DNA of 64,000 bases from Whitmania pigra (lineage: Eukaryota; Annelida; Clitellata; Hirudinida; Haemopidae): positions 86,001 through 150,000 of the forward strand of contig JAJTWR010000389.1 in the NCBI GenBank assembly GCA_021613335.1. Reading direction: 5' to 3'. Numbering within the stretch: the first letter of the stretch is position 1; every line of letters starts with the position of its first letter. Of the stretch, positions 1-64,000 are shown piece by piece. The translations under genes were made by a program, and so were the position numbers. Under the pieces are notes generated by a model. It was given only the letters and a program-made list of their open reading frames with translations. It was not told the origin of the DNA and did not search any database.

Positions 1-1108
1 AAAGACACTTTAAGTTATAAATAGCTTGCTAACCTAATAGCCTTATAGCCCTGGTTCCCTTTCAAAGCATTTTTATTGTTTCTAATAAACATGTGATATC
101 GGGTTACAATCGAAAGTTGATCCATAACATCGCACTTCGCAGCCTCGCACTTTTCAGCATCTTGTGACTTGTTGTTCCTAAGATTATTTTTATAAACTCC
201 ATAACTTCTCCGCCTGCAATATACCCAGCCCGCAGCCAACTTTAAACGGTTTAACCGGAAACATGGTTTGAACGATCCGGCGAGGTGTGAGGTTCGGGGG
301 TTAGAGCGCAATTTATGACCACTTGCACCCCAATCCATCACTTTGCGAGACCCTGCAAACAATAAATTAGTCAGAAAGAAATCTAATAAAACATTTTTAA
401 ATTATTTGAATGGGTCGGCGAGATGCCCAGGGAGAGGCCAAAGCAGAAGTCGCCCGCGAAAGACGCTAACCTTCGCAAGCAGTAGAAAACGATGATCCTT
501 TCCTATAACTCCTCAGTGCGTAAATAAACAAGTGAGGCATCAGACATGTGGTTCACCGCGGGGCAGAATTCGAAGACAATCGGCCGGATAGAATGCTTTC
601 CACTGCTACAATTGATTCACCACTCGGCGGTTGTGACGTTGCTCGCGGGTAACTGTTCGTTGCCATGCGGTTTTGAACGAATGACGCAGTCGCAATAATA
701 AAACAAAAACACTTATTTCGAAGTGTTATGTGCTCGCGCCAAAAAACAACTGGAGACCTCTTTTCAAATGAATATCAGTTTTGATTGGAATCAAACGCAG
801 AAATTTATCCTTGATTTTCGTCGTATTTGATCAGACACATTTCTAGACATTTTCGTAGGCGGCATCAATTATCCATTCCATCTAATAAGATCGGCAATCG
901 TCTGACATCGATGGTTGTACTACAACTACCGTCACAAAATATCGTGCCAAAGGACAAAGGCTGAAAGCATAATAGATACAAAGCAGAAAAATAAATGTGG
1001 AATGTCTAGTTTAAAAATAGTCATTGGGTAATCAGATATAAACACCAATTTTTGACATATTTGACAAGAAATAGTAAATTAGAATCAGTTCATTGCTGAA
1101 TAGATGAC
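1..1108. other. Non-coding left edge; no gene recognised
   Basis: Nothing recognisable is coded here. The longest open frame (about 115 codons on the minus strand near the left edge) has no family features and no splice context. The stretch about 400-700 is GC-richer than its surroundings and could be the promoter of a gene to the left, but I see no motif that settles this. It lies just downstream of the tandem ADF-H gene. Confidence 0.5.
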
Positions 1109-1114
1109 TTTATT
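1109..1114 (-). promoter_or_regulatory. Poly(A) signal overlapping the stop codon
   Basis: AATAAA on the minus strand contains the TAA stop (1112-1110) of the tandem ADF-H gene. No other AATAAA is seen in the next 100 bases, so the 3' UTR may be extremely short if this signal is used. Confidence 0.5.
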
Positions 1115-3385
1115 TGACACTGATTTTGGATCCACTACCTGCCTGAACCTACAAATAGCAATAGTTTATAAAATCAGAATATGATAAAGCCTCTACGAGC
1201 ATCAGATGCGATTACTATACCTTGTCCTTGATCACATGTTCCTGAATGTCTGATTTATGTGAAAACATCATGGTCACATGAGCTGGACTGAATACTTTTT
1301 CAATTGGACCAGCATAGGCTGACAACTTGCCTTTTGTCAAGGGCTTGACCTTCTCACCAATCCTTAAAGATCAGACAAATAAAATAAATCAAGTAAATCT
1401 TATCATTCTATTCTACTGGAGGGAGCTAACTTGCACACAGGTAGGTGAATAACATATTCATGTAGGAACTAAAAATGAACTAAAAAGTCTCAGATAGGTT
1501 GATAAAAATCATTACCAGTAGATATAAACAAATTTAACAGTTTGGATGGAATCGTAGACATCGGATGTACGATAAAGGGCGAACTGAACTTTGGTTTCAT
1601 CCAGCAATTCCTTTATCTCATTCAAATCACCTGATCCTGTTGCAGTCACCTAAACATTAAGAAGCATTTTTCAATAACAAAATATCTTTTTTTTTTACAA
1701 AACATATCATATATATCTATGATATATAATAATTTTAAAACTTTGCAAATTAAAAAAAAATTAGCTTCAAACTTCAAGGGGGCACTTAATGTCTCCATTT
1801 TGAAAGCCAGCCAGAACCCAAGTTGTGGGGGTGGAATCGTTCCTCAAATCTGCCAAGGCATCTGTAAGTTCTTGCTGTACCTAAAAATATTTAGATAAGA
1901 ATGTATAACAAAATAAATTAAATGATAACTGACATCAGCCTTTCATTGCCTGTGTACTGATGTTTTTTATTGAGCTAAACAAAAAAAAACAAAATACAAG
2001 AAACATGAACAGTGATGGAAACCATTCCAAGGATCTTAAGGGATTGACATCTTGGTATTCGAACAACCCATAAATTACCCCCAAGAGAATGAATCTCAAT
2101 GAATTGAAACGTAAATCATTCATATGTTGGTATCATGTGAGACTGAGGGTTTAGTTTGATGAAAGTAAGAATCAATGATGGCTAAATAATAATTTAATCT
2201 TGGCTTGATTTTCTAGATGATTCAGTTTTCTACGCTTTGAGTTTTGACTTAATTTATGATTGTGGGCTTATTACCCTCTGCCTGGAAGGATAATAGTTAT
2301 TATTGGCAGGCACAATTGCACAAAACATTAGTAAAATAATTATACCAGGTTGTATGATTAGACCTCTATCTCATCTTACAAAGTGTTTAGCCTTTACTTC
2401 CTTGACAGATAAAATGACTTGAAATTAATTTAATATAATTACAGCCAATTAATATTATTATTAGACAAAATAATATGATAACAAAATAAAACTTGTGAAA
2501 AAAACAACTTCTATTCACTTAAATCATAAAATTGCAAACCTGGACTTGGATGCCAGCAGGAGCAACTGATCTCGGCTCACCACGAGACTGGGACTTCACT
2601 GAATGGGCAGTGAAACCTCGTTCTTGTCTTCCTTCCATGGAACCCTGGATGACTTTGTTGCGCGTTCCACTTGATTCCTCAAGCTGTGGTAAAAAAAAAT
2701 ACAAAATGATCTTAGAAAAACGTCTTTAATATTTGCAAAATTATACAATACAAATAACTCCAGTGGGATGGATAAAAATCAGTGTACATCTTGAGTTTAT
2801 TTACATGATCATATTAATTCAACAATAATATCTACAACATCATGTTTTGACCTGGTCTACATAGTCTATATATATCATAGGATAACATTAAAGCTAAAGT
2901 ACCTTTTTTATGATGTTCTCTTCAGTTAGATCATCAAGTGAGCTTGTTTCAATCAAAAGATGGTAAGGAGTAAAGTATTCTTCAACACTGCCACTCACCA
3001 CTCCAAACCTGCCTTTCTTGGCAAAAGGTACATGCTCACCTATCCTGATGATCAATAATTAAGTTTTATACCAATATTCCTCTTAATAGTGCACTTTAGT
3101 AAATTACCAGTGGATGTAGACAAACTTGACTGTGGTGGACATGTCAAAAGTTGTTGTCAAACGCAAAAGACAATAAACAACTTCATCATCTTTCAAATAT
3201 GGGTACAGTTCTTCCAGAGAAGAACTTGACACATTCATTTCCACCAAATCAATCAACTGAGGATTTTGTTCAACATGGCCCACTGCCAGCCATGATTTCC
3301 TGTAAACATCCCCGTTGTCAGATCTAACCTCTACCAAAGCTTGGCGAAGTCGAGTTTTATCCACCGGTTCTGCTCTGGTACCCAT
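1110..3385 (-). CDS. Tandem ADF-H (coactosin-like) actin-binding protein, 7 exons, 328 aa
   Basis: Predicted cytosolic F-actin-binding protein made of two actin-depolymerising-factor-homology domains. Exons (minus strand, high to low): 3385-3108, 3044-2903, 2683-2540, 1880-1773, 1649-1516, 1362-1221, 1148-1110. All join in frame with GT-AG borders, giving 328 codons and a stop. ADF-H 1 is about residues 10-140, with VKFVYIHWIGEHVPFAKKG matching the coactosin/drebrin core (F-x-x-x-x-W-I/V-G-E). A basic linker follows (about 145-188). ADF-H 2 is about 190-316, with VKFVYIYWIGEKVKPLTKG. The tail is short (VQAGSGSKISVK). Usual coactosin has one such domain and about 140 aa, so this is a duplicated form; twinfilin also has two ADF-H domains, but the W-I-G-E signature fits the coactosin/drebrin branch better. 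The start is the ATG at 3385. The first intron acceptor of domain 2 is doubled (after 1881 or after 1875), both in frame. Family assignment is firm; its cellular role is inferred. Confidence 0.85.
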
Positions 3386-4009
3386 CTTTGTGCGGAAGCT
3401 TTTGTAAATAAGAGGCTTTTAAAAAATTCCGGTTCAACAGGGGGGTGTTAACCCAACTGACTTTAAAAGTAGAGTTTTAACCAAATTGATATAATCAGTT
3501 GATTTAGTTTGATATTAATAAATCACAATCAATAATCCACTTCATTCATGTTCCATTGCTTAATTAATGTAATTTTAAATTAAAATATTACATAATATGT
3601 AATTACATTTACGTAACTTGTAAATAACAATAAAAGGAATGTTTTTATCACAAAGGTTTAAATTTGTTTAAAAATTAACACGTGATAAATATAGATGTAA
3701 ACAATTAAATGGCGGATTTGAGTATGGCGCCAAACAGTACTGGAATTTGATTTTCTTGTGATTTCGTACAAATTATTTGTTGTCGATATTTGTTTATTTT
3801 CCTGCTAATTTAATCAGCTTTCTCTGCCATACGGACGAGTGTGTTTGGCTGTTGCGATCGAAGTCGGTTTCGTAATTAGAGTTCCCTGTTATCGCCACTG
3901 TTTATTACGGTCCAAACTACTTTCTAGCTTTTTATCTTGCTCGCCAATGCGTCCTTTTGCGGATTATCCTGATTATATTTGACGCGAGGACCTCCAAAAT
4001 CATTGTAAA
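3386..4009. promoter_or_regulatory. Divergent promoter between the ADF-H gene and JADE
   Basis: The two genes start head-to-head with only about 620 bp between their ATGs, so the interval should hold both promoters. Around 3706-3735 there is a YY1-like AAATGGCGGA followed by the palindrome TGGCGCCA, typical of transcription start regions. That ATG opens a 12-codon frame closed at once, so it could be an upstream ORF of JADE. 3840-4000 is GC-richer and probably the JADE 5' UTR. No TATA box stands out. Confidence 0.55.
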
Positions 4010-7000
4010 ATGAGTAATTCAGGTATGACATCATTCTGCGATTTCATAATATGTACTAAGATTCAAATAGCACAAACAGATTTGTAAGCAAACTTAGGTT
4101 GTTATGATAACTGAATGCATCTTGGGATTATTTTTTGGTGATTTTTTCTGTGTTTGTATTGTAATGTGTGATGCTCAATCATGTTAGGTATACCTTAAAT
4201 TTAGTTTCAATTAAATCACTTCAAAACATTCGGTCACTTTAGGTTCTCAATCATGACACTATCAACCAATTTCACAATCACATAACTCCAGATATATGTC
4301 AGATTTGAATGCCATTTGATACGTTGTGCTGCAATACTGTCAGGAAGAGTATTTTCATTTTTTTTCAGATTCTGAAGAAAGTACTTATTCAGGGAGGAGT
4401 TATAGGAAGAGTGTCATTCCTTCATCAGCTTACAGACTGAGCAGATTGAAAAATGTGGGAGGGACTTTGGAAAAACCAGCTGAAGTAATGACAACCTAAA
4501 ATCATTTGTCTTTATTCAAAATTTCCATCAGTAAAATATTGAATATTCTAACGGATATCATATTTAGCCTTTGCGTGTTTTTCTTATTTACATTCAAGCC
4601 TTACGTTGCATTTAAGTATGGATGTAAAGTATTCATTGCTCGTCTTTGACCAAATCGTGTCGAGCGTTAATAGCTGCATTTAAAAATATTAAATTTAAAC
4701 TCCAAATTGATTAAACCCCCAAAAATTGTTAGATTTTGAAAGGATTCATGTAAACTAAAATGAAGTACATTTATAAAGCAACTTGAGCATCAAGGGTGCC
4801 TATACCATTTGTTTAGCATTGCTTCCCAGGACACCTTGTGACCACCTGACCTTTTATTTGACGAGTCGAGTCGGGACTCATCTATGACCAAATTATTACT
4901 TTTGACTTGTTTTTATGAGAATGTTTTATTTATTTAAAAACTTTTCAATATAAAATAGTTTGTATATATTGTAATTCTCAAGCACATTTCTTTTCACACG
5001 AGATGTAAAGAGTCATGGAGAGCTGTAAAGAGGGCAGACGTAGAACACTTTGGCGGGGGTCGCATACTCGGACTAATAAATGCACTTAATATTTTCTTAT
5101 ATTTTCCAAATGATGGAGATGCTATGTCTCCTCCTAACGCATCCGGGTTGTAACGAGTCAAAACGAGCTTTGACCAGATCGACTCGTTTTAAATAGGAAT
5201 TTAATGGTTAAAGAAATCTTTGCTGATGGAGTTTAACGAGTCAGGCAGTCGAAGGTCACACAAAAATGTTGTCAGCCCACTGGTCTCTATTACCTCCCAG
5301 GTGGTACAAGCTGATCACCTATAACAGCTTGGCCTTTGCACTCAATAGCACATCACTAAGCACTAAATGTCACATTAATTAGTCAGATGTTTATTGAAAG
5401 GCAGACTATTGATAAATTAAAATTTCTCACCAAACACAAATTCTATTCTAAAATCCCGTATTCTAAATGTCATCCAGTTGTTTAGGAAGGACTTAATCAG
5501 TGCAATGAAACTTCCGGACACGGAATGTCTCTTTCCAGAAGACTACATCCTCATCTCCGATCCCTGGAGACAGGATTGGGAGAAGGGAGTTCAGGTGCCT
5601 GTCAACCCAGAAATGGAAAAGCACTGCCAAGTGGAGTGAGTTTTTTTCAATGCTGACTAAACACATGGGAAACAAGTTCTGTGTGGCTCACTGCTGGTCA
5701 TTTTTCATGTTTTGCACTGAAAAACATTTGGTTTATTTGTTTTTTTATGACAACTTTATATGCTCCTACGTTTAACAGCGTCGTCATGGAGAACGAAAGC
5801 ATGTATGGCAGTTATGGATTCAAGATGTGAGTCAATCTGCTTTTTATCAATATAACCATTAAACGATTTAAGCAATTGATCTGCTTCTGTGAGTTGCATT
5901 CATTGGCTGGCTGCAAGGGTTTAACCATTTAAACAAGGCAGCCAATCATTGCTCTTGACCTAAATAATATCCAATCAGGATAGCCAGACTTGCTCTTGAT
6001 AGCTTATCGATTACAGCACTTCCAATATTAACTTCTGTATTATTTGAATCACAAATAATCATTGTACTAGTTATTAAATGGTTAAGCATAAGTGACTGCA
6101 TGCATAAGTACTGCACTAGGCATAAAATGGTTAAGCATAATGTGACTGTATGCATAAGTACTGCACTAGGCATAAAATGGTTAAGCATAACATACCGACA
6201 AATTCTAAGGCCAAAGAAGTTGCTTCACGCTGTGGCAGACGACGGTTACAAGCAGTCCCTCCACGAACTCCACGAGACCCACAAACTGGCAGAGGAGGTG
6301 TGCAGGTACGACCTCGACCACTTGGATGAAGTCTGGCTTAAGAGCTACAATGACATCAGGGAGCAATGTGGTCGGTCATTCGAGTATTCATTTATTTGTT
6401 GGATTATTGTTATTATTATTATTGTAAATTTTTAAATCTGATAGAATTTCATTTTTAAATCAAATATAATTTCAATTTTGTTTCAAGGAGAGGAGGAGCT
6501 CTCCGGATGGTCGATGGAAAACATAATCGAAGAACTGGAAACGAGATGCTACGGTTCTTTGAAGGCTGCAGAAGCTGCAGGCATGGAATTCGACGAAGAT
6601 ACAGTTTGCGACATCTGCAGAATGGTAACGCTCTTAACTTTTAAGTGTTAAAGCTTAACAAACTAACTAGTTAATTATTATTTTATTACTTATTTAGTGA
6701 TTATTTCATTAATTTCTGCTAACCCGATAGCTTGACTTAAACTTTTAATGTATAATTTTACAGAAATAAATTTAATTTCTCAATTGAAATTTATCAGACG
6801 TGTTCATCACATATTCAAAAATTTTGAACTCGATTTTGTTGAAAAATGTGGCAAAATTAGCTGTTTTTATTATGCGAATGTTTTATTAACATCCGTTGCA
6901 TAGCCAGGTGATCGGGAAAGTGCTCCCGCAATGGGGTTCGAATCCGCACTGCCGTTGCGAGCCTTAACCATTATGCCACGCGGGCTGTTTTTTATTACGC

Positions 7001-10000
7001 AAATGTAGTTCAAGGGTGCTAGCATGCTTCTCGCTAACTATTTATGTAACAACCTTCCCAGGGGCACTGCAATAGTGCAATCCTCTGAGCTAACTTGCAC
7101 TTCACATTTAATTTGAATTTAATTAACTAATTACTTGTAGACATCCTAAATGATACTTCTTTTTAATTCTAAGATATTTCTTTTTAATTCTAGAATTATT
7201 TGTTTTAATTCTAAAATAATTGCTTTTAATTCTCAGCCCGACGTGGAAGAAGGAAACGAGATGGTCTTCTGCGACGGTTGCGACGTGGGAGTTCACCAGG
7301 TAATGGTTTGATTCGTTCGTTGATTTTTATAAATATTATTTATTAATTTTATTTATTTACAAATGACAACATTTGCTCTGTGGATTCAAAATATAATCCT
7401 TCGTTTACTCCTTAATTGCAAAACCACGTGCCCTTTCATCTCTATTGTGTCTTTTTGATGTAGGAATTCATGAGAGAATGATGATAGTAACAAGTCCATT
7501 ATGGCTAATTAATGGACTGTTGTTTATTATTGCTGATTGAAGCCAATTCTGAATGCGGAAATTAAAATTTGTTGTTTACCATGCAAGACTTTTCTTGAAA
7601 TAGTTGATATATTAACAAACACTTATAGTGAATTTGGATGTCTTGCATAACATTATCATCAATGTCGTCGTCATCATCGTCATAGGCATGTTACGGAATC
7701 CTGAAGATCCCCAAAGGAAGCTGGGTCTGTAGGACTTGCGCTGTAGGCATCAAACCGAGGTGTGCCCTCTGTACCACCGTGGGAGGAGCTATGAAGAGCA
7801 CCAAGTAATTTTCTTGCATTTCGTCGGTCAATTCTTTTAGCCAGTTGACTGAACCAATAAGAACGAGTGGGGTTTTCACATCCCCCTGAGAACATTTCAC
7901 CTAAATGTCATTAATTCATTGTAGAAGTGGAACACAATGGGCCCACCTGTCCTGTGCCATCTGGATTCCTGAGGTGACCATTGAAGACCCGGAAAAGATG
8001 GAACCGATAAGCAAAATAGATCTCATTCCTGTAGGTTGAGTTGTTTGTTATCAACTTATTCTGCATAGCTTCTTAGTTTCACCAGCTCGACTTATCTCGA
8101 TGCGAGAATTTTGAATTCAAGGATAGAGATGATGATGATGATGATAATAATAATAATAATAATATAATAATAATAATTTCAAAAACTGTAATTTCTATGG
8201 TGCCACAAATATAGCATCAGATCACCATCGAATACTTTCTCAGTAACCGAAGCAAACTAATTGTAATTGAAGACACTGAGCCTCATATCTTGCAGATGAC
8301 CAGACTGAACCTGATATGTTCTGTCTGCAAAGAAAGATCGGGGGCCTGCGTCCAGTGTTGCGAGAAGAAATGCAAGACGGCATTCCACGTGACGTGCGCC
8401 TTCAAGAAGAATTTCAAAATGAAAATTAACTGCGAGGAGGGAGAACTGCAATTCAAAGTGGTTTTTAAAAATATTTTTTTCGTCGTCCTTTTGTAATCTC
8501 ACTAATAATCACTAATTTGTAATCTATCTAATAGTCACAATTCACACTTACAATGATTGTCTCAGACAAATTTGGTTATTATTTAACCTAGGCTAGTTAA
8601 TCTGTATTAATTTTGACCATGTTGATGATGATAATGATAACCATCATCAGGCATACTGTGATATTGACCATGTTGATGATGATAATGATAACCATCATCA
8701 GGCATACTGTGATATTCACTCCAAGAATGGCTCTCCCCTGAAGAGTTCCTCAGAGTTGACATCGGAAGAAAAGAAGACTGCGGAGAAATCGAGGTATTGA
8801 ATTTGATTTATTACATTTTATTGATTATATTGCTGCTGGACAATCGTTTGTATTTTTATTATTTTCATCATCAACGTTATTATTATTACGATTATTATAA
8901 TTTATTAAGTTATTGCTTAATCAACAATCTGGAATTTAAATTCTACTTGATGATTAATGAATGGCTTTAATTGCAGATTGCAGGAAATCAGAGATGAGTT
9001 CTACACGCATGTCACATGCGAAGAAGTCGCCAAAGTCTTGGGACTCGACTTGGGAACGGTTTCCTTTGTCTACGAATACTGGAAGCTCAAAAGAAAGGTA
9101 GCAGTCCACTTTCAACTTTAACAGATAATTAATTGATCTTAATTAATTGATTAATTTAAAAGTCTGAAATAGTGTTTAATTTCTTAAGAAATAAGCACTG
9201 CAAATAATTTTACCTGAGTACTTTCTTTTTGAGCAGATGTGGTATTGTGTGTTTTACTTGGTGATAGGTCATCCTATGCTAGAATATGATATAAAAATGT
9301 CACCTATTTCCATGTTATATTTTAATTTTCATCAATGTTTACCAATTTTTTTTTCTTAATTTAAATGTAATTATTTATTTCACTAATTTTATTGTGATGT
9401 CTTAATTAAGAGCAACTTCAACAAACCGCTGCTGGCTCCAAAAGTAGATGAGAGTGTCATGTTAGGGGGGCAGAAGGAGGATGGTCTTGTGGCGAGGCTC
9501 AGAATGTTCATCCACCTAAGGCAGGATCTGGAAAGAGTAAGTGAATGCGAAGGATTTAAAATTCATATTAATTACCATGGTGAAGTATTAATTTAATTAA
9601 TATAATTGATTGATTAATTAGTATTAGTTAATTTAATTAATGGTTTTTCTCAGTCAATAGCAGCAGTTTAGAATCAATAGCTGCATATGATCCATTACAA
9701 GTTATTGTCAGCCATCATGACTTTTAAATATCAAAGATGTTAAAATTATTGGAAACTCTTGCATGTCTTGCCAGGTAAGAAACCTCTGCTATATGGTAAT
9801 CAGGAGAGAGCGCACGAGAAACCAACTGCAGCAGACAAAGAAGGAATTGTTCTTGGGGCAGGCGGAGGCATTGGACATGGAGAAACTGAAGCCCGGAAGC
9901 AAAGAATACGAAACACTCAGGCACATCCACAAGCAGAACCTCTCCATTTACGACAGACATGCAGAAATTGCCAAAGCTGCGAACGTTTACAAAACTGCTC

Positions 10001-11970
10001 TGGATGTTAAGTCAAAGGAGGAGAGTGATGATGATGATGATGAAGCAGAAGAATCATTCCTTTCTGCTGCAACTGCAAGCCATTCCGTGCGGAATAATGA
10101 AAGTTCCGTCAAAACCCCCAAAATGAAGGACAAGAGTGGATTCGGGACGCCGTCGTCCACGGCCAAATCACCGAAGAGTAAAAAACGCCCTGCATGCGAC
10201 CCGACCGAGAATCCTTACGCCAGGCCGACCTACAAGAGCTTCTCGTGGATGCTCGGAACTCGCAAGAAGAGGAAATTGGATAACACCCAGGCAGACATTA
10301 ATTCTCCAATCCTAGTCAAGCCAAGTGCCTCTGATCCCATTTGCAATTTGAGGTCGAAAGACAATGTTCACGAGAATGTTCCGGTCATTTCCGCACAGTC
10401 GCTCGGAGATGTCAATGAAGTCTTCCAGGGAGAGCCAAAAGCCGGCATCGGCCCGGAAGAAAGTGCCGCTCCGAGAAATACCAACGATACTGCAAATCAC
10501 CAAAGTTCTCCTGCAAAATCATCCTGTCTGGAAGAGGCTTCATTTTCTCTGCCCAACGTGATGAACCTTTCTGACATTAGCATCTTAGCGGAGACTCCGG
10601 TAGACGTTTCCGTTCTGGATAAAAGCAAGCTACCCGAAGTAAAAGAGAACATCAATTGCCTCGGCTCACCCGGGCCTAGGAAGATACGCAGCAAAACAAC
10701 TCACGTCAAACTGGGGAGACCCCCGAAAAAGCCTCGTCCCATTAAACGGTCGAAAGAAAAGGAAGAGGTGGAGCTGGACGACTTGATGACCGATTTTACT
10801 CAGGTTTGTGGGAATTTTGGATTCCAACCGAAGGATGGTGTTGTGGGCAGCAATGGGGTAGACAACACTTCACCAGAGTTACTCTCCCCTCCTCATTCCT
10901 CATCGACAGATGATAATGCCAGTAACCTCCTTTTAGAATCCTGTGATATGCAACCTATAGATAACAAGATGGATGACAAAGAAGCAATTAAAACGGAGAC
11001 CGACTCGAAAAAGGTCGTAAACTCTCATCCCGTATCTCCCGACGCCCTGTGCTTCGACTCTAATGACGAATTTGTGCCTGACATTGAGAAAATAATCAAG
11101 CCTTCCAAGAAATCATCACCTCTCAAATCTGTCAAAAGGAACTGTAAAGAATCTGACCAAAAATTGACCCCTATAAATGGAGCCAGTGTCTCGAAAAGGA
11201 CCAAGGACTCCCAGAGGAAACCTGGAAAGTCTTCTGTTTCAGCCAGCATTTTGTCCCCACAGAGAGCAAAACGTTCTAAGGATCTTGGCAGCAATTTGGT
11301 TCAGAGTACTCTCACCGACTCGCCACTGTTTTCCAACAAATCTCCATCCTTGAAGTCCCCGAAAGTTTCCGACAGTTCTCAGGTCGATCTTAAAAAAGAG
11401 GGTAAAAGCAGAGCTGATAATTCCCCCGAGAAGCTACCTATCAATCACAACAACAAGTTGAGTCAAAAAATCAATGACGACGACGAGTGGGATGATTTCG
11501 TCGACCCTCCAAAGTTAACCCGGCCACCCCTCGAGAACGGATTGTTTAAAAGCAACAAATCGAGCACGAAATCGTGCGGAAAAGTTTTCGACAAAAAGAA
11601 CGTCACGCCGATCTTAAAGTCTTTCCAGGCGACCTTGGATAGTTACCTTAAGTCCAAGGATGGAGAGAAGAGCAAGGTCTCTCCTGAGAAAAAGACGCCG
11701 TTGAAAAGTGAAGAAACCCATAACAGACCGACAATCACCAGAGAAAATGAAGGGCTCATCGATCCTTTGAAGCAAGTCGTGCTCAAACTCGACCGCATTT
11801 CCAATTTCAAAGAAAAGAGTTCCCCGCAAAAATTTCTCCAGCCCCCGGACAAGAAGACCCTGAAAAACAGCTCCAACTTGCCAAAGAGGAGGGTCCACCC
11901 GGACTCGGGGAAGGCCAAAGAACCGAGGCAGAAATATTCAACGAGGGGGTCATCGAGCAGTCGAAATTGA
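4010..11970 (+). CDS. JADE: JADE-family PHD-finger protein (HBO1 acetyltransferase scaffold), 14 exons, about 1,213 aa
   Basis: Nuclear chromatin reader; JADE proteins scaffold the HBO1-ING4/5-MEAF6 histone acetyltransferase complex. Exons: 4010-4022, 4369-4484, 5478-5635, 5779-5826, 6186-6370 (or from 6210), 6488-6624, 7237-7299, 7686-7804, 7925-8030, 8296-8457, 8702-8793, 8977-9097, 9411-9536, 9775-11970. All phases agree and either exon-5 start keeps frame. In order: a short acidic N-terminus (MSNSDSEES); the JADE/EPL1-like block [12 protein letters not shown] then [18 protein letters not shown] 1 from CDICRMPD to HQACYG (about 214-262, Cys4-His-Cys3); an extended PHD with [19 protein letters not shown] and AFHVTCAF (about 270-390); then YEYWKLKR and [15 protein letters not shown]. 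The last exon codes 731 residues of Ser/Lys-rich disordered tail, longer than in vertebrate JADE1-3 and recalling fly Rhinoceros. The exon 5 and exon 10 donors (gtcggt, gtggtt) are poor. Identity is firm. Confidence 0.93.
6076..6190 (+). repeat. Minisatellite, about 49-50 bp unit, ending at the JADE exon 5 acceptor
   Basis: Two nearly identical units start at 6076 and 6125 and a third partial one at 6175; each opens with AAATGGTTAAGCATAA. The last unit supplies the TTAAG at 6181-6185 that can serve as acceptor for JADE exon 5, so the array carries three copies of the same candidate splice site. Confidence 0.75.
6882..6985 (-). mobile_element. tRNA-derived SINE in a JADE intron, with target-site duplication
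   Basis: Read on the minus strand, the 104-bp element begins with CCCGCGTGGCATAATGG, carries an RNA polymerase III box A (TGGCATAATGGTTAAGG) and box B (GGATTCGAACC), and ends in TATGCAACGGATGTTAATAA. The box spacing is about 10 nt shorter than in a real tRNA gene and no cloverleaf closes, so this is not a functional tRNA. Near-identical direct repeats of about 21 bp flank it (6861-6881 and 6986-7007, differing at a few bases), the mark of target-primed insertion. Its 3' tail matches the tail of the retroposon in the U1 array at about 36450-36486. Confidence 0.8.
8128..8177. repeat. (GAT)n/(ATA)n microsatellite in a JADE intron
   Basis: Perfect GAT repeats pass into ATA repeats within the intron between 8031 and 8295. 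Confidence 0.9.
8613..8716 (+). repeat. 51-bp tandem duplication spanning the JADE exon 11 acceptor
   Basis: Bases 8613-8663 and 8664-8714 are identical. The unit holds the intron end (AACCATCATCAG) and the first codons of exon 11 (GCATACTGTGATA), so there are two equivalent acceptors, after 8650 and after 8701. Because 51 is a multiple of three and the extra segment has no stop, both acceptors keep the reading frame. Use of the first adds 17 residues. Confidence 0.9.
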
Positions 11971-12153
11971 TCCACTGTACGGGTGCCTTTTGTACATACC
12001 TTTCTCCTTTACTTGTTCTCTCACCATCTGTCTCAAGGTGTGTTTCAGCTGGCGAGAATGGCTTGTGATACTCGAAGTGACGTCCACTTCAGTCGACGGA
12101 CTGCTGCTCTCACACGACTTCTCACTTCGGTTGTTAATGTGAATTATGATGTT

Positions 12154-12195
12154 AATAAATATTACCTTCATGTAATTACAATCTCTGCCAATAAA
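12154..12195 (+). promoter_or_regulatory. JADE poly(A) signals
   Basis: Two AATAAA hexamers, at 12154-12159 and 12190-12195, lie about 190-220 bp past the JADE stop and would define a 3' UTR of about 210-240 bases. Confidence 0.6.
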
Positions 12196-12199
12196 AATT

Positions 12200-13591
12200 A
12201 TTCCTCAATTATTCTTGTTTATTATTTATTTAATTTTTGTGAATTGAGTTGAGCCTAAGAATTGTTGGCCGAGCGACGTGCAAAAGCCAACAACAGGATT
12301 GTTACTCGACTCCAACCCTTACTCCTCTCTAACTTTCTCTAAGCCCTACCCTTTGATATTTTCTAAACCATTTCATAAATAATATTAATAAATTATTAGT
12401 TTAATGATCATAATATATAGCTCCAGTAAATTAGGAGTTCTTTCAACGTCAACGTACGATACAGATTATATTGTCTTCAGTGTGGAATTAATTGTTCTCC
12501 ATTAAGTCAAACCAACACTGCACTTTACTGTTGTAACATTTATTACGCACATAAACATTTACCCCTGTGCGTCAATCAATTTTAAAATGCTGGCTGCGTC
12601 ACTGGCCTCATTAAATCCTAAATCATAATAATCCTGGTAATCCTTGAAGAATTTCGAAATTTGCTGCCTCTGAGTTACTACATCTTCAAATCTTCATTGC
12701 TAAAAATAGGAGGCTATTTGAGGGCGAGAAATTTCCCAATAGTGCGTGGTGCTTATTTCCCTCCCAAAATATCTGGCAGTCAACGATTCCCGATGTGGCT
12801 TTATTCGATTGGCCATAGCAGCTGATGGACTGAAAATGACTGGATGACAGCGGAGATATCGAGGATCGATAGCTTTGAAGGAAGAGTCAAGTCAGGTTCT
12901 CTTTGAAAATGAACCTAGGTGATTGATTTTGAATTCACTCATCTGATGCAGTTCAGCTATGAACGTTTCGTTTGTTATTACATGGCTCTCGGTTTGCGAT
13001 GTTAATGTTAATAGACTGGAAATAAAATAAACGCACTCTTTGAAATATCGGAAACGACAAAATGCAAAAGAGTTATTTGTGAATAGAATTGTTTAGAATA
13101 GAACGATTCACGATAATATCTATTCAAACTACCACAAATTATCTTGGCGAGGCGATCATAAAAGTTCGTTAGGGGAAATTCCTTTTTTTTATGGACTTCT
13201 TGATCTCAAGTTATGCAGAATGTGTGTTTGTCTTAAAATGACATTAATTTTCCTTCTCGATCTTTTTAGAATACGATTGAACAATTTTTGATCATTTTTA
13301 AAATAGCGCCAGCAGTAAATAGTCAATTCATCAGCTTTGAAATTGCCTTTTGAAGCCCTAAAGGAACACTCAGAACTATAATTGTAATACAATTATAATT
13401 ATAATATTATTATAACTATAATTATTATATTATTATAACATTATTATCACTATAATTAGTTTCCGTCATCGACATGACGATCAAAGTGATGGAGAAGTAA
13501 CAAGAAAATATTCGAACAGGTTTCTGTCAAATCAGAACTGACCGATTTTTCAAAACCGATTTCAAATCGTTTGCCATTTCGTCTTTTGGTC
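12200..13591. other. Intergenic, JADE to 7TM receptor (tail-to-tail)
   Basis: No coding frame or RNA gene recognised. It contains an AT-rich stretch of TTATAATTA repeats at about 13380-13460. It should also hold the 3' UTR of the minus-strand receptor. Confidence 0.5.
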
Positions 13592-16500
13592 TCACATCAC
13601 GGATCTGAAGATTATGCATGATCTAACAGCGGTGGTGGCGTAGGAGATGCAAACGCTGAACATCTTGTGAGCGAGAAGCATCTCCGAGATTTCTGATGGA
13701 CTGAAGATGAAAAGGACGAGGAGGAAAAACACGGCAATCGGTAAATTGAGTAACAAGGTCGTCAAAATGAGGCCCTCAAGCGGCGAGAGGCTAGCATTTC
13801 CCTCCTTCAGAAACACCACGGAGTGTACGCTTGTAAGTGTCTCTTTCACATCCGGAAGACATGGTTCCATTTCCGATATATCCTTGGCGACTGCAGGCTC
13901 AACGGGACTGTAAACGATTTCGTTTCCGTAGAGATCTGTTTGCTTGGAGTTCGACATGCGCAGTGATGAATTTTCTCGACTCCTTCGGACGAAACTGCCT
14001 CTGCAACTGTGAGCTCTGCCGAGTTTTGCATCAGAGGGACGCAGGGTTGAATAGCTGTGGCTCTGAGACAAAGGAAGTGTGCCCCGGTCTTTTCGACCTC
14101 TGTGAGCGTCCGCATTCCTAGGCAACGGCAGATCCAATTTCTGAGAACTCGTTCTGATGTTGGCGTTCATGGATTTCCGAGTTGAAGATCCGGGGATGGA
14201 AAGATTGTTGGAGATATTGCCGAATTTGTTCTCTGCATCAATGAGGAGTTGTCTATTGGGTCCATCTTTGGCTGAGATCCTTTGGGCGCTGAACCTCAAT
14301 GAGGGATGCCTGTCGAGATCGGAGAGCTTTTTCTGGTCGGCTTGAGAGTGACTTCGAGACATGAAAGTGTATCTGAAGAGAGTTGTTTTTTTCTTTTTTG
14401 CTTGAAATGCTTCAATGAATTCCTCTCACAAAATCTACTCGCTTAGCACATTTCTTCAGCAGACACATACTATTTTAAGCAAATTATAGTTAAAAATCAA
14501 CTAATAAAAACGAAATAAATCCTTTTATAAAACAAAGTGGTAAGATCTTGATGGATTAAAGATGGATAAACATGAAAATGTATGCGCTTGGCAGATGATC
14601 CTTTTAAAGTTTTGACAATTTTGGCAAATCTCAACAATTTAGAAATAACGCCTACATACCTGGGACTGATTTTTTTTGAAATTTTCGTTCCTTCAAAATT
14701 TCCAGCCATTCCTTTACCCATTCTCATGGAACCACCGAACAGATTCCTTTCGGACGTCTTTGCTGAGTTCACCTTGAAGGACTTGTGCAGAACTTCATGG
14801 GAACCCGTCCCTGGAAAGTATTTCCTCTTCTTCTTCCTCGTCATCGCCTTTCCGCATTCTTCGTCCGACATTTGCCTCTTCCAGACGTTCAGCACCTCGT
14901 GACTCAGTGGAATCTTCTTCCTCGTGCTGAACTTGAGAGATGGGTGTCTTTCCAGGCGACCTGAGCTGGAACTACGATCCGATCTTGACGAAGATCTCGA
15001 CGATTTCCCGGAATCGTTTCCGCTGCTCGCAGACGCTTTTGAGCCAATCCGCATGCGACGCCGTCGTGTTCTGATCTTGGGCTTGTCATCCTGGTTCTCG
15101 GAGTCTGACAGGTTGGAGGACTTTTGTCTGGTGCTTCGTTGGGGACTTACTGTCAGAAACTGAGAGGTCCTGATTTGCTCATCTTTTTGAGGTTCTTGTT
15201 GTTGGTGGATGTCGCTGGGAACTGTTTTGGTCGTTTCCTTTGCCTGCTGTTGCTGTTGTGGCTGCGGCTGCTTCTGGATGCTGTTGAAATCCACGAGACT
15301 CGAGCTTCTCCTCCGTTTGATGCTGTACCTTTACGTTCACATGAATGGAATGATGTTTTGAAACATTTCGTGCAAGGCTCACTTTGTTGTGGCGCAATCT
15401 AATTCATTTTCAGTAAGCTCTTGTCATGCAAAAAGCACTCCGTCGTTTTCAACATTAGCTCCATCGCTACTTCGTACCTCTACTATCATCATCATCGCCT
15501 AAGTCGGCCTAAGTTGATCATTAACATCATAATTGTCAGTGTTATCGTCATCATTACGTCATTATCATCATCATCATCACCACATCGCCATCATGATCAT
15601 AATCATAATTATCATGCGAAACAAGACCTCAAAGAGGGATGTCTGTCGAGTTTGGGTGACATCCTGCCTGCGGCGTGATTCTTCTGCCTCATCGTCGATT
15701 TTTTCCTGAAACTGTTCCAAGAAGAACGTCGTTGCTTTTTGGTAAAACTACCCGCCAGACTCAGAGTGGAAAAATTGGTTTTGTCCCTTCCTGTACCGAC
15801 CGGTGACGTCACCAAGGTGCACGAATCTTCGCTCATCTGTGACGGTTGGCGGTGCGAAGTCTGCTGATTGGGTTGCCTCAGAACGGATAAAGTCCTTCCT
15901 TCCAAAGAAATGTTGAGAGTCTTTTGCCTCAGTTTCCTCAGCTGGAATCCACGGAAGGAGAGAAGAACGAGTGGAGTGAAGTGGGCAAGCAGGAGAACCC
16001 CGAGCAGTAGAACTCTATCGCTGTTCTCAAATGAAGCAAAGTACTTGAGGGCCTGGCAGAGCATGAAAATCATCGAGATGACGAAGATGCCGACCAGCCA
16101 AAGGACGAACACTTCGAGAACACCCTCAAACTTTGAATTCTCGATATTCTGCCTCTTGCGGTATTCATCTGAGCTGTTCATTTCAACCAGCGATGGAGCA
16201 GCCGGCTTTTCCGCTCGACTGAGAATCCTGGAAAGGTTTTGCCGGACTTTAAAGATGATGACGAGCAGGTGACTATTTCCGATGGTTCTGAAAATGGCGT
16301 CTGACCAGCTCCAAGCCATGTCGAAATCTGACGAGAAAGTCAAAAAAGAAATTCTAATCAAAAGAATCGTAGAATATATTATACATATCTATAACATATT
16401 AATAACATATTCGCATATATTAAATAAATAACATATCAATAAAATATTATATAAATGACCTATTAATAATATATTATATAAATAACATATTAATAACATA

Positions 16501-17040
16501 TTCACAACAAAAACATCTAATTGCCAGTCGGCCAGCGATCGATGTGTTTTCTGAAAAGCTGAAATTCGATCGACACCAAAATGGAAACGTGCTGAGAAAC
16601 ACTAAAATGGAATGAAGTTCGTAGCAGTACAAGTGAGCAGGAACAAAAATTAAATGATCCTTATTTCGTAAAACTTTTCCAAGAATCTGATAATTGAAGC
16701 TCTCACCCGATAGTTTCCTGAATATGACGAGCGGAGCGCACAATCCACACTGGAGCATGTCGCATATGGAAAAGGAAAAGAGCAGTTGTGGATGTTTTTT
16801 AAGATCGTCATCATGCCGTCTTGTACCCGTTGAACTCTTGACCTGATGACCGGAAATAGATCCGAGGAACAAGGTAATTCTTCTGAGCGTCAAAACCTCG
16901 GCGACAACTCCGATTAGCGCCACAACCCCCAAACAACCCTTCAGGGTCGATACCAGCGATGGTGGCCAGTCCACCAAGGCCTCGGTAAAGTTGCCCCCAC
17001 TCTGCTCGGCCTCTGCCCTCAATGAGGTGTGATTATCCAT
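13592..17040 (-). CDS. Divergent seven-transmembrane receptor with a giant third cytoplasmic loop, 4 exons, 825 aa
   Basis: Exons (minus): 17040-16707, 16327-15628, 15322-14660, 14372-13592; every junction is GT-AG and in phase, giving 825 residues. N-terminus with two N-glycosylation sequons (NHT, NFT). Helix 1 about residues 32-56 (CLGVVALIGVVAEVLTL), helix 2 with FSICDMLQCGLCAPL, helix 3 after the first intron (WSWSDAIFRTIGNSHLLVII), helix 4 (VFVLWLVGIFVISMIFML), helix 5 (RVLLLGVLLLAHFTPLVLLS, to about 239), helix 6 (about 767-789) and helix 7 ending in SYATTAVRSCIIFRS with a stop two codons later. The order and spacing fit a rhodopsin-like GPCR, but DRY after helix 3 (KVRQNL here), the helix 1 GN and the helix 7 NPxxY are missing. 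Residues about 240-765 form a basic, Ser/Arg-rich loop with a Gln run and three copies of L-D/E-RHPSL, one per loop exon. Ligand unknown. It could also be a non-GPCR membrane protein. Confidence 0.6.
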
Positions 17041-17710
17041 CACGTAACTTTATGACGTCGTAACTGAACTTTATGTTGCGCTGTTCGTGCCCTGGACGCT
17101 TTATGTAGCGCGGTTTTACGCAACAGACGACGGAAGAGGAGAAAGAATTTCACTCCAACTGTTTTAACTTGTGAGGAAGGAATTTCTTCTCGATTCTTAA
17201 CTGAATTGCCTTTAAGATCATCAGTTGTTTCAGAAGAAAGTAACAAGGAAATAATTACAATTTTTCGATAAATAAAAAAAAAGCATTTAACTAATGATTC
17301 GTTAATTAACAGCTGCCGCAGTAATATCGAAAAAATTGAGAATAATAACATTATTGCTAATTAAAGAATTTCATTAACTAATAGTTAATCAACCATAGTC
17401 CTACTCGGTTAAATTTAAATTCAGAAAATCAAAACATTCTCATCGAAATAATTAAAAAAAAAACAAAAACAATTCCATCACAAGACTGAGCAAAAACAAT
17501 GCAGACACATTGAGGAAGCATTGCCGATGACTCCAAGGAGGATAGCCTCGTAATGTACTCTTGTATTGAACCTCTTATTCGATTTCTCCTGGAAACCGAA
17601 ACTTGAAGAACCACTGGAAACTGTATCTGTAAAACAAGGAGCCGGGGGAAAAGATGTTGACACGTGGAAACCAATGAGAGGCAAGCTTTCAAAGTCTTGG
17701 CGTTGAAAAA

Positions 17711-17816
17711 TTATTCATGACTTCTACGATAAAGAGAGTGAGTAATTTGTGCTCTAAATTATTCATGAGGTCAGTGACGAACAGAGAGCGTAATTTGTGC
17801 GCTACATTATTCATGA
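17711..17816 (+). repeat. Direct repeats of about 48 bp with TTATTCATGA
   Basis: TTATTCATGA recurs at 17711, 17759 and 17807 (exact 48-bp period) inside a degenerate duplicated unit, and again alone at 18276-18285. The cluster sits about 0.7-1.2 kb upstream of the 7TM receptor start. Confidence 0.7.
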
Positions 17817-18357
17817 AACAGCTTAAAACCTCCATTAACGCAACAATTCGAGGTGACCCTGAAAACTACAAATTAGACAAGGCCATGTCCGTTATAAGGT
17901 ACATGTACCTGTACTAGAGTACACTTTTCATGTACATAATACTTACACTCGTACCTGAGAAGTACCTGTACTAAGTAAAGGTCCCATGTCTAGTTTGCAA
18001 TGCTAATGCTTTAACAGGAGTTTACTATAATATAATAATTTCTAGCGCGGGCAATTTTAACCCACGAAGAATTTCAACGTAAGAGTAATTTATTATAATT
18101 TATTACATTTACTAAGATATTTTAAATAATTTCATTCAGAAAGACAATAATACTTGATCAATTTGTGTCGTAATTCTGATGGATGGAAAGAGAAGGTGAA
18201 GGAAGAAAGAGAGATGAGGATGCCTGAGGTGAGAGGGTTCTAACAAGTGACAAGACAAATTCTCCAGCTTCTTACTTATTCATGAGGTTGAGTGTACCAT
18301 GTGACCGCAAACGTTCTTCAAATCCAGCTGGTGGCTGCTAAAAGTAATTAAATAATT

Positions 18358-18391
18358 TTATAATAATAATATAATAATAATAATAATAATA

Positions 18392-18462
<71 letters not shown>

Positions 18463-18517
18463 TAATAATAATAATAATAAGAATAATAATAATATAATAA
18501 TAATAATAATAATAATA

Positions 18518-18586
<69 letters not shown>

Positions 18587-18592
18587 TAATAA
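18358..18592. repeat. (TAA)n microsatellite
   Basis: About 235 bp of TAA/ATA repeat with rare single-base interruptions. Confidence 0.97.
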
Positions 18593-19019
18593 CAAAACCA
18601 GTATGATATAGAGCTTAAATAAATACGTATAAATACTTCTGAGATTAATAAACACAGTCACCATCCTAAATGGAAATTTTTTTTTCCCCAATCAGATAAA
18701 CAGCTCATTTTCATCATCCGATCATCCGCCATCTTTTATCTCCAACGACAATTCCGAGAACAAAATCTTTAAAAAAAAATATTTTTTATAAAAAAATCGT
18801 CTGCCTCTTCAGTGAGGACTTTGGACGACATGAAGTAATTATTCGTCTGCTTTCTTGAAAAATTTGAATTCTTTTTCATGCAACAGCGTTCTAATGTCTG
18901 AATGAATGGGGCGTCACGCACACTTTTATTATTTATCTTTCTTACTACGATGGTAATTATTTTTATTCTTTATTATTCTGGATATAATGTTTCATATTAA
19001 ACTCTGAATAAGTTTTATA

Positions 19020-19290
<271 letters not shown>

Positions 19291-22200
19291 GGTAATTTTT
19301 ATATTATATTAAATATTATTAATGGTGATTTATTTTTAAATTCAAATAACATTATTAGCAACGCAACAACGAACACCATCTCATAAATAAACGATTAAAT
19401 ATTATCAACGCAATAAAAAATAATTTGGATCTAATTTGAGATTTAGAAATATTAACAATTATTAATAATATTATTTAAAATCGAAAATGCTAAATTCTTC
19501 AAGAGTTTTCACGTCTGCCATCATGAAACATGCATTGCCTCTCATCGTTCCATTTTCCGAAACTTCAGAATTTTTTTGCCTCAAGAAAGAATTTTTGCTT
19601 TTTCACCTAATTAAGTATTCTAGAAAGTACTTCAATCGGATTTAGAATATTTAAATTTTTTAACAGCTTGAGTTAATTTTTGTGAAAAGTAATTTTTAAA
19701 AAAATTAGTTTTTATAGAAATTCATTATTTTCTGGAACCGATAGAGACGTTATCTTTCTGTTATCTGTTTTCTCTAAGCTAGTGGAATGAAGTAAATTTG
19801 ACAATCTTTTCCAAAATTTCCGTTCAAAATGAAATTGTCACACACGATTAAATAATTAATGTTGGAAGATTGATAATCGTTCAAATTTTATTATTTTTTC
19901 CTAAAGTCTGCTGAAAACAGTAGTAGAATTAGAAGCACAAAAGCTTACTTAATTATTTAATTACTTAATTGAAGGAGGATTCCAATGAAGCGGATGATCA
20001 CATTGTAATCTGTTATCATGTTACGCTGTGATCGGTTAACTTATTACATTTTTATCTGTTAGCGTGTCACGTTGTGATCATGTATCATGTTAACATGTGG
20101 CAACAACAACAACAATAATAATTATTATTACTTTAAATAATAATAATAATATTATATATTAACATTGAACAGCAGACCTGTCACGGACTGTGATCGTGGA
20201 TTTATTTCCTTGGAATTTCTTTACAAAATTCCTTTTCAAACTCAAGAGATGGCGTCAAATGAAGTGATGGTGTCATTTTTAACGTATTTTGAAACTTTTT
20301 TTGAATATAAATTTTTCTTTTAAGACACGACAATGTCTTCAATTAAACTGGAAAAAGAAACAGGCAGCAAAATGGGGGAACTGGTCATAAATCCTTATTA
20401 ACTGCTCTTAATGTCTTGCTTTGGTAGATTTTAATCCAATTCTTTTTCTCTGTTTAATTTTATAGTGGCGGCTGTTCCAACTGTTTTTCTTGATAAGCAT
20501 GGACTTCCGAATTTGTTTGCTATTCTAATTAAAAGTAATTTTGTAAATACCACTTTGGATGAATAAAAATGTGGTATTTCCCGGTCTATCGGTCAATTAA
20601 TCTGCAAATGTTCCGATTATTGCGTTGCGGTGGCTTTCGACATATGTTAGTATTTATGAAGTTAACTTAGACGATTTATTGAATAATAAAAGCTAAGCAA
20701 TTGAAATTGTTGAAAATGAATTGTTAAAACATAAAAATAATTTTTGAATTAAAAATATTTTTCATTTTATTCCGGTCCATTGAGCTTTCTTTCACGTGAA
20801 AACTCGGAGAATTATAATTGAATTGTTATTATTATTGAATTGTTAGAAGAATTATTACTAATAATAATAAATATTATTATTTGGAAAAATCAACATAAAC
20901 ACTTCAATGCCTTTATTGAGATTTTTTCCAAGATGGCGTGTGGATGCAAGAGAACTACTTTTGTACCTCGTGCAATATTCGGTGTATTATATTAATATTC
21001 GGTATATTATGTTAATATTAACTTTTTTTTGTTCATGAGTTTATTGAATCAAACAAACAAACAAGCCTTTGTAAACACAGAAAAAAACAAAAAGGGAAAG
21101 CAAATAAATTCAAATAAACCCAAAGGACCAGCCTTAAGGAAGTACACGCTTCCGCTGTCGTACTGCCCCTGAAAGTAGTTATATACAAAATCATAAGCTA
21201 TACACATCCACACATTAAATATTGTTTGTACGACATTTTGAATAGTAAATAAAGTAATTTGAAAGGGCATGTGTTTAACTGAGTTAGATCCTTGATAGAT
21301 GAAGGTATGGAGGAGTAAAGTGTTGGGCCATAACATTGAATTGAGAATAATTTAAGTGTGGAGTTGGAAAAAGACGGACTATATTTACGTGTATTACATA
21401 GAAAGTGTGAAGGATTATTGCAGTTATTGCTTGATATGAAGAAATTATTTTTGGATGAGAATTGAAATCATATGAAAACATGAAAAGAGCAATTTATAAA
21501 TTACGTATTTGTGATATATTTAACAAACTATTGTTAGAGAAGACAGAGGCAGTTGATGATGAGGGTGATAATAAAAAAAATTTCAAACTTAATAAACCGT
21601 ACCTAGCATATAAAACTTTAAACAAACAAAACATTAAAAACAAATACATTATAAATAAAATCTTAAACAACAAATACATTACTATCAGAAAAACTGACAA
21701 AGGCTCCTCTAGGTTAAATATTTGGCGTATTATATTAATATTAATATTGGTGTAATTATCGATTATTAATTTATTTATTTGAATAAAGTAGGTTAGTTGA
21801 CATATGCAATGGTTAATATAGTACAATGTATTAGGAAAGTTAAATTACGCAATAATCAATAAACCATGAGATATTCGATTAGATAATTAGATAAATGAAT
21901 GGATGAATGAATGAGTGAATGGGTGTTTGACTATAGCGAATGGCTGAATAGACAGACGAATAAGGTAGAATATCCGTGAGCAGATTAAACAGAATGGATG
22001 GATCCGGAGGAACAATGCTATCGTTCAGGAGAAAGATTTATTCCTCAATATTATAATACCCAGTCTCGGGCAGGACTCGCCGCAAACAACTGTAAATAAA
22101 CGCCACCAGCTCGTCGCAGTCAGGTAATTGTAAAGCACTGGAATGGAAAGAAGGAATAAATATTTAAGGACACCTGTTACCTTTAGTGGATCAGGCGTGG

Positions 22201-22449
22201 AGTGAAATGGAATGGGGAGAGCAAAGGGTAAAGGCGGTAGTAAGAGTAGTAAGGGGTGAAAGATGGATTTCTGTGTGAGGACAAGAATGGAAAAATTATA
22301 CAGTCATCATGTGATCACGAAGAATGATTGCGATTGGATGAGAAAGTAGAAGAATAAAAATAGCTTCGTTCACTCAGGTGTGTCTCATCACTCGGTGCTA
22401 CTAATTACTTTTCTTTTTTAGTGTTATTATCGATTTCCATGATAAAAAT

Positions 22450-22451
22450 AA

Positions 22452-22540
<89 letters not shown>
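22450..22540. repeat. (ATA)n microsatellite
   Basis: About 90 bp of ATA repeat with one phase slip. Confidence 0.95.
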
Positions 22541-24034
22541 GTTAATAATGTTAATGAAATTATAAATGGCTATATTTTTAATGATTATATTAAATGTGTA
22601 GTACTAAAATTACTATTGTTGTTATTCATATTTAATGTTTTATTTCATTCAATTAATTACCGATTAATTATGACATCAAAATGCATTTTGTAATGCCTGT
22701 TTAAAACTTTAGTTATAAAAAAAGTTGCAATACAAATGACATGCTTTTCAATAATGACTGACCCATTTATTATTTGACATTGCTGCCATGTGACCAAACA
22801 ATTGACCAATCAGGATGAATGTTCTTCTCCTGTTCAACGGAGCGTGGACTCCGGAATGTTGAATTTTCATGTTCAATAATCCATGGACATTTTCGACTTT
22901 TACGATCTCGATAAGGATGTTGTGATGACGACGACGACGACGATGATGATGATCACGATAACAACATCCATAACACACCATAATTTTATCAATAACCAAT
23001 ATTTATTCCGTAACAATGGAAATTGAAATTCCATTTCTTTTCTTGCATGAGTTGAGTGCACTCAACGCCAACGAGAGACTATTTCACTTTCTAAGTGGGT
23101 GTAATCAACAACGTAATCAACGTCATCATCGTCATCATCATCATAGTCGTCGTCGTCGTCATCGTCATCATCACCCTCATCGTCATCGTCATCAAAACTT
23201 TACCTAAACTTTGACTCTTACAAATGATTTACCGCATTGGATTACAACCCTTTTTCATTAAGCCCTAAAACTTATTAAATCGATGAAACATTATTTTTCC
23301 AAGATTTTCGAATTTATTTCTAAGAAATTGTGTTTTTTAAAAACAAATCCTTCCGCGTCATCCTTCGTAATTTCCTCTTGTAAAATGTCAAGTCATGAAT
23401 TCAAATGAATGTCTTGAATATTTCATGTTTTGGAAGCATTTGAAAACAGAGAAATTGTCGCATAAAAGAATTGGTCGTTTGTCATTTTGTTGCATTTCAA
23501 CGATGCTTTGAATAATTATTATTTAATTTCTGAACAATTACGCATTCTAAAGTGAGCTGAATAAGCTTTAATTAATTGGATTAATAAATACGTTTGCATG
23601 CTACATTTTTAAGACATAAATTGAATTTGTAGGATACATCTGGATAGCAAGATGTTGTTGATTTGTTTTATTTGTATTTAATTTGTTTTATTTGTTTTAT
23701 TAGCACAAGAGAATGAAAGAAGGGGTTGGCTTGAATTTGATGAGAAAACAGAAAAAAGAAATGAATGGCTCGGAGCAGGATGATATTGATTTCTCAGAAC
23801 AGCAGGTGCATCCTCCACTTCCGGTAATGTTCGTTACCATGGAGAACTTAATGAACTTCAACCTCTGCAACGACAACGACGACGACGATAGTACAACAAC
23901 ACATCAACACAACAACACATCAACACAACAATAGTTACCCCGCCGTAGAACACAGGTGCTCCAAGGAGCCTTTGAATTTCAAGGCACTCCCATGTCTATG
24001 ACGCCTCGTGGTGCCCCATTCATTCGTTCATCGA

Positions 24035-24132
24035 TTCATCCATTTATCCATCCATCCATCCATCTATCCATCTATCCATCATCCATCCATTCATCCATCC
24101 ATCCATCTATCCATCATCCATCCATCCATCCC
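24035..24132. repeat. (ATCC)n tract
   Basis: Imperfect ATCC/ATCT tetranucleotide repeat; open in two frames (Ser-Ile-His-Pro runs) only because the unit lacks stops. Confidence 0.9.
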
Positions 24133-26459
24133 AGTCAGCCTTCCTTTAGCATCACTATGGCAACCAAAGGTCCATCCTTCCCGCCGGTTAAATATTTTTC
24201 GTTGTTTTAGTTCTTATAACAATAATTATTTAATAAAATCATTTTAATCGTATCAACAATAAACAATAATTACTTAATTAATGTTAAAGAAATAATTGCG
24301 AAAAATAATTCTCCTGCCATGTCGGGGTTGATGATTTGATTCTTCGCGTTGATTGGCAGAGAAAATTATTTTATGATGTTATCCTTATTTTTTTTCTGAT
24401 ATTATTATCAAATATTATTAATTAATATTTCTTAATGATTTGTTATAATTTTTAATTCTAACAATAAACATGAACAAGTGATATTTAAAATAAAAGATTT
24501 TGACTATGTCTTTAAAAGCATTAATTTTTCAAAAAATTATTTTAAAGTCGCATTGAAGGCATTTAATAATGTTTAGAGGTTCAGTTTTAAATATCAAATA
24601 TTTTTACCTCTCTCTTGTTCAAAAAGTCTTTCAAAATTCTTGGGCCATGAATGGCTTATTTTTAATGGCAACTTAATTAGAATAATTAACTTAATTAATT
24701 AAATTATCAACATGTTAAAAAATATATATATATATATAGTATAGTATAGATATTTATGAAGATAATTATTTATTGCTAAACAAATATTTGTAAAGGTATT
24801 TTATAAACATAAAGATATATTTATGAAGTTATTTTTAATTCAACTATCTTCTTTCACAGTTTTCGCGTTTCATTGGAAAAGCGAACAAATCTAATGTTGG
24901 AGGCAAATAAGAACTCTTGCGCATGCGCTTCCGCATGAATGCATGACGTCATCGAATGCGGCGCCAAGGATTTTCCACTACCCCCCTTCTGGACCTGGGT
25001 GGCGGCAAAACGAATCGCCCTTTTGAGACTTTTTAAGGGTGATTTAGACTGATGAAGACGACGACGAGGATGAATGGAAAGTGGAATTTTCCGTAAAAAC
25101 TTCCCTTTCCAATGCCTTTCTTAAAAATTTTAAATTTAAATTTTTTTGCTACGAAACAAGAATTTCAAGAAGATTGAACTTGTTTTCATATTTTATTCCA
25201 CTGTTTTCTTAGGTCAGTATTTATAAATAAATTATGGTGATGATGATGGCGATGCGATGACGGTTACAATGATAATGACGATGGCGATAACGATGACAGT
25301 GACGGCAATGTTGATGATGGTAACAGTAGCGAATAGGTTTTTTGCGTTCGAATAATTATTTGGAACTCACTGATTACCATGACAACGCTGATGAACGGAG
25401 AGTTGGGGGTTCCTAATGGAAACCCATCCACTCAAGATCAGTCAGTGTCAGCTTCGTTCGTAGAGGTTGCCAGTCGTTCTCGGTTTTGTACGTCATCATG
25501 TCAACAACTCATGCATATTTAAGATTTGAAAAAGAAACATTTTGATATTTAAAAAAAATGCAAACAAAGACACCAGCAAACAGACAAGCAAAGAAACAGA
25601 CAGACAAACAAGCAGACAAGGAGACAAACAAACGTGCCAACAAGAAACGAAGAATGACACTGAATTGTCAGACAGGAAAAACGACGAAAACAGAAAGTTG
25701 TCTTCATTTATTCAACAGACAACAAAATTCGTCCCAACACGTGAGGACATGATCGGTGAACGTGCGTGGAAAAATGATTCCATCTCGAATATCGAATTAA
25801 GCTGGAATTGTTTGTAAATATTTTAAAATAATTAATTTGTGAAAAAAGAAAAACAAAAATATTCATCGCCTCAGTCAATGTCAGACATTCACATTAAGAA
25901 AATTGGGTTTAAAACCAAAACAATGAATGAAAAGTAGGAATCTTAAATTATAACATTATTTTAAAAAACACAAATAATTTGCAAGGTAAATACATTTAAC
26001 TTTTACTAAGAAATTGTTTGTTAATAATAAATCTTTTAGATTATTTTTTAACATTCGCTAGGCGGATCGACGCTGACGTAATTAAGCCAACGTGACGTGT
26101 TTGGATGGTCTGACGGTTTCAATTTGGTCGCCAGGATAAATGCTGAAAGATGAAAACATTTTATGATATAAATATAAATATTTTTTTATTTTAAGTAATT
26201 ATGATTACAAATGAATTATTATTATTATAAGCAGTCTAAATAGCTACGTTATTTAAAGTATTTTTAATAAAAAAAAATATTACCACTTAATTATAATCAT
26301 GATCCAACTGTTAATTATATAATATAGTGTAATATTATTTGCATTTGTATGTTATTTCTAATTATGTTGATTTAACTTTTATTCGAAATTAATTTACACT
26401 TATCATAATTTATACTTACATTATCCATTATTAATTAAAATTGTGTTCACAACAAAATA

Positions 26460-26465
26460 TTTATT
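26460..26465 (-). promoter_or_regulatory. Protocadherin poly(A) signal
   Basis: AATAAA on the minus strand about 20 bp beyond the protocadherin stop codon. Confidence 0.5.
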
Positions 26466-26485
26466 CATTTCATCCACAGCTGAAT

Positions 26486-29400
26486 TCATTTTAACATTAC
26501 ATAAAAACTATATATTTTATAATCACTTGGAGCCTGGTCTTCTTGACAGTCACAACAGTTTTCATGGCTGCTGTCCACTGATGTGGAACGGGTAGCCACG
26601 CTTGTGTGGGTATCATTGGATGAAGATGAATAGCTTATCTGCATGGTTGGAAACAAGTTAATAGTCGAGATGATGGTTGAAGTGATAACAGAAGTAAGCA
26701 TGCTTTGCTGCCCAAGATTATGATGACGACGATGACGATGATGATGATGATGAAGATGATTGTTACTATAAATATTATTATGAATATTTCTAAACTAATC
26801 AAATGTTATTAAAATGTCTCATTCTTTTATTGCAATTTAAATATATCAATATTAGTAATATTAATCATAACATTATTAATCGTTAACAAATGTATCGTAG
26901 CATTATTTTTTCAACCTGTGATGTATTGATACTCTTGTGTTTAGAGTTTTTTCTGGTCACGTGGCCATGCAAGTCATGTCCCGCTTCTGAAGGCACAACA
27001 CAGAATTCCTTCTCGCAACAGTTGCTAGATTTATTTTGATGTATGTTGCTATGAAAGCTTTCTTGCTGTTGTTGTTGTTGTTGTTGTTCCGGTTGTTGAT
27101 GTTGTTGTTGCTGTTGTTCCAGTTGTTCCAGTTGTCGAATGATTTTTACATCCGCATCGCGTGTTTGAAGATTCTCTTGTTGAGGCTGTTGGAGAAACTT
27201 GTTGGAATGTTGCCAGCAACAGCCGTCCTCGTGAGAAAATGTTTTCAATTTGTTCCCGCCAATCTCGGACACTCTGCGACTGTCGTCTGACGACATTTTC
27301 CTGCTGTTGTTGTTGATATTGGAGTTGTCGTGGATGACGAATTGACCGGGAAGGCTCAGTCTGTTCCTCCGCTTTGACGTGCCTTTGTCGTTCTTTGCCG
27401 TCTGGTGAAAAGTTACAATAATGATGGACGTTTGGTACTGAGTGCATTCATAAGTTAAAAGATAATTGTTTGCTGAGTGAGTTTTAAATTGTGATTTGTC
27501 AAACTTGTTATTCTTAATTGGTTAATTAAGTAACTATAATTTCAATTGAGAAAATTCTTGAAATTGGCATGAAAAGCGATAATTTTTAGCTGCTCTTGAT
27601 TTTGTTTTAAAAACTAACTAAATCACTAATTTTTAACTATCGCAGTCATCATCGCCATCAACCTCATCATCGCGTGCATCGTTCATAGCACCATGGTGAC
27701 AAATCATCATCGTCATCACATCTCGAAAAAAAAACATTTCTATCATAATCAAACAACTTCACCGCTCACCGCAGACATGTCGTTGGCGTAATAGAAAAAA
27801 TCACGATCGCAGACGACCTTCTTGTTCTTGAATTTCTTCGAAGTTAGGAAATATTTTTCCTTGTGGAAGGTTAAATCCTTTACGGCCAATCTTCCACTCG
27901 GCATGGTCTTCGTCTTCCCCTTGCATAGGGGGTCGTCCGGACCGGCCTGGGCTCCCTGTGGCTTTTTGAGGGCGAACTTGGGGATGTACATAAGGTCCGG
28001 TGGCCTACAGAGCGGTCGATGAAACTTCGCGTGTTTGGCTCTTTGGCGCCTGTTGTAGCAGGCGACGAATACGATGACGACCAGTAAGAATATGAGGAGA
28101 GTCCCGACCATCGCTGAAACGAGTACCATGAGTGAAACAGGGAAGTTGATGAGGGTGGAAAAGAAAGAAGGTGACGATTTCGAAGCCGAGCCATCCAGGT
28201 GGAAAGATCCTGACGGGTAGTACGAGGGTGAATTGTTTCCCATGGAGGAGTTGACGATGATTTTGAGCTTGCAAACGGCTGACAGTTTCGGAGTTCCCTC
28301 GTCGTGGACGATGACGTTCAACTCCTCGAGATGATCAGAATAGGATCTCAAGTCTGACGTAACGATGACGTAACCGGACCACGGATCGACGTCAAAAGGG
28401 GGAGTCGTTTTGAGCGGTTCCTCCTGCTTGGAACGAACGACTACGTAGCGCAGGTTGGCGTTTGAACCGACGTCGGCGTCTGTAGCCACCACCTGCGTGA
28501 CCTGCTTCCCGACCGGAGTTTTGCTCGACACTTGGATGGTGTCGTTGCGACCTGCCTGTGGAAAATGAATCATGGGCGTGTTGTCGTTTCTGTCCGCCAC
28601 AACGACCGTTACGGACGTAGAGGATGTTGGAACCTCGGCGCCAGAACGGTAGTCATTCCAGGCCAAGACCTTGAACGCGTACGACTGGACGACCTCTCTG
28701 TCGAGAGTAACAAGAGCCGACAGTTTTCCAGAATGTTCATCGATGGAAAACACATCGTGGAAGCGATCGATTGCAAATCTGATGCCGTTGTACGGAGAAA
28801 CGTCCCGATCTTCGGCTGTAATTTGACCGATTTCAACTCCAGGAAGCTGGTTCTCGTAGGTACCAAAGGTGAACACCGAACTGGAAAATGTCGGAACTTC
28901 GTCATCCAAGTCGAGCAGTTGGAGTCGAACAACGGCCGTGGAGAAGCGACTCGGAGATCCGTGATCTCTTGCTACTACGCTGAATTGGTAGTCCTGCTGG
29001 TATTCTCGATCCAGCGAGAGCTTTGCGTACAAATTGCCGCTTTCATGGTTCAATTCGAATAGCAAGTTTAACTCGGCGATGCTGGAATGATTGACGATGG
29101 AGTAAAACACTTTTCCATTCAATCCGTCGTCCAGATCGATTGCTTTCAACTTTCCAATTTCGCGGCCTTCTTCGTTATTCTCATGAAATTCGAAGTAATA
29201 AACATCCTCAGTAAAGCGAGGATCATTATCATTTACATCGAGGACTTTGACCTTCACCTCCTTTGAACCAATCAGAGGAGGGGTACCTTCGTCGACGCAG
29301 GTTATCAGGGCTCCTAGTTCGTCCTTGACCTCTCTGTCCAAAGAGGCAGAGGTCAGCAACTTGTACTGACCATCCTCGTTTCCGTTGAGAGGCTCGAACA

Positions 29401-30661
29401 AGAAGCTCTCGGAGTCCTGGCCAATCAACTGGCAACTCCACCTCCCTCCATCTCCTTGGTCGGGATCTTCCACCGAGACGAATGCCACAAACTCTCCAGC
29501 GGGCTGGTTCTCCATTATCTCCAGACGGACCGAAGTCGTTGCCAAGGTGATGTGAGGAGGATTGTCGTTGACATCGTCTACGTCAACAATGACGTGACAC
29601 GACGATGACATGACTTGATTCCCGCCATCTCTGGCAATGACTCTCAACTCGAAGCGGTCCTGTGTCTCATGATCCAAGCGCCTGATGACGTACAATTCTC
29701 CCGTGTCTGGTTCGATGTCGAAGTGGTGTCCTCCCCCTGCCCTCGCATCAAGGCTGTAGGTTACCCTAGCGTTCGGTCCCACATCCCCGTCCGTTGCCAC
29801 GACGACGGCCACGACGCTGCCCACTGTCACGTTCTCCCAGATTCTGATGTGCTTGAAATTCTCATGGAACAGTGGGGGATTATCGTTGGCGTCGAGGACG
29901 AAGATCCTCAGCGAAATGGTATCTGACAGGGCTGGATTGCCACCGTCGAAAACGTCGACTTGAAACTCGAACAACTCCTTGGTTTCTCGGTCCAAATGTC
30001 TCGTCAGTATCAACCGGGGGACGAAATGGCCGCTACTGCTGCTGCTGTTGTTATTGTTGTTGTTTTGTAAGGCAAATGGAAGAGCTTCTGAATGCCGGTA
30101 TCTGATCTCATATCTCTCGATGCCATACATCTGAGAGTCGGGATCGAAAGCAGCCGGGAGGACGAATCCACTTCCGACAGGTGCATCTTCTGGAATTTCC
30201 ATGATGTACGGGGAAATGGCGGCAAACTTTGGCGGGTTGTCGTTGACGTCCAAGATTGTGATGTAAACGTTGATGATTCTGAGGAAGAGAGGAATTGGAA
30301 AAATGGCAACCTGGAGATGGAGAACGCACCTGTCGATTTCCGCTTCGCAGACTTTTTCGCGGTCGATTTTCTTCGATAGGAAGATGTCGCTGGAATCGTT
30401 TCCAAGCGTAAAGTACTGGTTGCCTGGCTTCAATGATCCAAACGTTGACTTCCTTTCTGATGTCGAAGAGCGAGACAACAACACGAACCTGATTTGTTCC
30501 GATTGTCGCTGGCCGTATTCCTCCGCCAGACTCAGGGACTTTACTATGTTGGCGACCAGCATTGGCGGATTGATCTCCTCCTCCATTTCTAAATTTAGCA
30601 ACATCCCATAGGTCGACTTGATAATGATCGCCAGACCAATGAACGCTTTGAAACTAGACAT
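26486..30661 (-). CDS. Delta-type protocadherin, 7 cadherin repeats, 3 exons, 1,199 aa
   Basis: Calcium-dependent homophilic adhesion receptor. Exons (minus): 30661-27770, 27401-26916, 26707-26486, phase 0 at both joins. The start is the ATG at 30661, because the frame open further upstream has no ATG. Signal peptide MSSFKAFIGLAIIIKSTYG. EC1 contains a protocadherin-like EEEINPPMLVANIVKSLSL and ends in ILDVNDNPP. EC2 to EC7 follow, most with DxNDNxP linkers (LDANDNPPLF, VNDNPPHI, VNDNDPRF, LDDEVPTF, RNDNTPMI) and DRE motifs. One membrane helix (VSLMVLVSAMVGTLLIFLLV) precedes the basic NRRQRAKHAKF. The whole ectodomain in one exon is usual for protocadherins. The tail is about 350 residues; exon 2 opens TAKNDKGTSKRRNRLSLPGQ and holds polyglutamine runs, exon 3 is Ser/Thr-rich and ends YKIYSFYVMLK. 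The ectodomain is certain; the two small tail exons rest on splice signals and phase only. If the first donor is not used the frame ends after GEVV. Confidence 0.85.
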
Positions 30662-32324
30662 AATATTCCTCTCCGTATTCGCAGAACTGAAAATAGTAAA
30701 CAAAGCCGTTTCCCCTGACAACTACAACAATAACAACAAAACAACGACAGCAGCAACAACTCGATTTTTGTCAGCACACTGTTATTTTCATAATGATTGT
30801 CTTTCGGAGGTGGTTATCTCGATTCGAAACGGAAAGAAAAGAAATTCAAGAGTTGATGAGATGTAAGCAAGATGCCAGCTTCGCTTTTATATCCAGCCTT
30901 CCAGGTAATTGCAAAGCTGGAAAACTTTTGCTGCTGCGAGATGATAAACGGACGGAGAGAGGAATGAAAGAGAGAAGGAGAAGAAAATCAAGAGGGATGG
31001 GTAATGAGCCTTATTATAGTCTGTAATTGGTTCCCATTGGCTCCTATTAATTAGTTTAACTTGTTCTCATACATAATCATCATCAATTTCTTCAGGTAAA
31101 CATGAAAACATGTTTTCACAAATTAAAAAAAAATAAAAATAAACAAGTGAGCACAGAAACGAATGAAAATCACGGAGAACCATACGTCGGTTTAGTGGAA
31201 GATGCTCAGAGGATGAAACTCATCCTGCTAATTAGAAACATGTGCTCGTTTTTTAGGCCAGGAGTGTTTCATCAATCCGATGATGCTGCATGGAAAGATC
31301 ATCACTCGACACTTATTTTCCTTTCCAAATCACATCATCGGTGCAAACAACCGAAGCTCTCTCCAGCCAATTCCACAACCACTGAAAGCTGAGAGTCGGG
31401 TCTGCGGGGAATCCATCTTAACAAGGATAATTGCTGGCAAACTATACCGTTACTTTTCATTAGGCAATTGTTGGGCCTCAATTAGCCTTGAGAATGTAAT
31501 TAGGTTATTATGTTGTTTATGAGCTCGGGAAATTTTTTTTTAATATTTATTTTCCCTGCGCACCAGTAAAAGGGGTTTTTTCTTGTGACAAAGATTTTCA
31601 ATTTTCATTTTTAAATTTTAGATGGAGCAGCTGGTTTTAGTTTTAGCGAAAATACAAAAATGGCGCCCATAAATTGAGCCAACCACAAACTTTCACAGGT
31701 TATAAATTTAGCAGAATGTGTTTAATTAAATTTTATAAAATAAATACTCTCACGTGAATTACTAATCGCCAAATTAGTTTACAGAAATACCGTCAATTAA
31801 GGAGTGGAATTGTATCTTAATTTTTAAGGAGTGAAATTGCATCGTTATTTTTTTTTCATCGTGAACTTTCATCTTTGAACTTTGAAATGAGTAGCAGGAG
31901 ATAGCGAGAAACGATAAAATTCCCTGAACTTTATGACCTGTTGCCAGGAGTGCTTGAACTACGCACCCATCATTCATTCACAGGTTCGCTCCTCTCATTA
32001 ATCCATTCACGCTCACTCAAATTCATCCACTCATTCACCCATTCATCCGCACTTCAATCATTCATTGACTCAATCATTCACTTTCCTAAAGACATATCCA
32101 AAGATCCTTTCGTTTACTCAGTCCATACATAGCTCCGTATTAGAAAATTAAATGTTAGATTTTAAGAATGTGATTTTAGTTTATATAATAACATGGGAGG
32201 TTAACATGAATCAAGCAAATCTTGGTTATCAATTAATTAATATTAGCTATTATTTTCAATCAATTAATAACTAGAGCAATAGTGAAGTTTGTTCAGAAAG
32301 CTTTATTTTTATTTATTATTTATT
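30662..32324. other. Intergenic, protocadherin promoter side to U1 array
   Basis: The protocadherin 5' UTR and promoter should lie in about 30662-31050 (minus). A CATTCA-rich stretch lies at about 31965-32090. No gene or RNA recognised. Confidence 0.5.
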
Positions 32325-32391
32325 TACAAAAGTAACACCTCAGTTATGATTCGTCAAGGTCTACATATGTGGTGTAAAACAGGGCAATAGC

Positions 32392-32553
32392 ATACTTACT
32401 TGGTGCAGGGGACTCGTGATCAGGAAGGCGTTTCCCCCAGGGGGAGGCTAGCCCATTGCAGTGAGGGTTGGATGAACCATGCGATTACCCCAATAGGGGT
32501 AAATCGGGCGCGTAATATTTTAGTGTTGGGATTTGCGTTCGCGCATTTCCCTA
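32392..32553 (+). ncRNA. RNU1: U1 snRNA, copy 1
   Basis: U1 RNA of the spliceosome, which pairs with 5' splice sites. Seen here: 5' end ATACTTACTTGG (canonical is ATACTTACCTGG, so C9 is U); stem-loop I with GATCAGGAAG, matching the U1-70K loop GAUCANGAAG; stem-loop II with ATTGCAGTG, where U1A usually needs AUUGCAC; stem-loop III TTACCCCAATAGGGGTAA; Sm-type site ATATTTTAG; stem-loop IV TTTGCGTTCGCGCA. Its upstream element reads CTACATAT, unlike the TATA-bearing type A copies. The divergent flank suggests this is the oldest or edge copy. Confidence 0.93.
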
Positions 32554-32776
32554 GTAATAACAAAAGATAATTAAACCCCAAAATAATATATGATTTCCCA
32601 CAGTTTTTTTTGGTCAAAGAATTTTCTTCAAACTTTATTATTTCGTAAGCTTTAGTTTTATTTGTTTATAGTCTGTGTGTGTATTTTGTTAACATGCATC
32701 AAATTCATTTACAAAAACAACACCCCAATTTTGATTCGTCAAGGTCTATAAATGTGGTGTAAAACAGGGCAATAGC

Positions 32777-32938
32777 ATACTTACTTGGTGCAGGGGACTC
32801 GTGATCAGGAAGGCGTTTCCCCCAGGGGGAGGCTAGCCCATTGCACTGAGGGTTGGATGAACCATGCGATTACCCCAAGAGGGGTAAATCGGGCGCGTAA
32901 TATTTTAGTGTTGGGATTTGCGTTCGCGCATTTCCCTA
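32777..32938 (+). ncRNA. RNU1: U1 snRNA, copy 2 (type A)
   Basis: Same fold as copy 1 with ATTGCACTG in stem-loop II (intact U1A core), Sm-type site ATATTTTAG, and CTATAAAT about 30 bp upstream. 5' end has U at position 9. Confidence 0.95.
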
Positions 32939-33161
32939 GTAATAACAAAAGATAATTAAACCCCAAAATAATATATGATTTCCCACAGTTTTTTTTGGTC
33001 AAAGAATTTACCTCAAACTTAGTTATTTCGTAAGCTTTAGTTTTATTTGTTTATAGTCTGTGTGTGTATTTTGTTAACATGCATCAAATTCATTTACAAA
33101 AACAACACCCCAATTTTGATTCGTCAAGGTCTATAAATGTGGTGTAAAACAGGGCAATAGC

Positions 33162-33323
33162 ATACTTACTTGGTGCAGGGGACTCGTGATCAGGAAGGCG
33201 TTTCCCCCAGGGGGAGGCTAACCCATTGCACTGAGGGTTGGATGAACCCTGCGATTACCCCAAGAGGGGTAAATCGGGCGCGTAATATTTGAGTGTTGGG
33301 TTTTGCGTTCGCGCATTTCCCTA
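33162..33323 (+). ncRNA. RNU1: U1 snRNA, copy 3 (type A)
   Basis: First copy with Sm-type site ATATTTGAG and stem-loop IV GGGTTTTGCGTTCG. Stem-loop II ATTGCACTG. 5' end has U at position 9. Confidence 0.95.
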
Positions 33324-33546
33324 GTAATAACAAAAGATAATTAAACACCAAAATAATATATGATTTCCCACAGTTTTTTTTGGTCAAAAAATTTTCTTCA
33401 AACTTAATTATTTCGTAAGCTTTAGTTTTATTTATTTATAGTCTGTGTATGTATTTTGTTAACATACGTTGAATTCATTTACAAAAACAACACCCCAATT
33501 TTGATTCGTCAAGGTCTATAAATGTGGTGTAAAACAGGGCAATAGC

Positions 33547-33708
33547 ATACTTACTTGGTGCAGGGGACTCGTGATCAGGAAGGCGTTTCCCCCAGGGGGA
33601 GGCTAGCCCATTGCAGTGAGGGTTGGATGAACCCTGCGATTGCCCCAAGAGGGGTAAATCGGGCGCGTAATATTTTAGTGTTGGGATTTGCGTTCGCGCA
33701 TTTCCCTA
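33547..33708 (+). ncRNA. RNU1: U1 snRNA, copy 4 (type A)
   Basis: Like copy 2 in the Sm site (ATATTTTAG), but shares the ATTGCAGTG change in stem-loop II with copy 1, and has GATTGCCCC in place of GATTACCCC in the stem-loop III arm. 5' end has U at position 9. Confidence 0.93.
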
Positions 33709-33931
33709 GTAATAACAAAAGATAATTAAACCCCAAAATAATATATGATTTCCCACAGTTTTTTTTGGTCAAAGAATTTTCTTCAAACTTAGTTATTTCG
33801 TAAGCTTTAGTTTTATTTATTTATAGTCTGTGTATGTATTTTATTAACATACGTTGAATTCATTTACAAAAACAACACCCCAATTTTGATTCGTCAAGGT
33901 CTATAAATGTGGTGTAAAACAGGGCAATAGC

Positions 33932-34092
33932 ATACTTACTTGGTGCAGGGGACTCGTGATCAGGAAGGCGTTTCCCCCAGGGGGAGGCTAGCCCATTGCA
34001 CTGAGGGTTGGATGAACCCTGCGATTACCCCAAGAGGGGTAAATCGGGCGCGTAATATTTGAGTGTTGGGATTGCGTTCGCGCATTTCCCTA
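33932..34092 (+). ncRNA. RNU1: U1 snRNA, copy 5 (type A, 1-nt deletion)
   Basis: Stem-loop IV reads GGGATTGCG, one T shorter than copy 2, unbalancing the internal loop. This deletion also makes the step to the next copy 384 rather than 385 bp. Otherwise intact, Sm ATATTTGAG. Confidence 0.92.
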
Positions 34093-34315
34093 GTAATAAC
34101 AAAAGATAATTAAACCCCAAAATAATATATGATTTCCCACAGTTTTTTTTGGTCAAAAAATTTTCTTCAAACTTAGTTATTTCGTAAGCTTTAGTTTTAT
34201 TTGTTTATAGTCTGTGTGTGTATTTTGTTAACATGCATCAAATTCATTTACAAAAACAACACCCCAATTTTGATTCGTCAAGGACTATAAATGTGGTGTA
34301 AAACAGGGCAATAAC

Positions 34316-34477
34316 ATACTTACTTGGTGCAGGGGACTCGTGATCAGGAAGGCGTTTCCCCCAGGGGGAGGCTAACCCATTGCACTGAGGGTTGGATGAA
34401 CCCTGCGATTACCCCAAGAGGGGTAAATCGGGCGCGTAATATTTGAGTGTTGGGTTTTGCGTTCGCGCATTTCCCTG
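34316..34477 (+). ncRNA. RNU1: U1 snRNA, copy 6 (type A)
   Basis: Intact; from here on the gene ends CCCTGG instead of CCCTAG. Upstream element AGGACTATAAAT. 5' end has U at position 9. Confidence 0.95.
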
Positions 34478-34700
34478 GTAATAACAAAAGATAATTAAAC
34501 ACCAAAATAATATATGATTTCCCACAGTTTTTTTTGGTCAAAGAATTTTCTTCAAACTTAATTATTTCGTAAGCTTTAGTTTTATTTATTTGTAGTCTGT
34601 GTATGTATTTTATTAACATACGTTGAATTCATTTACAAAAACAACACCCCAGTTTTGATTTGTCAAGGACTATAAATGTGGTGTAAAACAGGGCAATAAC

Positions 34701-34862
34701 ATACTTACTTGGTGCAGGGGACTCGTGATCAGGAAGGCGTTTCCCCCAGGGGGAGGCTAACCCATTGCACTGAGGATTGGATGAACCCTGCGATTACCCC
34801 AAGAGGGGTAAATCGGGCGCGTAATATTTGAGTGTTGGGTTTTGCGTTCGCGCATTTCCCTG
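34701..34862 (+). ncRNA. RNU1: U1 snRNA, copy 7 (type A)
   Basis: Intact, with GAGGATTGG in stem-loop II where most copies have GAGGGTTGG. 5' end has U at position 9. Confidence 0.95.
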
Positions 34863-35085
34863 GTAATAACAAAAGATAATTAAACACCAAAATAATATAT
34901 GATTTCCCACAGTTTTTTTTGGTCAAAAAATTTTCTTCAAACTTAATTATTTCGTAAGCTTTAGTTTTATTTATTTGTAGTCTGTGTATGTATTTTGTTA
35001 ACATACGTTGAATTCATTTACAAAAACAACACCCCAATTTTGATTCGTCAAGGACTATAAATGTGGTGTAAAACAGGGCAATAAC

Positions 35086-35247
35086 ATACTTACTTGGTGC
35101 AGGGGACTCGTGATCAGGAAGGCGTTTCCCCCAGGGGGAGGCTAACCCATTGCACTGAGGATTGGATGAACCCTGCGATTACCCCAAGAGGGGTAAATCG
35201 GGCGCGTAATATTTGAGTGTTGGGTTTTGCGTTCGCGCATTTCCCTG
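35086..35247 (+). ncRNA. RNU1: U1 snRNA, copy 8 (type A)
   Basis: Shares the GAGGATTGG change with copy 7, showing the two are sister copies. 5' end has U at position 9. Confidence 0.95.
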
Positions 35248-35470
35248 GTAATAACAAAAGATAATTAAACACCAAAATAATATATGATTTCCCACAGTTT
35301 TTTTTGGTCAAAGAATTTTCTTCAAACTTAATTATTTCGTAAGATTTAGTTTTATTTGTTTATAGTCTGTGTATGTATTTTGTTAACATACATCAAATTC
35401 ATTTACAAAAACAACACCCCAGTTTTGATTTGTCAAGGACTATAAATGTGGTGTAAAACAGGGCAATAGC

Positions 35471-35632
35471 ATACTTACTTGGTGCAGGGGACTCGTGATC
35501 AGGAAGGCGTTTCCCCCAGGGGGAGGCTAACCCATTGCACTGAGGGTTGGATGAACCCTGCGATTACCCCAAGAGGGGTAAATCGAGCGCGTAATATTTG
35601 AGTGTTGGGTTTTGCGTTCGCGCATTTCCCTG
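35471..35632 (+). ncRNA. RNU1: U1 snRNA, copy 9 (type A)
   Basis: Intact apart from AATCGAGCGC for AATCGGGCGC after stem-loop III. 5' end has U at position 9. Confidence 0.95.
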
Positions 35633-35855
35633 GTAATAACAAAAGATAATTAAACACCAAAATAATATATGATTTCCCACAGTTTTTTTTGGTCAAAGAA
35701 TTTTCTTCAAACTTAATTATTTTGTAAGCTTTAGTTTTATTTATTTGTAGTCTGTGTATGTATTTTATTAACATACGTTGAATTCATTTACAAAAACAAC
35801 ACCCCAATTTTGATTCGTCAAGGTCTATAAATGTGGTGTAAAACAGGGCAATAGC

Positions 35856-36017
35856 ATACTTACTTGGTGCAGGGGACTCGTGATCAGGAAGGCGTTTCCC
35901 CCAGGGGGAGGCTAACCCATTGCACTGAGGGTTGGATGAACCCTGCGATTACCCCAAGAGGGGTAAATCGGGCGCGTAATATTTGAGTGTTGGGTTTTGC
36001 GTTCGCGCATTTCCCTG
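35856..36017 (+). ncRNA. RNU1: U1 snRNA, copy 10 (type A)
   Basis: Intact; the last copy before the retroposon. 5' end has U at position 9. Confidence 0.95.
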
Positions 36018-36164
36018 GTAATAACAAAAGATAATTAAACACCAAAATAATATATGATTTCCCACAGTTTTTTTTGGTCAAAGAATTTTCTTCAAACTTA
36101 ATTATTTTGTAAGCTTTAGTTTTATTTATTTGTAGTCTGTGTATGTATTTTATTAACATACGTT

Positions 36165-36242
36165 GAATTCATTTACAAAAACAACACCCCAATTTTGATT
36201 CGTCAAGGTCTATAAATGTGGTGTAAAACAGGGCAATAACAT
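36165..36242 (+). promoter_or_regulatory. Orphan U1 promoter left of the retroposon
   Basis: Complete copy of the upstream region (GATTCGTCAAGGTCTATAAA and GGGCAATAACAT) that should drive copy 11, now followed by inserted DNA instead of a U1 gene. Confidence 0.75.
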
Positions 36243-36490
36243 AAAAAACTTCTGGTAGTTCAAGCCATGTTGCGGGCTTGTCATCAATTTCTAGTTTTTC
36301 TAGGTTCTCCAGCGGAGGACGTTGATGTAAAGCTATTTTTGTAAACTAGGGGTGCCTGGACTTGTCCTGACTACTCCGGCGCGTTGACCCGGTATTGCAG
36401 TACAACCGGGAACGGCTTTGAAACTGAGCAGGTAGTCCTGCTCCGTCCTAATCATCTAGTTATGCAATGGACGTTAATTAAAACACACAC
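36243..36490 (+). mobile_element. Retroposon inserted at the 5' end of U1 copy 11
   Basis: 248 bp absent from every other unit, flanked by a perfect 15-bp direct repeat ACAGGGCAATAACAT (36228-36242 and 36491-36505), the target-site duplication. It ends in GCAATGGACGTTAATTAAAA followed by a short CA repeat. The 3' end matches the tail of the SINE at 6882-6985 (ATCATCTAGTTATGCAATGG against ATCACCTGGCTATGCAACGG). It has no pol III boxes that I can see, so I read it as a 5'-truncated LINE 3' end whose tail the SINE shares; a longer SINE is the alternative. Confidence 0.85.
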
Positions 36491-36503
36491 ACAGGGCAAT
36501 AAC

Positions 36504-36665
36504 ATACTTACTTGGTGCAGGGGACTCGTGATCAGGAAGGCGTTTCCCCCAGGGGGAGGCTAACCCATTGCACTGAGGGTTGGATGAACCCTGCAATTAC
36601 CCCAAGAGGGGTAAATCGGGCGCGTAATATTTGAGTGTTGGGTTTTGCGTTCGCGCATTTCCCTG
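36504..36665 (+). ncRNA. RNU1: U1 snRNA, copy 11 (type A, promoter displaced)
   Basis: The RNA-coding part is complete, but only the 15 bp of target duplication remain of its own promoter, the rest lying 263 bp further upstream. CTGCAATTACC replaces CTGCGATTACC at the stem-loop II/III junction. Probably silent. Confidence 0.9.
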
Positions 36666-36888
36666 GTAATAACAAAAGATAATTAAACACCAAAATAATA
36701 TATGATTTCCCACAGTTTTTTTTGGTCAAAGAATTTTCTTCAAACTTAATTATTTCGTAAGATTTAGTTTTATTTATTTATAGTCTGTGTATGTATTTTG
36801 TTAACATGCATCAAATTCATTTACAAAAACAACACCCCAATTTTGATTCGTCAAGGTCTATAAATGTGGTGTAAAACAGGGCAATAGC

Positions 36889-37050
36889 ATACTTACTTGG
36901 TGCAGGGGACTCGTGATCAGGAAGGCGTTTCCCCCAGGGGGAGGCTAACCCATTGCACTGAGGGTTGGATGAACCCTGCGATTACCCCAAGAGGGGTAAA
37001 TCGGGCGCGTAATATTTGAGTGTTGGGTTTTGCGTTCGCGCATTTCCCTG
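36889..37050 (+). ncRNA. RNU1: U1 snRNA, copy 12 (type A)
   Basis: Intact; first member of the A/B higher-order repeat. Sm ATATTTGAG, upstream CTATAAAT. Confidence 0.95.
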
Positions 37051-37273
37051 GTAATAACAAAAGATAATTAAACACCAAAATAATATATGATTTCCCACAG
37101 TTTTTTTTGGTCAAAGAATTTTCTTCAAACTTAATTATTTCGTAAGCTTTAGTTTTATTTATTTGTTGTCTGTGTATGTATTTTATTAACATACATTGAA
37201 TTCATTTACAAAAACAACACCCCAGTTTTGATTCGTCAAGGTCTACAAATGTGGTGTAAAACAGGGCAATAGC

Positions 37274-37436
37274 ATACTTACTTGGTGCAGGGGACTCGTG
37301 ATCAGGAAGGCGTCTCCCCCAGGGGGAGGCTAGCCCATTGCACTGAGGGTTAGATGAACCCTGCGATTACCCCAAGGAGGGGTAAATCGGGCGCGTAATT
37401 TTTTCGTATGGGGATCTGCGTTCGCGCATTTCCCTG
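37274..37436 (+). ncRNA. RNU1: U1 snRNA, copy 13 (type B)
   Basis: Type B: GCGTCTCCCCC in stem-loop I, GGTTAGATG in stem-loop II, CCCCAAGGAGGGG in stem-loop III, Sm-type site AATTTTTTCG, stem-loop IV GGGGATCTGCG. The upstream element is CTACAAAT, with no TATA. 5' end still has U at position 9. Confidence 0.95.
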
Positions 37437-37659
37437 GTAATAACAAAAGATAATTAAACACCAAAATAATATATGATTTCCCACAGTTTTTTTTGGTCAA
37501 AGAATTTTCTTCAAACTTTATTATTTCGTAAGCTATAGTTTTATTTATTTGTAGTCTGTGTATGTATTTTATTAACATACGTTGAATTCATTTACAAAAA
37601 CAACACCCCAATTTTGATTCGTCAAGGTCTATAAATGTGGTGTAAAACAGGGCAATAAC

Positions 37660-37821
37660 ATACTTACTTGGTGCAGGGGACTCGTGATCAGGAAGGCGTT
37701 TCCCCCAGGGGGAGGCTAACCCATTGCACTGAGGGTTGGATGAACCCTGCGATTACCCCAAGAGGGGTAAATCGGGCGCGTAATATTTGAGTGTTGGGTT
37801 TTGCGTTCGCGCATTTCCCTG
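37660..37821 (+). ncRNA. RNU1: U1 snRNA, copy 14 (type A)
   Basis: Second A gene of the 771-bp higher-order repeat; RNA region as in copy 12. Confidence 0.95.
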
Positions 37822-38044
37822 GTAATAACAAAAGATAATTAAACACCAAAATAATATATGATTTCCTACAGTTTTTTTTGGTCAAAGAATTTTCTTCAAA
37901 CTTAATTATTTCGTAAGCTTTAGTTTTATTTATTTGTTGTCTGTGTATGTATTTTATTAACATACATTGAATTCATTTACAAAAACAACACCCCAGTTTT
38001 GATTCGTCAAGGTCTACAAATGTGGTGTAAAACAGGGCAATAGC

Positions 38045-38207
38045 ATACTTACTTGGTGCAGGGGACTCGTGATCAGGAAGGCGTCTCCCCCAGGGGGAGG
38101 CTAGCCCATTGCACTGAGGGTTAGATGAACCCTGCGATTACCCCAAGGAGGGGTAAATCGGGCGCGTAATTTTTTCGTATGGGGATCTGCGTTCGCGCAT
38201 TTCCCTG
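38045..38207 (+). ncRNA. RNU1: U1 snRNA, copy 15 (type B)
   Basis: Second B gene; all type B marks and CTACAAAT upstream, matching copy 13. Confidence 0.95.
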
Positions 38208-38430
38208 GTAATAACAAAAGATAATTAAACACCAAAATAATATATGATTTCCCACAGTTTTTTTTGGTCAAAGAATTTTCTTCAAACTTAATTATTTCGT
38301 AAGCTTTAGTTTTATTTATTTGTAGTCTGTGTATGTATTTTATTAACATACGTTGAATTCATTTACAAAAACAACACCCCAGTTTTGATTTGTCAAGGAC
38401 TATAAATGTGGTGTAAAACAGGGCAATAAC

Positions 38431-38592
38431 ATACTTACTTGGTGCAGGGGACTCGTGATCAGGAAGGCGTTTCCCCCAGGGGGAGGCTAACCCATTGCAC
38501 TGAGGGTTGGATGAACCCTGCGATTACCCCAAGAGGGGTAAATCGGGCGCGTAATATTTGAGTGTTGGGTTTTGCGTTCGCGCATTTCCCTG
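38431..38592 (+). ncRNA. RNU1: U1 snRNA, copy 16 (type A)
   Basis: Third A gene of the higher-order repeat, upstream element AGGACTATAAAT. Confidence 0.95.
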
Positions 38593-38815
38593 GTAATAAC
38601 AAAAGATAATTAAACACCAAAATAATATATGATTTCCCACAGTTTTTTTTGGTCAAAGAATTTTCTTCAAACTTAATTATTTCGTAAGCTTTAGTTTTAT
38701 TTATTTGTTGTCTGTGTATGTATTTTATTAACATACATTGAATTCATTTACAAAAACAACACCCCAGTTTTGATTCGTCAAGGTCTACAAATGTGGTGTA
38801 AAACAGGGCAATAGC

Positions 38816-38978
38816 ATACTTACTTGGTGCAGGGGACTCGTGATCAGGAAGGCGTCTCCCCCAGGGGGAGGCTAGCCCATTGCACTGAGGGTTAGATGAA
38901 CCCTGCGATTACCCCAAGGAGGGGTAAATCGGGCGCGTAATTTTTTCGTATGGGGATCTGCGTTCGCGCATCTCCCTG
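38816..38978 (+). ncRNA. RNU1: U1 snRNA, copy 17 (type B, array end)
   Basis: Third B gene, with CATCTCCC for CATTTCCC in stem-loop IV. Repeat similarity ends right after CCCTGGT, so the conserved 3'-box-like GTAATAACAAAAGATAA is missing and 3'-end formation may fail. Confidence 0.93.
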
Positions 38979-38980
38979 GT

Positions 38981-41900
38981 CAAAAATTAAAATTAACTAA
39001 TTCTTTATATTAATTTATTAAATGGATAGAAATATAAAATAATAAGTAATTTCTGAAATGTTTATGTAATTTTTATTTATAACAGTTACTAATACAACTC
39101 TTCCAAAACAGTCTGGTACTCCCGGATAATGGACGGAGTGTTGAAAAGGAGTCGATGAATGAAAGCAAATAAACATTTACAACTTCTAATGTCACTTTAT
39201 CTCTTTGATTTATGCATAGAACAGACGGACAACAAAAATAAATTCCATCTATGTGATTTCATTTAATGCATTTTACAACTTCATTTGGAATCGAAGGACC
39301 TTTTCCATCACTTGGAATTTTCCGACTACATTTCTAGGTGACTCATGTCATCATGGTTTGCAGCATGAGGTTTGAGTCTGATACTTTTACTCATCTTGGT
39401 TTCGATGATAATGATTATGATTATGATTATGATCGTGAATGTGTGATTCGTTGTGAAGAATGTGTTTTGTAGTGATGCTGAGAAGACTAAGGACGAAAAC
39501 GCAAATGATAAAGATGATGATAATCGAGCTCACATTTTTTTATGATGATGTCGATGGCGAGCAGGCTACATCCAGCCTATTATTACGAGATTATAGTCAA
39601 ATATTAAATCGTGTCATTGCCAAACGGAATTGATGAAGGAACTCTTGGAAGGGTATTCTTCCTGGAAAATAAAATAAATCTGAACACTCCGGAAAGACAG
39701 AAAATCCATCTCATGTCATTGGATATCCAAGTGGTCACGTACATATTCCGACGCGTCCTTGACCCTAGATGACCTCATGTGGGGGGAAGTGCGTGTCAGC
39801 ACTGTGGCTTCCACTTTGGGGCCCGTCTTTACACGGAGATAAATGAAGCGGTCACGTAACGTGATATCCCTGCTGGAAAAACGTTTTCCAAGAAATGTCT
39901 GACGCTGGTGCATTGATTTTTATCTCTTCATCTGAGCTTTCAAGTGCTTTCATCAGATTGACTTGCCCCTCGTTTATCTTTTGTTCATTCTGTTCCATCC
40001 ACCCTTTCAACGTCAGATTCATCCATCTATCCTTTTTCCATCCATACATCTTTCTTTTCATGTCCCTCCATTTTTTTATTCGTTCACCCATTCTGCCATT
40101 CAGTCATCTATCCCTCTATTCATTCATCCATCCTTACACTTATCCATTTATTCATCTATTCTTCTATTCATCCCTCCATTTCTTTATTTCGTTCAACCGT
40201 TAAAACTGTTCCTAGCATGTTTGCCAGAGACTGCAGCAAGCATTGCTCCAATAAATGCACGTGAGATCCAGGGTTTTTGTGGAGGAAATAAATTCCAGGT
40301 GTTCCTGAAAAGGTCACCAGGTGGTAGGACGTGTTTGCACTAGTGTGGAAATGGAAGTGAATGAACGGAAACATTGGGTGCTGTGAATTGGGTGCACCGA
40401 ATGATCTTGTAAATGAATTAAACGCCATTGTGTTGATTAACTTTGCTGTAATTATATTTATTTTAATTACAAGTATGTTACAGTGATTATATTATGTTAA
40501 TTATGCTAATGACTTTATTATTTTAGATATTTATTTATTTTGAGAATAACTGGCTTTAAAGTTCTCTTAAACCGCAAAAACTCAAGCTATTCGTGAAGTT
40601 AACAATGAAAGATAAAGAGATTATTAATGCTCAAAATAAAATTTATTTTGATTAACTTCATAAACGATCACAATCATGTTTTATTATTGATTAATTAAAT
40701 TTTATTCAAATACATTCTAATAATAATTATATTACCAATAATAATAAAATATAATTTTAAATATATTATAAATTATGAATTGTAAATCCTATTCTTTTTA
40801 TACAATCACAATTACATTCACAAATATTCAAAAATATTTTTAATAATAATAATAAGAAAAATTATATAACGCCTGCACTTGTCGAACCGAATACACAAAC
40901 TATAATTGTTTACGCTGCTATTGTGATTCCAGTTTTCAAACAAAATCTATTTTTGCTTCTTATTTTTCTCGGAAATGAAAAATAAAAAAATCATTTGTTC
41001 ATCGAGGATTGAACTCTGTTGTCAGTAAATCTTCGCATTCCTCGATGATGCTGTTCTCCGGAGAACATTTCACTTGGAATGAATGTGACCTTTAACCTTG
41101 GTCAAACATCATCATCATCAACAAGTTAGCTGATACGATTGCATCAAACTATGCTGTAGCGAGGGCTGTTTTAGTAATGTGTCCTATGTGCCGTGCTTCT
41201 GGCGCTACATAAATGAATTATAATCGCATCATGATCATCATCATTATAATAATAATAATAATACTCAGACATCGTCATTGTAATCGTAGTTGTCATCATT
41301 ATCATCATAAATATTTCGTGAGAAACTCCTCTGAACAGCAGTCAAAAAGTGGAGTGGATGTTTGAAGTCACGTGACACTCGACCCGCTATTTGACCTCGT
41401 GACCTCTCGAAATGGAGTGCCTGGAACTTCTAAGAGGAGCAGAAAGTCAAAATCTACTCGGCGGCGAATGCCTCAGTTGAAATAAATGTGCACTAAAAAT
41501 GATGTTTTAAACTTCATAACTGTCTCCATGATTCTCTACACATGGAACATTATTTTTTAAAACTAGTTTTTAAGAAGAGAATTTTCCAAGAGGTGTAAAA
41601 GACAGAATATGATGTTTTAAAAATGTTCAGCTATTCCGGAAATGGCGGGGCGCTTTCTATTCGCAACCATGACGATGAGAGAAGTTTCTTTTTTGCAGAC
41701 GATGATCGACAATTTTTTAGAGCTGGCGGCAAATTATCGACTGTCGGAAGATGAAACGAAAGAAGATTTCTTCTTCGGAGGGCGTTATGCGCTACATAAA
41801 TCACCCCTCCTCAGGATAACGATGCCGAGTCCACAGTAACAGCGACTACTTAAAAATATCTTTTTGGAGAGATTTTTTCTAAGAAAATATTTGTGTCGTC

Positions 41901-44076
41901 ATGGGTCATGAATTATTTGGGAGTGTAATATTCATATTCACTTACAAGACGTTATTTATTAGAAATGTTGTTTACAAAAGATTTGTTTCTCAAGGTTAAT
42001 ATTCTTACTGTGTACAACAGATTTCTCAACCAAGTAACTCAAGCAATCGAAATTCATCTTCTTTCAGTTTCTCCTTGTGCTTCGAATGAGCCAATTCTGA
42101 TTCTATGGAAGCTGTTCCAGTTTTTTTTAATTTTCTGAAGTAATTTTCGATGCCGCTTTTTAAGAAAATGATCAGACAACAGAGAATTTGAATTTATTTT
42201 ACAAGTCTTCAGCCAAAATGCATTGCCCCAGTGATTAATATTTGTAAAACCCCAATCAGATAATACGGTTTATTTGTTTAACGTTCAAAGCATTCAAATT
42301 GACGACCTTGAACTTGTTGTAGACTTGCGTTGGATTTCATGAGGACCTTGACAATGAATTCGAGTGGTACATGTGCACGTTCAAATGCTTTTCTCAGCTT
42401 CCCAGATTTTTTTTTACAGTGGAGGCGATATTTAGGTCGAGAGCCACTTTAACACGAATTCCTTTTCAAATTCTTCTCCTAAGAATTCCTCGTTTCTCTT
42501 AGGGAAAAAAGAGAAAAAAAAATGAAAAAATGGATGAATAAATAAAAAATCCAACTTACTTCCGAGTCTACAAAACAAAACAAGAAACATCAGTATCAAG
42601 GAGAAAGAGAGTTTCATTCCTAAACATTACCAGCTCTGACTTCATGTTTTCCAGCAGGAGAGGAAGTGGAGGAGACAAAGGATTCCAACAAACAAAGAGA
42701 TTCTTCTCACTTTGTACTTAAACGGGCCTACGACCTAACTAACTGTTTGAGAAAGTTATCAAAATTCAGGGCCACCCAAAGAATAATTATTTAATATTAT
42801 ATGTTATCATCTACACAAACGAATTCCGTATATCGCTAATCTGCTATTGCTGACATCGATTAATATTCGCGTTGAATAATACCATATTTTTAAACACGGT
42901 TGTTTGATGCTGAAGTTAGAGAAGTTGGAAACATCATGCCAATTGTGAAAGATCATGCAACTGATGAAGTTAAGAATGATGTTAAACTCATTTTTTTTTT
43001 TTGAGGTGATGAGGATAGAGATGATGTACCCAACGGGGGATGGAATGAAATACTTGGAAATGTAAATTGTGGAGGGGAAATAAAACCTTGAAACTGAAAA
43101 CCAGCCTCGCATGTGTGCAATCACTCTGTTTATTCATTTATCCAAGCGTCTTCACATCCTAACATAGATGCCTCTATGCAGACTGTTTACTTTTATCTGC
43201 ATCGTGCCAAGGAGCCAAAGATTGCAGAACTTTGAAATCAAATCTGCTCATCCCGTTAATGCCAAATAAATCCATTAGCATTCCATATAACACTTCAAAG
43301 AGCAGTTAATCGCATTATTATTAGTCTTAAATTATAAAAACTGGTTTGTGCAGTTCGTCACCTTTTTTTCTGGTTTTGGTGGAACATAAATAAACCTATA
43401 TTCTCCTCTATATTTATCTTCTAATATTTTTATTTAACCTCCAAGGTTATTTTTGAAAATAAATCAAGGTCATACAAAATGTAATTGTTACAAATGTCAT
43501 GACTATTTATTGCATTAAAGACTGACCTACTTCCATATATAAAACGCATGTTCATCGCAATTTAATAATTTTAAGTTAAAAACTGGAATGTTACAATTAA
43601 TCTGTTTTTTTAATAGTTCATCTAATGATTACTAGCTTAAATAATAATTATGCTTCATAATGTGCTGAATTATGGCTGCTTTATTCAATCAAATCCTATT
43701 AACTATTTTATTTGCTACATTTTAAACTATAAATTATTTATAATTCAACAACTTAAAAATGTGCAATAGAAAGAGTTGATCAAAAAATCATCGGTTGAAA
43801 TACCCATCTAATGCTTCGGTACCTTGGGGATCTTTTGGAAAAATTATGATTCAAAATAAATTGTTTGATAGAAAGAATATATAGTAATAACAAAAGCTTT
43901 AAATGTAAAATAAAATGTTGTTTTACACAACTTTTAAGTACAAAGACATGATTATCTAAATTGTTCGGTTTGTTTACAAATAATGCTTACCGATGTTTAT
44001 TTGAGTGAATGTATATAACTTTCGTTTTAACCTTTATTGCCAAGTTTTAAAAGCAATTTACAACTCAAAATTTGTC
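38981..44076. other. Intergenic, U1 array to EXOC3; no gene recognised
   Basis: About 5 kb. Contains ATTCATCC-type degenerate repeats (39990-40190), an ATC/ATA-rich stretch after GGCGCTACATAAATGAATTA (41201-41260) that looks like a retroposon 3' end, and a 65-codon ATG frame at 41642-41839 of unknown worth. The last 150 bp are probably the EXOC3 5' UTR and promoter. Confidence 0.5.
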
Positions 44077-46305
44077 ATGTCATCAACAACCACTAACACC
44101 AAGGGGATTAATTCATCTATGGAACTTGCCAACCTGGAGATGCAGGCAAAAGAACACGCCAAAATGATCGTGGCCAATCACTTTCAGAGACCAGATCAAC
44201 TCGAGAAAACCGAACAATTACGTAAAGCCGTTGCACGCCAAAAGGGTTCCGTAGAAGCGATGTTAAAAACTGCCATTCAGTCTCAGCTCGATGGAGTCAA
44301 AACGGGCTTGAATCAACTCAGTTCCGCGTTGAAAGACGTTAGAGAAATTGAAAACGATATGAAAGACATCAAGGTCACTTATAATTCCATAATTGGATTG
44401 GGCATTAAACTGAAGAATATCAGAGAGGAGAATTCTCGTCACAGCCAGTTATCTGCTGCCTGTGACAATGTGCTTCACATCTTCACTGTTCCTGAAACCA
44501 TCAACAAATGCAAGGAGCTCATAAACGAAGGAAAGTTGCTGCAAGCCCATAAAAACATAAGCGACTTGGAAAGGTCCCGTGACGATATTCTCTACGAGCT
44601 GCATAAGCAGTCACAAAATGCTTCCGAAAGGCACTTGGTGGAACAGTATTTTTCGGGACTTAACGATCTAGTAGAGGCGCTAGCCAAACAGCTTTGGCTT
44701 ATTCTCCAAAGGACTATCATCTCTGTCCGTGTCGAGCCGACAATCATAGTCACTGTTATCAGAATCATCGAGAGGGAAGAAAAAATGGATGAACTGATGG
44801 GGAAGCGATACGACCAGATGCAGCTCAAAGGAAGACAGAAGCAATGGAGGAAAAAAGCTTTTGAGACCATGAACAAAACCATTCTCTCGAGAATAGAAGG
44901 CAACCAGATGGAGGACAGGAGCACGAACAAAATGTGGTTGGTGCGACACTTGGAAGTCACTCGTCAGATTGTCCTAGAGGACCTGAGGGTAGTTAAGACA
45001 TTGTTTGAGTTGTGCTTCCCCCCACATTACAACATTGTTGAGAGATACATCGAGATGTATCACAATGCAATCAAGGCCCATCTAGATGACATTGTTGAAC
45101 AGGGCCTAGAAGGAAATGAGATCATATCTCTCCTCAACTGGGTCAGCGATTACCCCACAAAGGAACTTATGGGTAACCCTGACTTGAACATAGACCTCAG
45201 CAAATACGAACCCCTGCTGAATGAGGAGAATATTTCCCAGTTGCAGGAGCAATATGTTGTTAAGTTGAGGGATAACATCAAAGATTGGATGAGGAAATCT
45301 CTCAAGTCTGATGTCGAGGACTGGATGAAAGATCGCAGACCCATCATGGACGACAAAGAATTCTTCAGTACGGCCCTCCCATTTCCGGTTATTGAGATGG
45401 TTGGACAGAACATCATTGTGGCAAAAACGATCGGGCTAGAACTGAAGGTAGTTTTCATGTGCTTGGAAGAAATCAAAGAGTTCATTCAGTCGTACAAGGC
45501 AGAGTTGAAATCATTCCGCGACATCCATTTGGCTGATCGACAGAATCCCCCTTATTACCTCGATTTTATCATTGGAAATGCCAACAACTGCCAGACTTTT
45601 ATTGATTTTGTTAACCAATTGTGTAGAATTCACATGCCCGAATCAGATCCCTCGAGAATCAAACCTCTCCTTGATTCCCTCAGAACCCTGACAGAACTTC
45701 TCTGCACTTGTCTTATTGAGGAGGTATTTTCGGACTTGGATCCCCACATTCAAGACTTTTTCACTAGAAAATGGATGGTTGACAAGACTCTTATTGACAG
45801 TATCTGCATGACAATAAGTGACTATTTTCAGGATTTTGTCCATGCCAAGAGTCTCTTCTATAATGAATTATTCAAACAGATCAGACTAAGAATTGCCAAA
45901 GAGTTCTGTAAGGCCATCCTAGCCAGAAAACTTCTTCTTAAGAACTTTGATGAAAGATTGGCTGCTGCTGAAAAAGTTGTGAAAGAAGTGAACCAGTTGA
46001 ATGCTTTGTTCAGCAAGTTAAAGAAAGAAGATTCCACTAAAGAACGAGAAGATGACTTTGACGACGTGTCTCCTCTAGATAGCATTCTAGACATGGTAGA
46101 ACTTCTCAAGATGAAAGACAAGTCTCTGATTATGCTCGAACTTTCCGGCTTCGTCAAGAAGTACCCCGACGTCAAAGCCGACAACCTCGTCAACCTCCTT
46201 AGCCTGAGGAGCGACCTGGATAGGAACGAGGTTCGGGACAACATCGAGCAGTGCCTCGGTGAAGTCAGCAAGATCAAGCGCAAAACTATATTTTCTCTGA
46301 TCTGA
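44077..46305 (+). CDS. EXOC3: Exocyst complex component 3 (SEC6), single exon, 742 aa
   Basis: Core subunit of the exocyst, the octameric tether that holds secretory vesicles at the plasma membrane before SNARE fusion. Family-wide matches run from end to end: FQRPDQLEKTEQLRKAVARQ, AIQSQLDGVKTGLNQL, VLHIFTVPE, GKLLQAHKNISDLERSRD, LAKQLWLILQRT, VRIIEREEK, KMWLVRHLE, CFPPHYNI, NEIISLLNW, NNCQTFIDF, KYPDVKADN. Length equals the human protein (about 745 aa). The start is the ATG at 44077; the frame is open 24 codons further up but only through non-ATG codons, and an in-frame ATG at residue 15 (MELANLEMQ) is a possible alternative. No intron in 2.2 kb, although JADE, the ADF-H gene, EEF1AKMT2 and Iroquois nearby are rich in introns. 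No frameshift or stop, so the gene looks functional. N-terminal third is coiled-coil, as in other exocyst rods. Confidence 0.96.
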   Translation: MSSTTTNTKGINSSMELANLEMQAKEHAKMIVANHFQRPDQLEKTEQLRKAVARQKGSVEAMLKTAIQSQLDGVKTGLNQLSSALKDVREIENDMKDIKVTYNSIIGLGIKLKNIREENSRHSQLSAACDNVLHIFTVPETINKCKELINEGKLLQAHKNISDLERSRDDILYELHKQSQNASERHLVEQYFSGLNDLVEALAKQLWLILQRTIISVRVEPTIIVTVIRIIEREEKMDELMGKRYDQMQLKGRQKQWRKKAFETMNKTILSRIEGNQMEDRSTNKMWLVRHLEVTRQIVLEDLRVVKTLFELCFPPHYNIVERYIEMYHNAIKAHLDDIVEQGLEGNEIISLLNWVSDYPTKELMGNPDLNIDLSKYEPLLNEENISQLQEQYVVKLRDNIKDWMRKSLKSDVEDWMKDRRPIMDDKEFFSTALPFPVIEMVGQNIIVAKTIGLELKVVFMCLEEIKEFIQSYKAELKSFRDIHLADRQNPPYYLDFIIGNANNCQTFIDFVNQLCRIHMPESDPSRIKPLLDSLRTLTELLCTCLIEEVFSDLDPHIQDFFTRKWMVDKTLIDSICMTISDYFQDFVHAKSLFYNELFKQIRLRIAKEFCKAILARKLLLKNFDERLAAAEKVVKEVNQLNALFSKLKKEDSTKEREDDFDDVSPLDSILDMVELLKMKDKSLIMLELSGFVKKYPDVKADNLVNLLSLRSDLDRNEVRDNIEQCLGEVSKIKRKTIFSLI

Positions 46306-46520
46306 GAGATTCCCTTTGCTTGAATAGGCTTAGAAGGTTATGTTCTGTCGCAATGGATATTATCATTTCCTTGCTTGTAATTTTGATAAATGATTTTTAT
46401 TGTATAGCTTGTTGACTTTTAGCTTAAGATTAATATAAATTTTGAATTAAGCTCTGAAGGAATTGTATTGGTAGAAAGAATGGAATTTTACTTGTTTATG
46501 GAAGACCTTGCTTTTGAATG

Positions 46521-46551
46521 AATAAAAACAATGGAAGCAAACTATAATAAA
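46521..46551 (+). promoter_or_regulatory. EXOC3 poly(A) signals
   Basis: AATAAA at 46521-46526 and 46546-46551, about 215-245 bp after the stop. Confidence 0.55.
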
Positions 46552-47066
46552 GTATTTGTATGTTTTTAGGTGTTTGATATGCGCAGGCGCCCAAAAGGAG
46601 GTCGTCAACTCCTCTAATGATATTGAAAAATATGCGACTAATGTACTGTTTAGGGAATGGTAGCAAAATTAATCCCGAACGAAAGATCTGTCATGTTGGC
46701 TTACAACTAATGCATAATAATAACAATAATATGGTAATTATAATAGTTATGTTGTTCAAGAAATTAAGTTTTAATGCTTAATCAGATTAACAGCGTTATA
46801 AATACTTGATTTGGAAGAGGATGTCAGCATATAACTAGCTTTAGTGAAGTCGTTATTGTCACAAATAGCCGACCTAACAATATTTTATTAGAAATTTTTT
46901 TTTTAACTTCAAAGTTTTTTGTAAACATTTTTAGTTGCAAAAATTGTATAGTCAACTCAAACAAAAAATAGTTATCGAAATTAAAAGTTTAAAAGTAAAT
47001 TCGATTAAAATTGTTTTGATACTGGTTTTGATTTTGAAACGCATGGTCTTACGTCAAAGATAGAAT
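46552..47066. other. Short intergenic, EXOC3 to methyltransferase
   Basis: About 500 bp, AT-rich, same orientation on both sides; must hold the methyltransferase promoter. No motif recognised. Confidence 0.45.
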
Positions 47067-48366
47067 ATGGCTGAAGATACAGTTGAAAAGAAAAATTTTG
47101 ACTCCGAAAACGAAGAAGAAGATTTTGAAGCATCAGTTCTCGGAACGAAGGAATTGTGAGACAATTTTAAAATGTTCATATCTGTGTTCAGATTTGAGGC
47201 ATCGCTTTTTGTTACAGCTGGGAAGACAATTTCCAAAGAGATTTTCATGTCTATCAAGAAAATTATGATATAGGAGACATCTGGTTAGAGTTGGCTTGGA
47301 GTATTTGATTTGAAGTAATATTACTTATTTAGAAATACATATTTTTTCAGGTTTGGAAAAGAAAGTGTTGATCGCATTCTTAAGTGGATGAATAACAAGG
47401 AAATAAAGAAAGATGCTTCAATAATCGACATAGGATGTGGAAATGGAGCTACTCTGATTGCTTTGGTGAATGCATGCTTTTGAACTTTTGAAATTCTTGT
47501 AAAATGCTAAAACATTTTGTAGTCATAATATTTTATGTTTTCCTGTTTTTATGATAATGTTGTCTTTGTAAATTTATTTTCATATTTTGTCATTTTTTTG
47601 CAGGCTGCAGAAGGTTACAATAATTTATGTGGAATTGATTATGCAACATCAGCCATCGAATTAGCCACTTGCATTGCTAAAGATATCAACAAAAATATAG
47701 TATTTGAAGTAAGGTGTTATTACCATTATTAATTATAACTGAGATAGTTGGTTAGTGCTCTTAATAATATTTTACAATCTAAGGTGTGTGACTTCTTGGA
47801 AGCAGTGGAAAAATGTGACTCTGAAAAAACTGGCACTTCCTGCCTGGACAAGAAATATGACATATGCCTTGACAAAGGAACCTACGACGCCATCTGCCTT
47901 AACCCTGTCGAAAGGGCAAAACAAAGAGTCTTGTACATGAAAAGTGTGGCAAAAATTTGCAAGGAGGACGATGGCTTGTTCATCATCACTTCGTGCAACT
48001 GGACGAAAGAAGAACTTCTGGATCACTTCTCTCCAGGTTGATATTTAACCAGAGAATTTAATTCATTAATATCCTCATTGTCAGACACTGAAAATGAGTC
48101 TCTACTCTTCTGATCAGATACAGATTATTCAAATCATTACTGATGATTTATTAATGTCAGACAAAATTGGTTAATTAAAATTGTTAATTATTTTAATATT
48201 TTCCACATTTTACTTTCCAGTTTTCACCCTGGTTGATCAAATACCAACTCCTGTTTTCCAGTTCGGGGGATGTCTCGGTAGCAAGGAGACTGTTTGCGTC
48301 TTCAAGAAATTCAGTTCTAGTACTTCTGTGGGCGAACACGCAGCATGTGGCGATCTTTTGCCGTGA
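47067..48366 (+). CDS. EEF1AKMT2: eEF1A lysine methyltransferase 2 (METTL10 family), 6 exons, 257 aa
   Basis: Class I SAM-dependent methyltransferase; the human and yeast (See1/Efm4) relatives methylate a lysine of translation elongation factor eEF1A in the cytosol. Exons: 47067-47155, 47218-47283, 47351-47465, 47604-47708, 47784-48036, 48221-48366; all phases fit. Motifs in order: SVLGTKEF-WEDNF (family N-terminus), GDIWFGKESVDRILKWM, SAM-binding motif I IIDIGCGNGATLI, GIDYATSAIELA (motif II acid), YDICLDKGTYDAICLNP, YMKSVAKICKEDDGLFIITS then CNWTKEELL, and the C-terminal strand PTPVFQFGG. The short acidic N-terminus (EDTVEKKNFDSENEEEDF) varies in this family. Slightly shorter than the human protein (291 aa). 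Identity as METTL10/EEF1AKMT2 is clear from the CNWTKEEL block; the substrate is inferred from the family. Confidence 0.93.
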
Positions 48367-51060
48367 ATTTGATACTTTTAAGACGATATGTTTTGCTGAT
48401 TATTTTATCATATTTATATTCACTAGATAATTTCAATAACTGCAAGTAGTCAAACTTATCTGAAGTTGGTGGCGCCTGTTACGGGGGAAGGCCAGGAGGG
48501 CCTAATTAAGCATCGGGTGGTCTTCGGATGAATTTCCAGATGTGGAGCTACGTGTTTCACGCGATTCGATCACTTTCAATTAGTCGTGAGTCGTCTGTTA
48601 ACGAGTTGTAATCGCCCCGGGAATTTGACGCCATCTTTACTCGCGTGTTTTCGCCGCCATGTTTGCTACTCGACCTGCCATCTAGCGATTGAAATTTATC
48701 TCACTAATCGCCAATTTTCGAGCGCTCTGGATTACCGCCTAGGTCATTATCGTCTGCTTTTTCTTCTCTCCTCAGAATTGGCATCGCACGTCGGCACGTA
48801 ACTGTTGAGTTGGCTATCTGCAGTTGGAACGCCAAAGTATGACCTTAGCGACACGTCCCCAAGGACCCCTGTGGCTTGACACTGATGGCCTGAACACTTA
48901 ATTAAACGTTTTTTCCTGACTGATACAAACTCCCCGGAGACATTGGAGAAATGGATGCTTGTCGTTTGATTGTTTTCAGTCAGTCGGCGGGAAAATTGGC
49001 AATCGAGATTCTGTTGAGTTTAAATGGCGAAAATTCTTCATCAATTGATTCGCACTTTCTGACGGATAACTTTTTATGACTCTGTTCCATCGCCACTTGA
49101 TGGATAAGTAATTGATTCAATTATTAAATTAAATCAGTTCCCTCGAAACGTTGCGACAGACTAGCAATGGTTCCGTCAGAGCATTTGTTATTTAAGTTTT
49201 AGTGCATAGTTTGCGAGGAGCGATTTTGTAATTAAACTCGAGATTAATGTTGCTGTTCTGCAGAAGAAAATAAACGCATTCCCTTGATCCAGTGCAGTCG
49301 GTCAGAAATTTTCCGCGGGAATTCAAAAATCGACCATTTTACAGCCCTTGAGATTAAGGACATGCTACTCTTACTGAATGAGCTCAACGGCCAAGAACTC
49401 TAATTCTTTCTTTTTCTTGATCTATCGACGTTTAAAAAGAAAAAAAACTGCCAATTAAGAAATAAAAGTGCAGCGATAAAAAAATGTTAGCAACGACGAC
49501 AACAGTAATTATCCTCAATCAGCGAGCTTTCGTAGTATCACGATACTGACGTAACGACAGCAAGGATTGGAGACGAGTTGAAATGATGAGAAGACATGCT
49601 GAAATGTGAGCTTTTAAAAACTAACTTCTCCTCTTAATGAGAACCAAACTCGACTCGGGGAGATCACGAACTTGCCCGGATCGACTTGTTTCACTTGAAG
49701 AACAAATGTCTTTCCAATCCAAGGGAAAGGTGTCACCATCGGGATTCCAGATTAACTGCACATCAGCAGCCTTTCTCTCTCTCCTTGTATCGCTATCTAT
49801 CTCTGAACGTATGGCCGTTGTTTCGACTAGTTATTCCCATCGATGGCCGTCTGAAACTTTTTATTTAAGTTAAATTATATCTCGATTTTTTTTATTTTCT
49901 AAATTAGTCATCGTCTTATTCAGAAAGCTCTTATCTCGAAACAACTGTTCGATAATCTACGGGAACCGGAGAGAGTTCCGATAACCCGGAACTCCTTGAT
50001 AGTGTATATTTCACGGTCGAGTAGAGTTAGCCACTATCAACGTGTTAAATCAGCCGCTTCTTTGGATCGTTATTTGTCGGAGCGTTTTACGTTTTCACGC
50101 TCGACTAAACCGGCGCCATAAACGCCCCCGAATGGCGCTCAGCTGTCAGACGGACGTAGCGCCTGGAATTTTGACAGATTTTATTTTTCTCAAGAAGGAA
50201 ATTCATTAAAAGCAGAATCTGGTCGAACCATTTTTCATGTTTCTGATGTTTTCCTCGGCCATCAATCATGGAGCGAGAAAACGGAACTTTTCATTCCCAA
50301 GATATTGACTGCCATATCGTTTCACATGGTCGAGAAGTGGGGTCACACTTCATGGTCAGACTCACACTATCGTCCATGCTTGGCTGATTTGATCTTTCTG
50401 ACGCCAGCAAATTGAAAGCTAAAAATTATTTAGCGCCTTGTCGTTCCTAGAGCAACCATTCTTAAAGCTTTCTAAAGTGATTCAGAATGTTTTAATGTTT
50501 TTTTTTAATGAGGGAGGGATTAAAACAAATTTATTAGTATCATCTTTACTTGAAAAATTAATTAATTAACAAAACAAAGACTATTACGACTTATGGTCGT
50601 CTTAGGCAATAACAAACACAAACCGCAAAATAAAATAAACTTATAATTTTATCAATGAAACATCTGTTAAATGCTTTTACAGTAAACAACATTTACATTT
50701 CACAAAAAACTTTTTAAAAACAAAATAATTATTCCTCATCCCCGAGGACGGTGGGAGAGGGTGGGGTGGTCCAATTGTTGTCGTGTCGATGGCCATTTAG
50801 GGGGAGCAGTATGATGTTTGGCGTCCTACAAGAGACGAATCTTAGGAGTTGTTTATCGGCAGAGACAAGCTCCATTACTCCTCAGAGACGGAGGCTTTCT
50901 GATCAACATTGACATCTAATCAGCTCCTTCCCTTCCATATATCCGCGTCTTATAACAAACAGTCGTGAGTTTTGATAATGATGACGATGATGACGACGAC
51001 GACGATGTTGATGGTGAACGCCTAATATGGCCGCTCGTGACATTCCGTAATTACCGGTTA

Positions 51061-51377
<317 letters not shown>

Positions 51378-52048
51378 CGATGACTAGAGATAATAATGAT
51401 ATTAAGGAGGACGATAATGAAGAAAACATCTCTGCGGACGGAATGATTGGCCCGTTCAGCCGGTGGATGCCAGGATAACAAATAACGCGCTATATCAGTT
51501 GAGACAAGTGTGATCAGGTTTCCGGTCGCGCAGACTCCATCAAAACAAATCGATATCGAATTTTTCTCGCCCATCCCTGACTCTCACGTGACCTGTACAC
51601 GCATGCGCGCCCGATATTATCGAATTTTCTCATGTTGGAGCGGTCGACTTGTGATGTCCTCTTTCTTTGATGAGTTTTTTTTTTTATCTGTACACGTGAT
51701 CATCTGGCGATGTGAAATTAGTTGATATGATGACGACGACGACGACGATGATGGCGATGATGATGATGATGAGTAAGAAGATGGCGATGATGTGGATGCG
51801 AAGGGTGACAAATCTGTTTTTAATCGTTCAACGAAACTCGCCTAAAGTAAAACAGTTGTGTAATTATGTGAGGTCTAACATTAAAAATTATGGAATGACA
51901 AGAATTACTAATAAATAAATTTTTCGTTAATAGTTACTAATGATATTATATTAATAATTATATACAATAATTATATTGATAATTATATTAGAGAAAATAA
52001 TCGATTATAATAACGATGTCTAAAATAGAATAAGTACATCATCAGTAC

Positions 52049-52506
<458 letters not shown>

Positions 52507-54778
52507 AGGAACAATTAGAAAAACCGGAAACGAGTTTTTCCCGCCATCTCAAAGCATGCGACTTGAAACTCATATTCGACCATATTTATTTACTCCTCAT
52601 ACACGCGAACGTGTTACTGAATTCATTCACAATTCACTCACACCCCATTTATCGCTCAACTCTGTTCTAGCGGAAGTGGGGCAGTTGAGAGTGCTTGAAG
52701 TACATTCACACATCCACACATAATATTGCATTCACACATAATATTGGAATTCACAATTACTGAATTAAGCAACAATTCATAACATCAGATTTTCATAACA
52801 ATTGACAGCATATGAATTATTATTATAAATTTAACACACAACAAATCACAACGATTGATTGGCACAACATTCTAAATAATAATGCTTAATTATTAAATGA
52901 TTAATGCTTATTTTTTTTTTAATTTAATTTTTTGTTCTTAGAAAAATCTTACTACGCTCACAAATACACCATCACCATCATCATACAACCAGTCTTCTAT
53001 GTAGCCAAACATCAGCAAAATGGAAAGTTATAACTACAATAATTAAACTGTGTTAATAAATTATTATTAAAATAATAACAACATTAACATTGCTACATCA
53101 TTATTATTGTTATTAATATTTTTCATCTGCAAACTCAATGGACTACCAAGAATGCAAACTCCAGTAGAGCTTCGATGAAATATTCTCACACACACTCACC
53201 TTCTCCTAATGACCTGTGAACTCTCTTTGACCTTTTGTGACAGACTGGACACGTGTTGGAAAGTGTTGCCCCGCACACGAGGTTCAAGATGGATGATTCG
53301 GAAAAGTTCATCGAATTATGGAGACTTTATTGGGCGTCTCTTGTTTTATTAAAACAAAATTAAACAATTAAACATTAAAGTTGCGTAGTTATTATTATTA
53401 TTATTAATGTCCATTATTACGTAATTATTATAAGTATTACAATCTGTATATTTATTAATTTTGTTGTAGAAAATAGTAGCTTATATGTTTAATTATATCT
53501 TAAGACTTTTAGCAAAATAATGTTTAAAATTAAAAAATGTACGATTGTGAATCGTTGACATTAATTATGTAATTCAATAAACATTTATACAAAAAATAAT
53601 TGATTAAAAATAATTATTAATATGAAATTTTATAAATAAATTAATAAACTCCCAACATAAATAACAACAGTTGCCTCTCGTTTGAACCCGCTTGCCTTGA
53701 GAATGACCCCCAAGATAAACAGCGCTAACCTTGACCTCGATGAAAAGTGTCACACAAGGTCATTTATGAAGACCTCTCAACGCAGGAGATTGAAAGACAA
53801 GCGATTTATGGTTCAATTTGGACTGTCCCCTCCATCCGAAGGGCAAGACAAGGGGCAAAGGTCATGACCCTTCCTGAGAACTTCGCTTGTTGATTGAACC
53901 GAATTAACATATGTTAATGAACGTTTGTGTGACGGTCAATCACTTGCAACCGCACATTAATGGACTCCATGTTTTAATGACTAATTTGTTGTTTTTTTAA
54001 TTAGGATTAATGAATTCAAATTTATGCAGGAAAGGGAGGTGATCTGTTTGCCCAATTTGAATTTGAGTGTCAAAAACTTGAAGTCCATCGATATCGATGA
54101 TTGATTGCAGTCAAATAATAGTTGTTTACATTGCCATGACAACGAAAGCGAGAGTTAAGAGGCTTAAATTTAATCTTTGCCGTCTATTTACAGCATCGCT
54201 GTTTACATCGGCCAATTGCGCAATCTGACAAACGCTATTAAATCCTGTATCGCGTAAACCAACAATAAAGTATCCTCGCTGCTAATTTAGTTGAGCAATA
54301 GATTGCAAAGTAAATTTGATATTGCTGTCGTCTTTATACTCCACCTTGACCAATCATCACCATCATCTTTTATCATAATCATTGTCATCCTGATGATGAA
54401 ACTCGGTTGATCAAATATGGTTATTCAATACTCAAATACTCGAGCAATCAATTATGCATTCATTCAATCATTTGATTGTTTTAAGCTTCAACTTGTTCAA
54501 CTGTTACTGATAAATAGGTCTTATTTTAAATGTTTATTCATTTAATAAGGAAATTGCAGTAGTTTTAATCAATTCTTATGAATTCTTACGAATCTTAAAA
54601 ACAAAATTTAAATATGAAAACAACAAATGAACTAAGAGTTAATCGCAACTAAATCTTAAATAATATTAACAATGTGATACAATAACTCATGTACAGGCCT
54701 GATAAATTGATAACTTTATTCATTCGTTTGGTGTTTCTGATGCCACACAGGAAAATTAACTATTATTATGGGGTTATC

Positions 54779-55537
<759 letters not shown>

Positions 55538-56339
55538 ATATTTAGCAATTCAATCCAAACCGACAAATGAAAAAACATTTCAACGAAGAAGTTATTGGAA
55601 AACAGAGGAGAAGAAGATGTTGCAGAAGACGTGGAATGGAAGAAATTCCAGGACTGAAATGAATCCGCCATCAAGAGAGTGTCTTATCGTGAAAGATTGC
55701 TGGAGATTTGCTGGGAGTACGCAACTCCGGATATTAAAACAACTTTCACTCCCTTTCACTCCTTTTCACTCACGTGCACACATAACAAGACGTGCACACG
55801 TCCCTAAGAGGAGGCTATCCTCCCGTCATCTGCTGCCGAATTGGAATGGCTCCAATGGATGGGGTGATTGAATGTTACACGTTATTATTATTATTTGTTG
55901 TTGTTATTGGTTGTTATTGTTTACAAATGTTTATAATAAATACATTATTTTAAGTTATTTATAAGTTTAATAAAACTCTAGTGGATTATTAATGGCTGTC
56001 CTTTTTGATGTAAATAAATTGTGAAAAGTATTTTGTATTTACACTGTGTAATAATTATAATTATGTAACAACTAATTATTATACAATAATTATTTTTTAT
56101 CTCCTCCAAATTTGTCGATGTTTATAATTATAATTATAATTATAATAAATGTAATAATAACTTCAAAGTGCAACAACATTCCCTTCTTTAAACAACTTCT
56201 AAATCCTGTGGTTTCAACTTGAAATCATAAATAACCGACTAACAATTGAAGCCATGTAGTTCTCAGAATGAAAACCTCTTTAAGGAGAAAAAACATGAAA
56301 AGACGGAAACACGGAAGAAAAACAAGGAAAAGAAAATAA

Positions 56340-56572
56340 GGAGTGAGTGAGTGGGTGGGTGAGTGAGTGAGTGAGTGAGTGAGTGAGTGAGTGAGTGAGT
56401 GAGTGAGTGAGTGAGTGAGTGGTGAGTGAGTGAGTGAGTGAGTGAGTGAGTGAGTGAGTGAGTGAGTGAGTGAGTGAGTGAGTGAGTGAGTGAGTGAGTG
56501 AGTGAGTGAGTGAGTGAGTGAGTGAGTGAGTGAGTGAGTGAGTGAGTGAGTGAGTGAGCGAATGAGCGAGCG
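56340..56572. repeat. (GTGA)n satellite
   Basis: About 230 bp of perfect GAGT tetranucleotide with one missing base near 56421, fading into GCGAATGA at the right. Confidence 0.97.
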
Positions 56573-57101
56573 AATGAATGAATGGACGACGGGATTTGGG
56601 GAGTGGCGGGGTAAGGGAATGGGCAGGGGTGGTGGGTTGCTCATTAAAGCCATTCACAGTGAGCAACTTTTAATCAGCAGACTCGAGAAAGGGAATTGAA
56701 GTATGCGTTGGTGAGGGAATTTATTTGTTTCACTTAAGAGCGCTAAACGGAACAAACATTCGTCCCCTTGACAGCCAAGGATTAATCAGGACTGCCAGGC
56801 TCAGGAACCCGCTGGCTGGCTTTGTCATGTCATGTTATGTTTTGTCGCTTGTCCGCCAGTCGGCTTGCTAAGCAGGGCAAATACTCTCAGCCCTCCTGAG
56901 GTCGTAGGGTCGAGTTTGGACTTTTTTTCCATCATCCAGAATTTGTTCACTTTTACTCCTAGAAATGGGATTATGTCGGGTTCTGGTTTATCTTTTCAAG
57001 CGAATTGACTTAGTATTAGTAATATTATTATCAATAAATCATCATCATCATCATCATCGCTATTCGGTTTCGAGCGGGAATCCCAGGCATGAATCACACT
57101 G

Positions 57102-57579
57102 TGACGTCACAATCACGTGCACACGAAGAAGAAGAGGAGGAGGAGGAGTAAGATGGCACTGGTGAAATTAATCGAGCAGCGAAATGCACGGAGCGAGAGT
57201 TTCAGTCATAAAAATTAAAATTAAGGGACATGGATTCGTCGCGACTCTCGTGTTGGGTGAGTGAGTGGGTGGGTGAGTAGCCGGAACAAATCAATCGGGG
57301 AGTTTGGGTGAGGAGATCAGGAGAGGAATGTCGTAAAAATGCAGAAATGTCTGTTCAAAATCAAGGCTTAACCCAACGGACCACCTTCAGGTCCTACTCA
57401 TACACCCTCCTGAGATTTCATCCACCCACCATCCACCAGTCATTCTAAAGGAATCCTCCTTTAAGAGCCAACCAACTTTTGACACGGCCACTTGCAAGGT
57501 CCCGCGGGCACGGTCTTGACAGAACTTGCACGTGATCAGAATGTCGCCATGACGTCATGAGACCTCACGTGTGACGTCA
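57102..57579. promoter_or_regulatory. Cluster of three CRE palindromes
   Basis: TGACGTCA at 57102-57109, 57550-57557 and 57572-57579, with CACGTG-like and CACGTGT sites next to them, in a CpG-richer stretch. Consistent with a CREB/ATF-responsive element about 1.3-1.8 kb past the Iroquois stop. Confidence 0.45.
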
Positions 57580-58867
57580 CCGGGTCCTTAGCGCTTCGTC
57601 GTCTGCTCGTGTTGCCGCCATTCGATCTGGCATCGTTCGCGCTCGAGAAATATTTGTCACCGTTCTCGTCGACGATACTGATAAGCTGTTGTTGTTGTTG
57701 TTGTTTATCATCATCATAATCATATGTTTAAGCTCAATGATTCGTTTGACTAGAACAACATTTGTGTCTTCTTTATCCTCATCATGTATTCGTGAAGCTT
57801 TAAAATTACGATGGGATAATATCAGTAAATATATAAATAATATTTAAAATTATTTGCTTTCAAATCGTGATTATAATTTGAAGTGCTGCTTGTGCTAATT
57901 ATACGAACTTAGATTCAAATGAACTGACTGCCTCTGCTGTGAAATTCCTTTATTGAACGCTTGGAACCAATTCAAATAAACAGGAAAATTATAAATAAGT
58001 ACCAAAAATATCTTCCAATTTATTATTTTCAGAAAAAATTTTAATCAGAGAAGAGTTCAAAACAATAATTACAGTGTGTTCTGCCAAGGAAATATTACTA
58101 CGTCTTCATTTCTTTTTCCTCCGTCCATCGATTCATCTTTACATTCATTCATTCATTCATCTCTCCATTCATCTCTCCGTTCATCCATCCATGGAAGGAT
58201 ATGCATGACCAAACAAGCGCGACTAAATTAATTCATCGCAGTGGGAGACAATCACAACAACATTTACAATCAACGACTTACAATAAATACGAGAATACAA
58301 TAAAATGAAAGAATATTTTGAAGAAAAATGATCATTTTTAACATTATTGTAATAAACAATATTATTTAATAAACAATATTATAATATGCGAGATGATATT
58401 TCCTAGAATGCCATGGCATAATACAACATAATGATATAAATACTGTTGTTAAATTTAATCATAAAAATATTCAAATGTACAAATATTGAAGAGCAATGAC
58501 ATTTCAGAACATTATAATATTCATGATATGATTATTATTATGATATTTTAACATTTTTATTACGCATTTCGAAACATCATATTCGCACCGATGACAATTT
58601 TGCAGATTTCTTAATGATTCAAATATGAACTGAAACGCATTAATTACGACAAGTTATCATTATTATTAATTATAATTAATTATTAATATTATTATCATTA
58701 ACCAGTGCTTGGCGACGCTCCAGAAATGGTAGAAATCGAAAGTTCAAATAATACTGACATTTGAGACAGTCCCGCGTTCTCGACTGAAATTTCATTTCAA
58801 GTTAAAAATAGAAACAATCGTCACGTGACTTGGAAGCGGGGATTTCCCTCTCGTTCCTCTCGGCGAG

Positions 58868-63440
<4,573 letters not shown>

Positions 63441-63454
63441 CTGAAATTGATTTG

Positions 63455-64000
<546 letters not shown>

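Follow-up and report, generated by a model that had tools for sequence, protein, structure and literature searches.

A tandem array of 17 U1 snRNA genes with U at position 9, beside C9 genes, in the leech Whitmania pigra: a candidate variant-U1 locus

U1 is the small RNA that marks the starts of introns. In the leech Whitmania pigra, 17 U1 genes that carry U at position 9 of the splice-site-reading 5' end stand in one tandem array, and on balance this array is probably a dedicated variant-U1 locus, present beside U1 genes with C9; the assessment is made from gene sequences. The window (the whole analysed stretch of 64,000 nucleotides) contains 17 exact matches to ATACTTACYTGG on the forward strand, with starts from 32392 to 38816 and T at position 9 in every case, where 0.03 matches would be expected by chance. 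All 17 copies read ATACTTACTTGG and exceed the curated cut-off of Rfam RF00003 (69.5 bits), with scores of 108.9 to 121.8 bits over model positions 1-166; this bears out the first-pass annotation, according to which all 17 U1 genes carry U9. The array has a period of 385 bp, with 95-97% matches between copies, and its U1 copies form one clade in the U1 tree (support 99/99). The copies are thus a single tandem family, so that U9 has not been seen 17 independent times (Table 1).

Table 1. Features of the U1 array (positions in the window).
Feature	Position	Strand	Database match
Tandem U1 array, 17 copies, 385-bp unit; an insert after copy 10 divides it	32318..38980	+	
U1 copy 1, U9, Sm AATATTTTAG, U1A loop C70G	32392..32553	+	Rfam RF00003
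ACACC promoter core (copy 2 as example), snRNA-type element at -57	32720..32724	+	
U1 copy 2, U9, Sm AATATTTTAG	32777..32938	+	Rfam RF00003
U1 copy 3, U9, Sm AATATTTGAG	33162..33323	+	Rfam RF00003
U1 copy 4, U9, Sm AATATTTTAG, U1A loop C70G	33547..33708	+	Rfam RF00003
U1 copy 5, U9, Sm AATATTTGAG	33932..34092	+	Rfam RF00003
U1 copy 6, U9, Sm AATATTTGAG	34316..34477	+	Rfam RF00003
U1 copy 7, U9, Sm AATATTTGAG	34701..34862	+	Rfam RF00003
U1 copy 8, U9, Sm AATATTTGAG	35086..35247	+	Rfam RF00003
U1 copy 9, U9, Sm AATATTTGAG; top Rfam score in the array, 121.8	35471..35632	+	Rfam RF00003
U1 copy 10, U9, Sm AATATTTGAG	35856..36017	+	Rfam RF00003
U2-like remnant within the array; 34.0 bits, below the Rfam cut-off of 46	36255..36425	+	
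U1 copy 11, U9, Sm AATATTTGAG, without promoter element	36504..36665	+	Rfam RF00003
U1 copy 12, U9, Sm AATATTTGAG	36889..37050	+	Rfam RF00003
U1 copy 13, U9, U-rich Sm subfamily AATTTTTTCG	37274..37436	+	Rfam RF00003
U1 copy 14, U9, Sm AATATTTGAG	37660..37821	+	Rfam RF00003
U1 copy 15, U9, Sm AATTTTTTCG	38045..38207	+	Rfam RF00003
U1 copy 16, U9, Sm AATATTTGAG	38431..38592	+	Rfam RF00003
U1 copy 17, U9, Sm AATTTTTTCG; last of the array	38816..38978	+	Rfam RF00003

The proposed course of events is that a 385-bp unit with one U9 paralogue was multiplied in tandem and then homogenised. Coexistence with a larger C9 set would give the animal a second reading specificity, added to the first and not replacing it. 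U9 would form a Watson-Crick pair with A at the last exon position of a donor site (-1) and only a wobble pair with the usual G; a U9 snRNP should therefore prefer donors with A(-1), which are a minority. The proposal presupposes that the array is transcribed, that its RNAs would be assembled into snRNPs, and that these would be used at A(-1) donors.

Across the genome, 59 U1 genes score above the RF00003 cut-off; C9 is present in 39 and U9 in 20. To the C9 set belong 11 genes in tandem on C34, an array whose final copy stops some 260 bases short of the contig end, and a further gene at the start of C218; the first-pass annotation had proposed looking for C9 genes elsewhere, and they are indeed there. 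Given these ordinary U1 genes, the array looks like an extra, possibly specialised U1. A pattern search returned 65 matches, comprising 58 counted genes and seven rejected ones; C369:714923 stems from the Rfam census alone. Of 2270 candidates, 42 were scored in the first Rfam census, the results of which do not include three window copies above the cut-off. Among rejected candidates, C34:45347 and those on C188, C222 and C337 start like U1 and do not go on as U1, and pattern matches on C35, C100 and C220 have no U1 look. DNA searches, in which 40 candidates out of 59 and 40 out of 60 received scores, revealed shortened relatives, of which C293 has three, C330 one and C71 one fragment; these are left out of the 59-gene count and of the C9/U9 tally. 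Of the 35 genome matches to the 12-mer ATACTTACTTGG, 19 fall in counted U1 genes, and the reversed 12-mer, as a control, gives 27 matches.

A more radical reading is that the main U1 of the lineage has switched to U9 and donor sites have shifted to A(-1). That 17 of the 59 counted genes sit in a single U9 array is in keeping with such a switch, but with C9 in 39 genes of the tally, the main U1 has not been replaced, and the donors point the same way. Introns were sampled from kinesin genes (107 exon matches, 80 intron rows). In the 'good' set of 58, where at least two of seven guide proteins agree and both flank scores are at least 12 (22 of 80 dropped), 41 introns have G at -1 and eight have A; in the strict set of 33, with at least five guide proteins in agreement and flanks of at least 20 (47 of 80 dropped), 27 have G and three have A; all 80 rows give G 51, A 15, T 12 and C 2. 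Since G is the commonest base at -1, these introns show no shift to A. We regard a changed main U1, which the first-pass annotation had offered as an option, as highly improbable.

Pairing energies were calculated for the same donors. In favour of the variant reading, U9 has an advantage over C9 U1 of more than 0.5 kcal/mol at eight of the 58 donors, which are precisely the eight with A(-1), and at three of the strictest 33. Averaged over the 58 donors, pairing is weaker for U9 (-4.25 kcal/mol) than for C9 U1 (-5.78 kcal/mol), which counts against it. T occurs at +3 in 17 of the 58 kinesin donors. An RNA with A6, a second change in a reading base, outdoes C9 U1 at nine of these 17 and gains nothing at the remaining eight, which include all seven GTTTG donors. 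A wider reading, in which C9/U6, U9 and A6 forms make up a split repertoire for distinct groups of unusually degenerate donors (those with G at -1, with A at -1 and with T at +3), is unlikely; U9 and A6 forms each occur in several places of the U1 tree.

Other approaches to the donors were unsuccessful. The donor word ACAGGTAAGT has 244 genome matches and its reversed form 547, but this control is void because it includes TGAATG, which is far commoner here than GTAAGT (429 vs 96), an excess that we take to come from ATGAATGA-type repeats. No strong donor word emerged by Markov expectation on 219 kb (62 kb masked). Joined exon translations of a Rab3GAP1-like gene found one distant protein and no same-species transcript, and no introns were gained. 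An intron-poor genome, considered on account of Sec6 and a CPSF1-like protein in single long frames, is ruled out by the 107 kinesin exon matches.

The chief competitor of the variant-locus reading concerns the condition of the copies. The array may be a decaying or junk expansion by unequal exchange, the RNAs of which are unmade or are destroyed by snRNA quality control owing to a poor Sm site, with U9 as a chance passenger; we grant this a considerable probability, though short of even. The promoters bear on it in both directions. An ACACC core lies at exactly -57 in 16 of the 17 copies, which speaks for genes rather than debris; 31 of the 42 other U1 genes were compared, with the C34-type entered a single time, and 30 of them have ACACC or ATACC at -56 to -58. 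The array shares this distance, but its scores with the promoter-element matrix are low, which favours decay: 5.6 to 6.6 in 15 copies, 15.0 in copy 1 and 3.3 in copy 11, against 5.9 to 31.3 in other U1 genes and, for random 100-base stretches, a 95th percentile of 3.5 and a 99th of 7.7. Copy 11, at the insert bearing the U2-like remnant, has lost the element.

The RNA body gives a similarly divided picture. The U1-70K loop, for which we take GAUCANGAAGG to be the motif, is intact in all 17 copies (reading GATCAGGAAGG), and the U1A loop, presumably AUUGCAC, is found in 15, with AUUGCAG in copies 1 and 4. The fold is largely kept. In an alignment of 40 distinct leech U1 rows from the 59 genes, including eight of the 17 array copies, 97.4% of cells are paired and 16 pairs have changed on both sides (shuffle mean 7.4), and none of 500 shuffles reaches either value; the structure was derived from the same alignment and the rows are related, both of which favour the test. 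Within these terms, the fold appears supported by compensatory change. Most stem pairs are kept in the array copies; one pair of stem II (columns 58-83) is a broken G-A in all eight aligned array rows.

Sm sites differ between the copies. According to the available part of one report, the consensus is a purine, A, a run of five to six U and a purine (PMC6312358). An uninterrupted U-run, AATTTTTTCG, is present in copies 13, 15 and 17 only, which weighs against the junk reading; the other 14 depart from consensus through an A inside the run (11 AATATTTGAG, three AATATTTTAG). Changes in Sm sites are reported to trigger snRNA decay, and, in the part of that study seen here, three tested human U1 variants had half-lives below 10 min, with an Sm-site change in only one (PMC7328512), which counts for the junk reading. 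As judged from sequence, full activity of most array copies is made less likely by their odd Sm sites. Nucleotide diversity (pi, 14 copies) is 0.028 in the RNA region, 0.024 to 0.032 in the near flanks and 0.0095 just downstream of the RNA; the RNA thus varies about as much as most near flanks, and purifying selection among the copies is not visible, with bases 1-11, which are unchanged, as an exception. This too suits a junk array. The first-pass description of the RNAs as well kept holds for the U1-70K loop and most stem pairs, and needs qualification at the stem II pair, 14 Sm sites, two U1A loops and one promoter.

Outside the array, two U9 genes, C332:434506 and C110:2114986, score 148.6 and 137.8 bits, above all array copies, and have Sm sites that resemble those of other leech U1s; U9 in such genes argues against a mere passenger. 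The third U9 gene outside the array, on C71, carries A2, and its body matches C34-type U1 at 97% identity; the gene lacks part of stem III and may be a pseudogene.

On the RNA-body tree, position 9 requires four changes, as does A6. Trees with a single clade are rejected for both, for U9 with p 1e-7 (p 0.0017 without the C71 gene). Four or more changes occur in 24% of body columns, so four at position 9 are not unusual; that this recurrence does not exceed the body rate is a further point for the junk reading. The scattered placements may also reflect 5' ends moved between U1 families by gene conversion, most of them being one old U9 end on different bodies and not separate mutations. This is plausible, if rather doubtful, and compatible with a dedicated variant: 19 of the 20 U9 genes share U2 (base 2), and the C332 and C110 genes are located among C9 and A6 genes, but the C71 gene, with its A2 and C34-type body, requires a U9 change of its own, a point reduced in weight by its possible pseudogene status.

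If the RNAs of the proposed variant locus are used, a single animal would possess naturally occurring U1 forms set apart by single reading bases, and the steering of donor choice by U1 isoforms would become directly testable; a silent array would be a clear example of concerted amplification acting on a weak snRNA gene. The first-pass suggestion of a dedicated variant U1 agrees with the sequence, finds a parallel in planarians, and is qualified by the odd Sm sites as regards full activity of most copies.

The array looks like the kind already reported from flatworm stem cells. As far as the available text goes, U1C1 and U1C2 of Schmidtea mediterranea are neoblast-enriched, carry a C-to-U change opposite donor -1 and occur with other U1 variants in the same genome (PMC6312358); in the leech, U stands opposite -1 in 20 of 59 genes and C in 39. 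By analogy, U9 RNA may have a stem-cell or germline bias. The planarian RNAs are shown to be expressed (PMC6312358, same part); the leech copies differ in forming a 17-unit tandem array with mostly odd Sm sites. That C9 has become U both in planarian stem-cell U1 and at several points of the leech tree is a hint of a recurrent route by which U1 may diversify in spiralians. Human vU1 genes are likewise multicopy paralogues with altered bases beside canonical U1, but, in the portion of the account considered, in vU1.3/.4 a C is replaced by T, which could permit reading of AT donors, and vU1.8 has an almost intact reading domain (PMC13172311). Drosophila also has several U1 paralogues per genome, which, in the part of the source drawn on here, differ from the leech case in having three variable positions only (PMC4291461).

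The array genes are uniform where they read the splice donor, and the first-pass claim that U stands at position 9 (U9), which faces donor −1, in all 17 U1 genes of the window is borne out. ATACTTACTTGG occurs 17 times there against a chance expectation of 0.03, and a full-length Rfam match to U1 begins at each occurrence (108.9–121.8 bits; cut-off 69.5 bits). Coordinates are collected in the table. Text resembling the U2-like remnant of the array also comes after a truncated U1 5′ end on another contig (L055).

Locations of U1 genes and other features in the window and elsewhere in the genome
Feature	Location	Strand	Remarks
Tandem U1 array, copies 1–17	window 32392–38827 (ATACTTACTTGG occurrences)	+	repeat unit 385 bp; one clade (99/99)
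U2-like remnant	window 36255–36425		in insert between copies 10 and 11; 34.0 bits, cut-off 46
Sec6 (exocyst)	window 44077–46302		adjoins array; single long open frame
Intron in Homeobox_KN gene	window 60379–60890	−	donor CAG/GTAACC; long ATA/AAT-type repeat inside
CPSF1-like gene	L061 238–4323		single long open frame
Truncated U1 5′ end	C337:848969 (L055)
U9 U1 gene	C332:434506		in the RNA-body tree, falls among C332 genes (96/96)
U9 U1 gene	C110:2114986		in the RNA-body tree, groups next to gene with A at position 6 (100/97)
U9 U1 gene	C71:2681354		in the RNA-body tree, inside C34 clade (100/100)

For a genome-wide census, an initial Rfam scan of the 178-Mb genome (42 U1 matches scored and listed of 2270 candidates) was combined with a pattern search, fetched loci and an Rfam search of these loci. 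The census yields at least 59 U1 genes that score above the cut-off, 17 of them from the window and 14 + 28 from elsewhere. This is a lower bound, since the pattern fixed positions 3, 4, 7, 8 and 12 and could have passed over genes altered at those bases. At the 5′ end, 31 genes read AAACTTACCTGG, 19 ATACTTACTTGG, 6 ATACTAACCTGG, and one each ATACTTACCTGG, AAACTTACCTTG and AAACTTACTTGG. The first-pass annotation had asked whether C9 survives elsewhere in the genome; it is found in 39 of the 59 genes, with U9 in 20, and the U9 genes of the array thus coexist with C9 genes. A second tandem array, on contig C34, has 11 C9 copies and may be larger than this, as its final copy lies some 260 bases short of the contig end. 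Among the matches listed, contigs C293 and C330 hold four truncated sequences related to the C34-type U1, of which three break off at RNA base 135. When the array RNA was used as a DNA query (40 of 59 candidates scored), the matches listed included no other array-type copy, the next best being 84% identical.

The array RNA had been described as well kept. This stands for the U1-70K loop, intact in 17/17 copies; it is qualified by the U1A loop, altered in copies 1 and 4, and by one pair of stem II, which is G-A in 8/8 array rows and paired in the remaining 32. The U1 fold is supported over 40 distinct rows of the 59 genes (8 from the array), as tested on the same alignment from which it was predicted. 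The array genes are inferred to be functional, a reading contested by their Sm sites: AATATTTGAG in 11 copies, AATATTTTAG in three, and AATTTTTTCG only in copies 13, 15 and 17. All copies but copy 11 have the promoter core ACACC at −57 (16/17); of the other U1 genes scored, 30/31 have ACACC or ATACC at −56 to −58. Promoter matrix scores are low: 15 copies score 5.6–6.6, a range above the 95th percentile of random stretches (3.5) and below the 99th (7.7). Diversity, computed over 14 copies (1, 11 and 17 were omitted because their flanks differ), is 0.028 in the RNA and zero in bases 1–11. Upstream it is 0.024 in the promoter element, 0.032 between element and start, and 0.091 far upstream; downstream, 0.0095 in bases 163–200 and 0.029 in bases 201–265.

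A tree of the 59 RNA bodies, without the first 11 bases, requires four changes at position 9 and four at position 6. Single-clade U9 trees are rejected (p 1e-7; p 0.0017 without the C71 gene), as are a clade of the array with C332:434506 alone (p 0.008) and a single-clade A6 tree, the groups having been chosen after the 5′ ends had been seen. What these tests show is that 5′ ends have recurred or been transferred; they do not show selection. Four or more changes are required in 24% of body columns, and change in the first 11 columns is not significantly rarer than in the body (P 0.18 for total changes, 0.07 for the count of columns without change). The six A6 genes (ATACTAACCTGG; loci L009, L010, L013, L014 and L016) account for the four changes at position 6; judged by sequence, their A6 would be complementary to T at donor +3.

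Donor sites were taken from 20 kinesin stretches, picked from 107 exon matches and aligned to seven kinesin motor domains; the aligner required GT or GC and AG, with no further motif preference. The kinesin genes are intron-rich, in contrast to Sec6 and the CPSF1-like gene with their single long open frames. The alignment gave 80 introns, 58 with agreement and good flanks and 33 under the strictest criteria. Donor −1 is G in 41, A in 8, T in 7 and C in 2 of the 58, and G in 27, A in 3, T in 2 and C in 1 of the 33, so neither set shows a move to A. With C9 kept in most genes and −1 unshifted in this sample, the suggestion that the lineage's main U1 has changed specificity is not supported. The likeliest reading of the array is a dedicated U1 variant that would add specificity for A(−1) donors beside the canonical C9 set.

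Donor +3 is A in 28, T in 17, G in 7 and C in 6 of the 58 (strictest: 15, 10, 5 and 3, respectively). Human donors carry T at +3 in only a few percent; against this value the T(+3) share, from an aligner run on leech only, is high, and 17/58 would be unusual for an animal. A at +4 occurs in 0/10 strict T(+3) donors versus 11/20 strict donors whose +3 base is A or G (p 0.004, not adjusted for multiple positions). The 17 T(+3) donors include 7 GTTTG and 3 GTTGG, whereas the best partner of A6 U1 would be GTTAG.

Pairing energies over the 58 donors (fixed register; base pairing alone, leaving aside proteins and modified bases) average −5.78 kcal/mol for C9 U1 with A2, the strongest, −4.64 for A6 and −4.25 for U9. 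U9 beats C9 by more than 0.5 in 8/58, exactly those with A at −1; A6 beats C9 in 9/58, all with T at +3, and is no better at the remaining 8 T(+3) donors, including all 7 GTTTG. The two lists share one donor. Among the strictest 33, U9 is better in 3 and A6 in 5.

Elsewhere in the genome, U6 has an ordinary ACAGAG box (2 genome matches) and PF05971, the METTL16 family, has four; with both present, nothing odd is seen in U6 or METTL16. Sec6 is 63% identical to that of the leech Helobdella robusta, its best named match, which identifies the organism as a leech or close relative.

Among the matches listed for leech U1 snRNA and annelid or flatworm U1 variants in the open-access literature, no title or abstract opening describes the array. 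Parallels are known in other animals. Planarian U1C1 and U1C2 are neoblast-enriched and carry the same C-to-U change opposite −1 as the leech array (PMC6312358). The human variants vU1.3/.4 have a C-to-T change that could allow reading of AT donors, and their altered base differs from that of the array (PMC13172311).
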